Source of the DNA: Hyphomicrobiales bacterium
Lineage (GTDB): Bacteria > Pseudomonadota > Alphaproteobacteria > Rhizobiales > Xanthobacteraceae
DNA: 64,000 bases
Direction: 5' to 3'
NCBI GenBank assembly: GCA_017305715.1
Contig: JAFKKG010000040.1
Location: 1 to 64,000, forward strand
Shown here: one piece after another, positions 1 through 64,000 of the stretch
How the letters are laid out: each line of letters begins with the position of its first letter
How positions within the stretch are numbered: the first letter of the stretch is position 1
Program-made: the position numbers and the translations under genes
The notes under the pieces: model-generated
Databases searched by the model: none
What the model saw: the letters and a program-made list of their open reading frames with translations, nothing else
Told to the model about the DNA's origin: nothing

Positions 1-94
1 GAGTTCGCTCGCCTGGTCCGAGCAAACCTTATGCAAAGACGACCGATCGACCGACTGCTCGAACCGTTACTGCCAATTCCCATATGTCCAAATC

Positions 95-783
95 AGTTGA
101 AACTTGGATTATACTTCCAATGAACCGGACAGCCGTGGGTCAAGCCCGGGCATGACAAGAATGTTCTCGCGGCGCATTGCGTCCGAGGTTTGCAATCATC
201 TTCCCGCCCTCTCCAATTCAGAAGGCGCAGGGAATGCCGGATGCGCGCTGCACCCGCGGTCCCGCGCGCAATGTGCACAAGAAAGTGCGCGCACGAGCAT
301 ACAGGGCAGCGGAGAGCATCCGACATTCCCTGCGCGATGGCTTTACGGCTTATAACGTGCTCTCCCCGGAGAACGGCTCTTTTGCCTCCGTAGCGCCCTG
401 GGAAGTCGAACGCCCCCAGGTGCATGGACGCCAGCAACGCGGCGTCAGGACCACACGTCTTTGCCGTACGCTCGAGCTGCGCGCGTCAAGCGCAACTCTT
501 GCGTCCACCGCGACCCGTCCCTCGTTGTGACGATGGCCAACGCCCCTCTGAGTGGGACGGGATGGGAAAAGCTGTATCGCTGATTTGGTGTTCGATAAAA
601 GCGAAATATTTTTCAGTTCGGGGCTTGACATGGTTTCCGGAAATCGGAAGGTGATTTGCCCGTCGTGTCATTTGGTCGCAGTCTGCTGTCTTTCCAGGGC
701 TCGCGAAGCGGGGATTGACGAAGATTTGCGGGCGGAGACTATGGGGCCGGACCAAAAAGCTCTCTTTTGCTCTTGATTTCGCG
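95..783. repeat. Dispersed genomic repeat, long copy
   Basis: The segment from about 539 to 783 is nearly identical to 3079-3316 in the same orientation (about 95 percent over the first 185 bp, then weaker). The rest (about 95-538) has no second copy in this window, but I recognise its antisense reading frames as spurious ORFs often predicted in Bradyrhizobium and Rhodopseudomonas genomes. No real gene is visible in it. The stretch 784-938 after it shows nothing recognisable. Left boundary is uncertain. Confidence 0.7.
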
Positions 784-938
784 GGAGATTGTGTACTGAC
801 ACCACAGGACACTAACCTTTGTTCTGGCACCGTATCCGGTTCGCTGGATGCTGGTGCGCCCGATTACAATACGATTTCGATAGTCATTGGAGAGGCAAGA
901 TTGAGTCGGCCTCGTGAGGCGTTAGAGCGCGTCGCTAG

Positions 939-1562
939 TTAGTGAAGGTTTCTGTATGGAAGCAGAATCTTATGCGCTTTCAGTACGGGACGCTTTGACG
1001 GCGCTAAAGGGGGTGGGGATCGAGACAATCCAGCTTTGAAAGTAAAAAGCTGACTTGTGTTGAGGATGTACTGGACGGTCAGCCAGTAATGTTTCTCGAT
1101 CTCATCAAGGGCGCCCTGACTCGCGTACCGATAGCGATAGCTTAACAAGCCGGGGGATTTTGCCTCTTCCTCTAGGTCTACGAAGAACAGGCCGCGGTGT
1201 TTGGATTGTGCCCAAAGGCAGTGAGAGAACAGATTCCGATAAATTCGACAATCTTCCACCATTGCCAAAAGGTCGGTAAGTTCAGTCCCGAGCCCGAACT
1301 TGTTAAATGCGGGACGGCAAACCTGGCGAATCTTTTTTAGACGAAATTCGGCTCCCCTAACGCCGTAGAGTGCTTGAAGTCCGATATGCTCGTAATAGAT
1401 TCGGTGTTGCGGTGGTGAATGATGTGGGCGGATAGGCCTCTTCGAAGCCATGGCCATTCCCATCATTTGAGCGAGCATGAGTTCTAAGTCGCCATATCCG
1501 GCGAGTATGCGCCCAACCACCCCGGCGGCCTTGGGTCGTCTTCTGAATGCGGGCATAAACAT
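939..1562 (-). CDS. Hypothetical protein, orphan
   Basis: Unrecognised protein of about 207 residues if the ATG at 1562 is used; the frame stays open to 1709, but the added N-terminus is Phe/Arg-rich and unconvincing. The middle has a helical-looking stretch (GRILAGYGDLELMLAQ) and a later RNLFSHCLWAQ segment, an arrangement seen in uncharacterised soluble proteins of rhizobial accessory regions. No signal peptide or clear membrane segment. It lies alone between a repeat and another orphan gene, and its lower-GC codon use than the core genes fits horizontal origin. Function unknown; start uncertain. Confidence 0.5.
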   Translation of the reverse strand: MFMPAFRRRPKAAGVVGRILAGYGDLELMLAQMMGMAMASKRPIRPHHSPPQHRIYYEHIGLQALYGVRGAEFRLKKIRQVCRPAFNKFGLGTELTDLLAMVEDCRIYRNLFSHCLWAQSKHRGLFFVDLEEEAKSPGLLSYRYRYASQGALDEIEKHYWLTVQYILNTSQLFTFKAGLSRSPPPLAPSKRPVLKAHKILLPYRNLH

Positions 1563-1806
1563 GGCGCCTAAGCTCACTGAAAATACGATGAAGAGGAATC
1601 TCAGAAGCGTTTTGAGGCGGCGCTCAAGGGTGCAATGAAAACGCCGCATAAGCCGCTCAAGAAAAAAAGTTAAGGCAAAGAAGGTGAAATCGAAGAAGAG
1701 GCCCGGCAAGCGAGCCGGGATTCTACGGAGTTGACCATGTCACGATCTTGGAAGCTGAAAATCATTCACTTCGTCGCTCGCCGAATTGGCCGCCGATCGC
1801 CGTTCA

Positions 1807-2124
1807 TCAAAGCTTCTGAATGAAAGGAACTAAGACATCTATCGTTGTGTCTCGAATGTTGCCCCATCGCGCTGCTGATTTCGTGTTCACATCAAGGACA
1901 ACAATCTTGTCCATTGTTCTTCTTGCGCCAGATTCTCTAGCTATCCGACCTAGAAAGGTGCCGGCGTTTTCGCCCACATCTACGACATAGAACGAAGTTG
2001 TCTCTGCCCACCATTTGCTGTTCGGTAAGCCTTTCCTGATCGACTCGTTAAGGGCTTTGTAAATGCGGTCGTAGTTGGCCTCAGTGTCGTAGTGAATATC
2101 GAACGATACGGTTAGCGTTGCCAT
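1807..2124 (-). CDS. Small protein, possible Cas2/SinR-like ferredoxin fold
   Basis: This 105-residue protein begins with a short beta strand (TLTVSFDIHY), then a helix with Asn-Tyr-Asp-Arg-Ile-Tyr, a WW-ETTSF strand, and later a DKIVVLDV strand. That beta-alpha-beta order resembles the small SinR-annotated or Cas2-like ferredoxin-fold proteins of alphaproteobacteria. No cas1, CRISPR array or toxin partner is nearby. A GGAAGGG Shine-Dalgarno lies just upstream of the ATG. The family assignment is my inference from pattern only; the ORF itself looks real because of its RBS and amphipathic composition. Confidence 0.55.
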   Translation of the reverse strand: MATLTVSFDIHYDTEANYDRIYKALNESIRKGLPNSKWWAETTSFYVVDVGENAGTFLGRIARESGARRTMDKIVVLDVNTKSAARWGNIRDTTIDVLVPFIQKL

Positions 2125-2244
2125 GGTGGCACCCTTCCGATGCGGGGCCGCTATTGACTGTCAGCGAATCCGGACTCATTGTCCGACTCTTAGTATCGCC
2201 AATACCCGCTAGCAGCCCCTATGCTGTTGGTGCGGGCTCGGAGG

Positions 2245-2264
2245 GCCGCCCCGGCAAGGGCGGC
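2245..2264. terminator. GC-rich hairpin
   Basis: A perfect 7-bp inverted repeat (GCCGCCC / GGGCGGC) with loop CGGCAA, followed on the + strand by TTCTCT. It lies between the transposase remnant and the small Cas2-like gene and may end transcription from the remnant. The flanking 2125-2351 holds no other gene I can support. Confidence 0.4.
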
Positions 2265-2351
2265 TTCTCTCCGAATCGGTTCCAGTATAACCCGATTCGC
2301 TCTTTGGTAGTGTCGGTTCCGCCTTTGTACTCATTTCGCACAACCTAAGCG

Positions 2352-2501
2352 CTACTTTTTCCGCCAGTATTGACGAATCGAGTTTTTGGCGTCTGACGAG
2401 TATTTCTTGGCCTTCCAGCGAAGGACTCGCTGAGCCTGCCGTTTGAAATCGGACTTAGTTTGCTTGCTTGCCCGCTGCGCCCTTAATGGCAAGGTCCGCA
2501 C
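2352..2501 (-). CDS. Tiny basic ORF overlapping the transposase 3' end
   Basis: A GTG-started frame of 49 codons overlaps the last 47 bp of the transposase remnant in the +1 frame and ends with a strongly basic, aromatic tail (RVLRWKAKKYSSDAKNSIRQYWRKK pattern, Lys/Arg/Trp/Tyr-rich). The composition looks protein-like rather than random, and some IS1595-type elements carry short passenger ORFs downstream of the transposase. No good Shine-Dalgarno is visible. It could instead be the old C-terminus of an intact transposase reached by frameshift. Speculative. Confidence 0.3.
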   Translation of the reverse strand: MRTLPLRAQRASKQTKSDFKRQAQRVLRWKAKKYSSDAKNSIRQYWRKK

Positions 2502-3078
2502 GTTCTCCGTCGGTGACGCCCAAGGCGATACGGTTGGAATAACGGAAATCGAATTCTGAAAGGTAGCGGTGTCGGTGCTTCTCAGCGCAATGCTGATAGG
2601 CGCCCTTCATGCCGCGCTTGAAGATCGAATAGTAGCCTTCGACAGTGTTGGTGTTGATATCGCCGCGAACGTATTCTTTCTTGCAGTGAGTGACAGTCTC
2701 ATGGCTGCCAATCTCGGCTATATCGACCACGACTTTATAGGCGTGCAGTTCATCTGTCATCAGGCGCGCTTCTCGGCTCAGATTGGCGCGAATGATCGGG
2801 AGAATGTCGCCAGCGCGGTTGCCGTCAACGTGGAACGGGCGGGCAGAGCCGCCACGCTCGACAAGCGTAATGACAGTGTTTTTGTGAGACGCGCCACCAC
2901 GGCGCACGGGCTGGCCTTCAGTCCGTCCAACGTAAGTTTCGTTTACTTCGACAATGCCGCTGACAGAGCCCATGGGAGACGTCAGGCCCACAGCGCGCAT
3001 TGCTTCGCGGATAAGATTGGTAAGGAACCACGCGCTCTTGTAGGTGATGCCCAAGGCCCGATCAAGCTGATGAGAGCT
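2455..3078 (-). pseudogene. Truncated IS1595/ISXO2-type transposase
   Basis: The frame keeps the central and C-terminal DDE domain of an ISXO2-like transposase: HVDGNRAGD, MTDELHAY, GSHETVTHCKKEYVRGD and the NTVEGYYSIFKRGMKG block that marks this family. The N-terminal zinc-ribbon region is missing, and at 3079 the frame runs into the short copy of the dispersed repeat. The first catalytic motif reads VNETYVG where family members usually have VDETYVG, so the first catalytic Asp also appears lost. Inactive remnant of a mobile element. Confidence 0.85.
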
Positions 3079-3316
3079 AACGCCCCTCTGAGTGGGACGG
3101 GATGGGAAAAGCTGTAGCGCTGATTTGGTGTTCGACAAAAGCGAAATATTTTTCAGTTCGAGGCTTGACATGGTTTCCGAAAATCGGAAGGTGATTTGCC
3201 CGTCGTGTCATTTGGTCGCAGTCCGCTGTCTTTCCAGGGCTCGGGAAGCGGGGAATGACGAAGATGGGCGAGGAGAGACAGGACAAAAAAGTTCTCTTTT
3301 TGTTCTTGATTTCGGG
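3079..3316. repeat. Dispersed genomic repeat, short copy
   Basis: Matches 539-783 in the same orientation, with both copies starting at the same AACGCCCCTCTGAG sequence. Its left edge coincides exactly with the break in the transposase frame, so repeat and IS remnant share a junction. No gene inside. Confidence 0.85.
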
Positions 3317-3368
3317 GCTCCGCACGTATTGGATGTAAAGGCCATCCACGTTCATCCCCGGCCGCTGC

Positions 3369-4154
3369 ATGAGTAAAAAACGAAACCGGCAGATCGACAT
3401 GCCGGCGCCATACCTTCGGCGCGTCTGGCTCGATCCCTCACGCGTCGACGATCGCGAGGCCTATCCGTTCTGCCTGCCGTTCCTGCGCAACGAGTTCGAG
3501 CTGGAGTTCGACCGGCCGATCACCATCATCGCCGGCGAGAACGGCACCGGTAAATCCACGCTGCTGGAAGGCATAGCGGTGCTCTCTGGCTTCGACGATG
3601 CCGGTGGCGGCAAGGGCTACCGGGCCGTCGACCACTCGGACGCGCACGAGGTGATGGGCGGAAAATTGTCCGAAGCGCTGCTGGCGAGCTGGCTGCCGAA
3701 GATCACCAATGGCTGGTTCTTCCGCGCCGAGACATTCTTCTCGATCGCCAGATATCTCGACTCGGTCGGAAGCAGCTCGGACTTCCTGTCCTATTCGCAC
3801 GGCGAGGGATTTCTGCGCTTCTTCGAGGAGCGCTGCCAGCGACAGGGGCTGTTCATCTTCGACGAGCCCGAGGCCGCGTTGTCGCCGGCGCGGCAGATGG
3901 AGTTTCTGAAACTGATGTACCGGATGGAACAGTCCACCATCTGCCAGGTGGTGATGGCAACCCATTCGCCGATGCTGATGGCCTATCCCGGCGCGCGCCT
4001 GCTTCGGCTGACCAAATACGGCCTCGACCCCGTGACCGTCGAACAGACCGACCACTACAAGGTGACGCGAGAATTCTGCAACGATCCGCAGGGGTTTGTC
4101 GAAGCTGTCATCGATGAATGGACGCCGCGGCGCCGCGACGGCGATCGGTTCTGA
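3369..4154 (+). CDS. AAA family ATPase (SMC/ABC-like, COG3910 type)
   Basis: This 261-residue protein is a compact ABC/SMC-type ATPase. Walker A is GENGTGKST near residue 57, a Walker B with catalytic acid reads LFIFDEPEAALSP near 165, and an H-loop-like ATHSPM follows. The short region between them is typical of stand-alone COG3910 ATPases, which have no transmembrane partner. It is soluble, with no signal peptide. A tandem paralog starts 14 bp downstream. The biological role of the family is not established; related ATPases occur in accessory and sometimes defence loci, but nothing here shows that. Confidence 0.85.
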   Translation: MSKKRNRQIDMPAPYLRRVWLDPSRVDDREAYPFCLPFLRNEFELEFDRPITIIAGENGTGKSTLLEGIAVLSGFDDAGGGKGYRAVDHSDAHEVMGGKLSEALLASWLPKITNGWFFRAETFFSIARYLDSVGSSSDFLSYSHGEGFLRFFEERCQRQGLFIFDEPEAALSPARQMEFLKLMYRMEQSTICQVVMATHSPMLMAYPGARLLRLTKYGLDPVTVEQTDHYKVTREFCNDPQGFVEAVIDEWTPRRRDGDRF

Positions 4155-4168
4155 TTGATCGTCCGACC

Positions 4169-4971
4169 ATGGCCTCGAAACGCAAGCGAACCGTCAACCT
4201 GCCGGCGCCGTATCTGCGGCGGATCTGGCTCGATCCTGAACGCGTCGTCGATCGCGAAGCCTATCCGTTCTGCCTGCCGTTCCTGCACGACGCGTTCGAG
4301 CTGAGTTTCGACCGGCCGATCATCATCATCGTCGGAGAAAACAGCACCGGTAAATCCACCTTGCTCGAAGGCATAGCCGTGCTGGCGGGCTACGATGAGG
4401 CGGGCGGCGGCAAAGGTTACATGACGGTCGATCATTCCTGGGCATTGGAGAAAATGGGCGGGCAATTGTCGCAGGCGTTGCGCGCGAGCTGGCTTCCCAA
4501 GCTCACCAATGGCTGGTTTTTCCGGGCCGAAAGCTTTTTCTCGGTGGCTCGGTATCTGGACCAGGCGGCCCTGGAATCTCCGATGGGAGGCGGCCTGACT
4601 GGCTCTCCCATTCGCATGGCGAGGGGTTCTTGCGCTTCTTCGAGGAGCGCTGCCGGAAGCAGGGTATCTATATTTTCGACGAACCGGAATCCGCGCTCTC
4701 GCCCTCGCGCCAGATGGAATTTCTAAAATTGCTGCGGCGGATGGAGCAATCCACGCATTGCCAGGTCATCATGGCGACGCACGCGCCGATGCTGATGGCC
4801 TATCCCGGCGCGCGGCTGCTGCGGCTGTCGAAATACGGCCTGGAGCCGGTGAGCGTGGAGCAGACCGACCATTTCAAGGTGACGCGGGAGTTCTGCGCCG
4901 ATCCGGCTGGCTTTGTGGAAGCGGTGGTCGATGAATGGACACCGCATCGAAGGGATGTCGATCAGTTCTGA
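4169..4971 (+). pseudogene. Tandem second copy of the AAA ATPase, frameshifted
   Basis: The first part (ATG at 4169, MASKRKRTVNLPAPYLRRIW) matches the upstream ATPase residue by residue through Walker A (GENSTGKST) and the WFFRAE region. Near 4560-4600 homology jumps to another frame, which carries SHSHGEGFLRFFEERC, the Walker B (IYIFDEPESALSP) and the rest of the protein to the stop at 4971. The shift equals one missing base. Everything else is intact, so it is either a very recent pseudogene or a sequencing error. Confidence 0.8.
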
Positions 4972-5121
4972 TGAATTTGTGGGAGGGGCAGAGCGATACC
5001 CACCATTTGCGACCGATGGATCGACAGGACGCCATGGTTTACGACCGCGTTGACCTGGACCCAGGCGCGGAGCTTGCGAAGCTGGGGAGGCCTGCGGACA
5101 TGGCGTAGCGAGTTCGCGCAG

Positions 5122-5152
5122 GGCGGGTTCACTTTGACCCGCCATCTCGCAT
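5122..5152. repeat. REP-like palindrome
   Basis: GGCGGGT and ACCCGCC form a 7-bp stem around TCACTTTG, followed by CATCTCGCAT. The motif ACCCGCCATCTCGCAT then GAGCG recurs inside the large hairpin at 6239-6304, so both look like members of one palindromic repeat family. The rest of the 4972-5186 gap shows nothing else. Confidence 0.5.
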
Positions 5153-5186
5153 GGAGCGGAGGGCGAGGAAAGACCCGCCTTACGCG

Positions 5187-5510
5187 CTACCGCAATTTGC
5201 GCACGTGAATGTTGATGTCGAGATCGATGCTGCTGACGCAGGTTTGCTCGGTGCGGTGAGAGCCTCCGGCGTGCCATGGTCCGCTGCGCGGCTTGGCATT
5301 TCTGACATCGGCAAGCCGCAGGCATCGCCATTGCGGCAGCTTACCGCTGCTTTGTCCGCCAAATTGCCACGCCAGCACGACCTCCTCGCCACGCCTGTTG
5401 AGACCGAGGATATGCGGGCACAATTCGCGATGGCGACCGTCATAAATGCAGACCACCTGCTGTTCGGCCAGGATCGCATTGCGGAACAAGGTGTAAGTCG
5501 GGCTACGCAT
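5187..5510 (-). CDS. Conserved hypothetical protein, WYL-like
   Basis: This 107-residue protein begins MRSPTYTLFRNAILAEQQVVCIYDG and continues with RELCPHILG, LAWQFGG, LPQWRCLRLADVR and a DLDINIHVRK end. I recognise this as a conserved single-domain hypothetical protein of rhizobia. The beta-rich pattern with a cytosolic Ile-Tyr-Asp-Gly turn resembles the small SH3-like WYL fold, but the diagnostic WYL tripeptide is not present. No signal peptide. It is monocistronic and faces away from higBA. Possible ligand sensing is inference only. Confidence 0.6.
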   Translation of the reverse strand: MRSPTYTLFRNAILAEQQVVCIYDGRHRELCPHILGLNRRGEEVVLAWQFGGQSSGKLPQWRCLRLADVRNAKPRSGPWHAGGSHRTEQTCVSSIDLDINIHVRKLR

Positions 5511-5655
5511 AGACCGAGCTTGTCGAGGCAGAGATTGGTGTCAATTCAAATGCTCGGCTGAGGGGTAAACTTCCGCTCGCGGAAAGCGGAAGCATGAGTT
5601 GCGCTATTCGTTCACCATCCTTGCAGTTCACCGTTTGTCGTAGTACATTGATGCC

Positions 5656-5943
5656 ATGATCCGGTCATGGCGAAATTCCGCGACCCGCAAGGTTTGGCAC
5701 GGCGAGCAGCCAAATCAATTTCGCGGGCTGGATTTCGAAGCTGCGATCGATCTGTTGGTGGCATTGAATGTTGCGAAGTCACTCAACGACCTAAGTCCAT
5801 TGAAAAGCGTCGGACTTCACAAGCTGAAGGGTGATCGCAAGAAGCAATGGGCGATGACGGTCAACGAACGTTGGCGTATCTGTTTCGAATTTCACAAGGG
5901 CGATGCCCACGAAGTCGAGATCGTAGACTACCACAAAGGTTGA
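5656..5943 (+). CDS. higB: HigB-family toxin (RelE superfamily)
   Basis: The 95-residue protein has the HigB/RelE endoribonuclease layout: an N-terminal helix region (GLDFEAAIDLLVALNVA), the LHKLKGDRKKQWAMTV strand, then RWRICFEF and a C-terminal VEIVDYH segment. HigB toxins cleave mRNA on the translating ribosome. The antitoxin gene starts 5 bp after its stop, in the toxin-first order typical of higBA. The pair is probably autoregulated from the short upstream region at about 5600-5650, where no clear operator could be assigned. Confidence 0.9.
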   Translation: MIRSWRNSATRKVWHGEQPNQFRGLDFEAAIDLLVALNVAKSLNDLSPLKSVGLHKLKGDRKKQWAMTVNERWRICFEFHKGDAHEVEIVDYHKG

Positions 5944-5948
5944 CCGTC

Positions 5949-6236
5949 ATGGCCCCCGTCGTACACCCCGGCCGGTTATTGAAGCGCGAATTGGCTTCCC
6001 GCAAGCTCAGCGCCAACCGGTTGTCGCTCGATATCGGCGTCCCCTCGGGGCGCGTGACGGACATTCTCAACGGCCGCCGTTCGATTACGGCCGATACCGC
6101 GGTGCGCCTGGGACGCTACTTTGGCAATGGTGCACAGTTCTGGCTCGACTTGCAGAGCCAATATGACATCGGCGTCGTCGAGCGGGAGAAGGGCGCGGAG
6201 ATTGCGAAGCGGGTGAGGCCGGCCGACGCGGCATAG
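5949..6236 (+). CDS. higA: HigA-family antitoxin (XRE)
   Basis: The frame is open further upstream, but the ATG at 5949, 5 bp after the higB stop, gives the standard HigA N-terminus (HPGRLLKREL). A helix-turn-helix spans about residues 25-55 (NRLSLDIGVPSGRVTDILNGRRSI), and the family-typical ADTAVRLGRYFGNGAQFWLDLQ block follows. It should bind HigB and the operon promoter. The protein is 95 residues, normal for HigA. Its stop is immediately followed by a large perfect hairpin. Confidence 0.92.
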   Translation: MAPVVHPGRLLKRELASRKLSANRLSLDIGVPSGRVTDILNGRRSITADTAVRLGRYFGNGAQFWLDLQSQYDIGVVEREKGAEIAKRVRPADAA

Positions 6237-6238
6237 CG

Positions 6239-6304
6239 CGTAGGGCGAGTTCTCTTAACCCGCCATCTCGCATCGAGCGGCGGGTTAAGAGAACTCGCCC
6301 TACG
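6239..6304. terminator. Perfect 26-bp palindrome after higA
   Basis: Two 26-bp arms (left 6239-6264, right 6279-6304) are perfect reverse complements around a 14-bp loop. They begin 3 bp after the higA stop. There is no poly-T tract, so it may be a palindromic repeat element and only secondarily a terminator. The inner CCCGCCATCTCGCAT is shared with the element at 5122. Confidence 0.75.
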
Positions 6305-6409
6305 AGCTGCGCTTTCATCTTTAGACTCAGCGCAAATCGATCCCCAAATCTTGACCCTCTTAGCTGAGGTGGTGAAGTCTGCGATGGGTCGAAAGGCCGG
6401 ATGACTCGC

Positions 6410-9397
<2,988 letters not shown>

Positions 9398-9485
9398 ATC
9401 GGCATATCCAGGCGCGCACGTTCGCGCCACGTTGGGCGCGCTTCGCCGGGAACACCGGGAACAGGCGCCAATGGTGGTGATGCCG

Positions 9486-9500
9486 GAACGTAGGAAGAAC
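9486..9500 (-). promoter_or_regulatory. LexA (SOS) box upstream of uvrA
   Basis: On the + strand the sequence is GAAC-GTAGGAA-GAAC, i.e. GTTC-N7-GTTC on the uvrA strand, a perfect match to the alphaproteobacterial LexA consensus. It lies 89 bp before the uvrA ATG. The surrounding 9398-9648 gap shows no other gene. Confidence 0.8.
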
Positions 9501-9648
9501 GAGCGAGGATTTCCAGTGCCGTGACGTGGCCATCAACGGATTGTTTCGGGCCCCACCCATGAAATGCTTCGGCGACGCGGGTTTGGCAGCAGCGGTCAGC
9601 AGCAGCGGTGTCGTTTTACGCAAAACAGTACGGCGCACGATAACAAAA

Positions 9649-9680
9649 CGCCTCCGTTCCGGGTGAGCGGAACGGAGGCG
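9649..9680 (-). terminator. Intrinsic terminator of the outer membrane protein gene
   Basis: Perfect 12-bp arms (CGCCTCCGTTCC and its complement) with an 8-nt loop; on the - strand the stem is followed by TTTTGTTA. It lies 36 bp past the stop of the gene at 9717. Confidence 0.9.
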
Positions 9681-9716
9681 TCAGCGGTTCAGCACGCAGC
9701 CGAACCAGAGCGGTGT

Positions 9717-10373
9717 TTAGAAGTGATAGTTCACGCCGACCTGAACGCTGTTCAGGTTGAGCTTGCCGGTGGCGAAGCCCGGCGGGATAAAGCCGGTGAA
9801 GTAGGTCTGGCTCTCGAAGCTCTTGTAGAGATACTCGGCCTTGACCGACCATTTCGGTGCGAACATGACCTCGACGCCCGCGCCAGCGGCCCAGCCGGAA
9901 TGGAAGCGGCTTTCCGCAACCGTCAGGCCAAGCACCGTGGCCGACAGGCGGTTGTCGGCCCAGGCGTAGCCGCCCGTGCCGTAGAGCAGGACCTGGTCGA
10001 ACGCGTAGCCGATGCGGCCGCGGACGGTGCCGGTGTCGCGGATCTTGTCAGAGACGGCCGCAAGGGGCGGGATGCCGACGGTGGCGCCGATGTCCGACCA
10101 GGCGGCGTCGGCTTCGATGCCGAGCACGAGGTTGCCGGTTTGCCAATTGTAGCCCGCGGTGCCGCCGGCGAAGCCACCCTTCAGTGTGCCGATGCCCGAG
10201 CTGTTTTCCTGGGCGTAGCCGCCCATCGCGCCGAGGTAGAAGCCGCTCCAGTTATTGATCGCGACCGCTACGGCGGGCGCCTTGGTGTAGGGCCGCGCGG
10301 CAAGGTCGGCAGCACCGGCGGGCGCCATTCCGAGCGCCATCAGACCGGTCGTCATCAGCAGAATTTTCTTCAC
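9717..10373 (-). CDS. Outer membrane beta-barrel protein (Omp25/RopB-like)
   Basis: Precursor of about 218 residues. The start is a GTG at 10373 preceded by AAAAGGAAC; the frame stays open upstream without an RBS. A signal peptide (VKKILLMTTGLMALGMAPAGAA) is followed by ADLAARPYTKAP, the hallmark N-terminus of rhizobial Omp25/Omp31-like barrels. Alternating strands such as WSGFYLGAMGGY and VRGRIGYAF follow, and the C-terminal residue is Phe, as BamA-dependent barrels require. A tandem relative lies upstream at 10625. Likely a structural surface protein; it has its own terminator. Confidence 0.92.
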   Translation of the reverse strand: MKKILLMTTGLMALGMAPAGAADLAARPYTKAPAVAVAINNWSGFYLGAMGGYAQENSSGIGTLKGGFAGGTAGYNWQTGNLVLGIEADAAWSDIGATVGIPPLAAVSDKIRDTGTVRGRIGYAFDQVLLYGTGGYAWADNRLSATVLGLTVAESRFHSGWAAGAGVEVMFAPKWSVKAEYLYKSFESQTYFTGFIPPGFATGKLNLNSVQVGVNYHF

Positions 10374-10576
10374 GTTTCTTGTTCCTTTTACATTACTTCG
10401 AGCGAAGCATTCCTCAGCCATCTATTAGAGGTTGCTATCGCATCTAACCTGAAGTGCTTCGCGGTGGCTGTCACTGGAATGCCACAGTTGTGACGGAAGT
10501 ACGTCAATGCAACCCCAGCGGGTGCTGTCGAGTCGACTGGAAGCTGAGGGCAAACAACAGGTTGCGCGTCAAACAA

Positions 10577-10601
10577 AAAGGCCGGCGCGAGGCCGGCCTT
10601 T
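10577..10601 (-). terminator. Intrinsic terminator
   Basis: Ten-bp arms (AAAGGCCGGC and complement) with a 5-nt loop, flanked on the - strand by a T run. It lies 24 bp after the stop of the beta-barrel gene at 10625. Confidence 0.9.
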
Positions 10602-10624
10602 CGTTATTCGGTTGGTCGCGAAGC

Positions 10625-11386
10625 TCAGTACTTCGCAATGACCGGGCCACCCCAGCGATAGTTGACGCGGACGGTGACGAGGTCGGCATCCTGGCGGATG
10701 TCGTCGTTACGCGTGTTGACCCCTGCGATCGGGAATACGCCGTTGAACGCCTTGTTCTGGGTGCCCATGAACAGATGATCGTATTCGACCGCCGCGGACC
10801 AGTTCGGGGCGAAGCCATATTCCAGGCCGACGCCAACCGTACCGCCCCAGCGGCTGTCGCTGGCGCGATCGATGACAATGTTGGCGCCGGTGATCACGCC
10901 GTCATAGCGGTTGTCGGTGACCGCGGCGCCGCCCTTGACGTACAGCAAAGCGTTGTTCCAGGCGTAGCCGATCTGGCCGGTGAAAAGACCGAAGGCATCG
11001 ATCTTGGTGCGGTTCGTCGACAGGCCAAGCGTGGCAAGGCTCGGATTCGAGCCGCGGAAATCAGCCCAGTTACCCTGCGCTTCGAGGCCGAATACCCAGT
11101 TGCCGGACTGCCAGCGGTAGCCGATCTGGCCGCCGGCCGTGCCGCCGGTCGCATCGTGGCAACCTTCACTGACCGGAGGGACGCCGATGCCGAGAATGGC
11201 CGTGTTGGTATAGCAATTGCGGCTCGAACCCCAACCGCCGTTGGCGCCGACGTAGAAGCCGCTCCAGTCGTACACAGCCGCGATCATCGCGGGCGCCTTG
11301 GTGTAGGGGCGCGCGGCGAGGTCAGCAGCAGCGGCGGGCGCCGCGAAGGCGATCAGGGCAACCGTACCCAGCAAAAACTTCTTCAT
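10625..11386 (-). CDS. Outer membrane beta-barrel protein (Omp31-like)
   Basis: Precursor of 253 residues with an AAA-rich signal peptide (MKKFLLGTVALIAFAAPAAAA) and then ADLAARPYTKAP, the same mature N-terminus as the neighbour at 9717. Beta-barrel strands include WSGFYVGANGGWG, GQIGYRW, FTGQIGYAWNN and a final VRVNYRW. Unlike the neighbour it ends in Tyr rather than Phe. Two cysteines (NCYTNT and GCHDATG) could form a disulfide in one extracellular loop. GGGGATTGAGG gives a strong RBS for the ATG at 11386. The two genes look like an old tandem duplication. Confidence 0.92.
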   Translation of the reverse strand: MKKFLLGTVALIAFAAPAAAADLAARPYTKAPAMIAAVYDWSGFYVGANGGWGSSRNCYTNTAILGIGVPPVSEGCHDATGGTAGGQIGYRWQSGNWVFGLEAQGNWADFRGSNPSLATLGLSTNRTKIDAFGLFTGQIGYAWNNALLYVKGGAAVTDNRYDGVITGANIVIDRASDSRWGGTVGVGLEYGFAPNWSAAVEYDHLFMGTQNKAFNGVFPIAGVNTRNDDIRQDADLVTVRVNYRWGGPVIAKY

Positions 11387-11658
11387 CCTCAATCCCCAGT
11401 TCTTTCGCTTCCCACGGGTCCCGAAGCGTTGTCGTCCAATATCTTGCAAGACGCGAGCGCCGCGCCGTCAACGCAACCTATAAGCCGATTCCACCGAAAT
11501 TGCCGTCACCGGAATGCAACACTCGCGGACGAAGTGCAGGCGGTTCAAGTTAATGATTTGTTTAAATTTTTTGTAATGTGGCTCGGCCTGGACCGGGTTC
11601 CCTCCCGGGTTGGCAAATACCAAAATACCGATTGGAAGTGCCCATCGGCGGTTGCGTA

Positions 11659-11673
11659 GAACAAAACTGGAAC
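11659..11673 (+). promoter_or_regulatory. LexA (SOS) box upstream of ssb
   Basis: GAAC-AAAACTG-GAAC, i.e. GTTC-N7-GTTC on the other strand, matches the alphaproteobacterial SOS box perfectly. It lies about 198 bp before the ssb start, so the ssb promoter would have a long leader. The 11387-11870 gap holds nothing else recognisable. Confidence 0.65.
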
Positions 11674-11870
11674 AATCGGGTTGGCGGTGCTATATGTGGA
11701 TAACCGAGGGATAGCGCAGGGATCGCCGAGACCGGGGCTTCGGGCCTCGTCAAGGCAGCGTATAGGTCGTCTGCGCATGTCCGAGGTGGATATCAGGGCG
11801 GACCAGGCCGCTGAAAGCGGCCGTGGTGTCCGGCGAGGCAAGGTTTGCCAGTAACAAGTGGAGAGCGGCG

Positions 11871-12365
11871 ATGGCGGGAAGCGTGAACAAGGTGATCCTG
11901 ATCGGAAATCTCGGCAAGGATCCGGAAATCAGGCGGACACAGGACGGGCGGCCGATCGCCAATCTGAGCATCGCGACCTCGGAAACCTGGCGCGACAAGG
12001 GCACCGGCGAGCGCAAGGAAAAGACCGAGTGGCACCGCGTGGTGATCTTCAATGAGGGGCTCTGCAAGGTCGCCGAGCAATATCTGAAGAAGGGCGCCAA
12101 GGTGTACATCGAGGGCGCGTTGCAGACCCGCAAATGGACCGACCAGAGCGGCGTCGAGAAATACTCCACCGAAGTCGTGCTGCAGGGTTTCAACTCGACC
12201 CTGACCATGCTCGACGGCCGCTCCGGCGGCGGGGGCGGCAGTTTCGGGTCCGATGATTCCAGCGGCGATTTTGGCGGTGGGCAGGCCACTTCCGCGCCGC
12301 GCCGCGCGGTCGCGGCCGGCGGCGGCGGGCGCAACAACGACATGGACGACGATATCCCGTTCTGA
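11871..12365 (+). CDS. ssb: Single-stranded DNA-binding protein
   Basis: Binds ssDNA as a homotetramer in replication, repair and recombination. The 164-residue protein has the OB fold (residues 1-112: [44 protein letters not shown]), a Gly/Ser-rich flexible linker and the acidic tail MDDDIPF that recruits partner proteins. The ATG at 11871 has GGAGAG upstream; an in-frame upstream start at 11823 adds a non-conserved extension. An SOS box lies upstream. Confidence 0.98.
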
Positions 12366-12383
12366 TCGGGGTTGGTCGGGCCG

Positions 12384-12428
12384 CACGAGCTTGCGAGCTG
12401 CCGGAAAACCGGCGGCTCGCGCAAGCTT
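12384..12428 (+). terminator. Imperfect hairpin after ssb
   Basis: CGAGCTTGCGAGCTGCCGG and CCGGCGGCTCGCGCAAGCTTG pair with a few mismatches around AAAA, 19 bp after the ssb stop. No T run follows. The remaining gap to 12626 contains an AT-rich patch around 12518-12545 but no gene I can support. Confidence 0.5.
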
Positions 12429-12626
12429 GGTTGGCTCGAGTCTGTTCTTGAAAAGCTGAACCAACATTCTGATTCTACAGGCGCAGGATGGCGCGGCGCG
12501 GCACTTTGACTCGCCTTGATGTTAATGATATTTACATTAGGAGTCCGATTTAGCGTTTCCGTCGTCGGCCGCCGAACCGGCGGCGGGAGATGGAGCCATC
12601 TTCGAACCTAGAGGGGTGCGTCGGTC

Positions 12627-12686
12627 ATGGGCGTTCTGTTGGGCCTTCTGTCATGAGCCGTTTGTCATGAGCGGTTTGTCGTGAGC
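12627..12686 (+). other. Chained mini-ORFs from a 14-bp tandem triplication
   Basis: A 14-bp unit around TGTCATGAGC is repeated three times (12647-12688). It makes a chain of tiny frames: ATG at 12627 (9 codons), ATG at 12653 (5 codons), ATG at 12667 (5 codons), each stopping in a 4-bp overlap with the next start (ATGA, ATGA, GTGA). The last overlap is the GTG of the DUF2306 gene. Confidence 0.5.
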
Positions 12687-13079
12687 CTCGCGCCGCTGCT
12701 GGACGCCGCTCCGGCGATCCCGCTTCATGCCTTTGCGGCGATGGCGGCGTTCGCGCTGGGCATTGTCCAGTTCGCGGCCCCGAAGGGGACGCTGCCGCAC
12801 CGGACGCTGGGCTGGATCTGGGTGGTCCTGATGGCGGTGGTCGCGATCTCGTCGTTCTGGATCCACCAGATACGGCTGGTCGGGCCGTGGAGCCCGATCC
12901 ATCTGCTGTCGGTCTTCACGCCGATCATGCTGGTACTCGGGGTATGGCACGCCCGCCGGCACCAGGTGCGCGGCCACAGGATCACGATGCTCTCGATCTT
13001 CGCCGGCGCGCTCGTGATCGCCGGGCTGTTCACCTTCGTCCCCGGTCGGATCATGCACGCGGTGGTTTTCGGGCAGTGA
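12681..13079 (+). CDS. DUF2306 family membrane protein
   Basis: This 132-residue protein has four predicted transmembrane helices: about residues 15-33, 43-62, 72-90 and 103-122. The pattern PLHAFAAMAAFALGIVQF, KGTLPHRTLGWIWV and FWIH matches the uncharacterised DUF2306 family, whose conserved His residues have been suggested to bind a cofactor or metal. No enzymatic role is known. The GTG at 12681 is the only in-frame start before the conserved region, and it overlaps an upstream mini-ORF. Possibly co-transcribed with ssb, though a hairpin lies between. Confidence 0.8.
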   Translation: MSLAPLLDAAPAIPLHAFAAMAAFALGIVQFAAPKGTLPHRTLGWIWVVLMAVVAISSFWIHQIRLVGPWSPIHLLSVFTPIMLVLGVWHARRHQVRGHRITMLSIFAGALVIAGLFTFVPGRIMHAVVFGQ

Positions 13080-13081
13080 GC

Positions 13082-13135
13082 AAGTAGCGAATGGCGAATG
13101 GCAAACAGGGGTTCCATTCGCCCTTCGCTACTCGC
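13082..13135. repeat. Palindromic dispersed repeat
   Basis: AAGTAGCGAATGGCGAATGG pairs imperfectly with CCATTCGCCCTTCGCTACT across a 12-bp loop, directly after the DUF2306 stop. The GCGAATGGCGAAT pattern resembles palindromic repeats I associate with Bradyrhizobium. It may also act as a terminator. Confidence 0.5.
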
Positions 13136-13294
13136 TATTCGCCCTCTCGCTCACGGCGCTGCGGAACCCGGCGATCGGCCGGTAAGTCCATGAAAAAACG
13201 AAGGGAAAAACAGCTCGCCAGGCACCCTCCGGGGTGGTTAAAAGCGCCCCGATACGCTATATGATTCCCGAGTAGAACCGACCGGATTCCCCCT

Positions 13295-16024
<2,730 letters not shown>

Positions 16025-16077
16025 GGCGACGGCCCAGTTTAACCCCGGAGCCGGCGGCTCATCATGCGCAGGTTGCA

Positions 16078-16884
16078 CTATGTCGTGCGAAACGCGTTGG
16101 TCGTCAGTTTTTCGAGTGCGAGAACCATCCCATACATGACCAGACCGATCGCGCACAAAATGATGAGACACGCGAAAATCAGACTGGTCTCGGCGCGTGA
16201 TGATGCGAACAAGATCAGATAGCCAAGCCCTTCTTTCGCGGTAATGAACTCGCCGACCACGACGCCGATCATGGTCATGGTGGCGGCGATTTTCATGCCG
16301 GAGAAGATGAATGGAATAGCCGCGGGAAGGCGGATCACCAGAAATATCTGGGATTTGCTCGCGGTCAAGGCGCGGCCGAGCCGAACGAATTCCGGAGGGG
16401 TGCTGGTCAGGCCGGCTGCGGTCGAAATCATGACGGGAAAGAAGGCGATGAAGACCGCAAAGATCAGGCGTGCTTCCGTGCCCAATCCAAACCAGATGAT
16501 GAACAGGGGAGCGAGTGCAACCTTCGGCACGAATTGCAAAGCAATCAAGTTTGGCAAAACGCATTCGCGCAGAAGGCGGGAGTAGCTAAGTAGCAGCGCG
16601 CTCAAAATACCCAACGCACAGGCGATGGCGAACGCCAGGAACGCTTCCTTCGCCGTGGGGACTGCATGCCTTGCAATGAGCGCGAACCCGCGGCCCAGGG
16701 TTTCCATGATGGCCGTGGGAGCGGGGACGATGACTTCGCGGATTGCAAAAAACTTCGTCAACAGCTCCCAGAGATAAACGACAGCCGCAGCGGTCGCGAT
16801 CGGAAGCGCTATCGGACGAAGCTGCATTAGTATGGCGCGGAAACGCTTACTTCCCGTGGATGAGTGTTGAACCATTTCCGTCAT
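16078..16884 (-). CDS. ABC transporter permease (SsuC/TauC/ThiX type)
   Basis: A 268-residue inner-membrane permease of the nitrate/sulfonate/taurine/thiamine-precursor class, with about six transmembrane helices. The cytoplasmic EAA loop that docks the ATPase is near residue 170 (RALTASKSQIFLVIRLPAAIPFIFSG). Its ATG overlaps the stop of the ATPase gene (ATGA), so the two are translationally coupled. The matching solute-binding protein is encoded divergently at 17989. The substrate is not determined by the permease sequence; context suggests a heterocyclic compound. Confidence 0.93.
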   Translation of the reverse strand: MTEMVQHSSTGSKRFRAILMQLRPIALPIATAAAVVYLWELLTKFFAIREVIVPAPTAIMETLGRGFALIARHAVPTAKEAFLAFAIACALGILSALLLSYSRLLRECVLPNLIALQFVPKVALAPLFIIWFGLGTEARLIFAVFIAFFPVMISTAAGLTSTPPEFVRLGRALTASKSQIFLVIRLPAAIPFIFSGMKIAATMTMIGVVVGEFITAKEGLGYLILFASSRAETSLIFACLIILCAIGLVMYGMVLALEKLTTNAFRTT

Positions 16885-17747
16885 TTTGATCTGACCTCGG
16901 ATAACAGAGTGGTCGGCAGCAGAACCCGTTCACGGGTTTCGTTGGGATAAATCATGGTCCTGAGGTCGCGGCATAGTTCAGCGAAGAGAGGTTCGGATTG
17001 AATGCTCGTGTCGCGCGGGCGAGGGAAGGGGATCTGCACGTCGGCTACTATCCGGGATGGACGAGCGCTCATCACGATAATTCGCTCCGACAGAAAGACC
17101 GCCTCCCGGATGCTGTGCGTGATGAACAGCGCCGTCTTGTTGAGTTGTTGCCACAGGGCTAGCAGCAGTTCGTTCATCTCGTCGCGGGTAATGGCATCCA
17201 GTGCACTGAAGGGCTCGTCCATCAAGAGGATGGGAGCGTCATTGATCAGTGCCCGGCAGATCGCCGCGCGTTGCTTCATCCCGCCTGACAACTGAGCTGG
17301 TCGGCTGTCGGCGAAACCGTGAAGTCCAACCGCGTCCATCAATTGCCGCGCGCGGTCGTTGTACAGATCCATTGGCTTTCCCAACAGCCGCACCGGCAAG
17401 GTGATATTGTCGAGCGTGGTCTTCCACGGCAGCAGCGTGGGTTCCTGAAAGACGATTCCGACATCCACGCTCGGTGAACGAACTTCGCGGCCGCGTAGCA
17501 CCGCGCGTCCGGATGTAGCGCTCTCCAGGCCGGCCACGACCATCAGCAGCGTGCTTTTCCCGCAACCGCTGGGGCCCAATATCGAGACGAACTCGCCTTC
17601 CGTGACGGAAAAATTTGCCGATCGAAGCGCTTCGACGGGCTTTGCACCCGAAGAGTACACCTTGCCGACGTCTTCAACGGAAATGGCGACGGGCCGGCCG
17701 TCGCCCTCTGTCAGTTCTTCGGCCGTTGCGGAAAAAACATAGTTCAT
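16881..17747 (-). CDS. ABC transporter ATP-binding protein (SsuB/TauB type)
   Basis: A 288-residue ATPase of the same importer. Walker A is GPSGCGKST near residue 59, the Q-loop reads FQEPTLLPW, the signature LSGGMKQR is near 160, and Walker B is ILLMDEPFSALD with the switch His in FITHSIREA. It powers uptake with the permease downstream. The ORF begins near the divergent promoter region that also serves the binding protein. A C-terminal extension (DLRTMIYPNETRERV) is normal for this subfamily. Confidence 0.94.
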   Translation of the reverse strand: MNYVFSATAEELTEGDGRPVAISVEDVGKVYSSGAKPVEALRSANFSVTEGEFVSILGPSGCGKSTLLMVVAGLESATSGRAVLRGREVRSPSVDVGIVFQEPTLLPWKTTLDNITLPVRLLGKPMDLYNDRARQLMDAVGLHGFADSRPAQLSGGMKQRAAICRALINDAPILLMDEPFSALDAITRDEMNELLLALWQQLNKTALFITHSIREAVFLSERIIVMSARPSRIVADVQIPFPRPRDTSIQSEPLFAELCRDLRTMIYPNETRERVLLPTTLLSEVRSK

Positions 17748-17887
17748 GTCAATCCTTCAGCAAAACACGTGCCACACGATCCGGGGCCAGAACCTCGAAT
17801 GATGCGGGCGAGCCAGCGCAGATGTCTGCTCGCATGAGGATGATCTAAGCAAATCCGGGCAGCACTGAAAGCCTATTTAATTGGCAG

Positions 17888-17918
17888 AAAGTTACTTGAA
17901 CTGGAAAAAAGTTGCTTG
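17888..17918. promoter_or_regulatory. Direct repeat in the divergent importer promoter region
   Basis: AAAGTTACTTG (17888-17898) and AAAGTTGCTTG (17908-17918) are spaced exactly 20 bp, two helical turns, between the divergent ATPase and binding-protein genes. This is a plausible activator or repressor site; the regulator is unknown. Confidence 0.4.
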
Positions 17919-17988
17919 TTTTCAGCCCTCGCGCCTTGGCACGGCGATTGCTGAATGTTCTCGGACATTCATGCAGGAGCAGCACACA

Positions 17989-19104
17989 ATGAAACCGGTG
18001 AACACCAGATCAGCCAGGAGCCATCTCACGCGGCGCAGCCTCGTCAAGGCATCCGCTCTCGCGGCCTTTGCCGCCTTTCCTCACGTCCTGAGAGCGCAAG
18101 CCAAAGACAAGGTCACCTTCAGTCTTTCCTGGGTGCCACAAGCTTCGAATGCCTATGCCTACATCGCCAGATCGAAAGGTTTCTGGAGCAAGCGCGGGAT
18201 CGACGTCGACATCGTGCGGGGCTTCGGCTCGGTTCCGACAGCGCTTGCCGTCGGCGAAGGAAAATTCCCGTTCGGGCTGGCGCTAAGTGGCGCCATCATT
18301 CTGGCGGCGACACGAGGTTCGCCGGTGGCCTGCGTCGGCATCGAGTCCTACAAGTTTCAGATGGGTGTAGCCGCTCATCCCGATAGCGGCATCCTAGACT
18401 TCAAGGACCTCGAAGGCAAGACCATCGGCGGCGTGCTGAACTCCGGAGAGTCGCCATTTCGCAAACTGCTCGCCGAACGCGCGGGCTTCGATCTGAGCAA
18501 GGTCAATATCAACAACGTCGATATCTCGATACTTGAACAATCGGTCATGCAGCGTCAGGTAGACGCGATCTTCTGTATCGGTCTGTCGAGCTTGCCACCC
18601 ATGCTGGCCGCGGGCTTCAAGCCCAAATTCCTGCCGGCCGACAAGTTCAAGGTCGATCTATACGGCGTTTCGCTTATCACCCAGCAGCGCATGGTGGAAA
18701 CCAATCCCGACCTCTGCCAACGGTTCGTCGACGGGGCGCTGGAAGCGGTCGCTTACACGATGGCGAACCCCGATGAATGCATCGACATTTTCATGCGAGA
18801 GGTGCCGGAACTGGCTCTGTCGAAGAACGGCAAGCAGTTCGTCAAGAGCGGTATGGAGATCTGGATCGACTCCCTCCTGGCTGCCGAACCGAAAGCGCAG
18901 GGAATGGGTTGGTCCGACGAAAAGGCTGTCAACGAAGCGATCGACATGGTCATGACTTACGTGGCGCCCGCGGGGGCCGTTCGTCCCGATCCGAGAAAGC
19001 TGTTTACAAACAGTTTCGCGGGCAAGATCAAACCCAGTCCGAAGGATTGGACTATCGCTGCGAACTGGAGCGAGAATGGAGGCAAGATTCTCGCGGGTAA
19101 CTGA
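17989..19104 (+). CDS. ABC transporter substrate-binding protein (SsuA/NMT1/ThiY-like)
   Basis: Periplasmic binding protein of 371 residues with a twin-arginine-like signal (TRRSLVKASALAAFAAFPHVLRAQA). The mature domain starts DKVTFSLSWVPQASNAYAYIARSKGFW, the classic NMT1/THI5-like opening, with FGLALSGAIILAA and DFKDLEGKTIGGVL later. The family binds sulfonates, nitrate, taurine or pyrimidine thiamine precursors. The ATG at 17989 was chosen because AGGAG lies 9 bp upstream; an ATG at 17971 is also in frame. Next to ring-cleaving enzymes, it probably captures their substrate. Confidence 0.92.
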   Translation: MKPVNTRSARSHLTRRSLVKASALAAFAAFPHVLRAQAKDKVTFSLSWVPQASNAYAYIARSKGFWSKRGIDVDIVRGFGSVPTALAVGEGKFPFGLALSGAIILAATRGSPVACVGIESYKFQMGVAAHPDSGILDFKDLEGKTIGGVLNSGESPFRKLLAERAGFDLSKVNINNVDISILEQSVMQRQVDAIFCIGLSSLPPMLAAGFKPKFLPADKFKVDLYGVSLITQQRMVETNPDLCQRFVDGALEAVAYTMANPDECIDIFMREVPELALSKNGKQFVKSGMEIWIDSLLAAEPKAQGMGWSDEKAVNEAIDMVMTYVAPAGAVRPDPRKLFTNSFAGKIKPSPKDWTIAANWSENGGKILAGN

Positions 19105-19201
19105 CGCGGGCTTTGTCCTCGCGCGTCGTCGCGTCGACATCCAAGACGTGCTTTCGGCCTCGATCGATAGTTGAGCGGTCGAGGCCGGTCGATTCCAGGA
19201 T

Positions 19202-19834
19202 TCAGAACGTGGGGGGAGTATTGATCCAGACCGCGCGGAGACGTGTTTTGCCTGGATTGGAGTAGGCGTGCGGCAAGTCTGACGGAAAGTAGAACGAATC
19301 GCCGGTTTTCAGCAGATGCGTCGCGCCATTTATCGTCAACTCCAGCTGACCTTCCACGATAAAGCCGACTTCCTCTCCCTTGTGCTGAAGCGTTCCGTTG
19401 GTGTGGCCACCGGGTTCTATGACGACGAGAAACCCTTCCAGCAACCGTCCTTCCGATGAGGGAATGAGAACTTCAGCCAGTACGCCTTCCGAGCCGGCAG
19501 CCTTGGCGTGACCGATCGTTGTCCGCTCCTCAGGCTTCATGATGGTCCATGGCTCGGATGTTTCACTGCTCAGAAGCGACGATACGCTGCGATTCAGAGC
19601 CTGACAGAGCCGGTGAAGCGTGGTGAGCGACGGAATTGCGCGCTCGTTTTCGATCTTCGAGAGCATGCTTTCGGAGCAGCCGGCCTTCAGGGCTACGTCC
19701 TTGAGCCGCATATGCGTCATCAGACGCGCGTGTTTGAGACGCGCACCAATCCTCGGTCCGGCTTCGGCTGGGGCGGTAGTCACCGGAGTCTTCTTTTTTG
19801 TTTTGCCGATTGTTTTGGGTTTGGCTCGCTTCAC
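19202..19834 (-). CDS. XRE-cupin transcriptional regulator
   Basis: A 210-residue regulator. After a Lys/Thr-rich N-terminal tail comes an XRE helix-turn-helix (about residues 32-85: LKHARLMTHMRLKDVALKAGCSESMLSKIENERAIPSL) and then a C-terminal cupin barrel (EGFLVVIEPGGHTNG, HKGEEVGFIVEGQLELTI, GDSFYFPSDLPHAYSNPG). This is the PuuR/HipB-cupin architecture, in which the cupin senses a small molecule. It is divergent from the rutA-like operon and likely controls that operon and perhaps the importer. Confidence 0.92.
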   Translation of the reverse strand: MKRAKPKTIGKTKKKTPVTTAPAEAGPRIGARLKHARLMTHMRLKDVALKAGCSESMLSKIENERAIPSLTTLHRLCQALNRSVSSLLSSETSEPWTIMKPEERTTIGHAKAAGSEGVLAEVLIPSSEGRLLEGFLVVIEPGGHTNGTLQHKGEEVGFIVEGQLELTINGATHLLKTGDSFYFPSDLPHAYSNPGKTRLRAVWINTPPTF

Positions 19835-19885
19835 TCGTTTCTCCCGGTTGCCGACGTCGACAACTTAGTCGAACCGGGCGGATTC

Positions 19886-19962
19886 ATGCAAATGCCGACT
19901 TTAACAGCAGTCATGCATAATTTATCCGCATGCAAGGCACTTGAATATAATGCAAGATGCAT
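19886..19962. promoter_or_regulatory. Repeated ATGCA boxes and TATAAT in the rutA-like promoter region
   Basis: The divergent region contains five ATGCA pentamers (starting at 19886, 19913, 19930, 19950, 19957), two of them within ATGCAT palindromes, and a perfect TATAAT at 19946-19951 oriented towards the rutA-like gene. They may be operator sites for the XRE-cupin regulator. A consensus -35 is not obvious. Confidence 0.45.
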
Positions 19963-19993
19963 TCGTCGATTCTGATTTTACGGAGAGAGGCCG

Positions 19994-21073
19994 ATGGTTC
20001 GTCCCCTGGATCTTGGAATATTCCTGCCCAATGCGAAGGGCGGCGCCATTATGGCGACAGGCTCTCCACCGCAATATTTTCCGACATGGGAGTTGAACAA
20101 GAAGAACGCGGTGATTGCCGAGAAGGCCGGCTTCGAATTCCTGCTGTCGATGGTGAAATGGCGGGGTTTCGGCGGCGAAACCAACCATTGGGACTATTCC
20201 CTGGAGTCGTTCACCTTGATGGCGGCATGCGCTGCGGTGACGTCGCGCATCCAGCTTTATGCGTCCGTGGCCATACCGACGATCCATCCGGGCGTGATCG
20301 CGAAGATGACATCGACGATCGATGACGTCAGCAACGGCCGTTTCGGAGTGAATATCGTCAGTGGATGGAACAAGCTCGAATATTCCCAGATGGGCTTGTG
20401 GCGCGGCGACGCGTATTTCGAGAAGCGTTACGAATACGCCACTGAGTATCTCGACATCCTGCGGAGGCTTTGGCGGGACGAGCGGGTCAATCACAAGAGC
20501 GAGTTCTTCGATTTCGAAGATTGCAAATCCTACCCAAAGCCGTCGCGTGAAATCCCGATCATCTGCGCAGGTCAGTCAGACCGTGGAATCAGTTTCACGG
20601 GGCAGTACGCCGATTTTGGGTTTCTCGGGGGACAGGATGACAGTCTTGAAGATCTCGGAAGATTGAACAAGAAACTCCAGCGCGCGGCGGGACAGTTTGG
20701 ACGAAACGTGGGGGCTTACGTGCTGCTCACCGTTATCGCCGAGGAAACAGACGAAGCGGCGTTCAGGAAGCGTGATTTCTTCATCGAGACGAGCGACCGT
20801 CCCGCGATGAGCGAGTGGGCAAGGGTGGCGGGAATGGATTTCTCCCGCGCGACGTACCAGGACCTCGCGGTTCAAACCTTCATGGCGATTCCGTATGTGG
20901 CCGGATCATACGCCACGGTAGCGCAATATCTGGATGGTCTGGCCGAGAACGGCATTGCGGGTGTGTGCTTCATTTTTCCGGATTATCAGTCGGATCTTCA
21001 GCGTCTGGTGGACAACGTTCTTCCGCTGATGAAACACCGGCGGGCGGATGCGCCGGCGTTGGTGGACGCATGA
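19994..21073 (+). CDS. rutA: RutA-like flavin-dependent pyrimidine oxygenase
   Basis: A 359-residue luciferase-like (LLM) flavin monooxygenase closely resembling E. coli RutA, which opens the uracil ring between N3 and C4 with FMNH2 and O2. Matching blocks include PPQYFPTWELNK, SMVKWRGFGGET, WDYSLESFTLMA, GRFGVNIVSGW and YSQMGLWRGDAYF. The RBS GGAGAGAGG precedes the ATG. It overlaps the rutE-like gene by ATGA. No rutB, rutC, rutD or rutG follows, so substrate and downstream route probably differ from the E. coli pathway. Confidence 0.88.
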   Translation: MVRPLDLGIFLPNAKGGAIMATGSPPQYFPTWELNKKNAVIAEKAGFEFLLSMVKWRGFGGETNHWDYSLESFTLMAACAAVTSRIQLYASVAIPTIHPGVIAKMTSTIDDVSNGRFGVNIVSGWNKLEYSQMGLWRGDAYFEKRYEYATEYLDILRRLWRDERVNHKSEFFDFEDCKSYPKPSREIPIICAGQSDRGISFTGQYADFGFLGGQDDSLEDLGRLNKKLQRAAGQFGRNVGAYVLLTVIAEETDEAAFRKRDFFIETSDRPAMSEWARVAGMDFSRATYQDLAVQTFMAIPYVAGSYATVAQYLDGLAENGIAGVCFIFPDYQSDLQRLVDNVLPLMKHRRADAPALVDA

Positions 21074-21675
21074 CGGCGGATGTCCATGCCGCGCTCGACG
21101 AGAAGTCGCTCGCGACGATATTCACCGGCGCGCGTACGCATTATTCGTGGCGTTCGCGCGAGATTCCGCAAGCCAAACTGCTGGAGCTCTACGACGTTGC
21201 CAAGCTGGGGCCGACCAGTGCGAATTGCAGTCCGCTGCGCGTGGCGTTTGTTTGCAGCCGACAGGCGAAAGAGCGGCTGTTGCCGGCGCTTTCCAGGGGA
21301 AATGTGGCCAAAGCATCGTCCGCGCCCGTGATCGCGATTGTCGCGCAGGACCGCAACTACCTTGACCTGGTACCGACGTTGTTTCCGGTGGGCTACGATG
21401 CCCGGAGCTGGTTCACCGCAAGCCCAGGCTCCGCTGCCGAACATGGCTTGCGAAATGCGATGCTGCAGACCGCTTATCTCATTATTGCCGCGCGAGCCCT
21501 CGGTCTGGATTGTGGTCCGATGTCGGGGTTCAACGCCTCGATAGTCGACGACGAGTTCCTGAGCGGCCTGGAGTGGAACTCGCTGTTGCTGATCAATCTC
21601 GGGTACGGCGCAGACGTACCCGCACCGCCCAGAAGGCCTCGGCTTTCGGCGGTTGATGCATGCAGGTTTTTTTAG
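21070..21675 (+). CDS. rutE: RutE-like nitroreductase-family reductase
   Basis: A 201-residue FMN protein of the nitroreductase fold that matches RutE (probable malonic semialdehyde reductase): LATIFTGARTHYSW, LGPTSANCSPLRVAFV, SSAPVIAIVAQD, FPVGYDARSWFTASPG and LGLDCGPMSGF. RutE reduces the toxic aldehyde product of uracil cleavage to 3-hydroxypropionate. The ATG overlaps the rutA-like stop, so the two are coupled. Retention of rutE beside rutA suggests that the pathway still yields a reactive semialdehyde. Confidence 0.88.
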   Translation: MTADVHAALDEKSLATIFTGARTHYSWRSREIPQAKLLELYDVAKLGPTSANCSPLRVAFVCSRQAKERLLPALSRGNVAKASSAPVIAIVAQDRNYLDLVPTLFPVGYDARSWFTASPGSAAEHGLRNAMLQTAYLIIAARALGLDCGPMSGFNASIVDDEFLSGLEWNSLLLINLGYGADVPAPPRRPRLSAVDACRFF

Positions 21676-21676
21676 C

Positions 21677-22453
21677 ATGGACAAGCCTCTCAAACGATCG
21701 CTGGGTGGACGGGGTCATGCCGTCGGGACTTTCATAACTGAAGGACCAATGTTGCCGGTTGTCCGGATAGCAACGGCCGCCGGGGCGGATTTTATCATCT
21801 TTGACGGCGAGCATGGTTCGGTTGAGTTGGGCGACCTGAGGGCAGCGATCGCGGTCTGCCGTGCGCTAGGGACGCAAGCTCTGGTTCGTGTCCCGAAGGT
21901 CGATACGCACTGGATCGCGAGAGCGCTTGACAGCGGTGCACACGGGATCATCGCGCCCAATATTGAGACCGTTGCAGAGGCTGAGCGTCTTCTGGAACAG
22001 GCCCTGTTTCCTCCGCTAGGCTGTCGCGGAGCATCGTTCGGTTCTGCGGTCGATGATTATTCCGGAGGAGAGATTGCTGCAAAAGTCGAAGGCGCCAATC
22101 GTAACATTGTCGTTCTCTGCATGATCGAAAGCCCGGCCGGGCTTGCGAATGTCGAGGCCATCGCAGCGTTACCCGGTATTGCCGGCTGCTGGTTCGGGTA
22201 CATCGACTACAGCATCGCAGCGGGAATTCCCGGCCAGACGAGCGATCCGGAGGTGCTTGCCGCCGCGGCCCGTATCGCGCGCGCGTGCGTATCGCAGTCC
22301 AAGATCGCAGGTGTCATGACCACGTCGGTCGAACATCTCGGGCAGTACGTTGAGCGTGGTTACAAGGTTGCGGCCTGGGGGTCGGATGCCTTCGTCCTCA
22401 AACACGGCTTCAAGGCGGGGTTCGACAATTGCCGAACGGCGCTCGTCTCTTAA
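21677..22453 (+). CDS. HpcH/HpaI-family aldolase
   Basis: A 258-residue TIM-barrel protein of the class II pyruvate aldolase / citrate-lyase-beta-like family. Visible features are the FDGEHGSVEL active-site motif near residue 45, RVPKVDTHWIARALDSGAHGIIAPN, the metal-binding CMIESPAGLANVEAI, and a late GVMTTS. Such enzymes split 2-keto-4-hydroxy acids to pyruvate plus an aldehyde. The ATG at 21677 lies 1 bp after the rutE-like stop; TTG 21653 and ATG 21656 are also in frame. No rut operon I know contains this enzyme. Confidence 0.88.
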   Translation: MDKPLKRSLGGRGHAVGTFITEGPMLPVVRIATAAGADFIIFDGEHGSVELGDLRAAIAVCRALGTQALVRVPKVDTHWIARALDSGAHGIIAPNIETVAEAERLLEQALFPPLGCRGASFGSAVDDYSGGEIAAKVEGANRNIVVLCMIESPAGLANVEAIAALPGIAGCWFGYIDYSIAAGIPGQTSDPEVLAAAARIARACVSQSKIAGVMTTSVEHLGQYVERGYKVAAWGSDAFVLKHGFKAGFDNCRTALVS

Positions 22454-22476
22454 CCAGAACACAACAGGAGTTTGCA

Positions 22477-23490
22477 ATGCCCAATACTGCTGAAATTCCG
22501 ACAATCGACATGTCGTTGTTTACACGTGGGTCGGCAGCGGAGCGATCGGCTGTCGTTAGACAAGTGGCCGATACCTGCGAACGGATCGGCTTTTTCCTGA
22601 TCAAGGGCCACGGAGTACCCCAGGAGCTGATGTCGGATACCTATGCCAGCAGTCGCGCGTTCTTCGATCTTGCAAAGGACGAAAAGCTGCTGGTGAAACG
22701 CAATCGTCCGGAGGTCAGCAGGGGGTACAATTCGCTCGCCGACCAGAGCCTGTCCCGAAGCATAGGCATCCTGGCACCACCTGATCTTCAGGAAAGCTTC
22801 AATATCGGACCGATCTCGGCCAGCGACAGCCCTTACTTCACGGAGGGGTTCGGCGCCATCCACTTTGCGCCTAACCAGTGGCCAGAGCATCCCGCCGAGT
22901 TCAAGTCGAATGCAGTCCGGTACTACACGGCAATGGAGCGTGTCTCCTCGCAGCTGATGCGGATCTTCGCGCTATCGCTGGGACTTGAGGAGACATTCTT
23001 CGACAACAAGATCGACAAGCACGTCAGCAGCCTCAGGTTCATCAATTATCCGGACCAGCCAAATCCTCCTGCTGAGGGTCAAAAGCGCGCCGGAGAACAT
23101 ACGGACTATGGCGCACTCACCATCCTCAAGATCGAGGATGCACCTGGCGGGCTTCAGGTGCGTGACCGATCCGGCAATTGGATTGACGTCGGCTACGTGC
23201 CGGGAACGTTTGTCGTGAATATTGGCGATCTCATGATGCAATGGACGAATGATCGCTGGATTTCCACGTTGCATCGGGTGATGAATCCGCCGAGTGCGGT
23301 TGCTGGAAGCAGCCGGCGGATGTCGATGGTGTTCTTCCACCAGCCGAACTACGACGCGGACATAACCTGCTTGCCGACCTGTATGTCTGCGGAGAACCCG
23401 CCGCGCTATCAACCCACGACGTCTGGCGCCCACTGGCGCGGCAAGAACCAGGCTGCGCGCGACGTCAAGCCCGCGGAAAAAGTAGCTTGA
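22477..23490 (+). CDS. Isopenicillin-N-synthase-like Fe(II)/2-oxoglutarate dioxygenase
   Basis: A 337-residue double-stranded beta-helix oxygenase. Iron ligands are H208 and D210 (GEHTDYGALTIL) and H266 (STLHRVMNP), and the 2-oxoglutarate Arg lies in SRRMSMVFF. The N-terminal PTIDMSLF and GFFLIKGHGVP blocks place it in the IPNS-like family, which includes thymine 7-hydroxylase. ACAGGAG precedes the ATG at 22477. In this operon it may hydroxylate the substrate before ring opening or process a side chain; that is inference. Confidence 0.88.
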   Translation: MPNTAEIPTIDMSLFTRGSAAERSAVVRQVADTCERIGFFLIKGHGVPQELMSDTYASSRAFFDLAKDEKLLVKRNRPEVSRGYNSLADQSLSRSIGILAPPDLQESFNIGPISASDSPYFTEGFGAIHFAPNQWPEHPAEFKSNAVRYYTAMERVSSQLMRIFALSLGLEETFFDNKIDKHVSSLRFINYPDQPNPPAEGQKRAGEHTDYGALTILKIEDAPGGLQVRDRSGNWIDVGYVPGTFVVNIGDLMMQWTNDRWISTLHRVMNPPSAVAGSSRRMSMVFFHQPNYDADITCLPTCMSAENPPRYQPTTSGAHWRGKNQAARDVKPAEKVA

Positions 23491-23617
23491 GCGCAACCGG
23501 CCGGTCTCTCCGGTCGTCGGGACCGGACCCGCGCCGGCCCGACGTTCGCTATGTCAGCGCTATCGCAGCCACCGAAATCCTGCTTGAGCCTTTGTTCGAG
23601 CGACTTGGAGCTATCCA

Positions 23618-24115
23618 ATGCCCCACGATGTCAAAGATTTGCGAAGAGCGCTTGGTTTGTACGCGACGGGCGTCACTGTCATTACGACGCGCGTTGCCGG
23701 TACAACGGTCGGATTGACCGCAAACTCGTTTACATCGATATCGCTCGCGCCTCCGCTGCTGCTGTTCTGTATTGGCCGTTCGCGGAATTCGTTCGATGCA
23801 TTTCGAGAGGCGCCGTCGTTCGCGATCAATGTATTGAGCTCCAGCCAGCGGGAACTATCCGACGCATTCGCATCTTCCGGGCAGGAGAAGTGGAGCGGCG
23901 TGGAGTACCAGGATGACAGATTGGGTAATCCGGTTTTCTCCGAATCCGCCGCAGCTTTCAGCTGTCACCGACGCGAGATTATCGACGCGGCCGACCATAT
24001 GATCGTGATCGGCGAGATCGCCGACTACCGGCAGCGCCAGGATGCGCTCCCACTCATTTATTGCCGAAGCCGCTATTGCCTGCCGGTCGATGCGTCGTCG
24101 GTCGCGGCGGCATGA
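23618..24115 (+). CDS. RutF-like flavin reductase
   Basis: A 165-residue split-barrel flavin reductase (DIM6/NTAB, RutF/HpaC family): YATGVTVITTR, GLTANSFTSISLAPPLLLFCI, NSFDAFREAPSFAINVLS and a C-terminal YCRSRYC. It would supply reduced FMN to the RutA-like oxygenase, as RutF does in E. coli. It is separated from the dioxygenase gene by 127 bp but has the same orientation and closes the cluster. Specific partnership with RutA is inferred from context. Confidence 0.85.
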   Translation: MPHDVKDLRRALGLYATGVTVITTRVAGTTVGLTANSFTSISLAPPLLLFCIGRSRNSFDAFREAPSFAINVLSSSQRELSDAFASSGQEKWSGVEYQDDRLGNPVFSESAAAFSCHRREIIDAADHMIVIGEIADYRQRQDALPLIYCRSRYCLPVDASSVAAA

Positions 24116-24170
24116 TGCCTGCTTGGCGAAACCCGCCAGCAGGGCGTTATGAAACTTCGGAGTACTACGC

Positions 24171-26093
24171 CTAAATCTCGATCTCCGTCCCGAACTCCAC
24201 CACCTGCTTGGCCGGCACGCCGAAGAAGGCGGCGGTGCGTTCGGCGTTGCGTTGCAGGAAGGCGAACAGCGATTCCCGCCACACCCACATGCCCGGAATG
24301 TCCTCGCTCGGGATGATGGTCTCGCGGCCGATGTAATAGGTGATGTCGGAAAGATCGATCCCCGGGAGCTTGCCCTGCTTGCAGGCCAGCACCAGTCCGT
24401 CATAGATCGTCGGGTACTGCATGAAGCCGTAATGCAGGATGACGCGCGTGATGCCGGGGATGAGTTCGAAGACCTCGGCGCGATCCTCATCGGCAATGCG
24501 CGGGGATTCCTCGATCTGCACGGTGACCAGCACGACGCGCTGATGCAGCACGTGATTGTGCTTGACGAACTGCGTCAGCGCGAGCGGCACGCCCTTGGGC
24601 GAGGAGGCCAGAAACACCGCCGTGCCCGACAGCCTGGCGTGGCAGCGGTTGACGGCGGTCTCGATCAGATCTTCTTCCGGCTGGCGCAGCTTGGCGCGCG
24701 CGCTCTCGACCAGTTTGACGCCACTGCGCCAGGTCAGCATCACAAATGCGACGGCGGCGGCGAGCAGCAGGGGAAACCAGCCGCCTTCGAACAGCTTGAC
24801 CGAGTTCGCCGCGAAGAAGATGCAGTCGATCACGAAAAAGAACCCGTTGACCGCGATCACGATGATCGGTGAATAGCCCCACTGGATCGCGACCAGGGCC
24901 GCCAGCAGCGTCGTGATCGCCATCAGCAGCGAGACCGCGATGCCATAGGCGCCGGCAAGGGCGTCCGAGGTGCCGAAGCTCAGCACCGCGCCCAGTGTTG
25001 CCGCCGCCAGCAGCCAGTTCACCAGCGGCACGTAGATCTGGCCGATCGCGTCGCTGGTGGTGTGCCTGATATGCATCCGCGGCAGGAAGCCGAGCTGGAT
25101 CGCCTGCTGGGTCAGCGAGAACACGCCGGAGATGATCGCTTGCGACGCGATCACGGTGGCGAGTGTCGCGAAAGCGACCAGCGGGTAATGCAACGAGTCA
25201 GGCGCGAGCTGGTAGAACGGATTCTCGATGGCATTGGGATCGGCGATCAGCAAGGCCGCCTGTCCGAAATAATTCAGCACCAGCGCGGGCAGCGCCACGG
25301 CAAACCAGGCCAGCCGGATCGGCATGCGCCCGAAATGCCCCATGTCGGCATACATCGCCTCGCCCCCGGTCACCGCCAGGAACGCGGCGCCGAGAATGGC
25401 GAAGGAGACGTGGAAATTCTGGTGGATCAGGAAATCGAAGGCATAGAACGGGCTGAGCGCCGCGAGCACGGCCGGCGCCTTTACGATGCCGTGGATCCCG
25501 AGCGCGGCAAGGACCGCGAACCAGCCGACCATGACGGGCCCGAATATTTTCCCGATGAAGCCGGTGCCCTGTTTCTGCATGATGAACAGGCCAATCAGGA
25601 TGACGACGGTCAGCGGCACCACGGCCGGCGCCAGCGACGGTGCGTCGACCTTCAAGCCCTCGATGGCGCTGAGCACGGAGATCGCCGGGGTAATGGCGCC
25701 GTCGCCATAGAGCAGGGCGGCGCCGATCAGGCCGACGACCAGCAAATGCGAGCGCCATGTGCCGGGCCTGGCGTTGCGCGCGGAAAGCAGCGCCAGCAGC
25801 GCCATGATGCCGCCTTCGCCGCGGTTGTCGGCGCGCAGGATCAGGAGCGCGTATTTCAGCGAGATGATCAGGATCAGCGCCCACAGGATCAGCGACACGA
25901 CGCCGAGGATCGCCGCGTGGGTCAGCGGCCCACCGCCATGGGTGGCGGCCTTGGCCGCTTCCTTCAGCGCGTAGAGGGGGCTGGTGCCGATATCGCCATA
26001 GACGACGCCGAGGGCGCCGATGGTGGCTGCGGCGGGAAGGGGAGTGAGATGGCCGGCGGTTGCAACTGGCGTACTGGTCACTGGCGCCCCCAT
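24171..26093 (-). CDS. kup: Kup-type potassium transporter
   Basis: A constitutive low-affinity K+/H+ symporter of the inner membrane. The protein (about 640 residues) opens with LGVVYGDIGTSPLYALKE, the diagnostic Kup motif, has about 12 transmembrane helices (GGIMALLALLSAR, LLYGDGAITPAISVLSA, QALISGVFSLTQQA-like region) and a cytoplasmic C-terminal domain from about residue 450. The ATG at 26093 is preferred; the next in-frame start upstream is a TTG at 26099. It is transcribed towards the end of the catabolic cluster and appears unrelated to it. Confidence 0.95.
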   Translation of the reverse strand: MGAPVTSTPVATAGHLTPLPAAATIGALGVVYGDIGTSPLYALKEAAKAATHGGGPLTHAAILGVVSLILWALILIISLKYALLILRADNRGEGGIMALLALLSARNARPGTWRSHLLVVGLIGAALLYGDGAITPAISVLSAIEGLKVDAPSLAPAVVPLTVVILIGLFIMQKQGTGFIGKIFGPVMVGWFAVLAALGIHGIVKAPAVLAALSPFYAFDFLIHQNFHVSFAILGAAFLAVTGGEAMYADMGHFGRMPIRLAWFAVALPALVLNYFGQAALLIADPNAIENPFYQLAPDSLHYPLVAFATLATVIASQAIISGVFSLTQQAIQLGFLPRMHIRHTTSDAIGQIYVPLVNWLLAAATLGAVLSFGTSDALAGAYGIAVSLLMAITTLLAALVAIQWGYSPIIVIAVNGFFFVIDCIFFAANSVKLFEGGWFPLLLAAAVAFVMLTWRSGVKLVESARAKLRQPEEDLIETAVNRCHARLSGTAVFLASSPKGVPLALTQFVKHNHVLHQRVVLVTVQIEESPRIADEDRAEVFELIPGITRVILHYGFMQYPTIYDGLVLACKQGKLPGIDLSDITYYIGRETIIPSEDIPGMWVWRESLFAFLQRNAERTAAFFGVPAKQVVEFGTEIEI

Positions 26094-26243
26094 TGGCAAG
26101 GCGCCCGCCGGATCAGCCCGGGGGCGCGATCAGGCGCCAGTCTGCGACGAGACGTCGCAAATTACCATGGGGGTTCCGTTGCCGATCTCGATTCGCTGGG
26201 GGCAATCGGCGGGCATGCCGGTGCATAGGCCTGCCCAAAATGC

Positions 26244-26275
26244 TGAAGTCCTCGGGGGGCATCCCGAGGACTTCA
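26244..26275 (-). terminator. Intrinsic terminator-like hairpin
   Basis: Perfect 13-bp arms (TGAAGTCCTCGGG and complement) with a 6-nt loop, 43 bp past the stop of the small secreted protein gene at 26318 on the - strand. GCATTTTGG follows on that strand. The hairpin also lies upstream of kup. Confidence 0.8.
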
Positions 26276-26317
26276 AATCAGAGCAACAGAAGGGTTCAGT
26301 GAACAGAGCCGACGCCG

Positions 26318-26575
26318 TTATGGGGCACGGTCGGCGGTTACCAGGCGGGCTTCGCGGACCGTCGACTTGGAGTTGGCTGCGCGGAGGCAGGAAGCCTCGA
26401 AATTCGGCCAGGCCTGCTGCGAGCAGTCCTTGCCCACCGTGCGGATGTCGAGCCGGTCACCCTTGGCGAGCGCCTGGGGCACGCTGGCTTCGACGGTCGG
26501 GGCAAAGCCGGGCAAAATGGTCAGTGCGGTCGCGATGAGGGCAGCAAAGGTGATTGCGGAAATTGCCTTGATCAT
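26318..26575 (-). CDS. Small secreted conserved hypothetical protein
   Basis: An 85-residue precursor with an N-terminal hydrophobic signal (MIKAISAITFAALIATALTILPGFAP) and a short mature part containing GDRLDIRTVGKDCSQQAWPNFEASCLR, a Cys-pair pattern I recognise from small periplasmic proteins conserved in Bradyrhizobium. The two cysteines could form a disulfide. Function is unknown. It has its own terminator. The 26576-26846 gap upstream holds its promoter region, an inverted GTTTCGTCC/GGGACGAAAC pair and a GGGCGGGTTCC-type hairpin before coaD, but no gene. Confidence 0.7.
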   Translation of the reverse strand: MIKAISAITFAALIATALTILPGFAPTVEASVPQALAKGDRLDIRTVGKDCSQQAWPNFEASCLRAANSKSTVREARLVTADRAP

Positions 26576-26846
26576 GACGGTCCCCTGTCATGGGCCGTTC
26601 GGCCCGTCGTTTCGTTGGATGGAGGTGTACCCACGCCGCGTTTCCTGCCGTCTTCGCCACGGCGGAAAATGGTTTCGTCCGGGCCGAGTTTTGTTTCGTC
26701 GCCTAGCGCGGGACGAAACATTGCCTGCCCGCCTAACAGACGCTTTGACCCCGAAGCTGGTTCATTGGCCGATCTGAAATAAAAAGGGCGGGTTCCACGG
26801 AACCAAGCCCGCTTGCCGGGCCGCGCGGGGCGGGTTAGGAGGGTCC

Positions 26847-27344
26847 ATGCCCCGTATCGCGCTCTATCCCGGCTCTTTTGACCCCGTCACCAACGGCCAT
26901 CTGGACGTGGTCCACCACGCCGTCACCCTGTGCGACCGCCTGATCGTCGCTGTTGCCGTCCATCCCGGCAAGAAATCGCTGTTTTCGACCGAGGAACGGC
27001 TGGAGATGCTGGCGGCGGTCTGCGCGCCCATCGCCAAGCAGGCCGGTTGCGCCTTCGAGGCCTCCACCTATGACAATCTGACGGTCACGGCGGCCCGCTC
27101 CGCCGGCGCCACCATCATGATTCGGGGCCTGCGCGACGGCACCGATCTCGACTACGAGATGCAACTCGCCGGCATGAACCAGACCATGGCGCCCGAGGTG
27201 CATACGGTGTTCGTCCCGGCCTCGCCGGCGGTCCGCCCGATCACCGCCACACTGGTACGCCAGATCGCGGGCATGGGCGGTGACTTCTCCGCCTTCGTGC
27301 CGCCTTCGGTCGCCGCCAAACTCAAGGCCAAATTCGCCGGCTAG
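26847..27344 (+). CDS. coaD: Phosphopantetheine adenylyltransferase
   Basis: Catalyses the penultimate step of coenzyme A synthesis: ATP plus 4'-phosphopantetheine to dephospho-CoA. The protein has 165 residues, the usual length. It shows the nucleotidyltransferase motif [14 protein letters not shown] at residues 7-20, the substrate-contacting [15 protein letters not shown] segment and a C-terminal [12 protein letters not shown] in place of the more common ISSSxVRE. AGGAGGG gives an excellent RBS. It starts a run of four same-strand genes leading to queA. Confidence 0.97.
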
Positions 27345-27404
27345 CGCCCCGGCGCGCGCGCCCAAGCCTTCCTATCGATCCGCTCTCTTGATCCCGGAGT
27401 TTTC

Positions 27405-27968
27405 ATGATCCGCATCCTCGCTTTTGCCATCGCCCTGATTTGCGCGGCGCCCGCCATCGCCCAGCCGCTTCCGGCCAATCTCGACAAGGCCAATGCGATC
27501 GTGATCGACACGACCAAGGGCCGCATCGTGATCAAGCTGCGGCCGGACATCGCGCCCCAGCACGCCGAGCGCATCAAGCAGCTGGCGCGCGAGGGATATT
27601 ACAACAACGTGCCGTTCCACCGCGTGATGGACGGCTTCATGGCGCAGACCGGCGACGGCCAGAACTTCAACGGCACCGGCGGGTCGAAATATCCGAACCT
27701 GAAGCAGGAATTCTCCAAGGTGCCGTTCACCCGCGGCATCGTCGGCATGGCGCGGCGCGGCGACAGTGTCGACACCGCCAATTCGCAATTCTTCATCATG
27801 TTCGCGGAAGGCTCCAGCCTGAACGGCCAGTACACCGTGATCGGCGAAGTGGTGTCCGGCATGGACGTGGTCGACAAGCTGAAAAAGGCGCCGCCCGGAT
27901 CGGCTGGTGGTGCGGTCACCGACCCCGACAAGATGGTGAAGGTGCAAGTCGCATCCGACATCAAGTGA
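27405..27968 (+). CDS. Secreted peptidyl-prolyl cis-trans isomerase (cyclophilin)
   Basis: A 187-residue precursor with a signal peptide (MIRILAFAIALICAAPAIAQP) for export to the periplasm. The cyclophilin domain shows YYNNVPFHRVMDGFMAQTGDG (catalytic Arg in FHRV), SQFFIMFA and LNGQYTVIGEV. It catalyses proline isomerisation during folding of exported proteins. CCGGAG lies before the ATG. It is followed closely by a small secreted gene and by a cytoplasmic cyclophilin paralog, so the two isomerases serve different compartments. Confidence 0.95.
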   Translation: MIRILAFAIALICAAPAIAQPLPANLDKANAIVIDTTKGRIVIKLRPDIAPQHAERIKQLAREGYYNNVPFHRVMDGFMAQTGDGQNFNGTGGSKYPNLKQEFSKVPFTRGIVGMARRGDSVDTANSQFFIMFAEGSSLNGQYTVIGEVVSGMDVVDKLKKAPPGSAGGAVTDPDKMVKVQVASDIK

Positions 27969-27971
27969 GCA

Positions 27972-28412
27972 ATGGCCAGGCCGCGCAGCAAGCCGCTCGT
28001 CGGGTTTGCCGCGCTGCTGCTGTGCCTCGTATCGGCCGCACCGGCCTTGGCACAGCCCGCGAAACTCGACACGCTGAAGGACATCTTTGTCCGGCTGCAT
28101 GCCTGCTGGAAGCCGCCGCCGCTATCGCAGGCCAACCCGATCGACATCACGGTCGTGGTCAGCTTTAGCCGCGACGGCGCCATCCTCGGGCACCCCAGGA
28201 TCACCTATGAATCGGAACAGGCGAGCGATAACGACCGGCTCAAATACCGCATTGCCGTAATGGAGACATTGCAACGCTGCACGCCGTTGCCATTTACCGA
28301 GGGACTGGGCGGTGCCGTTGCCGGCCGGCCTCTCGCGGTGCCTTTTCGAACCCGCAAACGTCCACCCAAACCTGATGAGAGAAAAGCATGGCTGCCACAG
28401 AAAATACTTTGA
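27972..28412 (+). CDS. Secreted hypothetical protein, TonB-C-like
   Basis: A 146-residue precursor with a signal peptide ending ALAQP. The mature part (FVRLHACWKPPPLSQANPIDITVVVSFSRDGAILGHPRITYES) has the pattern of a TonB/TolA C-terminal-like domain: W.PP, then a strand with V.F...G, then a helix with A..AL-type spacing and a Cys pair (HACW and QRCTPLPF). It lacks a transmembrane anchor to ExbB. The gene starts 3 bp after the upstream cyclophilin stop and overlaps the next gene by 25 bp. Function unknown. Confidence 0.75.
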   Translation: MARPRSKPLVGFAALLLCLVSAAPALAQPAKLDTLKDIFVRLHACWKPPPLSQANPIDITVVVSFSRDGAILGHPRITYESEQASDNDRLKYRIAVMETLQRCTPLPFTEGLGGAVAGRPLAVPFRTRKRPPKPDERKAWLPQKIL

Positions 28413-28852
28413 TCCTTGAGACCACGCAGGGTCCCGTCACCATCGAGATGCGCCCCGACCTGGCGCCGGGCCACGTCGCCCGCATCAAGGAACTGGTGCG
28501 CGAAGGGTTTTACGACGGCATCGTGTTCCATCGCGTGATCGACGGCTTCATGGCGCAGACCGGTTGCCCGCACGGCACCGGCACCGGCGGTTCCGGCAAG
28601 AAACTCAAGGCCGAGTTCAACAAGAAACCGCATGTGCGCGGTACCACCTCGATGGCGCGCGCGGCGAGCCCGGATTCCGGCGACAGCCAGTTCTTCATCT
28701 GCTTCGACGATGCCTCCTTCCTCAACGGCCAGTACACGGTCTGGGGCAAGGTGACCGAGGGCATGGAGAACGTCGACAAGATCAAGCGCGGCGAGCCGGT
28801 GAAGGATCCGGACAAGATCGTCAAGGCGCATATGGCCGCCGACGCGGGCTGA
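28388..28852 (+). CDS. Cytoplasmic peptidyl-prolyl cis-trans isomerase (cyclophilin B type)
   Basis: A 154-residue cyclophilin without a signal peptide. Key blocks are GFYDGIVFHRVIDGFMAQTGCPHGTGTGG (catalytic Arg in FHRV), SQFFICFDDASFLNGQYTVWGKV and the C-terminal KIVKAHMA. Its ATG lies inside the 3' end of the preceding gene, suggesting translational coupling. Together with the secreted paralog this gives isomerases on both sides of the inner membrane. A dispersed repeat follows the stop. Confidence 0.95.
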   Translation: MAATENTLILETTQGPVTIEMRPDLAPGHVARIKELVREGFYDGIVFHRVIDGFMAQTGCPHGTGTGGSGKKLKAEFNKKPHVRGTTSMARAASPDSGDSQFFICFDDASFLNGQYTVWGKVTEGMENVDKIKRGEPVKDPDKIVKAHMAADAG

Positions 28853-28856
28853 ACGG

Positions 28857-28976
28857 TCCTCCTCATGGTGAGGAGCCTGCGCAGCAGGCGTCTCGAACCA
28901 TGAGGCCATCGATGTAGCAACAGCCGGGCTTCATCCTTCGAGACGCGGCCAAGGCGCCGCTCCTCAGGATGAGGTT
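28857..28976. repeat. Dispersed palindromic repeat
   Basis: CCTCATGGTGAGGAG near the left and CTCCTCAGGATGAGG at the right form inverted ends, with CTTCGAGACGC and its partner GCGTCTCGAA inside. This is a CTTCGAGACG/CCTCAGGATGAGG type element that I recognise as very common in Bradyrhizobium intergenic DNA. It separates the cyclophilin gene from queA. Confidence 0.75.
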
Positions 28977-28997
28977 CGGCGCAGTGTGCAGGATTGC

Positions 28998-30074
28998 ATG
29001 CGCACCGACCTGTTCGACTTCGAACTCCCCGCCGCCAACATCGCGTTGCGGCCCGCGAGCCCGCGCGATTCCGCGCGGATGCTGGTGGTGCAGCCGGACG
29101 GCGTGCTGCGCGACCGCAGCGTTGGCGAGCTGCCGCAATGGCTGGAGCCCGGCGACCAGCTCGTCGTCAACGACACCAAGGTGATCTCGGCGCAGCTGAA
29201 GGGACGCCGCATCGGCCGCGAGACCGAGCCGAAGATCGAGGCGACGCTGATCAAGCGGCTCGACGGCTCGCGCTGGCAGGCGCTGGTCAGGCCGGCCAAG
29301 AAGCTGGCGCCGGGCGACGTCGTTCGCTTCGGCAATGAGGGCAAGGTCTGCCTGCTCGGGCATCTCGACGCCGAGGTCGAGGCCAAGGGCGAGGAGGGCG
29401 TGGTCACGCTGTCGTTCTCGTTTCATGGCCCGACGCTGGACCAGGCCATCGAGGATCTCGGCACGCCGCCGCTGCCGCCCTACATCGCCTCCAAACGAAC
29501 GCCCGACGATCGCGATGCCGCCGATTATCAGACCATGTTCGCGGTCAACGAGGGGGCGGTCGCAGCCCCGACTGCGGGACTGCATTTCACGCCGGCGCTC
29601 GAGGCGGCGTTACGTGACCGCGGCGTCGCGCTGCACCGGCTGACATTGCATGTCGGGGCAGGCACGTTCCTGCCGGTCAAGGTGGACGAGACCGCCGCGC
29701 ACAAAATGCACGCCGAATGGGGTTGCATCCGCGCGGAGACCGCGGCGGCGTTGAACGCCGCGCGCGCCAAGGGCGGCCGCATCGTTGCGGTCGGCACCAC
29801 GTCGCTGCGGCTATTGGAAAGCGCCGCCGCCGAGGACGGCGCCATCCAGCCGTTTTCCGCCGAAACCTCGATCTTCATCACGCCGGGCTACCGTTTCCGC
29901 GCGGTCGATATCCTCTTGACCAATTTCCATCTGCCGCGCTCGACGCTGTTCATGCTGGTGTCGGCATTTTCCGGGCTCGACACGATGAAGCAGGCGTATG
30001 CGCATGCGATCGCGGCGGGGTATCGGTTTTATTCGTATGGCGATGCGTGTCTGTTGTTCCGTGCGCGCGACTGA
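28998..30074 (+). CDS. queA: S-adenosylmethionine:tRNA ribosyltransferase-isomerase
   Basis: QueA transfers and rearranges the ribosyl group of SAM onto preQ1-tRNA to make epoxyqueuosine. The protein has 358 residues from MRTDLFDF, a start shared with most homologs; one upstream ATG at 28986 is also in frame. Visible family motifs are [43 protein letters not shown] and a C-terminal [15 protein letters not shown]. Its pathway partner tgt lies 4.7 kb away, separated by an unrelated block, instead of directly adjacent. Confidence 0.97.
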
Positions 30075-30236
30075 TCAGCGGGGCTCGCTCGGCGCGTCAC
30101 GTTCCTTGCTTTCGGCGGCTTGCGCTGCGCAATCGTCCATGCCGTGGCATTTGCTTCGGTAATTATAGTACCAGCCGCCGGCGATCGCGCAGACCAGGAC
30201 CAGCGCGAGCAGAACCATCCAACTTCGCTTCGGCAT
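30075..30236 (-). CDS. Small single-pass membrane protein
   Basis: A 53-codon frame starting MPKRSWMVLLALVLVCAIAG: a positive N-terminus, one clear transmembrane helix (residues 7-24), then GWYYNYRSKCHGMDDCAAQ with two cysteines, and a charged tail. Charge distribution suggests a periplasmic C-terminus. The stop abuts the queA stop tail to tail. Too short for usual gene callers, but the signal-anchor pattern and GGGG-containing upstream region make it plausible. Function unknown. Confidence 0.55.
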   Translation of the reverse strand: MPKRSWMVLLALVLVCAIAGGWYYNYRSKCHGMDDCAAQAAESKERDAPSEPR

Positions 30237-30358
30237 CGTCAGCCCCAACATTCGGATCGGCCGCGAACTTAACGAACGATTCGCCGTGAAGCCAGCCGGT
30301 GCGACGCGCCCCTCGCGATGTCAGGAGTTCTCTAACATGCGGCGAGGGGCCGTTCACA

Positions 30359-31384
30359 TCACGCCATCGCGCGCTGCGGCAGCAGTTCCGCGATCTGGAC
30401 CGCGTTGAGCGCGGCGCCCTTGAGGAGCTGATCGGCGGAGACGAACATTGCGATCGAGTGACCCGAGGGGTCGCTGAGGTCCTTGCGGATGCGGCCGACC
30501 AGCACGTCGTCCTGGCCCGATGCGTCGATCGGCATCGGAAAATAGTTCTTCGCGCGATCGTCGATGATCTTCACGCCGGGCGCCTTCGACAGGATCGCGC
30601 GCACGTCGTCTTCGGTGATCGGGTTTTCGCATTCGAAGGTGATGGCCTCGCAATGCGCGCGCAGCACCGGCACCCGCACGCAGGTGACACCGATCGCGAT
30701 CTTCTCATCCTCGAAGATCTTTCGGGTCTCCTTGATGACCTTGGTCTCTTCGTCGTTGTAGCCGGTCTCGGGATCGATCGCGGTGTTGTGGCTGAACACG
30801 TTGAAAGCATAGGGCAGCGGGATCACCTTGGGCGTGAACGGCCGGCCCTCGAGGCTCGCGCGGGTCGATTCCTTCAGTTCCTCCATCGCCGCCGCACCGG
30901 CGCCGCTGGCGGCCTGATAGGTCGAGATGATCATGCGCTTGATGCGGTTCTGGCGGTGGATCGGCCACAGCGGCACCAGGGCCGTGATCGCCGAGCAGTT
31001 CGGATTGGCGATGATGCCCTTGTGGTCGCGGATGCGGCCCGCGTTGATTTCGGGGATGACCAGTGGCACGTCCGGATCCATCCGGAAGGCCGATGAATTG
31101 TCGACCACCACGGCGCCCGACTTCACTGCGATCGGCGCATACTTCTTCGAAATGCCGCCGCCGGCCGAGAACAGCGCGATGTCGACGCCGTGGAAGGAGT
31201 GCGGGCCGAGTTCCTCGATCACGACCCGATCGCCGCGGAAATCGATGGTCTGGCCGGCCGAACGGGCGCTCGCCAGCGCCTTGAGCCTGCCGACGCGGAA
31301 ATTGCGCTTGTCCATGGTGGCGATGAATTCGGCCCCGACGGCGCCGGTCACGCCGACAATGGCCACTACTGGATCGTTGCTCAC
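30359..31384 (-). CDS. asd: Aspartate-semialdehyde dehydrogenase
   Basis: Reduces aspartyl phosphate to aspartate semialdehyde, the branch point to Lys/DAP, Thr and Met. The protein has 341 residues from a GTG start preceded by AAAGGGAAA. It shows the NADP-binding VGVTGAVG, the catalytic Cys130 in NPNCSAI, the SGAGAAAMEEL segment and TCVRVPVLRAHCEAI. An intrinsic terminator in the same orientation ends about 30 bp before the start and a Thr/Lys-rich mini-ORF lies upstream of it, so expression is probably controlled by attenuation. Confidence 0.98.
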   Translation of the reverse strand: MSNDPVVAIVGVTGAVGAEFIATMDKRNFRVGRLKALASARSAGQTIDFRGDRVVIEELGPHSFHGVDIALFSAGGGISKKYAPIAVKSGAVVVDNSSAFRMDPDVPLVIPEINAGRIRDHKGIIANPNCSAITALVPLWPIHRQNRIKRMIISTYQAASGAGAAAMEELKESTRASLEGRPFTPKVIPLPYAFNVFSHNTAIDPETGYNDEETKVIKETRKIFEDEKIAIGVTCVRVPVLRAHCEAITFECENPITEDDVRAILSKAPGVKIIDDRAKNYFPMPIDASGQDDVLVGRIRKDLSDPSGHSIAMFVSADQLLKGAALNAVQIAELLPQRAMA

Positions 31385-31417
31385 GTTGGTATTTCCCTTT
31401 GTTTGCAGGCAATAAAA

Positions 31418-31445
31418 AAGCCCCGGTCCTTTTCAGGCGGGGCTT
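31418..31445 (-). terminator. Intrinsic terminator just upstream of asd (attenuator)
   Basis: On the - strand AAGCCCCG and CGGGGCTT form an 8-bp stem with a partly paired loop, followed directly by TTTTTTATT. It ends about 30 bp before the asd GTG in the same orientation. Its left arm can alternatively pair with leader sequence at 31488-31496, which would prevent terminator formation. Confidence 0.8.
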
Positions 31446-31470
31446 CGGTTCAGATGATGCGATCGTTCGA

Positions 31471-31542
31471 CTACGCGCGCACGGCTCCCGAGCCCCCCGA
31501 GGGTGCTTTGGTTTTCGCGGTGCGTTTGGTGGTCGCGTTCAT
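31471..31542 (-). CDS. Putative leader peptide of asd
   Basis: A 23-codon frame, MNATTKRTAKTKAP followed by SGGSGAVRA. Four Thr and four Lys codons fall within codons 4-12, and Thr and Lys are both end products of the asd pathway. There is no Shine-Dalgarno; a sigma70-like -10 element ends 8 bp before the ATG, so the transcript may start at or next to the AUG, as in leaderless rhizobial trpL. Codons 16-19 contain the segment that can pair with the terminator arm. Confidence is for the regulatory reading as a whole. Confidence 0.55.
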   Translation of the reverse strand: MNATTKRTAKTKAPSGGSGAVRA

Positions 31543-31550
31543 GGTGCGGA

Positions 31551-31579
31551 CTTATGCGGCAGCTTTGGGCTGCCGTCAA
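31551..31579 (-). promoter_or_regulatory. Sigma70-like promoter of the asd leader
   Basis: On the - strand TTGACG (31579-31574), a 17-bp spacer and CATAAG (31556-31551). The -35 matches five of six consensus bases and the -10 four of six, with ideal spacing. The predicted start falls within a few bases of the leader ATG at 31542. Confidence 0.55.
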
Positions 31580-31624
31580 CGGGTTTTGCCCCGTCCGGGC
31601 TGCAACGCTGGCAGGCGCGTCGCG

Positions 31625-32230
31625 TCATCGCCGACCGGCGGCGCCGGGTGGCTCGAGGATCACCTGCTTCAGGTCGCTGCCGGTCATGACGACGATCGCG
31701 AAATTCAGCCGGCTGCTTTCGCGGATCAGGCCGCCGCTGATGGCCTTGCCGTCCGCCACCTGTTCGGCCACGCGAACGGCATCCTTCAGGCGGTGCCGGA
31801 TCGTCTTGAGTGCCACGAGGTTGCTGCGGTTCTCGGCATCGAGCTGCGTCAGCGGCAACGCGGCTTCGCCGCCGACGATCTTGCCGGTCCTGGCGTCGAT
31901 CGTGTGTCGCCAGAGGCGGTCGTGGTGAAGGGTCTTGACGCGGTAGACCGGAGCATCCGACGCGCCGTCGAAGCTGACATCGGCGGTCGTCGCGCCGGCA
32001 TGCTGGGCCTCGGCGATGGCCATCGCTTGGCTCATCGAGACGGTCGCGCCGCGGAAAGCCGCAAGTTCGCGGCTGACGGCCTGCTGATCAGACGCCGCGC
32101 CATCCCCGGGTTCACGGCTGAGCGCGGCGGCCTCGTCGGCCGACGATGCCATGGCACCGACCGGGGCGGGGAGGGTGATCGCGACCAGGAGGGCTGCAAG
32201 CAACGGTCTCCAGCATTTTGGCGCACGCAT
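31625..32230 (-). CDS. PepSY-domain protein, exported
   Basis: A precursor of about 201 residues. The ATG at 32230 has GGAG nine bases upstream; an ATG at 32245 has its AGGG too close. The signal is MRAPKCWRPLLAALLVAITLPAPVGAMA. The mature part has a helix-rich segment (SMSQAMAIAEAQHAGATTADVSFDG) and the strand pair APVYRVKTLHHDRLWRHTIDARTGKIVG, the PepSY pattern typical of small periplasmic proteins. A TetR-type operator lies about 200 bp upstream, shared with the patatin gene. Confidence 0.75.
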   Translation of the reverse strand: MRAPKCWRPLLAALLVAITLPAPVGAMASSADEAAALSREPGDGAASDQQAVSRELAAFRGATVSMSQAMAIAEAQHAGATTADVSFDGASDAPVYRVKTLHHDRLWRHTIDARTGKIVGGEAALPLTQLDAENRSNLVALKTIRHRLKDAVRVAEQVADGKAISGGLIRESSRLNFAIVVMTGSDLKQVILEPPGAAGRR

Positions 32231-32424
32231 GCTTGCAGTCTCCATCCCTGAGCCTATGTCTGCCGGCGGACCGGCCGGATCGCCTCGATGAAGGCGCGGC
32301 CGACCCCTTGGGGGCATAAGGGTCGGCCGCGGAGCGTCGCAAACGGGCTGTACCGCCGCTTGTGGCGATCGAAGCGGAGAGGGCTCCCGCCGGGGACTAG
32401 GACGTCGGAAACCCGCAACCGCTC

Positions 32425-32455
32425 ATAACAAAACCATACCGTATCGTTTTGTTAT
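32425..32455. promoter_or_regulatory. TetR-type operator, site 1
   Basis: A 31-bp inverted repeat whose core AAAAC-C-ATAC-C-GTAT-C-GTTTT recurs at 34635. It lies upstream of the PepSY gene and downstream of the tetR gene, and is flanked by ATAAC/GTTAT arms that extend the symmetry. Confidence 0.7.
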
Positions 32456-32510
32456 GGTCAACAAATGCCCCGTGCCGTACCGCGCGTAAAACGCCGTTCT
32501 CACGGAATTG

Positions 32511-33287
32511 TCAGCGGGAGGGGCGCCGCCGGATGCCGGCTTTGGGGGTGGATTGAATGCGGCTTGCAGGTCCCAGCGCACCGGCCAGGAACAGCCTGAT
32601 CGCGAGCCGCATGCGCTTCTCTGCGGACTTCACTTCCAGCGGCGTTCCGAACGTCGCCATGCGGTGGGTGTGACCGACGACCACGTCGAGAAACACTTCG
32701 GCGGCGATGCCGGTATCCTCGACGTCCATGGCGCCCTGGGCCACCAGATGGTCGAAGAAGCGCGCGGTGGTGGAGACGGCTTTCAGCCAGCCTTCTTCCT
32801 TGCCGAGTTTGGCGATGTCGGGGAAGTTGATGGCCTGTGCCGTCATCATGCGGCTGAACGCGACGGCATCGGGTCCGCAGGTGAACATCAGCATCTCGCG
32901 GCCGACCTCATTGAGGCGCTGCTCGACTGAAATGTCCGAGGAGCGAGCAAGCTGCATCTCGGCGGCTTCCGCAAGCGGAGCGAGCCAGCGCGCAATTTCG
33001 CGCCGCAGCACCTCTGCAAATAGCCCGCGCTTGTCGCCGTAGCGTGCATAGACGGTCGGCTTGCTGACCCGGGCGGCTTCCGCCACCGCATCCAGCGAGG
33101 TCGCATCATAGCCGCGGTCCAGGAAAAGACGGGTGGCGACGTCGATCAGCCGCTGATCGCGCTCGATCGCGGCGCTTTTCGTCGGCCGTCCGCCGCGCGA
33201 CTTCGGGACGTCGCGTCTTGCCGGTCTGGCCCTGGTCGCAGTCAATCCCATGCCTCCTGATTCCTGCGCGGTCGTCATAACGATCAT
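32511..33287 (-). CDS. TetR-family transcriptional regulator
   Basis: A 258-residue regulator. After a basic, Pro/Arg-rich tail (PARRDVPKSRGGRPTKSAA), the TetR helix-turn-helix is complete: IDVATRLFLDRGYDATSLDAVAEAARVSKPTVYARYGDKRGLFAEVL. The C-terminal half (from about 110) fits the AefR-like/TetR_C ligand domain with TAQAINFPDIAKLG. Two matching 21-bp palindromes flank the locus, one upstream of the PepSY gene and one upstream of the patatin gene, and are its likely targets. Exact start among several Met codons is uncertain. Confidence 0.93.
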   Translation of the reverse strand: MIVMTTAQESGGMGLTATRARPARRDVPKSRGGRPTKSAAIERDQRLIDVATRLFLDRGYDATSLDAVAEAARVSKPTVYARYGDKRGLFAEVLRREIARWLAPLAEAAEMQLARSSDISVEQRLNEVGREMLMFTCGPDAVAFSRMMTAQAINFPDIAKLGKEEGWLKAVSTTARFFDHLVAQGAMDVEDTGIAAEVFLDVVVGHTHRMATFGTPLEVKSAEKRMRLAIRLFLAGALGPASRIQSTPKAGIRRRPSR

Positions 33288-33377
33288 TGCTCTATAACGC
33301 GCAGCACGAGGGGCGTCATCGCGAATCTGGCCGAATTGGCCATATCGTCAACGGTCGATGTTCCGTGCCCGCGTGGC

Positions 33378-34556
33378 TCATGGGAGCGTCGAGGCCCAGG
33401 CGCGGCCTGACGCAGCCTTCTCGTAGCCGTACTGATAGAGGGCGCGCATATAGGCGGTGTCGAATCCCTCCGAGGGCGGCGCGGGATAGTCGCGCTCGAT
33501 ATAGGACAGATGGAAGCCCCACCGGTTGCGCCTGGCGAAATCATAGGTCGAGAAGATCACCGAGCGCGTCTGCGACTGGGTGATCGACGACAGGCTGCGT
33601 GAGGCGACGTCGAGCGTGCTGTTGGACACGAGTTCAAACGTCCGCTCGATCTTCTTGTTGACGAGGATGTAGATGTCCATCCGGTTGTTTCCGGGCAGAC
33701 GGCCTTGGAAGAGCAGCGTCTCCGGCACGGTCAGGACCGGAGCGGTCACGCCGCCGTCGACATGCATCTCCTCGAAGCGCCGGCCCTGGCCCTCGGCTTC
33801 GATCATGATCGGCGGGAAGACCAGCGGAATGCTGGCGGAGGCCGCCATCACGTCGCGAAACAGGCGCAGTGCCTCGGGCGAGCCGACCGCGGCGATTTTC
33901 CCCATGTCCCACACGGCCGTGCGCTGGGTGTCGAGATCGGTCGTCACCACCAGCAGCTTGCGGCCCTTGGCGTTTTCGCGGGCGACGGCAGCCAGGAGCT
34001 CCGGCCCGACATAGCGGGCCACCAGCTCGCGCAGCCTGGTGTTGCCGAACAGGCCGGATCCGAACAGCACGCGCACGATGCTGGGGCTCTCGAGCAGGCT
34101 TTCGGCTATACCGCTGGTGTAGACCTCCTTCAATGTGTCGTCATATTGCGAGCCGAGGAATGCGAAGGGCGCGATCAGGCCGCCGGTGCTGACGCCCGAC
34201 ACGGCCGAGAAGGTCGGGCGATTGCCGGCCGCGGTCCAGCCGTTCAACACGCCCACGCCATAGGCGCCGTCGGCGCCGCCGCCGGAGAGCGCGAGATAGG
34301 TCCTGGCGGAGGCGAGGTCGTCTTTCTCGAAACGAAATTTCGTGGCGGGCTCGTCGGTGTAGCGCCGCAGCCCCTCGATATCGAGCACGCGGGCGCTGGC
34401 GGCATCCGCGGCGCTGTAGGGCGTCCGGGGCAGCGAGGTGCAGGCGGCCAGCGCCAGGCTGCACAGCAGGATGGCCGCGCCGCGCAGGCGTGAGCCCGTC
34501 CTCCTGATCCGGCTCTCGGAGAAGGTCGATTTGGTCAGCAATGAGAGGGAGGGCAT
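33378..34556 (-). CDS. Patatin-like phospholipase, lipoprotein
   Basis: A 392-residue serine hydrolase. The N-terminal signal ends in a lipobox (SLALAAC, Cys39), so it is probably a lipoprotein. The patatin core shows the oxyanion loop SGGGADGAYGVGVL, the nucleophile elbow GVSTGG (Ser-Asp dyad) and the catalytic Asp in HVDGG. Family members hydrolyse acyl lipids. A TetR-type operator lies about 80 bp upstream. Which lipid it attacks cannot be read from the sequence. Confidence 0.92.
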   Translation of the reverse strand: MPSLSLLTKSTFSESRIRRTGSRLRGAAILLCSLALAACTSLPRTPYSAADAASARVLDIEGLRRYTDEPATKFRFEKDDLASARTYLALSGGGADGAYGVGVLNGWTAAGNRPTFSAVSGVSTGGLIAPFAFLGSQYDDTLKEVYTSGIAESLLESPSIVRVLFGSGLFGNTRLRELVARYVGPELLAAVARENAKGRKLLVVTTDLDTQRTAVWDMGKIAAVGSPEALRLFRDVMAASASIPLVFPPIMIEAEGQGRRFEEMHVDGGVTAPVLTVPETLLFQGRLPGNNRMDIYILVNKKIERTFELVSNSTLDVASRSLSSITQSQTRSVIFSTYDFARRNRWGFHLSYIERDYPAPPSEGFDTAYMRALYQYGYEKAASGRAWASTLP

Positions 34557-34634
34557 TGGCCGTCAGTCACCGTTCACGCACTTGGTCCACGCACCTGCCG
34601 CCGCCGGCCGCGGAGTCCTGTCCAGCCCTCTTAT

Positions 34635-34655
34635 AAAACTATACGGTATCGTTTT
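34635..34655. promoter_or_regulatory. TetR-type operator, site 2
   Basis: AAAAC-T-ATAC-G-GTAT-C-GTTTT, differing from site 1 (32430-32450) only at two central or inner bases. It lies in the divergent region between the patatin gene and tgt, 79 bp from the patatin start. Confidence 0.7.
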
Positions 34656-34768
34656 ATTTAACAAGTGAAACCCGACCCACCCGGACGGCTCAATTGTGTC
34701 CGGCACGGGGCGCCGGGTTGCTCATAGGGCGGTTGCTTGGCCGATCCCGGCACGCAATAAGCAGCGCC

Positions 34769-35902
34769 ATGAATCTTCCCAATCATTTCGAATTGCTCAA
34801 AATCGATGGCCAGGCCCGGCGTGGCCGGCTGACGACCCCGCACGGAATCGTGCAGACCCCGGCCTTCATGCCGGTCGGCACGGCCGGCGCCATGAAGGGC
34901 ATGCATTGGCGCGAGGTGCGCGACGCCGGTGCCGGCATCGTGCTCGGCAATACCTACCATCTGATGCTGCGGCCCGGCGCGGAACGGATCGCGGCGCTTG
35001 GCGGCTTGCAGAAATTCACCGGATGGAACGGCCCGATGCTGACCGATTCCGGCGGCTTCCAGGTGATGTCGCTGTCCGAGCTGCGCAAGGTGACCGAAAA
35101 GGCCGTGACCTTTCGCTCGCATATCGACGGCGCCAAGGTCGAACTCTCGCCGGAACGTTCGATCGAAGTACAGCGGCTGATCGGTTCCGACATCGCCATG
35201 CAGATGGACGAATGCGTCCGGCTGCCGGCCGCACGCGCCGATATCGAACGCGCGATGCAGTTGTCGCTGCGCTGGGGCGAGCGTAGCAAGGGCGCCTTCG
35301 AGAGCGCGCCCGACGGCTACATGCTGTTCGGCATCGTGCAGGGCGGCGACGTGCCGGAGTTGCGCCATGCGAGTGCGCGCGGGCTGGTCGAGACCGGGTT
35401 CCACGGCTACGCGATCGGCGGCCTCGCGGTCGGCGAACCCCAGGCGGTGATGCTCGCGATGATCGAGGAGACCGCGCCGCTTCTGCCGCAGGATCGCCCG
35501 CGTTATCTGATGGGCGTCGGCACGCCCGAGGATCTGCTGGAAGCCGTGGCGCGCGGCATCGACATGTTCGACTGCGTGATGCCGACCCGCAACGGACGCC
35601 ATGGCATGGCGTTCACGCGCTTCGGCCAGATCAATCTGCGCAACGCCCGCCATGCCGACGATCCGAGGCCGCTCGATGAGGAAAGCAGCTGGCCGGCGAC
35701 GCGCGATTATTCGCGCGCCTATCTGCATCATCTGGTGCGGTCGGGCGAGACGCTGGGCGCGATGCTGCTGTCGGAAATCAATATCGCGTATTATCAGCAC
35801 CTGATGGCCGGCATGCGGGAAGCGATCGGCAACGGCAGCTTCGAGGCGTTCCAAAAACAAACGCGCGCCGGATGGGCGCGCGGAGATATTGCCGTCAGAT
35901 AA
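34769..35902 (+). CDS. tgt: tRNA-guanine transglycosylase, zinc site missing
   Basis: Exchanges guanine 34 for preQ1 in tRNAs with GUN anticodons. The protein has 377 residues from MNLPNHFELL; the frame is open upstream without support. Active-site blocks are intact: TDSGGFQVMSL, the VQGG substrate loop and the nucleophile FDCVMPTRNGRHG. The structural zinc site (C-x-C-x2-C ... H in E. coli) is entirely replaced: S306, W308, T311 (EESSWPAT) and I337. YSRAYLHHL and GAMLLSE around it are well conserved, so this is not random decay. Confidence 0.97.
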   Translation: MNLPNHFELLKIDGQARRGRLTTPHGIVQTPAFMPVGTAGAMKGMHWREVRDAGAGIVLGNTYHLMLRPGAERIAALGGLQKFTGWNGPMLTDSGGFQVMSLSELRKVTEKAVTFRSHIDGAKVELSPERSIEVQRLIGSDIAMQMDECVRLPAARADIERAMQLSLRWGERSKGAFESAPDGYMLFGIVQGGDVPELRHASARGLVETGFHGYAIGGLAVGEPQAVMLAMIEETAPLLPQDRPRYLMGVGTPEDLLEAVARGIDMFDCVMPTRNGRHGMAFTRFGQINLRNARHADDPRPLDEESSWPATRDYSRAYLHHLVRSGETLGAMLLSEINIAYYQHLMAGMREAIGNGSFEAFQKQTRAGWARGDIAVR

Positions 35903-35908
35903 ACGATA

Positions 35909-36121
35909 TCAGTTACAGGCGAACCGCTTCACCGAGTGCTTGGTCACGAAGCCGTAACCGCAGGTATCGCAGGTCCAGAGGTAGCTGATCACGTAGTCGT
36001 TGAGGTAGGCAGATGCTTCCGCGGCTACCATGGAGTCCGCACATACCGGGCAGGTCGGTAAATCACAACCACGCGGGTCGGGCCTAGACGCGACGGACAG
36101 GACTTCAGCAGTTGCTGGCAT
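35909..36121 (-). CDS. Small zinc-ribbon-like hypothetical protein
   Basis: A 70-residue protein from the ATG at 36121, chosen because AGGAGG precedes it; the frame is open to 36154. It carries two Cys pairs, CDLPTCPVC and CDTCGYG, plus a final Cys, consistent with a zinc ribbon. The middle (YLNDYVISYLWTCDTCGYGF) is aromatic. I recognise it as a small conserved protein of Bradyrhizobium relatives without known function. The 36122-36353 gap upstream contains a CTCCT/AGGAG inverted pair near 36300 but no gene. Confidence 0.7.
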   Translation of the reverse strand: MPATAEVLSVASRPDPRGCDLPTCPVCADSMVAAEASAYLNDYVISYLWTCDTCGYGFVTKHSVKRFACN

Positions 36122-36353
36122 CGTGACCTCCTTGCGATCTGAAGCTGAACTCACCTAACGACGAAAGTATAAACCGATTTCTTTGACGTTGTCGCAACAC
36201 AAATGCGTTGGATTGACGTTATCGGGAAAATTCGATTTTGCGATGCAGCGAAATTTCGCCGCAGACGTTTCTGACTTGCGCATCGGCTCGGCCACCTCCT
36301 AAGTAAGGAGAGGCCACGAATTCAGGGCACAATATCACCAAAGGAGTGTCGTC

Positions 36354-37331
<978 letters not shown>

Positions 37332-37333
37332 CG

Positions 37334-37573
37334 ATGGCGGACCAGCCGAGGCGGCCGAGGACCCTGAACGACGCGCGCACCGAAGCCGAGGCGGCGTTCA
37401 AGCGCACCACCACCAAGGTGGTGGAAGCGCCACCGAAGCCGACAGCGCTTCCCGGCGTGAAGGAACTGGTGTCGCTGCGCATCGACCAGGATGTGCTCGA
37501 GCATTTCCAGGAAGGCGGTCCTGGCTGGCAGGACCGGATCAACGAGGCGCTGCGAAAGGCCGCCGGCAAATAG
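37334..37573 (+). CDS. Orphan BrnA-like antitoxin
   Basis: A 79-residue protein whose C-terminal half (VKELVSLRIDQDVLEHFQEGGPGWQDRINEALRKAAG) is the ribbon-helix-helix BrnA/DUF4415 pattern. BrnA normally neutralises BrnT, encoded just upstream, but the upstream gene here is cysK, 2 bp away, and no BrnT-like frame is visible. It may be a solitary regulator or an antitoxin acting on a distant toxin. The N-terminal part is Lys/Arg/Thr-rich and unstructured. Confidence 0.7.
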   Translation: MADQPRRPRTLNDARTEAEAAFKRTTTKVVEAPPKPTALPGVKELVSLRIDQDVLEHFQEGGPGWQDRINEALRKAAGK

Positions 37574-37585
37574 ATCCCCCGCGCG

Positions 37586-37963
37586 ATGGGTTCTGATTTG
37601 GGTGCCAAGATCAGCCTTGCCGCGATCGATCGCGCCACCACCGGTCTTGCGCTGGTGCTGGCCGTTTGCCTTGCCGGTCCGGCTCACGCCGACGAGGTGC
37701 CGTTTGCCTGCACGATCCTGCCGGGCGAGGAACTCGCCAGCATCATGATGACGAACCCGCTTGCCGGCGACGCTTCCTGCATCGTGACGTGCAAATTCTC
37801 GACCACCAAATACGATAACAACCCGCAGATCACCTGCGCCAAGGCGGTGCCGGCGGGCAAGGAAGTGGAGATGTGCCGGCTGACGTCGGGCGGCGACAAA
37901 TTCGTCAAACTGACCGAAGGCCGTGCCGACTGTTTGCGGCTCTCCAGCCCCAGCGCCGAATGA
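37586..37963 (+). CDS. Secreted cysteine-containing hypothetical protein
   Basis: A 125-residue precursor with a signal peptide ending AGPAHA. The mature part has six cysteines (FACTIL, ASCIVTCKF, ITCAKA, MCRLT, DCLRL), suggesting a small disulfide-stabilised periplasmic protein. I recognise no family. It starts 12 bp after the BrnA-like gene and is probably in the cysK operon. A bidirectional terminator follows at once. Confidence 0.6.
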   Translation: MGSDLGAKISLAAIDRATTGLALVLAVCLAGPAHADEVPFACTILPGEELASIMMTNPLAGDASCIVTCKFSTTKYDNNPQITCAKAVPAGKEVEMCRLTSGGDKFVKLTEGRADCLRLSSPSAE

Positions 37964-37993
37964 AAAAAGCCCGGGATGAATCCCAGGCTTTTT
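37964..37993. terminator. Bidirectional intrinsic terminator
   Basis: AAAAAGCC-GGGA and TCCC-GGCTTTTT arms with one mismatch and a TGAA loop, with T runs on both strands. It serves the cysK operon on + and the caspase-like gene on -. Confidence 0.88.
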
Positions 37994-38014
37994 GCCGTCG
38001 ATTGTCCTTTGGTG

Positions 38015-39436
38015 CTAGCGCAGCATGCCGCCCACGACGCCGCCGATGAACCGGCCGGCACCCGCCGGATCGGGGCCACCACCACCACCACTGCTGTGTT
38101 GACGTTGCGGATGGCCGCCACCGCCTCCGCCGCTGCTGGCCCGGCGACGCGGTTTTTCCTCGTCGCTGGTGCTTGCGGTGGGCGTCGTCGCCACGATCTC
38201 GGTCAACAGCGCCTTGTGTTGCAGCCTGTTGAGATAGCCGCTCTTCGGATAGCCGCGGGCGGCCTGCCAGCGGGTGATCACGGCTCGGGTGGCTTCGTTG
38301 AAAGTGCCGGTGACCTTGGTATCGAAGCCGAGACCGTTCAGGCGGCGCTGGACGTCGCGGCGCTGGCCCTTGTCGAGGCCGATCTGGTCCTCGGTGGTCT
38401 GGTTGGCTTCTTCCTTGAAGGTCGCGGGATCGATGCCGGCGGTCAGATTGCGCGTGGCGGCGGCGTTCTGGTTGCTCTCCAGCGAGGCGATCCGCGCCAG
38501 CGCCAGCGATTTGAACTGGCCGTTCGGATATTGCGACACGTAAGCGTTGAGCTCTTCCGGCTTGCTCGAATCCTTGATCGATCGCCAGAACTCGAGTTCG
38601 ACATCGCTGCCGGGCGCGGCGGCGACCGCCGCTGCCGGCGCCGAGCCGGGTGCGGCAGGGGCAGGCGCACCGTTCAGATAGACCGCGCCGGTCAGATTGG
38701 TGTTGCCCCAGGGCAGTTGGCCCTTGTTGGTTTCTTCCTGGACCTGGGCGCGGACCTTGGTCATGGCCTGCTGGAGTTCGACGCCGGGCTGGGTGAGGTT
38801 GGCGAGCAGCGCGCGGGTAAACGGGCTGTTGCTGCCTTCCTTGCCGTCGAGCGCGGTCTGCCCCGGGCCGGTCGCGAATGCGATCAGCGTGCCTTCGCCG
38901 GACTTCATTTCGGCGAGGCCGGTTTGCACCGACACGCTGCGGGTGGACGGCGCGTTGGATTTGATCTTGGCGGCGAACGGATTGTCGCGGCAGGCATCGA
39001 GCAGCACCAGCTTGACCTTGGCGTCGCTCATGGTCTGGTCGAGCGTCAGGTCGATGTTGATGGCTGCGCCGAGCTTGACGTCCATTTCCGATTTGATGTC
39101 GGCGTCGATCGGCAGCAGATAGTTGACGCCGCCGATGGCGATGCCGTGGCCGGCATAGAAGAACACCGCGACATCGGCGCCCTGTGCCTTCTTGCCGAAG
39201 TCGAGCAGCTTTTCCGTCATCTTGTCGCGGGTGAGGTTGGCGCCTTCCACCACTTCGAAGCCGACGTTGCGCAGCGCGCTGGCCATCGCCTTGGCGTCGA
39301 TCGAAGGGTTCGGCAATGGCGCGACGTTCTTGTAGGTGCCGTTCCCGACCACGAAGGCGACACGCTTCTCGGCGCTTGCGGCGCCGGCGGTGAGGACCAT
39401 GCAAATCAGGGAAAGGGCGAGGGTCGGGAAGCGCAT
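38015..39436 (-). CDS. Secreted caspase-like peptidase with PG-binding-like domain
   Basis: A 473-residue precursor: signal peptide (MRFPTLALSLICMVLTAGAASA), then a peptidase C14/orthocaspase domain with the catalytic His97 (FFYAGHGIA) and Cys149 (LLDACRDNPF). Next come a Pro/Ala linker, a short Sel1/TPR-like segment (FWRSIKDSSKPEELNAYVSQYPNGQF), a peptidoglycan-binding-like domain (DVQRRLNGLGFDTKVTGTFNEATR) and a glycine-rich tail ending GGVVGGMLR. Such proteins are expected outside the inner membrane. Substrate and activation are unknown. Confidence 0.93.
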   Translation of the reverse strand: MRFPTLALSLICMVLTAGAASAEKRVAFVVGNGTYKNVAPLPNPSIDAKAMASALRNVGFEVVEGANLTRDKMTEKLLDFGKKAQGADVAVFFYAGHGIAIGGVNYLLPIDADIKSEMDVKLGAAINIDLTLDQTMSDAKVKLVLLDACRDNPFAAKIKSNAPSTRSVSVQTGLAEMKSGEGTLIAFATGPGQTALDGKEGSNSPFTRALLANLTQPGVELQQAMTKVRAQVQEETNKGQLPWGNTNLTGAVYLNGAPAPAAPGSAPAAAVAAAPGSDVELEFWRSIKDSSKPEELNAYVSQYPNGQFKSLALARIASLESNQNAAATRNLTAGIDPATFKEEANQTTEDQIGLDKGQRRDVQRRLNGLGFDTKVTGTFNEATRAVITRWQAARGYPKSGYLNRLQHKALLTEIVATTPTASTSDEEKPRRRASSGGGGGGHPQRQHSSGGGGGPDPAGAGRFIGGVVGGMLR

Positions 39437-39598
39437 CTGAAAAATCCCCCAAGGGCAGAATCGATAAAGAATTTAGCTGCAACGCGGTCGCGAGATTATA
39501 GGGAAAAACCACGCGACGGCCACAAAAATAGGGCGCCGCGCCGAGGCGGGAAACCTTCAATTACCGGCAGTTTCGGGACTTACTATCCAAAATCGGAC

Positions 39599-40477
39599 TC
39601 AGGTTCCCGCGCGCGCAGGCGCCGGATTGGGAGCACGCAGATTCAAAAGATTGCCCGAAAGAATCAAGGCGGCCCCCAGCACCGTGAACAGGTCGAGCTT
39701 TTCCGCATAAATCAGCCAGCCGACGGTGGCGGTCAGGGGAACCCGGAGGAAGTCCATCGGGATCACCACCGTTGCGTCGGCATGCCGCAGCGCGCGCACC
39801 ATGCAGTAATGCGAGTATGTTCCGCAGAATGCAATCACCGCGACCCATCCCCAGGCCGGGGCCGACGGCCATTTCCAGACATACAGCGCGGGGAAAAATC
39901 CGATCACGGATTGCACCACCAGCATCCAGAAGATGATCGCGACCGCCTGCTCGGTGCGCGTCAACGATTTCACCATCGCAACCGACACGCCGAAGCCGAC
40001 GGCGGCGCCGAGCGCGATCAATTGTCCTGGATTGATCTCGCCGGTGGTGGGACGAACGATAATGATCACGCCGACGATTCCGAGCACGATGGCGGCCACC
40101 TTCCACTGCGTCATGCGTTCGCCGAGGAACATCGCCGCCATGATCGCGGTCCAGATCGGCATGGTGAATTCGATCGCCACGACCTGACCGATCGGGATCA
40201 GCGTCAGCGCGAAGAACCAGCCGAACTGCGCGCCGTAATGAATGGTGTTGCGCAGGACGTGCATATGCAGCCGGGCTGTCTTCAGCAACGGGAATCCGCC
40301 GCTGCCCCGGATCAACGGATACAGCATGAAGAGGCCCATCACGGTACGCATCTCCATCAACTGGAACACGTTCAGTTCCCGCACCGCCTCGCGGCCGGCG
40401 ACCACGATGATCAGCATCAGCGCGAGCCAGCCCGTCATCCACAGCGCAGCCAGTGATTTGGAGGGTGTGCGGTCCAT
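39599..40477 (-). CDS. EamA/DMT-superfamily transporter
   Basis: A 292-residue inner-membrane protein with ten predicted helices in two EamA repeats. Features include the REAVRELNVFQLMEMRTVMGL opening, PIWTAIMAAMFLGERMT (the LGE motif of the first repeat) and PLTATVGWLIYAEKLDLFTVLGAALILSG (YAEKLD of the second). DMT members export amino acids or other metabolites; the cargo cannot be assigned. Monocistronic, with a short Pro/Ala-rich C-terminus. Confidence 0.9.
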   Translation of the reverse strand: MDRTPSKSLAALWMTGWLALMLIIVVAGREAVRELNVFQLMEMRTVMGLFMLYPLIRGSGGFPLLKTARLHMHVLRNTIHYGAQFGWFFALTLIPIGQVVAIEFTMPIWTAIMAAMFLGERMTQWKVAAIVLGIVGVIIIVRPTTGEINPGQLIALGAAVGFGVSVAMVKSLTRTEQAVAIIFWMLVVQSVIGFFPALYVWKWPSAPAWGWVAVIAFCGTYSHYCMVRALRHADATVVIPMDFLRVPLTATVGWLIYAEKLDLFTVLGAALILSGNLLNLRAPNPAPARAGT

Positions 40478-40600
40478 GTGCGAACGGTTGAGGGTGAACG
40501 GATGGCAGGAGGGCAGGCCGGTATCGGCGAGCGCGCCATAATTTGCAACGCGTAAATCTGCTGATGCAGCGATGCGCGGGCGGCAGTTTCATGTGGGAGT

Positions 40601-40715
40601 GAGCGCCCGTTCGGTGCTATTTGTCATTCCGGGGCGCGCGTGTAACGAGCGAACCTGGATTCCCGGTGCGCACTCGGCGCACCTGCGGTCTGGTCCTTTG
40701 GACCATCCCGGAATG
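40601..40715. repeat. Dispersed repeat with inverted ends
   Basis: GTCATTCCGGGGCGCG at the left and CCCGGAATGAC at the right form inverted ends around GCGCACTCGGCGCACCTGCGGTCTGG. GTCATTCCGGGGCGC elements are frequent in Bradyrhizobium intergenic DNA as I know it. It lies between the DMT gene and ridA. Confidence 0.65.
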
Positions 40716-40734
40716 ACGCTAATTGGGAGGACTC

Positions 40735-41133
40735 ATGCGTATACTGCAACCGGCCGAATGGTCGAAACCCCGCGGCTTTTCACACGGTGTCGAGGTCGAC
40801 GGTCCGGGCAGATGGATCGTGCTGGCCGGCCAGACCGGCGGCGACGAGAAGGGCGACTATCAGCCTGATATGGCGGCCCAGGTCGGTACCGCGCTGAAAC
40901 GGATCATCAAGCTGCTCGGCGAGGCCAATGCGGGTCCCGAACACATCGTTCGCCTGACCTGGTATCTGACCAGCCGCAGTGAATATGAGGCGGCCGGCGC
41001 CGGCATCGGTGCGGCCTGGAAGGAAACGCTCGGGCGCAACTTTCCGCCATCGACGCTGCTTTATATCGACGGGCTCGTCGATGCCAGGGCCAAGGTCGAA
41101 ATCGAAGTCACCGCTTACGTGCCCAAAGCATAG
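40735..41133 (+). CDS. RidA/YjgF/YER057c/UK114 family protein
   Basis: A 132-residue trimeric chorismate-mutase-fold protein: GRWIVLAGQTGGDEKG, DMAAQVGTALKRIIKLLGEANAGPEHIVRLTWYLTSRSEY, and PPSTLLYIDGLVDARAKVEIEVTAYVP. RidA hydrolyses reactive enamine/imine intermediates of PLP enzymes; the conserved catalytic Arg (in DARAKVEIE) is in place. GGGAGG lies 5 bp before the ATG at 40735. A short conserved gene follows. Confidence 0.93.
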   Translation: MRILQPAEWSKPRGFSHGVEVDGPGRWIVLAGQTGGDEKGDYQPDMAAQVGTALKRIIKLLGEANAGPEHIVRLTWYLTSRSEYEAAGAGIGAAWKETLGRNFPPSTLLYIDGLVDARAKVEIEVTAYVPKA

Positions 41134-41182
41134 CGCGTGCCCCATCGGGTGCGCCGGAACACCACACAGGAATCGCAATCCA

Positions 41183-41383
41183 ATGACCAATCGAACGACT
41201 AGCGCGCATTTCGTGACGGCCTTCGCCACCGGTTGGCCCGAGCACCAGCCAGACATCATGGTGCTCTCGCTGACGACGGTGAACGGAGTACAGGATTTTG
41301 CCTTCAACAAGGAGCAGGCCCAGTTGATCGCAAAGACCATCAAGGAGACGGCTGCGAAACTGGAGAAGCCGAAAACCAGCTAA
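41183..41383 (+). CDS. Small conserved hypothetical protein
   Basis: A 66-residue acidic-to-neutral soluble protein (HFVTAFATGWPEHQPDIMVLSLTTVNGVQDFAFNKEQAQLIAKTIKETAAKLEKP). The pattern of a strand pair followed by an amphipathic C-terminal helix suggests a compact fold. AGGA lies upstream of the ATG. It follows ridA by 49 bp and is probably co-transcribed with it. No function known. Confidence 0.65.
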   Translation: MTNRTTSAHFVTAFATGWPEHQPDIMVLSLTTVNGVQDFAFNKEQAQLIAKTIKETAAKLEKPKTS

Positions 41384-41429
41384 GGTTCGAGCCCCGCCGG
41401 TCGCAACAGCCGCAGCTCCGCCCAAACGA

Positions 41430-41457
41430 AAATCGCCCGCTTCTGAGCGGGCGATTT
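41430..41457. terminator. Bidirectional intrinsic terminator
   Basis: Perfect 12-bp arms (AAATCGCCCGCT and complement) with a TCTG loop, between the small + gene ending at 41383 and the - gene ending at 41480. Confidence 0.9.
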
Positions 41458-41479
41458 GGCATTTGGAACGGGGCCCGCT

Positions 41480-42037
41480 CTATTTCGAGAGCGAAATATT
41501 GGCGGCCCTGAACAGGCTGTCGGCCCGGATGCTGACGGTCTGCTTGCTGCCGGCCGTCCGGAGCGAGATGGTCGCATTGAAGCCGGCCGTGACGGCCGTG
41601 ACCTGGAAGTTGCCGCCGCCACCACGCCCGGAAAGGCTGCCGGTGATGCCGCGGCTGGTTTCGCTCCAGGAGCCGACGATCGCGCCGCCCTGATCGACGA
41701 CGCTGGCCGTCAGATTGAACTTGTAGGCGTCACTGGCGCAAGTGAGGTTCATGTCCATCTTGGGGCTTGCGACCTGATAGCTCGCACGGCACCGGATGCG
41801 TTCGTTCGAGCCGTCGTCCAGCGTGACGGTGCCACCGCCGTGCCAGTTGCCGGCCATGCCGGCGTACGGTCCGCCGGATTGGGCGTAGCTCGCCGGAGCG
41901 GAGAGAATGCCCATGAAAAACGCGACGGCTGCAAAGGTCAGCCGCCGCGTGGATACGAAGTTCCCTGATGCTCGGCTTGTCTTACTGACGGGACGCTTCC
42001 CATCGGCCGCTGCACGGTACACCAGCTGAAGCCCCAT
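41480..42037 (-). CDS. Secreted hypothetical protein
   Basis: The mature part (GMAGNWHGGGTVTLDDGSNERIRCRASYQV, then Gly-rich strands) is a beta-rich secreted protein conserved in Bradyrhizobium, with one Cys pair (IRCRAS and LTCASD). The hydrophobic signal is RRLTFAAVAFFMGILSAPASYAQ. The start is uncertain: no ATG, GTG or TTG lies at the expected position. ATG 42037 or GTG 42022 give a long N-terminal extension overlapping the previous gene, and ATG 41914 is too short. A small N-terminal indel is possible. Confidence 0.6.
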   Translation of the reverse strand: MGLQLVYRAAADGKRPVSKTSRASGNFVSTRRLTFAAVAFFMGILSAPASYAQSGGPYAGMAGNWHGGGTVTLDDGSNERIRCRASYQVASPKMDMNLTCASDAYKFNLTASVVDQGGAIVGSWSETSRGITGSLSGRGGGGNFQVTAVTAGFNATISLRTAGSKQTVSIRADSLFRAANISLSK

Positions 42038-42338
42038 TCCATTTCCCCGATCCGGAGTTGCCACTGAGTTGACCGTTCGCATATGCACCATTGATCGAGA
42101 CTCGCACAAGTCCCCCGGAACTCACGGTGCCGGAAACCGGCGCGCCGGATCCCGTGATCTTGCCGTCGCTGACGGTCACGGTCGAAGCGGTCGTCGCGTC
42201 GCAGCTTCCGGTTTTGGTGACGACAGTCACTTGCCACAGGCCGTCATAGGGCTGCTTGGCAATGGCGGGAGCGGTTGCGATGGCGGCGGTGGAAAGTAAA
42301 GAAACAATAAACAACGTGCGGATGCGGCTGGAACGCAT
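41982..42338 (-). CDS. Secreted hypothetical protein
   Basis: A 118-residue precursor with a signal peptide ending IAKQP. The mature part (YDGLWQVTVVTKTGSCDATTASTVTVSDGKITGSGAPVSGTVSSGG) is a small Ser/Thr/Gly-rich beta protein with one Cys pair. Similar in style to, and partly overlapping, the next secreted gene on the same strand, so the two are probably functionally linked. Function unknown. Confidence 0.7.
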   Translation of the reverse strand: MRSSRIRTLFIVSLLSTAAIATAPAIAKQPYDGLWQVTVVTKTGSCDATTASTVTVSDGKITGSGAPVSGTVSSGGLVRVSINGAYANGQLSGNSGSGKWNGASAGVPCSGRWEASRQ

Positions 42339-42557
42339 GGATCAAATCCCCGACAAATGTGTGTGATGGAACGCCTTATCCGGGCACAATGTGTTCAAAC
42401 TTTGGTGCGTCGCAACATCGCATAAAGTTCCTACAGGATCAAACACATCAAGGTGAATCCGGTTCCGGCCAAGGAACGAGAAAATACCGCTGTTCGGGCC
42501 TTGAATCGAGGCCGGAATGCTGGGGCGGCCGAAACCGCCGAATTGCTGCCCTTTTGG

Positions 42558-43157
42558 TCAATGTTTGGCGTCTGAAAGGCTCGGCGCCAGGGTGGCAAAC
42601 TGCTCGTCCTGGGGCCGGGCGGGCAGGCTTTTGTGGACCTTGGCGTAATCGATGACTTCGCCGAGCAGTTTTTGGCCGAGCGGGGCCAGCGCCCGTTCCC
42701 AGAGTTCGCGGGCGGTTTCGCCCTTTTTGACGAAAACCCACTCCTGCGCGGCGATCGCGCCGGCATCCATGCGGTCGGCGAGGTGGTAGATGGTGCCGCC
42801 CGCGATCGGATCGCCTTCCTTGATGGTCCATTCGATCGCAGCGATGCCGCGGTGCCGGGGCAGCAGCGACGGATGATAGCCGATACCACCGAGTTTGGCG
42901 GCGGCCAGCGCCTCCCGGGTGATGCGGGCATGGCTGTGGGCCGTCACGATCAGGTCGCTGTTGGGAGCGATCTCCGCCGCGGTGACGAATTTCGGGTCGG
43001 CCTGCACCACCACGTCGATGCCGGCGGCCTTGGCGGCCGCGGCCAGCCGGTCTTCGCCGTCGTGAACGACGATCCTCGCGATCTCGACCCCGCGTTCCCG
43101 CAGCATGTTGAAGGTCGTCACGCCGAAATGGCGGGAGCCGACGAGGGTGATGCGCAT
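42558..43157 (-). CDS. Formyltransferase-family protein
   Basis: A 199-residue single-domain protein of the methionyl-tRNA/GAR formyltransferase fold: LVGSRHFGVTTFNML at the start, GGIGYHPSLLPRHRG (catalytic His) and LADRMDAGAI (catalytic Asp). It lacks the C-terminal domain of Fmt, so it is not the initiator tRNA enzyme. Homologs modify small amines or sugar nucleotides. The gene stands alone, so the substrate is not predictable. Confidence 0.85.
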   Translation of the reverse strand: MRITLVGSRHFGVTTFNMLRERGVEIARIVVHDGEDRLAAAAKAAGIDVVVQADPKFVTAAEIAPNSDLIVTAHSHARITREALAAAKLGGIGYHPSLLPRHRGIAAIEWTIKEGDPIAGGTIYHLADRMDAGAIAAQEWVFVKKGETARELWERALAPLGQKLLGEVIDYAKVHKSLPARPQDEQFATLAPSLSDAKH

Positions 43158-43239
43158 ATGTTCTATCCGTCGTTAGTCAGGCCGATATGCCGATAGCACA
43201 CCAAAGCCGTCAGTCCGGCCGCCGGGCGCGGCAAGTCCG

Positions 43240-43270
43240 GGTTATCAACAGAAGGGGTTATCAACAGAAG
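43240..43270. repeat. Tandem 16-bp repeat with DnaA-box-like cores
   Basis: GGTTATCAACAGAAG occurs twice in tandem (43240-43255, 43256-43270). Each copy has TTATCAACA, one base from the DnaA box TTATCCACA. From 43314 to 43383 there is also a run of degenerate GGCCATTTCT units reaching the end of the next gene. Otherwise 43158-43370 is empty. Confidence 0.5.
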
Positions 43271-43370
43271 CCTTGCATCCGACAAGTCGGCGCGCCCCGA
43301 TTTGGGATGCCCAAGGGGCCATTTCAGGGGCGCCATTTCTCGGCCATTTCTGGGGCCGTTTCTTCTTGGG

Positions 43371-44009
43371 CTATTTCTTGCCGACGCAGCTTGGATAGGG
43401 CGCGGCTTCGCCCGGCACGATCGGGCAGAGCCGGATCGGTTGCAACTGGCGCAGCCGCGCCAGCCATTTGTCCGCGTCGATCACGTTTCGGCCAGTCGCC
43501 GGCCCGCGTTCGGCCCATTGCAGCGTGTAGTAATCGGCGCTGCCTTTGACGGTGACGATGAGCGCGATTTCGCTGTGCTTGTCGGCACTGGATTCGACCC
43601 GGCCGCAGCTTGCCACCGCGACATACGCATCCTGATCGCCGAATTTGGTCGGGCCAACGCCCTGCGCGGCGAAGGTTTCGGGACAGGCGGATTTGAACCC
43701 GCCGACCAGCGAGCCCGCAAAGATCTCGGGCGACACCATGGCGCTGCCGGCCGCTCCCTTGACGCCGGTCGCGGTGATCATCTGGGTCCAGCTTTTGGCG
43801 GTCTCGCCCTTTGGCACGGCTTCGCGGATATAATTCGGCCCGTTGGTGTTCTCGAACACCGTGGTGAAACCGCCCGGCAACGAGAAGGTCACGAGCTGGC
43901 CGAAGATCGGCGAGATCACCGTGAAGGTGGATGGCGCAGGATCTTGCGCCGCCGCAGACGAGGCGAGCAGCACGCCCAGCGCCGCCATCTGCATCGCGGC
44001 TCTCCCCAT
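43371..44009 (-). CDS. Secreted hypothetical protein
   Basis: A 212-residue precursor with a signal peptide ending SSAAAQ. The mature part includes VTFSLPGGFTTVFENTNGPNYIREAVPKGET, SACPETFAAQG, DAYVAVASCGRV and LCPIVPGEAAPYPSCVG; four cysteines suggest disulfides. The opening resembles small periplasmic proteins of rhizobia that lack a defined domain. The 3' end runs into the degenerate tandem repeat. Function unknown. Confidence 0.7.
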   Translation of the reverse strand: MGRAAMQMAALGVLLASSAAAQDPAPSTFTVISPIFGQLVTFSLPGGFTTVFENTNGPNYIREAVPKGETAKSWTQMITATGVKGAAGSAMVSPEIFAGSLVGGFKSACPETFAAQGVGPTKFGDQDAYVAVASCGRVESSADKHSEIALIVTVKGSADYYTLQWAERGPATGRNVIDADKWLARLRQLQPIRLCPIVPGEAAPYPSCVGKK

Positions 44010-44166
44010 TGCAGCTCTCCCTTTGCCGTGCGCGTCCGACCTTGGACCTGCGGTGCTGCGCCAGCCAGCGTGAGAGACATCCCAGCGGAAGAGCGATGCG
44101 CTCCGGTCGGATTCATGCGCGAACCGTCGGCAGGCGGCCGGCGCGTGGTCTGTCGGGCCAAGCCAA

Positions 44167-44409
44167 TCAAGCCAGGATACGGAACTCGGGCTTGCTGACG
44201 CTGCGGGGTCGATCCTCGACCGGCGCCGGTTGGCGTGTCGCCGCCGCTTCCAGATGGCTTCGCAGATCGGCGCTGCATTGCTTCATCTGGTTGCGCAGTT
44301 CGCGGCGCGTAAAGGTGGTGAGGGAGGGATCGCCGAGCTGCTGCCAGGCGGAGCGCAGCCATTCCTGCAGGGCGCGGATATTGTTATCCAAGATTACGGG
44401 CTGGTCCAT
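44167..44409 (-). CDS. Small conserved hypothetical protein
   Basis: An 80-residue helical protein (DNNIRALQEWLRSAWQQLGDPSLTTFTRRELRNQMKQCSADLRSHLEAA) followed by a Pro/Arg-rich tail. The first 55 residues are strongly amphipathic and suggest a helical hairpin. No signal peptide. No family recognised with certainty. Flanked by secreted hypotheticals on both sides, with no operon partner. Confidence 0.6.
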   Translation of the reverse strand: MDQPVILDNNIRALQEWLRSAWQQLGDPSLTTFTRRELRNQMKQCSADLRSHLEAAATRQPAPVEDRPRSVSKPEFRILA

Positions 44410-44557
44410 GCCACCGAATCTCCAGATGTGATCGCCTGCGGAAGTAGGTCTGATTCGCTCGCAAATGCCTACTCCGGGAAAAAGCGGGTGCGCGCTTCAA
44501 ACGGCGGAACGCGCTTCCCACATGGACGTTGTGTCCGCAGCCTTCCCTGGAGATTCG

Positions 44558-44953
44558 ATGTCCGGCCGTTCGGCGCTTGTTCGCTTCGCAGTGCTGGCCG
44601 GCCTGATCGTGCCGGGCGGCGCATTGGCGCAATTTCCCCCACCCGCGGGATCGGCCGGTGCCGGCCCCTCGGCGATCAGCGGCATCCCGTACGGTCCGGC
44701 CAATCCGGCCAGCGCCAGTGACCCCAGCGGTATCGGAAACGCATCCCGGATCCCGCCGCTCCGCAGCAACCCTCCGGTGCCGGTGCCCACGGTCACGTCA
44801 TCGCCATCGACCTCACGCGTGGTCGCACCGCCTTATGCCGGCGCATCACAGCGGATCACGATACCGCGGCAGGCAAAGTCACGGCGGACACCGATCCGCC
44901 CGCGTGGCCGGGTCGAGACCAGCACATTCAGCGGCATTTGCCGGGGTTGTTAG
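44558..44953 (+). CDS. Secreted Pro/Ser-rich hypothetical protein
   Basis: A 131-residue precursor. ATG 44558 has GGAG 5 bp upstream and gives a clean signal peptide (SALVRFAVLAGLIVPGGALAQ); the frame is open further upstream. The mature part is low-complexity (PPPAGSAGAGPSAISGIPYG, PPVPVPTVTSSPSTSRV) with an Arg-rich end and two terminal cysteines (GICRGC). Probably a disordered periplasmic or surface peptide. No family assigned. Confidence 0.6.
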   Translation: MSGRSALVRFAVLAGLIVPGGALAQFPPPAGSAGAGPSAISGIPYGPANPASASDPSGIGNASRIPPLRSNPPVPVPTVTSSPSTSRVVAPPYAGASQRITIPRQAKSRRTPIRPRGRVETSTFSGICRGC

Positions 44954-45007
44954 GAGCGAGACGGCAAGGGCGGCCGGACCCCGCGCGATATCAGCGCGAT
45001 CCCGTGC

Positions 45008-45190
45008 TCAGGACGGTTGCAGGTCGGTCGCCTGCCAGCGGGTAGAAAGCACCAGGAAAAGCGCGCGATAGGCGCGGTAACGGGCGGCCGGCCGCGTTTT
45101 CTCGGTGCCGGTGGCAACCATTTTCCCGTTCGGATCACGTACCTGCCAGCAATAGCTGCGGCGGCGCTTGAAGATGACAAATTCCAGCAT
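45008..45190 (-). CDS. Small hypothetical protein
   Basis: A 60-residue protein from MLEFVIFKRRRSYCWQVRDPNGKMVATGTEKTRP. A strand, a W.V.D..G.....G turn and a second strand resemble half of a DUF1508/YegP-like unit, but the repeat is incomplete. Basic overall. The ATG at 45190 was preferred over that at 45202. Possibly real; no context supports a function. Confidence 0.5.
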   Translation of the reverse strand: MLEFVIFKRRRSYCWQVRDPNGKMVATGTEKTRPAARYRAYRALFLVLSTRWQATDLQPS

Positions 45191-45202
45191 CAGAGCGTGC
45201 AA

Positions 45203-45520
45203 CCCCGGGAGGGATCAGTTATTCCAAAGAAAAATCAGGTTTTTCGGATCTGAGGCGAATGCGGTAGCAACGCAAGTTACGCTGTGCCGGATGGGCGGGC
45301 AACCGCCCGGGTCGAAAACAAAACCCCCGCCGGCCTGTTGGGATCGGCGGGGGCATACGGGAAAGATGGTGCGAGGCTGGGGGGTGCCCAGGTGTCGCGC
45401 CAAGGACCCGGTTGGAAATCAGCCCCATGCAGCAGGTTCAGGCAAGACGATTTTGTAAGCAATCCTGCCCGCGTTGCATGCACGGCGGATCACCCTTCGC
45501 GAGGTCATCCAGCCCAACGA
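45203..45520 (-). ncRNA. Non-coding stretch with strong terminator, possible small RNA
   Basis: No credible frame fills this 318-bp gap. On the - strand a stem of CCCCCGCCG and CGGCGGGGG (45324-45353) is followed by TTTTGTTTT, a strong terminator about 170 bp past the stop of the gene at 45521. The segment between contains further partly paired GC-rich sequence. It could be a long 3' UTR or an independent small RNA. Confidence 0.35.
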
Positions 45521-45889
45521 TTACTCCGCGATGAAGGAGGTCGTCCTGGTCCCGGGATCGTAACGCAACCGGAGCACGTTGAACTTGCACAGATTGACGT
45601 TTTTCCAGAGCACCGATTCATCGTAACGCGCCCAGTCGACCTTGATGTTCCAGACGCAGCCTTCGTCATCCTCGTCGAATTCGACATAGGCGGTGTCCTG
45701 GTTCTTCAGGGTGCCGTCGAGTTCGTTGTCCCATTCGTCGAGGCCATCATCGGGCGAGTTGAACGCCAGAAACTTGATCGCATAGCCGGTCTCGTTGACG
45801 ACCGAAACATTGCGGTTGTCGGCGGCAAGAGACGGCGCGGCGACGAGGGAAAGTCCGAGCACCACCAACGCGGACAAGATCGCCTTCAT
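45521..45889 (-). CDS. Secreted hypothetical protein
   Basis: A 122-residue precursor: ATG 45889 gives a clean signal peptide (AILSALVVLGLSLVAAPSLAA). The mature protein begins DNRNVSVVNETGYAIKFLAFNSPDDG and has an acidic centre (VEFDEDDEGCVWNIKVDW), a Trp-rich strand and two cysteines. The opening strand resembles small beta-sandwich periplasmic proteins that bind nothing known. Well supported as a gene, function unknown. Confidence 0.7.
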   Translation of the reverse strand: MKAILSALVVLGLSLVAAPSLAADNRNVSVVNETGYAIKFLAFNSPDDGLDEWDNELDGTLKNQDTAYVEFDEDDEGCVWNIKVDWARYDESVLWKNVNLCKFNVLRLRYDPGTRTTSFIAE

Positions 45890-46289
45890 CTGAAATTCTC
45901 TCGCAAATTTTCGCGCGCATACGCGCGGCATCATCGTTCCCGGCCCGGCATTTCACAAGAAGCGATCGGCAACCCATACCTTCGAATGGCTCTCACGCAG
46001 CGGACGATTGAGCGTGATCGGACCTCCGTATTCGTCCGGGTTGGCGGCGCCATGTTTTGCGATCTATAACGGAGCGGCTTACAGCGGGGGGCAGGGCGCT
46101 CGCTCATCACGGCGGACGACTTACCACTGGAGGCTCGCGGGGCCCGGATTGCGCAGAGCATTCCGGGCCTCGTCTATCTCACCTACCGATGCGCAGAGCT
46201 GGCCGGCAACTGGCGCGCAAATACTTCACCTGTTTTCGCCGCGTGCTCGCGGCTCGTCTCAGGCGCGGCGTAGCGCCCCCAACACCCGA
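45890..46289. other. Non-coding stretch
   Basis: No frame here looks real. The only structure seen is an inverted GCCCGGAATG-like pair (GCCCGGATTGCGCAGAGCATTCCGGGC, near 46139-46168), which could be a terminator for DNA on either side. Confidence 0.4.
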
Positions 46290-46994
46290 TCAGCCATTCG
46301 CGCGCAGCTCCCACTGGCCGACGATCCGGAATCGCGACGCGGCGGCGTCCTGACGAAAAACAGCGATCCGGTCGATCGCCAACATATCGAGGCCGTTTGA
46401 TGCAAAGCGGCTGCGGAGCATTGCCAGGATCGGCTCGCGGCGCTCGCTGCCGAGCCGTCCCGTCAGCGTCATGTGAAAGCGGAACTCTTCCATGACGTAG
46501 GGATACCCCCAGCGGTCGAGATGCTCGCGTTGCCTTGGCGTCAGCTGCGAAGGATTGCGGCGCGCGCGGTCCGTTTCGGTCAGCGGGGCGCGAAGAAAAT
46601 CGAATGTGCTGACGCAATCGGCCGCGAGCTGGATCAGTTCGGCCGGCGGCTCCGCCGGAATCACCGCAATGAAGCCGCTGATTGAACCGACCAGCGCTTT
46701 GAAGCGTGGGATGGCCCGGGGCGCTGCCGCGAAACTGGCACACGCTGCGAACAGTTCGGCCTCGCTCTTTCCCGGCGCCAGCGAGAACGGCGCCTTCAGC
46801 GTGGCATGAAAGCCGTATTTGCGGGGATCGCTGGTCAGTTCGCGCCAATCCGGCGCCGTCCTGATGGCGTCTTCGGGAAACGGCAGATCCTGGCCGGTGA
46901 AGGCGTCATAGCCGAGCAATTCCGCGCCGAAGCGATCGAGATCGCTGGCGGGCGCGGGGGCATAGTAGATCGCATGACGCGGAAAGTTCGACAT
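46290..46994 (-). CDS. DUF1045 phosphonate-operon protein (2H phosphoesterase-like)
   Basis: A 234-residue protein of the DUF1045 family found in phn operons. Two H-x-T motifs, FHATLKAPF near residue 61 and FHMTLTGRL near 178, are the paired catalytic motifs of the 2H phosphoesterase fold, which acts on cyclic or 2',3'-linked phosphates. It ends the divergent operon hexapeptide transferase - phnM-like - DUF1045. No phnP is visible in this window, so it may replace PhnP in opening the cyclic ribose phosphate; that is inference. Confidence 0.85.
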   Translation of the reverse strand: MSNFPRHAIYYAPAPASDLDRFGAELLGYDAFTGQDLPFPEDAIRTAPDWRELTSDPRKYGFHATLKAPFSLAPGKSEAELFAACASFAAAPRAIPRFKALVGSISGFIAVIPAEPPAELIQLAADCVSTFDFLRAPLTETDRARRNPSQLTPRQREHLDRWGYPYVMEEFRFHMTLTGRLGSERREPILAMLRSRFASNGLDMLAIDRIAVFRQDAAASRFRIVGQWELRANG

Positions 46995-47014
46995 CGGCGC
47001 AGAATAGGGCTGTG

Positions 47015-48190
47015 TCAGGCGGCTGCAACCGCCTGGCGCGGCGCGGCCGATGAACTGCGCAGACGGCTGGCGTCGGCCAGATGCACCAGGCGTCCCGCGG
47101 CGATGACGGCGACGACGCGTGGCCGCAGCGGCAGTTTGTCGTCGATCAGGATGATGTCGGCGCGCTGGCCGGCGGCGAGCACGCCGCGGTCGGTGAGGCC
47201 GGCCGCACGCGCAGGCGCTGCCGAGATCAGCTGCCATGCCTGCGCCAGCGGCAACACGCCATCGGCGGCGAGGCGGAAGGCGGCGAGGAGTTGCGCGGGA
47301 TAGTAATAGTCCGACGCCAGCACCGAGCAGAGGCCCTTGGCGATCATGTCGGACGCCTTGGTCCAGCCGGTGTGGCTGCCGCCGCGCACGACATTCGGCG
47401 CGCCGAATACGATGAAGTCGCCGGCCCCGGCCGCGTCGCGCGCGGTTTCCTCGTTGACCGGGAATTCGGCCATGCGAACGCCCTGGGCGCGAAACGCCTG
47501 GCGCATCTCGGGGCTGTTGTCGTCATGCGAGAGCATCTGGATGCCTGCCGCGCGTGCCGCGCCTGCCAGTCGCGCGATCGAGGCCGGTACCTCGGGTCGG
47601 CGCGCCACCACCCGATCGAGCAGTTCGTTGTAGGCCTCAAGTGAGAGTCCGGAGCGCTCGGCCAGCTGGTTGCGCTTCTTCGGCTTGATATTGCTGTGGT
47701 CGTTGAAGGCAAACAGATCGATGCGGCCTTCGGTGAGCCATTGAATGATCTCGATTTCGGCGTCGAGATTGTGGGTCTCGTGGCGCAAATGGAAGCGGGT
47801 GTCGGCGGAAAGCTGTGGCCGCATCGATTCGATGGCTTCGAGCAGGCATCTTGCATTGTCGCCGCTGCGCAAGCCCGGTTCCCACGACCAGGTGGTGGCG
47901 TGATAGACGGTCGTGATCCCGTTGCCGATCGCCTGCCGGTCGCTGTCGAGCAGGGCGACGTCGATCGGAAAGTCGACGCCGGGCCGCGGCATCATCTGCC
48001 GCTCGAACGCATCGCCATGCAGGTCGACGATGCCCGGCAGTACCAGCAGTCCGCCGGCATCGATGCCCAATGAGCCGCGGCCCTGATCGGTGCCAACGGC
48101 GCTGATCTCACGGCCGGCAATCCGCAGCGAGGTCTCGACAATATCATGGCCGAGCAGGGCCCGGCCGGCTTCGATGAAGATGTCCGTCAC
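47015..48190 (-). CDS. PhnM-like amidohydrolase, second copy
   Basis: A 391-residue metal-dependent amidohydrolase related to PhnM (ribose-triphosphonate diphosphatase). It keeps LVLPGIVDLHGDAFERQMMPRPGVDFP, the HETHN segment, FNDHSN and the characteristic FGAPNVVRGGSHTGW. The first metal motif is HGD instead of the HTD of the canonical PhnM at 58092, and overall similarity between the two is moderate. Its start overlaps the transferase gene by 4 bp. Likely specialised for a different phosphonate intermediate. Confidence 0.85.
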   Translation of the reverse strand: MTDIFIEAGRALLGHDIVETSLRIAGREISAVGTDQGRGSLGIDAGGLLVLPGIVDLHGDAFERQMMPRPGVDFPIDVALLDSDRQAIGNGITTVYHATTWSWEPGLRSGDNARCLLEAIESMRPQLSADTRFHLRHETHNLDAEIEIIQWLTEGRIDLFAFNDHSNIKPKKRNQLAERSGLSLEAYNELLDRVVARRPEVPASIARLAGAARAAGIQMLSHDDNSPEMRQAFRAQGVRMAEFPVNEETARDAAGAGDFIVFGAPNVVRGGSHTGWTKASDMIAKGLCSVLASDYYYPAQLLAAFRLAADGVLPLAQAWQLISAAPARAAGLTDRGVLAAGQRADIILIDDKLPLRPRVVAVIAAGRLVHLADASRLRSSSAAPRQAVAAA

Positions 48191-48855
48191 GATGCCGCCC
48201 CCTGATGCTTGATCCGCGTGGGGCCGGAGCCCGCGATTGCTTCGTATTTTTCGAGAAAGTCTTCGATCGCGAGTTTACGGAAATCGGGCAGGGCACGGCG
48301 CAGGGCCTCATGGTCCCAATTCCACCAGGCAAGTTCGGCGATTCGGCCGGCGATGTCTTCCGGAAAGCGCCGCTTGACCGGCCGCGCCGGATTACCGGCC
48401 ACAATGGTGTAGGACGGAACGTCCTTGGTCACGATGGCGCCAGCGGCGATCACAGCACCAGTGCCGACGTTGCGGCCGGGCAGGATGATCGCGCCATGCC
48501 CGATCCAGACGTCATGGCCGATATCGATGTGATGGCTGCGTCGCCATTCGAAGAATTCGGCGTCGTCACTCTCGCCAGGAAAATAGGCACTGGCGCGGTA
48601 GGTAAAGTGCGCCTGGGTGGCGCGGTGCATCGGATGGTTGCCCGGATTGATCCGGGTCATCGCCGCGATCGAGCAGAATTTCCCGATCGTGGTGTAGGTG
48701 ATCTGGGCGTCGTTGACGACGTAGGAATAGTCGTCCATCGCCACTTCGTGCAGGATCGTGCGCGGGCCGACTTCGCAATAGGCGCCGAGCTTCGTGTCGT
48801 GCAGTTTCGCCGTGGCATCGACGGTCGGTTCCACGGAGAGTATTTTGCCGGCCAT
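48187..48855 (-). CDS. Hexapeptide-repeat transferase, phosphonate-associated
   Basis: A 222-residue left-handed beta-helix acyltransferase: hexapeptide turns run from about residue 20 (LGAYCEVGPRTILHEVAMDDYSYV) through DVWIGHGAIILPGRNVGTGAVIAAGAIVTKDVP, and the His in NPGNHPMHRATQAHFTYR fits the chloramphenicol-acetyltransferase-like group found in phn loci. It may acetylate aminoalkylphosphonates or a pathway intermediate. It leads the divergent operon, with a strong Pho box 69 bp upstream. Confidence 0.85.
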   Translation of the reverse strand: MAGKILSVEPTVDATAKLHDTKLGAYCEVGPRTILHEVAMDDYSYVVNDAQITYTTIGKFCSIAAMTRINPGNHPMHRATQAHFTYRASAYFPGESDDAEFFEWRRSHHIDIGHDVWIGHGAIILPGRNVGTGAVIAAGAIVTKDVPSYTIVAGNPARPVKRRFPEDIAGRIAELAWWNWDHEALRRALPDFRKLAIEDFLEKYEAIAGSGPTRIKHQGAAS

Positions 48856-48923
48856 GCACGCGCCCCTGTCGCGATCAATTTCGTGTCGAGGTGGCCGTCA
48901 TCCGCAGGCTTGATGACGATGGT

Positions 48924-48941
48924 ATGACGGATGCATGACGG
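48924..48941 (-). promoter_or_regulatory. Pho box for the divergent operon
   Basis: On the - strand CCGTCAT-GCAT-CCGTCAT, two identical 7-bp repeats at the 11-bp period of the alphaproteobacterial PhoB site (CTGTCAT-N4-CTGTCAC). It lies 69 bp before the transferase start. Confidence 0.75.
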
Positions 48942-48978
48942 CGGCCGGGATGTGGACGATCGCCGCACTGCAGCGCGC

Positions 48979-48996
48979 CTGTCACACAACTGAAAT
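48979..48996 (+). promoter_or_regulatory. Pho box upstream of phnC
   Basis: CTGTCAC-ACAA-CTGAAAT: the first half is perfect, the second weaker. It lies 48 bp before the phnC start, in the right orientation for PhoB activation. Confidence 0.6.
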
Positions 48997-49043
48997 ATCC
49001 AACCGCTAGCGATGATCCACGATCGGGCGGCTTGGAGAATTGC

Positions 49044-49856
49044 ATGCTGGTGGTGGAAGGTTTGACGTGCCGTTTCGGCACAAAAGCCGCGGTCGACAAT
49101 GCGTCATTTTCAATCGCGCCGGGTAGTTTCGTCGGCGTGATCGGCCGCTCCGGCGCCGGCAAGTCGACGCTGCTGCGGATGATCAACCGCCTTGCCGCCC
49201 CCACCGAAGGCCGGATCCTGTTCGAGGGCGTCGACGTGACCGCCCTGCGCGGCAAGGACCTGCGGCAGTGGCGCGCGCGCTCGGCGATGATCTTCCAGCA
49301 ATTCAATCTGGTCGGCCGGCTCGACGTGCTGACCAACGTACTGATGGGACGGCTCGCCGCAATCCCGTCCTGGCGGTCGCTGACGCAAGCCTGGCCCGAA
49401 CAGGACAAGGCGTTGGCGATGTCGGCGCTCGAGCAATTCGATATGGCATCTCTGGCGGCGCAGCGCGCCGACCAGCTCTCCGGCGGACAGCAGCAGCGGG
49501 TCGCGATCGCGCGCGCCTTGGTGCAGGAGCCGGACATCATCCTGGCCGACGAGCCGATCGCCTCGCTCGATCCGCGCAACACCCGGATCGTGATGGACGC
49601 GCTGCTGCGCATCAACAAGCATTTCGGCATCACCGTGATCTGCAACCTGCATTCGCTCGATCTGGCACGGAGCTATTGCGATCGGCTGATCGGCATGTCC
49701 GCGGGGAGGGTGGTGTTCGACGGCGCGCCGGCCGTTCTGACCGATCTGATCGCCCGCGAGCTCTACGATCTTGAGGCCAATGACGTCATGGGTTCGGCGT
49801 CGCCGGTGCCCGACGGTGCAACCGTTCCGGAACTCGGCACCGCTGCAGCGGCCTGA
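49044..49856 (+). CDS. phnC: Phosphonate ABC transporter ATP-binding protein
   Basis: ATPase of the phosphonate importer. The protein has 270 residues from ATG 49044 (GGAG 8 bp upstream). It shows Walker [10 protein letters not shown] near residue 37, the PhnC-type Q-loop [21 protein letters not shown], the signature LSGGQQQR and Walker [14 protein letters not shown]. The spacing between Q-loop and signature (RSLTQAWP insert) is typical of PhnC. It heads phnCDE1E2. Confidence 0.96.
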
Positions 49857-49932
49857 GCTTTCCTCAGTAACAGGGCGGCCGTTTGCCAACCGGCAGGCGG
49901 CCGCGAGGCGTAACCACAACAAGGGGTAGATC

Positions 49933-50868
49933 ATGATAACTCGTCGTATCGTTCTGGCCGGCGCCGCCGCGCTGGCGCTCACCGCCCAGGCTTCCGCGCA
50001 GGACTGGAAAGCCAAGTATCCGGAACTGACCTTCGCCGTCGTGCCGGCGGAAAACGCCTCGGGCGTGACCGAGCGCTGGGCGCCCTTCATCGCCTATCTC
50101 TCCAAGGAGCTCGGCGTGAAGGTGACGCTGCGGATCGCCAATGACTACGCCGCCGTCATCGAGGGCCAGCGCGCCGGCAACATCCATATCGCCAGCTACG
50201 GTTCGGCCTCATTCGCGCGTGCGCGGCTGACCGGCGTCAAGACCGACGCCTTCGCCAACGACATCAATGCCGATGGCTCGACCGGCTATTACTCGGTGTT
50301 CTTCGTCAAGGCGTCGAGCGCCTACAAGAACATCGACCAGCTGAAGGGCAAGAACCTCGGCCTGGTCGATCCGAACTCGACGTCCGGCAACAACGTGCCG
50401 CGCTTCGAACTCGACAAGATGGGTATCTCGGATGCCGACAGCTATTTCAGCAAGGTCGTGTTCACCGGCAGCCACGAGAACGCCATGCTGGCGCTGTCAC
50501 AGGGCACCGTCGATGTCGCCGCCAACCAGTGGACCAACGACGACGATTCCACGCTGGCGCAGATGCTGCACAAGGGCATGCTGAAGAATGCCGACGGCAC
50601 GCCGATGAAGAAGGACGATTTCCGGATCATCCACAAATCGGCGCCGATCATCAACGGACCCTATGCCTATAATTCCGATCTTCCGGACGATCTGAAGGCC
50701 GCGATTGCCAAGGCGTTCAAGGAATCGCCGACCAAGGACAAGGCCGCCTTCGACCGCCTGTCGGACGGCCAGAAGAAGGGCTTTCACCCCGCCACCACCA
50801 AGGATTGGGATGGCACCATCGACCTGATCAAGTTCGTGGACAATCTTCGCAAGAAGAAGGCGTCCTGA
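49933..50868 (+). CDS. phnD: Phosphonate ABC transporter substrate-binding protein
   Basis: A periplasmic binding protein of 311 residues with a signal peptide ending ASAQ. It shows the family blocks LTFAVVPAENASGVTERWAPFIAYLSKELG, VTLRIANDYAAVIEGQRAGNIHIASYG, GLVDPNSTSGNNVPRF and TFTGSHENAMLALSQG-like sequence, which form the phosphonate pocket. AAGGGG precedes the ATG. It lies 76 bp after phnC and 82 bp before phnE1. Confidence 0.96.
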   Translation: MITRRIVLAGAAALALTAQASAQDWKAKYPELTFAVVPAENASGVTERWAPFIAYLSKELGVKVTLRIANDYAAVIEGQRAGNIHIASYGSASFARARLTGVKTDAFANDINADGSTGYYSVFFVKASSAYKNIDQLKGKNLGLVDPNSTSGNNVPRFELDKMGISDADSYFSKVVFTGSHENAMLALSQGTVDVAANQWTNDDDSTLAQMLHKGMLKNADGTPMKKDDFRIIHKSAPIINGPYAYNSDLPDDLKAAIAKAFKESPTKDKAAFDRLSDGQKKGFHPATTKDWDGTIDLIKFVDNLRKKKAS

Positions 50869-50950
50869 TCGATCGGCGAAGCGAGGACAGGCCGGGTCCA
50901 TGCGACCCGGCCTTTTTCCGTTCAGGACCTGACCGGCACAGCAGCCTTCC

Positions 50951-51835
50951 ATGACATCAGCCGTATCCATCCTTCCCGACCAGCAACTCGCACAGCTCAA
51001 CGACGCCTATCGCAAGGCGGTCGCGCGCAAGCGGCTGCGGATGACGCTGGCGACGGCGGTGTTTTTCGCGGCGCTGGTGATCGCCGCGATCGGCGCGGAA
51101 GTGCATCCGGTAACATTCGTCAACAAGATCGGAAATTTCGTCAGCTATTTCGACCGTATCGCCACGCTGGAGAGTGGCGCGCGGGTCTGGTCGGATATCG
51201 GCGAGTGGTTCTGGGGTTGGCGGAAATGGCTGGCGCTGCTCGGCGAGACCATCCTGATCAGTTACGTCGGCACCCTGGCCGGGGCGATCCTCGCTTTCGC
51301 GCTCAATTTTCTGGCTGCCGAAAACACCTCGCCGGCGCCGTGGTTGCGGTTTGCGATTCGCCGCTTGATGGAATTCTGCCGCACCGTTCCGGACATCGTG
51401 TTCGCGCTGATCTTCGTGATAGCGTTCGGTCTTGGACCAATGGCCGGCGTTCTCGCCATCATGATCCATTCGGTCGGCGCGCTCGGCAAATTGTATTCCG
51501 AAATCGTCGAGAACATCGACATGAAACCGGTCGAAGGGGTGCGATCCACCGGCGCAAGCTGGATATCGTGCATCCGGTTCGCGGTCGTGCCCCAGGTTGC
51601 AGCGGGCTTTGCCAGCTACACGTTGCTGCGCTTTGAAATCAACGTGCGCGGCGCCTCGGTGATGGGGTTCGTCGGCGCCGGCGGCATCGGCCAGGAACTC
51701 GTCGTCGCCGTCCGGAAATTCTTTTACTCCGACGTGAGCGCGATCCTGCTGATGATTATTGTCACCGTGTTCCTGATCGATATCGGCACCGGATGGGCGC
51801 GCGGGCGGCTGTTCGGCAAGGAGGCACGGGCATGA
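50951..51835 (+). CDS. phnE1: Phosphonate ABC transporter permease 1
   Basis: A 294-residue inner-membrane permease with about six helices: LVIAAIGAEV near the N-terminus, GETILISYVGTLAGAILAFALNFLAAEN, RTVPDIVFALIFVIAFGLGPMAGVLAIMIHS, and the ATPase-docking loop IDMKPVEGVRSTGASWISCIRFAVVPQV. It overlaps phnE2 by ATGA, so the two permeases are coupled and probably form a heterodimer, as in other rhizobial phn loci. Confidence 0.95.
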   Translation: MTSAVSILPDQQLAQLNDAYRKAVARKRLRMTLATAVFFAALVIAAIGAEVHPVTFVNKIGNFVSYFDRIATLESGARVWSDIGEWFWGWRKWLALLGETILISYVGTLAGAILAFALNFLAAENTSPAPWLRFAIRRLMEFCRTVPDIVFALIFVIAFGLGPMAGVLAIMIHSVGALGKLYSEIVENIDMKPVEGVRSTGASWISCIRFAVVPQVAAGFASYTLLRFEINVRGASVMGFVGAGGIGQELVVAVRKFFYSDVSAILLMIIVTVFLIDIGTGWARGRLFGKEARA

Positions 51836-52680
51836 CGCGGTTGCCTGTACCGGACTCCGGAGACCTGCGCGGCCGGTATCCCGAGGTTTTCGACAGGCCG
51901 GTGTCCTCCCGTCTCGCGCTCCCCGCGATGCTGCTCGGCGCGTTCGGGATCTTCGCGTTCGGACTGGTCGAGCTGGAGTTTTCTCCGGCCCGGATGCTGG
52001 CCGGGCTGAACCAGCTCGGCTGGATCACGATGATGATGATCCCGCCCGATCCGGGCTCTTCGCTTCCGGCCTATCTCGTTGCGCTCGGCGAAACCCTTTC
52101 GATCGCCCTGCTGGGCACGACCCTTGCCGCGGTGCTCGCGCTGCCGATCAGCCTGCTGGCGGCAAAGAACATCGTGCCGTCGAACATCTTCCGCTTTCCG
52201 GTGCGGCGCTTTCTCGATTCGATCCGCGGCGTCGACACGCTGATCTGGGCGCTGGTGTGGATCAACGTCGTCGGCCTCGGCCCGTTCGCCGGCGTGCTGG
52301 CGATCGCGGTGTCGGATTTCGGCGCGTTCGGCAAACTGTTCTCGGAAGCGATCGAGGGCGCCGACAGGAAACAGGTCGAGGGCATCCGGGCGTCGGGCGG
52401 CAACGCGCTGCATGAAATCCGCTTCGGTCTGATGCCCCAGGTGCTGCCGGTTATTGCGGGGCAGGTGCTCTATTTCATCGAGTCCAACACCCGCTCGGCC
52501 ACCATCATCGGCATCGTCGGTGCCGGCGGCATCGGGCTGCAACTGGCCGAACAGATCCGCGTGCTGGAATGGCAGAAGGTATCGTTCCTGATCCTGATGA
52601 TCCTGGTGGCGGTGGCCGCCATCGACTGGATCTCCGGCAAACTCCGTTTTGCGATCATCGGAAAGCGCGCGGTCGCCTGA
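51832..52680 (+). CDS. phnE2: Phosphonate ABC transporter permease 2
   Basis: A 282-residue permease paralogous to phnE1: ALGETLSIALLGTTLAAVLALPISLLAAKN, GVDTLIWALVWINVVGLGPFAGVLAIAVSDFGAFGKLFSEAIEGADRKQVEGIRASGGN and a final helix before KLRFAIIGKR. ATG 51832 overlaps the phnE1 stop; an earlier in-frame Met inside phnE1 is not needed. Ends the transporter operon. phnF lies convergent 4 bp downstream. Confidence 0.95.
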   Translation: MTRLPVPDSGDLRGRYPEVFDRPVSSRLALPAMLLGAFGIFAFGLVELEFSPARMLAGLNQLGWITMMMIPPDPGSSLPAYLVALGETLSIALLGTTLAAVLALPISLLAAKNIVPSNIFRFPVRRFLDSIRGVDTLIWALVWINVVGLGPFAGVLAIAVSDFGAFGKLFSEAIEGADRKQVEGIRASGGNALHEIRFGLMPQVLPVIAGQVLYFIESNTRSATIIGIVGAGGIGLQLAEQIRVLEWQKVSFLILMILVAVAAIDWISGKLRFAIIGKRAVA

Positions 52681-52684
52681 CCGG

Positions 52685-53413
52685 TCAATCGCTCTCGACC
52701 AGGAACTCGACGCGCTCGGCGGCAAAGCGCGAGCGTTTTGTCGTCAGTGGCTCGCCGGCGGTATCGACGTCGGTGCTGTCAACCACGAGCACGGGACGCC
52801 CGAGCGCAAGATCGAGCCGCGCGGCATCGGTCGCGTCCACAATTCCTGCGGTAATCCGGGTCGAAGCGCGACGAAAATCGCGGATGCCGTAATGTGCGAC
52901 GAGCTTGGTCATCGAGCGCACGCTGGCGAAGACGCGTCCGGCGCCGGGAAAACGCTCCGCCGACAGCCAGGTGGTGCTGACGCAGATCGGGGTGCGGTCG
53001 GCGAGCCGCACCGACTCGATCCGGACCAGTGGCGCCCCGGCCTTGAGCCGTAGTTCCCGCGCCAGTTCGCGCGTGGCGCCTTGTTCCGACGCCTCGATCA
53101 GCAGGCCGCGCGGTTCATGGCCGCCGGCGCCGACGATTTCGGAAAACCGCGTCCGCGAGCGCAGGGGATAGGCGAGGCGCTGGGTCTCGACATAGGTTCC
53201 GCTGCCGCGTTCGGCCCGCACCAGGCCGCGTTCAGCCAGCGTCGCGAGCGCCCGGCGCACGGTATGGCGATTGACCCGATAGGTCTCGGCGATTTCCATT
53301 TCGCCCGGCAGCTTTTCACCCGCGGCAAAGCGGCCCTCGGCGATGCCTCGCTCGATCCCGTCGGCGACCTGCCGCCACAACGCCACACCCGTGGCCGCAT
53401 CCTGCATGCTCAT
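52685..53413 (-). CDS. phnF: GntR-family phosphonate regulator
   Basis: A 242-residue HutC-subfamily repressor: a winged helix at about residues 10-75 (LWRQVADGIERGIAEGRFAAGEKLPGEMEIAETYRVNRHTVRRALATLAERGLV) and a UTRA ligand domain from about 95 to 235. It should sense a phosphonate or pathway intermediate. It is divergent from phnG; a 9-bp palindrome in the divergent region (53490-53513) is a likely operator. Confidence 0.95.
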   Translation of the reverse strand: MSMQDAATGVALWRQVADGIERGIAEGRFAAGEKLPGEMEIAETYRVNRHTVRRALATLAERGLVRAERGSGTYVETQRLAYPLRSRTRFSEIVGAGGHEPRGLLIEASEQGATRELARELRLKAGAPLVRIESVRLADRTPICVSTTWLSAERFPGAGRVFASVRSMTKLVAHYGIRDFRRASTRITAGIVDATDAARLDLALGRPVLVVDSTDVDTAGEPLTTKRSRFAAERVEFLVESD

Positions 53414-53456
53414 GGCGTGAGTATACCCGGAACCGTCGCCTGAAAAAACAACCTGG

Positions 53457-53474
53457 TTGTCACCAAACGGTCAT
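53457..53474 (+). promoter_or_regulatory. Pho box upstream of phnG
   Basis: TTGTCAC-CAAA-CGGTCAT, six of seven matches in each half to the alphaproteobacterial PhoB repeat, 59 bp before phnG. Confidence 0.7.
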
Positions 53475-53489
53475 GGCGTTTGGTTATGA

Positions 53490-53513
53490 AGTTGTCTAAT
53501 AGCATAGACAACT
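53490..53513. promoter_or_regulatory. Probable PhnF operator
   Basis: Perfect 9-bp inverted repeat AGTTGTCTA / TAGACAACT with a 6-bp centre, 19 bp before the phnG ATG. The GTCTA...TAGAC core is typical of HutC-type GntR operators. Confidence 0.75.
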
Positions 53514-53532
53514 TGATTCCGGCAAGGCGGGT

Positions 53533-53991
53533 ATGGCGGTGACCGAGAGCAGCAAGCAGGCGCAGCGCAAGGCGGTCATGGCGGTGCTCGCGCACTCCGA
53601 GCCATCGGAGATATCGGACCATTTGAATACGATCGCGCTGCCCGCGCACGAAAACCTGCGCGAGCCGGAAAACGGCCTCGTGATGGTGCGCGGCCGCATC
53701 GGCGGCGACGGCGCAGCCTTCAACCTCGGCGAAGCCACGGTGTCACGCGCGGCGGTACGGCTTTCGACCGGCGAGGTCGGTTTCGGCTATACGCTCGGCC
53801 GCGACGGGGAAAAGGCGCGGATGATCGCGCTGTGCGACGCCATGGTGCAGTCGCAGGAATTCGCCGGTCTCGTCGAGGCAAAGGTGATTGCGCCGCTGCG
53901 TGCGGCAATCTCGGCAAAGCGCAACCGCAAGGCCGCGGAGGCTGCGGCGACCCGGGTCGATTTCTACACTTTGGTGCGTGGAGAGGGCTGA
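53533..53991 (+). CDS. phnG: C-P lyase subunit PhnG
   Basis: A 152-residue subunit of the PhnGHIJ carbon-phosphorus lyase core: AQRKAVMAVLAHSEPSEI, GLVMVRGRIGGDGAAFNLGEATVSRAAVRL and GRDGEKARMIALCDAMVQ. In the complex PhnG helps build the substrate nucleotidyl site. It starts the long phnGHIJKLMN run, with a Pho box and the PhnF palindrome upstream. Its stop overlaps the phnH start (TGATG). Confidence 0.96.
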   Translation: MAVTESSKQAQRKAVMAVLAHSEPSEISDHLNTIALPAHENLREPENGLVMVRGRIGGDGAAFNLGEATVSRAAVRLSTGEVGFGYTLGRDGEKARMIALCDAMVQSQEFAGLVEAKVIAPLRAAISAKRNRKAAEAAATRVDFYTLVRGEG

Positions 53992-54599
53992 TGACGACCG
54001 TTGCCGAACTGCCCGCTGGATTTGCCGACAAGGTTCTGTCGGCGCAATCGACATTCCGCTCCGTCATGGATGCGATGGCGCGTCCCGGTACCGTGCAGCG
54101 CATCACCGCTGTCGCCGGCACGCCGGCCGCCATGATGCGCGGAACGGCCGCGTTCGCGCTCACTTTGTTTGACCACGATACGCCGATCTGGCTCGACGAG
54201 CGGATGTCGGAGACGTCGGAGGTTACCAAATGGCTCAAATTCCACACCAGTGCGCCTGTGATCGCGGATTCCGCGGTCAGCAGCTTCGCCCTGATCGGCC
54301 ATCCGCGCGAGCTTGCTTCGCTCGACCGCTTCGCCTTCGGCAGCAATGAATACCCGGATCGTTCGACGACGCTGATCCTGCAGGTCGAAAGCCTGACGCA
54401 AGGCCCCGCCATCGGGTTGCGCGGGCCGGGCATCGACGGCCAGGCGATCCTGCAGGCCATGATCCAGCCACCGGATCTGTTCGAACGGCTGGAAGTCAAT
54501 GTGAGCCTGTTTCCGCGTGGCATCGATGTCGTACTGGTCCACGACGATGCAATCGTCGCGATACCGCGGACCACGCGGCTGGTCCCGAGGGGAGGTTAG
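53991..54599 (+). CDS. phnH: C-P lyase subunit PhnH
   Basis: A 202-residue structural subunit: FADKVLSAQSTFRSVMDAMARPGTVQRI, ALTLFDHDTPIWLD, and a C-terminal FPRGIDVVLVHDDAIVAIPRTTRL. PhnH dimerises inside the (PhnGHIJ)2 assembly and has an inactive PLP-transferase-like fold. The ATG is in TGATG overlap with phnG, and phnI starts 2 bp after its stop. Confidence 0.95.
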   Translation: MTTVAELPAGFADKVLSAQSTFRSVMDAMARPGTVQRITAVAGTPAAMMRGTAAFALTLFDHDTPIWLDERMSETSEVTKWLKFHTSAPVIADSAVSSFALIGHPRELASLDRFAFGSNEYPDRSTTLILQVESLTQGPAIGLRGPGIDGQAILQAMIQPPDLFERLEVNVSLFPRGIDVVLVHDDAIVAIPRTTRLVPRGG

Positions 54600-54601
54600 T
54601 C

Positions 54602-55705
54602 ATGTACGTTGCCGTCAAGGGAGGCGAACGCGCCATCGAGAACGCCCATCGCCTGCTGGCGCATGAGCGGCGCGGCGACCGCGACGTCCCCGAAGTTTCG
54701 CTGTCGCAAATCTCCGAACAGCTTTCGCTCGGCGTCGACCGGGTCATGACCGAAGGCTCGCTGTACGACCGCGAACTGGCAGCGCTCGCGATCAAGCAGG
54801 CGCGCGGCGACATGATCGAGGCCATCTTCCTGGTGCGCGCTTTCCGCGCGACCTTGCCGCGTTTCGGCGCCACCGAGCCGGTCGATACCGGCGCGATGCG
54901 GGTGCGGCGGCGGATTTCCTCGACCTTCAAGGACGTTCCGGGCGGGCAGATTCTGGGACCGACCTTCGACTACACCCATCGCCTGCTGGATCCGCAACTC
55001 GCCGAGGGATTTTCGCCGGAAGCGCCCGCGTTGGGCGAAGCGTCGACCGCGGCTACCCCGCGCGTGACCGATATTCTGGGCCGTGACGGCCTGATCGAGC
55101 CGTCGCCGGTAGCGGATGCGGGGACGCCGGTCGGCGACCTCACCCGCGAGCCACTCAGCTTCCCGGCCGATCGCGATTTGCGCCTGCAAAATCTGGCGCG
55201 CGCCGACGAAGGCTTTCTGCTCGCGCTCGGCTATTCCTCGCAGCGCGGCTACGGCCGCAACCATCCGTTTGCCGGTGAAATCCGTTTCGGCGAGGTCGAG
55301 GTCGAGTTCGTGGCCGAGGATGCAGGCTTCGCCGTGCCGCTCGGCGCGATCGCGATGACCGAATGCCAGATGGTCAACCAGTTCAAGGGCTCGGCCACCG
55401 AAGCGCCGTGTTTTACGCGCGGCTACGGGCTGGCCTTCGGGCAGAGCGAGCGCAAGACCATGTCGATGGCGCTGGTCGACCGCAGCCTGCACGCCCGCGA
55501 CCTCGGCGAGGAGGTGACCGCGCCCGCCCAGGACGAGGAGTTCGTCATGTCGCATTCCGACAACGTGCAGGCGACCGGCTTCGTCGAACATTTGAAGCTG
55601 CCGCACTACGTGGACTTCCAGTCCGAACTCGGCCTGCTGCGCAAATTGCGCAAGGAGTTTTCCGAGGCGACCGAAGCACCGCCGATGCAGGAGGCCGCGG
55701 AATGA
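54602..55705 (+). CDS. phnI: C-P lyase subunit PhnI
   Basis: A 367-residue subunit that, with G and H, transfers the phosphonate onto the ribose of ATP with adenine release. Blocks seen: YVAVKGGERAIENAHRLL, GVDRVMTEGSLYDRELAALAIKQARGD, DYTHRLLDPQLAEGF and RGYGLAFGQSERKTMSMALVDRSL. Its stop overlaps the phnJ ATG. Confidence 0.97.
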   Translation: MYVAVKGGERAIENAHRLLAHERRGDRDVPEVSLSQISEQLSLGVDRVMTEGSLYDRELAALAIKQARGDMIEAIFLVRAFRATLPRFGATEPVDTGAMRVRRRISSTFKDVPGGQILGPTFDYTHRLLDPQLAEGFSPEAPALGEASTAATPRVTDILGRDGLIEPSPVADAGTPVGDLTREPLSFPADRDLRLQNLARADEGFLLALGYSSQRGYGRNHPFAGEIRFGEVEVEFVAEDAGFAVPLGAIAMTECQMVNQFKGSATEAPCFTRGYGLAFGQSERKTMSMALVDRSLHARDLGEEVTAPAQDEEFVMSHSDNVQATGFVEHLKLPHYVDFQSELGLLRKLRKEFSEATEAPPMQEAAE

Positions 55706-56586
55706 ACGCGCCGACCTATAATTTCGCCTATCTCGACGAACAGACAAAACGAATGATCCGCCGCGCGATCCTGAAAGCGATCGCGATCCCCGGCTATCAG
55801 GTGCCGTTCGCCAGCCGTGAAATGCCGATGCCCTATGGCTGGGGCACCGGCGGCGTGCAGGTGACGGCGGCGATCCTAGGCCCTGAAGACGTGCTAAAGG
55901 TGATCGACCAGGGGTCCGACGACACCACCAATGCGATCTCGATCCGCAAATTCTTTGGCAAGACCGCGGGCGTCGCCACCACGACCGCGACATCAGACGC
56001 CACCGTGATCCAGACCCGGCACCGGATCCCCGAGGCCGCGCTGCATGGCGGGCAAATCCTGGTCTATCAGGTGCCGATCCCGGAACCATTGCGCTTTCTC
56101 GAGCCGCGCGAGACCGAGACAAGGCGCATGCATGCGCTCGGCGAATATGGCCTGATGCATGTCAAGCTGTACGAGGACATCGCGCGCTTCGGCCATATCG
56201 CGACCGCTTACGCCTATCCGGTGAAGGTGAATGCGCGCTACGTGATGGACCCGTCGCCGACCCCGAAATTCGACAATCCGAAGATGGACAATTGCCCGGC
56301 GCTGCAATTGTTCGGCGCCGGCCGCGAGAAGCGCATCTATGCGATTCCGCCGCATACCAATGTGGTCTCGCTCGATTTCGAGGACCATCCCTTCACGCGC
56401 TACCGGTTCGACGCGCCCTGCGCGCTGTGCGGTGCCGATGATTCCTATCTCGATGAAATCGTCACCGACGACAAAGGCAGCCGGATGTTCGTCTGCTCCG
56501 ATACCGATTACTGCGAAAGCCGCCAATTGGCCGGTCATCGCGGCAGCGAAAGCGCGGCACCGCACAAGGAGAGGGCGCATGGCTGA
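55702..56586 (+). CDS. phnJ: C-P lyase radical SAM subunit PhnJ
   Basis: The catalytic subunit that cleaves the C-P bond with a [4Fe-4S] cluster and SAM. The protein has 294 residues. The four cysteines of the unusual radical-SAM motif are C240 and C243 (CALC), C265 and C271 (CSDTDYC), with E. coli spacing. The glycyl-radical region GYQVPFASREMPMPYGWGTGG is intact. It overlaps phnI at the start and phnK at the end. Confidence 0.97.
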   Translation: MNAPTYNFAYLDEQTKRMIRRAILKAIAIPGYQVPFASREMPMPYGWGTGGVQVTAAILGPEDVLKVIDQGSDDTTNAISIRKFFGKTAGVATTTATSDATVIQTRHRIPEAALHGGQILVYQVPIPEPLRFLEPRETETRRMHALGEYGLMHVKLYEDIARFGHIATAYAYPVKVNARYVMDPSPTPKFDNPKMDNCPALQLFGAGREKRIYAIPPHTNVVSLDFEDHPFTRYRFDAPCALCGADDSYLDEIVTDDKGSRMFVCSDTDYCESRQLAGHRGSESAAPHKERAHG

Positions 56587-57370
56587 GCAGACCCTCGACG
56601 ATCAACCGCTGCTGGTCGCCGAAGACCTCGGCAAGAATTATGGCCGGCTGACCGCCTGCCGCGACGTGTCCTTTGCGCTCTATCCGGGCGAGGTGCTGGC
56701 GGTTGTCGGCGAGTCCGGATCGGGCAAGTCGACGCTGCTGCAACTGCTCTCGGCGCAGCTGGCGCCGAGCGCCGGCCGGGTATCGTACCGGATGCGCGAC
56801 GGCGTGCTGCGCGACCTCGCTGAACTGGGCGAAGCCGAGCGGCGCTTCTTGTTCCGCACCGATTGGGGCTTTGTCCATCAGGACCCTGCGCAGGGCCTGC
56901 GGATGGCGGTCTCCGCCGGCGCCAATGTCGGCGAGCGGCTGATGGCGGTCGGCTGGAACCATTACGGCCGCATCCGCGACACGGCGTCGTCCTGGCTGGA
57001 GCGCGTCGAGATCGACACCGGCCGCATCGACGATGCGCCGAAAACCTATTCGGGCGGCATGCGGCAGCGGCTGCAGATCGCGCGCAACCTCGTCACCGAG
57101 CCGCGGCTGGTGTTCATGGACGAGCCGACCGGCGGGCTCGACGTATCGGTGCAGGCGCGGCTGCTCGATTTGATGCGCAACCTCGTCAGCGAACTCGGCT
57201 TGGCTGCCATCGTCGTCACCCACGATCTCGCGGTGGCGCGGCTGTTGTCGCATCGGGTGATGGTGATGAAGGGCGGCCGGGTCATCGAGACCGGGCTGAC
57301 CGATCAGGTGCTCGACGATCCCCGCGAGCCCTACACCCAATTGCTTGTTTCCTCGATTTTGCCGGCATGA
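56579..57370 (+). CDS. phnK: C-P lyase ATPase PhnK
   Basis: A 263-residue ABC-type ATPase that binds the C-P lyase core rather than a transporter. Walker A is GESGSGKST near residue 42, the signature YSGGMRQRLQIA and Walker B LVFMDEPTGGLDVS. VHQDPAQGLRM and the W-DWGF region are PhnK-typical. Starts 8 bp inside the phnJ 3' end. Confidence 0.95.
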   Translation: MAEQTLDDQPLLVAEDLGKNYGRLTACRDVSFALYPGEVLAVVGESGSGKSTLLQLLSAQLAPSAGRVSYRMRDGVLRDLAELGEAERRFLFRTDWGFVHQDPAQGLRMAVSAGANVGERLMAVGWNHYGRIRDTASSWLERVEIDTGRIDDAPKTYSGGMRQRLQIARNLVTEPRLVFMDEPTGGLDVSVQARLLDLMRNLVSELGLAAIVVTHDLAVARLLSHRVMVMKGGRVIETGLTDQVLDDPREPYTQLLVSSILPA

Positions 57371-58077
57371 GTAGACCAATGACCGCGATGATCGACATCA
57401 CCAACGCCGAAAAGACCTTTACGATGCACCTGCAGGGCGGTGTCGAACTGCCCGTCGTGCGCGGCGTTTCGTTCCACGTCGCGCCCGGCGAGTGCGTGGT
57501 GTTGTCGGGGCCGTCGGGGGCCGGCAAATCCTCGATCCTGAAGATGATCTTCGGCAATTACCGCTGCGACGGCGGACGGATCGGCATCCGCCATCAGGGC
57601 ACCGTGATCGATCTTGCGACCGCCGAACCGCGGCAGGTGCTCAGCATCCGCCGTTCGACCATCGGCTATGTCAGCCAGTTCTTGCGGGCGGTGCCGCGGG
57701 TAGCGACGTCGGACGTGGTGGCCGAGCCCCTGATCGCCAATGGCGTGGCGCGTCCGGAGGCGCGGGCGCGGGCCGGCGCGCTGCTGCGCCGGCTGAACAT
57801 CCCCGAGCGGCTGTGGGCGCTGCCGCCCTCGACGTTCTCCGGCGGCGAACAGCAGCGCGTCAACATCGCGCGCGGCTTCATTTCCGATCTGCCGATCCTG
57901 CTGCTGGACGAGCCGACGGCGTCGCTCGACGCCGCCAATCGCGCCGTCGTCGTGGAACTGATCGAGGAGAAGAAGCGTCAGGGCGTAGCCATGGTGGCGA
58001 TCGTCCATGACGACGAGATCCGGCATCTGATCGCGGACCGGATCGTCGATGTGACCTTGTTTGCGTCGGCGGCATAG
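57367..58077 (+). CDS. phnL: C-P lyase ATPase PhnL
   Basis: A 236-residue ABC-type ATPase paralogous to PhnK: Walker A GPSGAGKSS near residue 45, signature FSGGEQQRVNIARGF, Walker B ILLLDEPTASLDA, and the PhnL-typical IGYVSQFLRAVPRV. Cryo-EM of E. coli C-P lyase shows PhnK and PhnL stacked on the core. ATG 57367 overlaps phnK by ATGA; a second ATG lies 12 bp downstream. Confidence 0.95.
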   Translation: MSRPMTAMIDITNAEKTFTMHLQGGVELPVVRGVSFHVAPGECVVLSGPSGAGKSSILKMIFGNYRCDGGRIGIRHQGTVIDLATAEPRQVLSIRRSTIGYVSQFLRAVPRVATSDVVAEPLIANGVARPEARARAGALLRRLNIPERLWALPPSTFSGGEQQRVNIARGFISDLPILLLDEPTASLDAANRAVVVELIEEKKRQGVAMVAIVHDDEIRHLIADRIVDVTLFASAA

Positions 58078-58091
58078 GGAAGAGATGTGAG

Positions 58092-59249
58092 ATGAGCGCA
58101 ACCAAGCACGAAACCGTTTTGGGCAATGCCGGCATCGTCCTCGCCGACCGCGTGATCGCGCGCGGCTGGGTCGCGATATCGGATGGCCGGATTGCCGAAT
58201 TCGACGAAGGGGATGCCCCCGCGGGCAGCGAAGATGCCGCGGGCGACCTGATCATGCCGGGTCTCATCGAACTGCACACCGATCACCTCGAAGCGCATTA
58301 CGTGCCGCGGCCCAAGGTATTCTGGGATCCGATCGCCGCGGTTGTGTCCTATGACGGCCAGCTGGCCACGTCGGGCATTACCACCGTGCTGGATTCGCTC
58401 CGGGTCTGGCGCGAGGACGGCGCCGAGGATGTCGATGGCCGCGCCGCCATCCTGGCGAAGGCGATCACCACGGCGCGCGAGGAAAATCTGCTGCGGGCCG
58501 ATCACTTCCTGCATCTGCGCTGTGAAATTCCGATGCCCGATGTCGTGGAGGAAGCCAAGGAACTGATCGACCGCCCGGACGTCCGGCTGATGTCGCTGAT
58601 GGACCACACGCCGGGACAGCGCCAGTTCCGCGACGAGGTCAAGCTGCGCGACTATTACCGCGGCAAGGGCGGCGGCATGACCGACGCCGAACTCGACGTG
58701 CTGTTCGAACGGCGTTTTGCCTACCAGAAGACCTATGCCGCGGCCAACATGCGCGAGATCGTGGCGCTCGCGCATCAATACCGGATACCGCTCGCCAGCC
58801 ATGACGACACCACAGCGGAAAACGTCATCGATGCCGTGCGCGATCGCGTCGCGGTGGCGGAGTTTCCGACCACGATGGAGGCTGCGCGCGGCCTTCACGA
58901 TGCCGGCATCGGCATCCTGATGGGCGCGCCCAACGTCGTGCGTGGCGGTTCGCATTCCGGCAACATCGCCGCGATCGACCTTGCGCGCGAGGGGCTGCTG
59001 GATATCCTGTCGTCCGATTACATTCCCTCCAGCCTGCTGATGGCGGCGCTTCAACTGCCGCGGCACGTTCCCGCCATCGATCTTGCCTCCGCCGTCCGCA
59101 CCGTCACCAAGACGCCGGCCGAGGCCGTCGGACTATCCGACCGTGGCGAAATCTGCGTGGGCAAGCGGGCGGACCTGATCCGGGTGCATGTGGCGCGTGA
59201 CGTGCCGGTGGTACGCAGCGTCTGGCGGAAAGGGCAGCGTGTGGCATGA
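58092..59249 (+). CDS. phnM: PhnM, ribose-1-methylphosphonate 5-triphosphate diphosphatase
   Basis: A 385-residue amidohydrolase that removes pyrophosphate from the ribosyl triphosphonate before C-P cleavage. The canonical LIMPGLIELHTDHLEAHYVPRP metal motif, FLHLRCEIP, LMDHTPGQRQF, SHDDTT and GAPNVVRGGSHSGN are present. It is the closer match to E. coli PhnM; a divergent copy lies at 47015. Its stop overlaps the phnN start. Confidence 0.97.
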   Translation: MSATKHETVLGNAGIVLADRVIARGWVAISDGRIAEFDEGDAPAGSEDAAGDLIMPGLIELHTDHLEAHYVPRPKVFWDPIAAVVSYDGQLATSGITTVLDSLRVWREDGAEDVDGRAAILAKAITTAREENLLRADHFLHLRCEIPMPDVVEEAKELIDRPDVRLMSLMDHTPGQRQFRDEVKLRDYYRGKGGGMTDAELDVLFERRFAYQKTYAAANMREIVALAHQYRIPLASHDDTTAENVIDAVRDRVAVAEFPTTMEAARGLHDAGIGILMGAPNVVRGGSHSGNIAAIDLAREGLLDILSSDYIPSSLLMAALQLPRHVPAIDLASAVRTVTKTPAEAVGLSDRGEICVGKRADLIRVHVARDVPVVRSVWRKGQRVA

Positions 59250-59836
59250 CAGACGTACTCACCACATCCACGGGCCATGCGGACGCGATTGGGCCGGGCC
59301 GGCTCATCCTCGTGGTCGGTCCAAGCGGCGCCGGCAAGGATACGCTGCTCGGGCTCGCCAGGGCGGCGCTCGCAGATAACAGCAGCATCGTATTCCCGCG
59401 CCGCGTGATCACGCGGCAAGCGTCGGCCTCGGAAGACAATGAAGAGGTCAGCGTGGGCACGTTCGAAGCGGCGCTGGCGCGGGACGAATACGCCATGCAT
59501 TGGGAGGCGCATGGCCATCGCTATGCGATTTCGCGCGCCATCGACGACGAAATCCGCGCGCGCCATACCGTGGTCGCCAACGTTTCGCGCACCATCATTC
59601 CGGCGATGCGGCGCGCCTATGCCGACGTCACGGTGATCTCGATCACCGCCCCGCCGAACGTGCTTGCCGAGCGGCTGGCGATGCGAAACCGCGGCAGCGA
59701 CGGCAAGATCGAACACCGGCTGAGCCGCACGGTGGATGAGACCGCGCCCGACGTCACCATCGTCAATACCGGCAGCGCCGAGTTTCACGGCCGCCAGCTG
59801 GTCCGGGCGATCAAGGGCGAGAAGTGGGACGGGTAG
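59246..59836 (+). CDS. phnN: PhnN, ribose 1,5-bisphosphate phosphokinase
   Basis: A 196-residue P-loop kinase that converts ribose 1,5-bisphosphate, the end product of C-P lyase, to PRPP. Walker A is VGPSGAGKDT near residue 24, then RRVITRQASASEDNEEVS and LAMRNRGSDGKIEHRLSR. It is the last core phn gene, ATGA-coupled to phnM. Confidence 0.95.
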   Translation: MTDVLTTSTGHADAIGPGRLILVVGPSGAGKDTLLGLARAALADNSSIVFPRRVITRQASASEDNEEVSVGTFEAALARDEYAMHWEAHGHRYAISRAIDDEIRARHTVVANVSRTIIPAMRRAYADVTVISITAPPNVLAERLAMRNRGSDGKIEHRLSRTVDETAPDVTIVNTGSAEFHGRQLVRAIKGEKWDG

Positions 59837-59865
59837 GAAAACGCGTGATGGAATCTGGAGAAGCC

Positions 59866-60477
59866 ATGTCTGTCGTCACGACGATCGAGCAGCTCGAAGC
59901 GATCTACGGCTTTCCGAATGATGCTTCGACCGTCAAGGTTGCCGACCGTGTCACCCCGTCCTACCGGGCGCTGATGGATCAATCGCCGTTCGCGGCGCTC
60001 GCGACCTGCGGGCCGGAGGGGCTGGATTGCTCGCCGCGCGGCGATCTGGCCGGCTTCGTGCGTATCCACGACGAAAAGACGCTGATGATGCCGGATCGCC
60101 GCGGCAACAACCGCTGCGATTCCCTGCGCAATATCGTGAGAGACCCAAGGGTGGCGTTGCTGTTCCTGATCCCGGGTTCCGGCAGCACGCTGCGCGTCAA
60201 CGGCCGGGCGCATGTTTCCGCCGAGCCCGAATTGCTCGCCTCGTTCAAGATGGATGGCAAGGCGCCGCGAACCGTGATCGTCATGACGGTGGAAGAGATC
60301 TATTTCCAGTGCGCCCGCGCCATCGTCCGTTCCGATCTCTGGAATCCCGACAAGCGCGTCGATCCCAGGACGTTGCCGACGCCGGGCCAGATACTCGCCG
60401 AGATGAGTGACAACAGGGTGGGCGGCGAGAAATACGACCAGGAATGGCCGGAGCGGGCGCGACAGACGATGTGGTGA
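59866..60477 (+). CDS. Pyridoxamine 5'-phosphate oxidase-family FMN protein
   Basis: A 203-residue split-barrel protein of the PPOX/DR2398 group: FAALATCGPEGLDCSPRGDLAGFV, MMPDRRGNNRCDSLRNIV and VALLFLIPGSGSTLRVNGRAHVS. Members bind FMN or F420; the family function is unclear. GGAG lies upstream of ATG 59866; ATG 59848 is also in frame. It follows phnN by 29 bp and may ride in the phn operon, but it is not a known phosphonate gene. Confidence 0.85.
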   Translation: MSVVTTIEQLEAIYGFPNDASTVKVADRVTPSYRALMDQSPFAALATCGPEGLDCSPRGDLAGFVRIHDEKTLMMPDRRGNNRCDSLRNIVRDPRVALLFLIPGSGSTLRVNGRAHVSAEPELLASFKMDGKAPRTVIVMTVEEIYFQCARAIVRSDLWNPDKRVDPRTLPTPGQILAEMSDNRVGGEKYDQEWPERARQTMW

Positions 60478-60562
60478 CGGGCGGTCCTGGAAGCTTCGGC
60501 CGCTTAGCGCGGTTGTTGTGGGCTCACCGGTCATGCCGGTACGCCCGTTTTCGTCCTGGGTA

Positions 60563-60763
60563 TCACTCTTGATTTGATACCGCTGCGCCCTGATTGGCGC
60601 TGGGGGCGTTGATGAAGGCGCTGAAGCGCAGGGCGCTCTCGGCAAATCTCTTCAGAAAGGCGTTTGTCGTCGCCTCGGCTTCCGAAGCAACGGTATCCAC
60701 AAGTCCGCCACCGGTAACCGAGCTAAGCTCGTCAGTATTCAGTTCGCGATTTTCACTGGTCAT
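60563..60763 (-). CDS. Double-glycine leader peptide, bacteriocin-like
   Basis: A 66-residue peptide. Residues 1-19 (ENRELNTDELSSVTGG preceded by MTS) have the double-glycine leader pattern (E-L-x2-D-E-L-x3-x-GG) recognised by peptidase-containing ABC transporters. The core (GLVDTVASEAEATTNAFLKRFAESALRF, then SAFINAPSANQ) lacks Cys, so it is not a lanthipeptide; it looks like an amphipathic helix. No transporter or modifying enzyme is adjacent, so processing would be in trans. Confidence 0.65.
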   Translation of the reverse strand: MTSENRELNTDELSSVTGGGLVDTVASEAEATTNAFLKRFAESALRFSAFINAPSANQGAAVSNQE

Positions 60764-60971
60764 TTTGTCCACCGTTGCGGCGTTTCGGCGGCGATTATGG
60801 TGAACCGCGATCGGTCGGGATGTGACCAAAATCACCCAACGAAGTGGTCGCCAACGAGGTGGCTGCGAACAGACCCATCCGCATCGCATCGCCGATGCGC
60901 GGCGGCGTTCATTAAGATGCCGTGTGACCTGGGGCACGGAAAGCAAGCGTCACCAGTCGTAAGACCGTGAA

Positions 60972-61079
60972 ATGAAAAACGATACCGTCCAAATCCAGCG
61001 ATACGTCGCCATCATGAGCCTGGGCATCTGCCTTTCGGCGATGCTGGCCCGCCTTGCGCACGTCGCAGGTATCTTCTGA
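60972..61079 (+). CDS. Tiny hydrophobic ORF
   Basis: A 35-codon frame with a polar start (MKNDTVQIQRY) and one hydrophobic helix (VAIMSLGICLSAMLARLAHVAGIF). The shape fits a single-pass membrane microprotein, but the Shine-Dalgarno is weak and no homolog is recalled. Confidence 0.35.
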   Translation: MKNDTVQIQRYVAIMSLGICLSAMLARLAHVAGIF

Positions 61080-61215
61080 AATTGCGCGCCGTAGCGCGCG
61101 CGGCTCCCATTGCGCAGCCCCGAATACCGGCTTAAAATCTCCCCTACGCTTTTTCCGCTTCATCGCAGCATTTCTCCGACGACCCACGGCCCCGCCGTTT
61201 GGTACGCAAACGGCG

Positions 61216-61281
61216 AAAACCCCGCACTCCGGGCGAGGGAAGTGCAGGGTTTTCTACTCAAAGCGGAGAGAGGACAAATCT
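61216..61281 (-). ncRNA. C-rich structured element 1
   Basis: Hairpin AAAACCCCGCACT / AGTGCAGGGTTTT (61216-61253) followed on the + strand by CAAAGCGGAGAGAGGACAAATCTC. Read on the - strand it is a TTTGTCCTCTCTCCGCTTT segment and then a terminator-like stem ending in TTTTCG. The same order recurs at 61381 and 62058. Possible small RNA. Confidence 0.4.
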
Positions 61282-61380
61282 CGAGGCTTCGAGACGGGAA
61301 TGTTCCCCGTGGCCCAACAAGACCACATGCCGGCCCGCCTTTCCGTGATCCAAATCACGCGCGGGCCACCATCGCGTAAA

Positions 61381-61500
61381 AAGGCGAAAGCCCCGCCTGG
61401 GGAAAGCGGGGCTCTCTGGGGGAAGCGAGGGGGGACAACCTGCGCTTCACATCAGTAAGACGCGGGAACCACCGTTTAAGTTCAAATCTAAATCGCGATT
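61381..61500 (-). ncRNA. C-rich structured element 2
   Basis: Stem AGCCCCGC / GCGGGGCT (61389-61413), then on the + strand GGAAGCGAGGGGGGACAACCT and CGCTTCAC. About 75 percent similar over some 110 bp to 62058-62180. On the - strand: AGGTTGTCCCCCCTCGCTTCC followed by a terminator ending TTTCGCCTTTTT. Candidate small RNA, or a repeat element. Nothing else is seen in the 61080-61696 gap. Confidence 0.45.
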
Positions 61501-61696
61501 GATTGCCGCGGCAATTCCGTTGGAACAATGATCGACCTGAAACGTCGAACCCGTTCTCCTGGGGGAAGACCTTCGCCACGACCCAGATTTGGAATCCCGC
61601 ACGTGCAACGGTCCACGAAACAAGCCTGAAACAATCGCGAAACCAAATCGTTGTGAACCCGTCCAAATCCCGGTTCGACCAAAGATCAAACGGGAG

Positions 61697-61798
61697 ATGA
61701 CGATGATTAAAGTCGGTTCAAAGGAAGAAGTTGCCCTGCTGCTCGCGCTCTTTGGCGTGCTCGACCTGCCGCTTCAGGCGCCCAAGAAGCGCAAGTGA
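61697..61798 (+). CDS. Tiny Leu-rich ORF
   Basis: A 33-codon frame (MTMIKVGSKEEVALLLALFGVLDL, then PLQAPKKRK) with GGGAG before the ATG. A short acidic helix turns into a hydrophobic stretch and a basic tail. Good RBS spacing supports translation; function unknown. Confidence 0.45.
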   Translation: MTMIKVGSKEEVALLLALFGVLDLPLQAPKKRK

Positions 61799-61863
61799 TG
61801 CTATTTGTCGGGCCATTCAGGTCGCGGTTTCCCATCCATTCCGGCCTGACGTGAATCGTCCTT

Positions 61864-62010
61864 TCAACGCTTCCTGACGCAGACAACGGCACCTTTGCCG
61901 AGAAGCGGGCATTCCCAGCGTTTATCAAAGGCATGGGTGACGCCTGGCATGCTGACCATGCAGGCCGCGTAAGCGCAGACGAGCGCGATGGTGATGAGAA
62001 TGACTTTCAT
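61864..62010 (-). CDS. Small secreted or membrane peptide
   Basis: A 48-residue peptide: MKVILITIALVCAYAACMVS is a signal or anchor, followed by HAFDKRWECPLLGKGAVVCVRKR with two cysteines. The start is the ATG at 62010; the open frame upstream crosses element 3 and is not credible. Pattern fits a short exported, disulfide-bonded peptide. Confidence 0.5.
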   Translation of the reverse strand: MKVILITIALVCAYAACMVSMPGVTHAFDKRWECPLLGKGAVVCVRKR

Positions 62011-62057
62011 GGTCTCTACGTAAGCCCAGCCACGACTCGGGACTGTGCGTAAAGTCA

Positions 62058-62180
62058 CAAGGACGAAAGCCCCGCCTGGGGGAAGCGGGGCTTTCTCTTG
62101 GGAAAGCGGAGGGGGGACAACCTCGGCTTCACTGAGTAGACGCTGGAACAGCGGCTTTGGTTCAATTCGAACTGGATCGT
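62058..62180 (-). ncRNA. C-rich structured element 3
   Basis: Stem AAAGCCCCGC / GCGGGGCTTT (62066-62094), then GCGGAGGGGGGACAACCTCGGCTTCAC on the + strand, paralogous to 61381-61500. On the - strand: GAAGCCGAGGTTGTCCCCCCTCC then a terminator-like stem ending TTTCG. The remaining 62181-62419 shows no gene. Confidence 0.45.
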
Positions 62181-62419
62181 TGGGGCACGCTCCACAGAAA
62201 ACTTGTTTGAGCCGGCGTATGCGTGTGCGCACAGTCGTCGGAGTGGGTGCGTTGCGACCCAATCCCCATCTTCCATGATCTCCGCATTGCCTGCCCGGAA
62301 AGCGCGGCGACGCGGATGCCTGCCAAATCCCAATCCATGGCGTCCGGCGATCTTGATCACCCTGGCACTAGCCCAGGGCTGACCTTTACCTTTCGGGGCA
62401 GCAGCACCGCCGTGAATAT

Positions 62420-62518
62420 CTAGAGGGCTGCGCGATTTCCCGCCAACGTCTCTCGGCGGCGGTAAGCAGCAAACCCTATCGCCGCGAACCCGAGCAGCAG
62501 TATCGCCCATGTTGCCAC
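62420..62518 (-). pseudogene. Orphan PEP-CTERM anchor fragment
   Basis: A 32-codon frame VATWAILLLGFAAIGFAAYRRRE followed by TLAGNRAAL reproduces the transmembrane and Arg part of a PEP-CTERM sorting tail (xTWAMMLLGFAGxGFxAYRRR), without any protein before it. It lies just past the terminator of the intact PEP-CTERM gene. Probably the remains of a deleted or duplicated paralog. Confidence 0.65.
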
Positions 62519-62525
62519 AAACAAA

Positions 62526-62549
62526 AAGACCGCCGGTAAGGGCGGTCTT
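62526..62549 (-). terminator. Intrinsic terminator of the PEP-CTERM gene
   Basis: Perfect 9-bp arms AAGACCGCC / GGCGGTCTT with a 6-nt loop, followed on the - strand by TTTTTGTTTG, 27 bp past the stop at 62576. Confidence 0.9.
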
Positions 62550-62575
62550 CCTGCATTCCTCATCGGGGCTGGTGA

Positions 62576-63415
62576 TCAGGTTGCGCTCATCGCAGATGCC
62601 TGACTGCGGCGACGATAGGCCATGAACCCAACGCCAGCAAAGCCAAGAATCATCATTGCCCAGGTAGACGCTTCAGGAACAGGCGAGACGGGAGCAAGAT
62701 TGGCATCGAACCATAGGCTGTGGTCTTGAAGGATGCCGTTCAAACCCGGAGCAAGAGACGACTCGAGCGTTTCCGAATTTCCTAATCCATCACCAAAACC
62801 CACTGCGGAGCGAGTGCTGGTATCGGTACCCAACCATCCCATGTTTTTATAGAAAAATCCGATTTCACCCTCTCCAACAGGAACGACATAATTGTCCCCG
62901 CGTAGCACAAGCTGAAACGACGCCAATCTATCATCGTGACTATTGAAGTAGCCAACATTGTCCCAAGTGACGATCAACTGGTTTGCTGACAGATTGTAAT
63001 GAACCACGCCGCTGTTTGCTCCGCGCGTATCAACATCCCCGAAGAAGGGTGAGATCACTGGAGCACTCGCGCCAGTCGGACCCGTCGGAACGTAGGCCGA
63101 GATCCCTGAGCCGAAACTGACGTTGCCGTTGTTGTTTATGAAAAGCGAATTATACGTATGTCCAAAGAATGTTACGTTGAAGCCGAGATTAACTGAGGCA
63201 TAGCCGTCATCATTGCGTCCGTTAGCCGCTCCCACGTTGGCAGCGTTGCCACCACCGGTGGTAACCATCACCTGTCCGAGATTGTTGGAATAGTATTGGC
63301 CGTTAGCGACCAAAGCGGAATCCGGGATAACGGTGTTACCCGCATGAGCAATCCCGGTAGTTGCAAGAAGGCCTCCGAGAATCGGCAGACAGAGCAGTTT
63401 AAATCTAGTTGTCAT
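62576..63415 (-). CDS. Secreted nidogen-like protein with PEP-CTERM anchor
   Basis: A 279-residue precursor from ATG 63415 (GGAG upstream). Signal peptide ending GIAHAG; a nidogen-like domain at about 30-235 ([67 protein letters not shown]); and a C-terminal PEP-CTERM signal [27 protein letters not shown]. An exosortase elsewhere in the genome should cleave at PEP. Likely a surface or matrix protein. Lower GC and Asn-rich use suggest transfer. Confidence 0.92.
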
Positions 63416-63642
63416 TTTAAACTCCATGGCTTCATATGAAATTCAAGAAAACGGGCCTCAACGCTTGATTATTTATTAAATATTAACCTGCGTCAATCTG
63501 TCCAAGCCGGTTTGAAGTCCTAGGACCTTTGCATTCTGGTGGTTGAAGGCCCCGTAACACTGCGCGGTAAGATTGTGTGGGGGCGAAAGATGCGGGATCG
63601 ACTTGCGGGGTTGCGCTCTCTCGGGACGACTGACGGGGGATG

Positions 63643-63744
63643 TCAGAAATGCCGCTGTACGATGTTCGCCAGAAGCAAGATCCAGCCAAACGTGGCCACG
63701 GTGATTGCGGCCAAGTAGATCATCTTCATCCACGTGTGACGCAT
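63643..63744 (-). CDS. Tiny single-pass membrane ORF
   Basis: A 33-codon frame (MRHTWMKMIYLAAITVATFGW, then ILLLANIVQRHF) with one transmembrane helix and basic ends. ATG 63744 or 63729 could start it. Weak RBS. The flanking 63416-63642 and 63745-64000 show no other gene I can support. Confidence 0.4.
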   Translation of the reverse strand: MRHTWMKMIYLAAITVATFGWILLLANIVQRHF

Positions 63745-64000
63745 TGAGCCAGTTGATTGCTTTGTCAGGCACCCGGAGCGAACAAAGCCGCCAAGCGGAA
63801 TATGATCGCCTGACGGCTTTGCTGGTGGGCCCGGACGAGTTGGGGAAATTGTCCGGTGCGCGAGCAATAGTCGATTTGAACGGTGCCGCAACGAGACTTG
63901 CAAATTAGGCTTGATGTCGCCGCTGCGGGTTAATTCTGGAACTGGTTGGGAGCTACATTGGAGCGCGGACGGACGCGTTCGTCGATCGTGGCGTCTATGA

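Follow-up and report, generated by a model that had tools for sequence, protein, structure and literature searches.

A probable threonine- and lysine-sensing transcription attenuator preceding asd in Bradyrhizobium and other alphaproteobacteria

The thr operon attenuator of E. coli (thrL; Rfam Thr_leader) combines a leader ORF containing Thr and Ile codons with alternative hairpins and an intrinsic terminator. Among alphaproteobacteria, the attenuator transcript of S. meliloti trpL (rnTrpL) is described as starting with the leader AUG, and functions in trans are reported for rnTrpL and the peptide peTrpL (PMC7298713, PMC10117765). The Caulobacter ilv leader is presented as classical leader attenuation, with transcript data (PMC4117421). 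SEP5 of S. meliloti is reported to be translated, to contain six Thr and three Lys codons and to be located in the 5'-UTR of a gene called 'aspartate dehydrogenase'; the same account, published in 2023, suggested that SEP5 is possibly a leader peptide and conserved only in Sinorhizobium (PMC10117765). In B. japonicum, 320 transcription starts were listed 0-10 nt before a start codon, including 192 exactly at it, in a paper that does not name 'asd' in its main text (PMC4842269).

The term 'asd' was also absent from the searchable text of PMC2965389, PMC5756330, PMC9320726, PMC1273637 and PMC4833913. Among the results listed by full-text searches of the open papers in PubMed Central, none described an asd attenuator in alphaproteobacteria. 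A first-pass annotation of the DNA studied here had noted that no such attenuator was known; this statement needs qualification because a Thr/Lys-rich leader peptide was proposed in S. meliloti in the account of SEP5 (PMC10117765). The mechanism class is known, and there is an earlier hint of such a leader in Sinorhizobium.

We analyzed a stretch of 64,000 nucleotides (the window) and suggest that its asd gene is, with high likelihood, controlled by a ribosome-mediated transcription attenuator of the trp/thr type. The peptide-leader reading, proposed in the first-pass annotation, is supported by conservation, reading phase and coevolution of the pairing segments, and the attenuator is conserved and very probably a working one that senses Thr and Lys.

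Anatomy of the asd leader and the proposed switch

The elements of the leader follow one another on the minus strand (31579-31384) in the order promoter, ATG, 23-codon ORF, GC-rich hairpin with T6, and the GTG of asd. The predicted promoter (31551..31579) consists of the -35 hexamer TTGACG (31579-31574) and the -10 hexamer CATAAG (31556-31551), separated by 17 nt. The ATG (31542-31540) is 8 nt past the -10 hexamer and opens the leader ORF MNATTKRTAKTKAPSGGSGAVRA (31471..31542), 23 codons followed by TAG (31473-31471). The hexamers with their spacing, the distance to the ATG and the length of the ORF had all been annotated and were read again directly in the sequence. The regulatory codons 4-12 (31507..31533) are Thr4, Thr5, Lys6, Arg7, Thr8, Ala9, Lys10, Thr11 and Lys12; the four Thr codons that had been counted are there, while the count of four Lys was wrong and three were found.

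Segment 2, GGGGCTCGG (31488..31496), is the 5' side of the antiterminator and is located within leader codons 16-19. Segment 3, CCGAAGCCCC (31439..31448), is the 3' side and overlaps the left arm of the predicted intrinsic terminator AAGCCCCG-CCT...AGG-AC-CGGGGCTT plus T6 (31414..31445; left arm 31445-31438, right arm 31425-31418, T6 31419-31414). The asd gene (30359..31384, minus strand), the regulated gene, starts with GTG at 31384, 29 nt beyond T6, and the terminator is located before this GTG as had been annotated. The identification of the product as aspartate-semialdehyde dehydrogenase was confirmed by TIGR01296 (asd_B, 403.6 bits, cutoff 324.2), with matches also to Pfam PF01118 and PF02774. 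In the established pathway, Thr and Lys both derive from the product of this enzyme.

A generic scan for sigma-70 promoter and terminator consensus listed neither the leader promoter nor the leader terminator, and the 162-nt leader RNA shows no more folding stability than dinucleotide-shuffled versions of itself (z -0.69), 48 of 200 of which folded as well. A search of both strands of the window for ORFs of 12-45 codons with at least six Thr or Lys in 12 codons (two or more Thr and one or more Lys among them), collapsed by stop codon, detected two ORFs, one on each strand, and the asd leader is one of them. Of 78,133 stop-free shuffles of the leader's own bases, 3 placed at least seven Thr/Lys codons in a run of nine codons, and 885 had at least seven at any position.

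According to the proposed mechanism, transcription would begin at or beside the AUG of the leader ORF, and the ORF is probably translated from a transcript that starts at the AUG or a few nucleotides from it. With charged tRNA-Thr and tRNA-Lys plentiful, the ribosome would reach the stop codon and cover segment 2; segment 3 would then be free, the left terminator arm would pair with the right arm, and transcription would end with release of a leader RNA roughly 130 nt long. Under shortage of Thr or Lys, the ribosome would stall in codons 4-12 and leave segment 2 free for pairing with segment 3, so that the terminator would not form and asd would be transcribed. Such control would sit at the enzyme ahead of the separation of the Thr and Lys branches and provides a testable control point for aspartate-family amino acids in Bradyrhizobium and other alphaproteobacteria.

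Conservation, coding constraint and alternative pairing

An asd gene of the window's type was detected in 138 of 146 genomes of the same genus, some matches being partial; seven of the remaining eight gave a much weaker match only (G032, G041, G048, G053, G097, G132, G137) and one gave none (G091). The nearest asd loci among the named contigs listed were from Bradyrhizobium, which suggests this genus for the window. The 110 loci fetched at the start comprised the 30 best-scoring of the same genus and 80 from named contigs (the best 80 of at least 580 candidates). A Thr/Lys leader with terminator was called by script in 92 of the 110, namely in all 85 Bradyrhizobium-type loci and in seven other alphaproteobacterial loci. 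Five of the 18 uncalled loci (L094, L096, L100, L102 and L107, from Acetobacteraceae or Rhodospirillales) have a leader recognizable by eye that was missed by the regular expression of the script; the script detected no leader in the remaining 13, which were planctomycete, cyanobacterial and other loci and of which a part was inspected by eye. The 92 called leaders represent 84 unique regions, some same-genus and named-contig loci being from the same genome, and 52 unique peptides.

The predicted promoter is conserved at a fixed distance from the leader ATG: in 82 of the 92 leaders TTGAC begins 37 nt upstream of the start codon, and in 79 the distance from the -10-type hexamer to the ATG is 8 nt. 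The ORF is 72 nt long in 85 leaders, 75 nt in four and 69 nt in three, lengths whose divisibility by three was built into the ORF-seeking script and hence is no coding evidence. Reading phase was therefore followed with a landmark near the stop codon (TGCGC or CGCGCGC) that was located without reference to frame, after removal of eight duplicate regions. The distance from the ATG to this landmark falls in one phase in 75 of the 84 unique leaders (three and six in the other phases), and the distance from the landmark to the terminator arm is random in phase (29, 32 and 23). The pairwise gaps were multiples of three in 578 of 1,728 cases (33%) within the ORF vs 239 of 5,267 (5%) after the stop. 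Many gaps of 1-2 nt persist inside the ORF, making the gap test a mixed one; they are probably in part compensating alignment gaps.

The codon constraint is located in the Thr/Lys block. For 60 unique leaders of 72 nt (25 of the 85 were duplicates, and the seven of other length were left out), pN/pS at codons 2-13 was 0.58 in frame vs 1.30 and 2.01 in the other frames. At codons 14-23, which hold the pairing segments, it was 2.14 in frame vs 1.06 and 0.56, and over codons 2-23 it was 0.92 vs 1.18 and 1.12; these are rough values because the stretch is so short. Thr or Lys occupies codons 5, 6, 8, 10 and 11 in 58, 60, 57, 60 and 60 of the 60 leaders, respectively, and every one of them contains 7 to 11 Thr and Lys codons. 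The annotation had proposed Bradyrhizobium relatives as a test for conservation of these codons, and across the fetched Bradyrhizobium loci both the codons and their reading phase are kept. On a fair reading, it is the codons that are kept in the Thr/Lys block and mainly the RNA in the remainder of the leader. The short ORF rich in Thr and Lys codons that is expected of an attenuator is thus present and predicted to be translated.

The terminator helix is 96.5% paired and near-invariant in an alignment of 26 sequences (A2), in all of which GGGGCTTTTTT is identical; compensatory changes are absent from this helix, which scores below every shuffle for covariation. A conserved terminator, predicted from the hairpin and T6, is located between leader and asd. 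The antiterminator is 79% paired by column in A2, with changes on both sides at three of nine pairs, and a stem around the leader stop codon is 91% paired; the joint covariation score of antiterminator and stop-codon stem was matched by 4 of 500 shuffles. Because counting pairs in A2 yielded no signal for the terminator and a modest one for the antiterminator, a swap test over wider relatives was used, in which segment 2 of each leader was combined with its own or a permuted segment 3. The native 2:3 duplexes of 37 leaders, 36 located before asd of the window's type and one (L211) before a more distant type, averaged -26.3 kcal/mol vs -22.7 +/- 0.49 for permuted partners, and 0 of 20,000 permutations equalled the native mean. 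When each of 15 groups was represented by a single leader, the values were -27.8 vs -23.6 +/- 0.74 (0 of 100,000); the groups were set by hand, and descent was taken into account only through these representatives. The pairing of segment 2 with the left terminator arm, suggested from the window sequence, therefore coevolves in diverse relatives, and the window's locus alone does not discriminate (-20.7 with its own partner, -21.9 on average with swapped ones). Coevolution in the 37 leaders thus supports an antiterminator mutually exclusive with the terminator. The annotation had proposed a check for compensatory change in both stems; coevolution was found for the antiterminator, and the terminator helix varies too little for covariation to show.

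A protective hairpin GGCT-CGGG-AGCC had also been annotated; it exists here and in close kin but is absent from the main Bradyrhizobium group. An alternative candidate for the protector (segment 1:2), AGC(A)CCC / GGG-GCT (31491..31507, minus strand), is located at the end of the Thr/Lys block and was found more widely; the protector is probably not the hairpin that had been proposed. In the homologous columns of this candidate, 75% of cells are paired and compensatory changes are absent, which makes it the weakest of the three pairings.

The effect of ribosome position was modelled with the front edge of the ribosome assumed to lie 12 nt downstream of the first nucleotide of the codon in the A site, for eight leaders individually and then for 37. 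In the window's leader with the right terminator arm not yet made, the modelled probability of the 2:3 pairing was 0.97-1.00 with the ribosome at any of codons 3-12, but 0.03 with the ribosome at codon 16. Across the 37 leaders, the mean was 0.86 at 311 Thr/Lys codons vs 0.33 at 540 other codons, and the per-leader mean of 0.866 compares with 0.527 +/- 0.021 over 5,000 permutations of position. With the assumed footprint edge, the regulatory codons are sited so that a stalled ribosome would leave the antiterminator free. Any codon block 5' of segment 2 would give a similar contrast in this model; what is specific is the end of the Thr/Lys block, which lies about at the modelled switch position. 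Free of ribosomes and before synthesis of the right arm, the window's leader is still predicted to form 2:3 (0.97), and the protector hairpin consequently has no predicted role in it; L018 is a contrast, with a ribosome-free 2:3 probability of 0.00. In the full-length leader of the window, the terminator is predicted to prevail at some stalls (0.95 at codon 11, 0.99 at codon 12), so the switch would have to be kinetic, decided during RNA synthesis.

Other explanations for the hairpin and the small ORF have been considered. The PepSY protein gene upstream (Pfam; 31625-32317, minus strand) is co-directional with the leader, and its stop codon (31625) is 45 nt before the -35 hexamer, a position from which the hairpin could be a mere terminator of this gene and the ORF incidental. 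The fact that ORF, reading phase and 2:3 pairing are all conserved with asd across many families speaks against this, and we rejected it as extremely improbable. A metabolite-binding riboswitch, with the ORF untranslated, would also use a terminator with an alternative pairing as its output, and the antiterminator is predicted to form in the window's leader free of ribosomes. However, phase is conserved and the in-frame constraint is located in the Thr/Lys block, and Rfam (including Thr_leader) gave no match at gathering score in the window; in 17 related loci its sole matches were two tRNAs and one glycine riboswitch, all of them outside the leaders. The riboswitch was rejected as very improbable because of the lack of an Rfam match and the location of the constraint in codons.

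Two further possibilities would modify the proposed ribosome-mediated attenuator. The attenuator may be real and the transcript not leaderless, with a start a few nucleotides upstream and a very short 5'-UTR; start-site choice varies by a few nucleotides, but the mere 8 nt between the -10-type hexamer and the ATG in most leaders speaks against it, and we regard this possibility as rather unlikely. It is also conceivable, though unlikely, that the RNA has a dual function, in which attenuation is combined with trans action of the released RNA or peptide, as described for rnTrpL and peTrpL of S. meliloti. The predicted release of a leader RNA beginning at the AUG resembles rnTrpL as presented in PMC7298713 and PMC10117765; against a trans-acting peptide, the noisy in-frame pN/pS of codons 14-23 gives no evident sign that the second half of the leader is kept as protein.

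Distribution of the leader and its output in relatives

A covariance model of the leader (R1) was searched over genome samples of the order and the class with E <= 0.01 and matched in 31 of 249 and 51 of 337 genomes, respectively. In the order sample, strong matches (123-142 bits) were found in Bradyrhizobium alone, in 7 of 7 genomes. Many weak R1 matches are other leaders or plain terminators, and those of 25-41 bits outside asd were excluded as asd attenuators. R1 also found look-alike leaders before other genes, suggesting that a wider set of attenuators missing from Rfam is within reach. The R1 matches L147 and L158 are located before asd (and are the same as L193 and L201 below).

Among the matches listed for the 337-genome class sample, 24 places, including the window's, have an asd at least 56% identical to that of the window; one (L202) is cut at a contig end and was left out. 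A Thr/Lys leader was detected by rule in 15 of the 22 other testable places and by eye in L198, which fails the Thr/Lys cluster rule and was kept in the swap, stall and tree sets. No leader was recognised in L189, L190, L191, L194, L196 and L207. The more distant type of asd (about 47% identical) has a leader in 2 of the 46 cases examined (L211 and L242), which comprised 40 roughly alternate rows of a score-ordered list and six others, with L248 available in part. A third leader of the distant type, L166, was found through R1. L218 passes the Thr/Lys rule at 5 but was left out of the counts, no terminator being visible by eye.

In a tree of 53 proteins, rooted at the midpoint and having some long branches, the 34 leader-bearing asd of the window's type form one clade (support 96/97) that contains no leader-lacking member, and L211 and L166 fall apart from it. 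The leader thus seems to have been inherited together with this asd subfamily, which points to a leader that senses two end products of one branched pathway and is kept with one asd lineage. In the family sample, asd of the window's type was found in 5 of 5 Bradyrhizobium genomes and in 1 of 114 others (G791, 81%), and the asd of G791 also carries a leader (L254; six Thr, one Lys, terminator). This pattern suggests that asd was transferred between lineages with the leader attached. Searching plasmids by BLAST with the leader as query gave no hits. The genome of the window contains a second asd (L111), 47% identical and also matching TIGR01296, with no Thr/Lys leader recognisable by eye in 500 nt.

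The output of the leader potentially differs among relatives. Of the 37 leaders, 20, including the window's group, have a T-run of at least five after the hairpin, and the other 17 have at most three; many of these 17 are predicted to fold a hairpin over the Shine-Dalgarno region. A swap test for this hairpin, which used fixed windows and cut some hairpins badly, did not reach significance: permuted partners did as well in 1,341 of 20,000 cases for 18 leaders and in 3,073 of 50,000 for 11 representatives. For this reason we offer a change from transcriptional to translational output as a hypothesis, in which the T-run was replaced by a hairpin over the asd Shine-Dalgarno region and the same stalled-ribosome sensor would control translation. 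Taken together, we tentatively propose, with more doubt than confidence, that the Thr/Lys leader arose once in an alphaproteobacterial asd subfamily, moved between families (Bradyrhizobium included) with asd and partly changed its output, the window having the terminating form beside a leader-less second asd. If so, the host would have one amino acid-regulated asd and a second asd lacking a recognisable leader.

Comparison with described leader attenuators

The proposed asd leader shares with E. coli thrL the codons for pathway products, the alternative hairpins and a terminator before aspartate-family genes. It differs in the regulated gene (asd, not thrABC) and in the codons (Thr/Lys, not Thr/Ile), and it has no Rfam match at gathering score. 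A decision made during transcription would be common to the proposed asd leader and the classical attenuators. The Caulobacter ilv leader, as described in PMC4117421, is a case of classical leader attenuation in an alphaproteobacterium, with Ile/Val codons and a different operon. The passages on S. meliloti SEP5 (PMC10117765) mention no terminator or antiterminator, in difference from the asd leader. S. meliloti trpL, also an alphaproteobacterial leader-peptide attenuator, has a transcript starting at the AUG, as that of the asd leader is predicted to do at or beside its own AUG; as presented in the cited accounts, it differs by its Trp codons, its trpE(G) target and the trans functions reported there.

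Variation at the asd locus

The T-run of more than three residues that would follow the terminator hairpin is absent in 17 of the 37 diverse asd leaders used for the pairing test (L090, L096, L100, L102, L186, L188, L192, L193, L198-L201, L203-L206, and L211), and in many of these 17 a hairpin across the asd Shine-Dalgarno region was predicted by folding. In nine Bradyrhizobium loci (L034, L035, L037, L040, L048, L055, L056, L063, and L077) the terminator is separated from the asd start by a palindromic repeat, some 50 nt long, reading GCATGATCCGGAAAAGTGG..CCGGTTTTCCGA..GATCATGC, with variants. The asd type carrying the attenuator was absent from 8 of the 146 same-genus genomes, G032, G041, G048, G053, G097, G132, G137, and G091, where a weaker match only, or none, was detected.

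Lys and Thr leaders upstream of other genes

In the genome of the window, the covariance model built on asd leaders (R1) matched a leader in which two Lys codons stand side by side, together with a terminator (L170, G000:C49:176066-176192, + strand), 5' of a dapA-like gene whose TIGR00674 score is barely over the cutoff. A similar Lys-Lys leader and terminator were found upstream of genes labeled dapA-like by eye at L175, L177, L178, L164, L181, and L134. The peptides of these dapA-type leaders contain ..SSKKGP.. in Bradyrhizobium members and are variable in the rest. The Lys-Lys leader with its terminator is possibly a lysine attenuator on dapA.

Leaders with Thr codons, mostly Thr-rich, together with terminators were detected at L145, L148, L151, L152, L153, L157, L161, and L180, each followed by an ORF of about 400 aa. 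The L151 ORF is a short form of ThrRS whose match to the thrS model is confined to the model's C-terminal part (172-558 of 565), and the ORFs at the other seven loci resemble it by eye.

R1 also matched, in the genome of the window, a conserved leader ORF with a terminator (L171, G000:C23:15220-15360, - strand), with kin at L172-L174, L176, L179, and L182. Downstream of the L171 leader is a small ORF that encodes a DUF1127 domain (PF06568); the L174 leader peptide contains ..RKHMTRSRWAVEGVVR and precedes a small ORF resembling by eye that of L171.

Shared leader ends and leaders of other codon types

Among the R1 matches, many leaders, lying upstream of different genes, have ..AR or ..VR as their last residues directly 5' of the stop codon, encoded by GCGCGC, GTGCGC or the like, and in the asd leaders this coding stretch is able to pair with a downstream CGCA. 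The asd-derived model additionally matched leaders rich in aromatic codons of the WYFSY type (L123, L126, and L128, the match at L128 covering just the 3' part of the leader), in Leu codons (L120 and L183), and in Ile/Thr codons (L119 and L122). These aromatic-, Leu-, and Ile/Thr-codon leaders are perhaps attenuators of known kinds.
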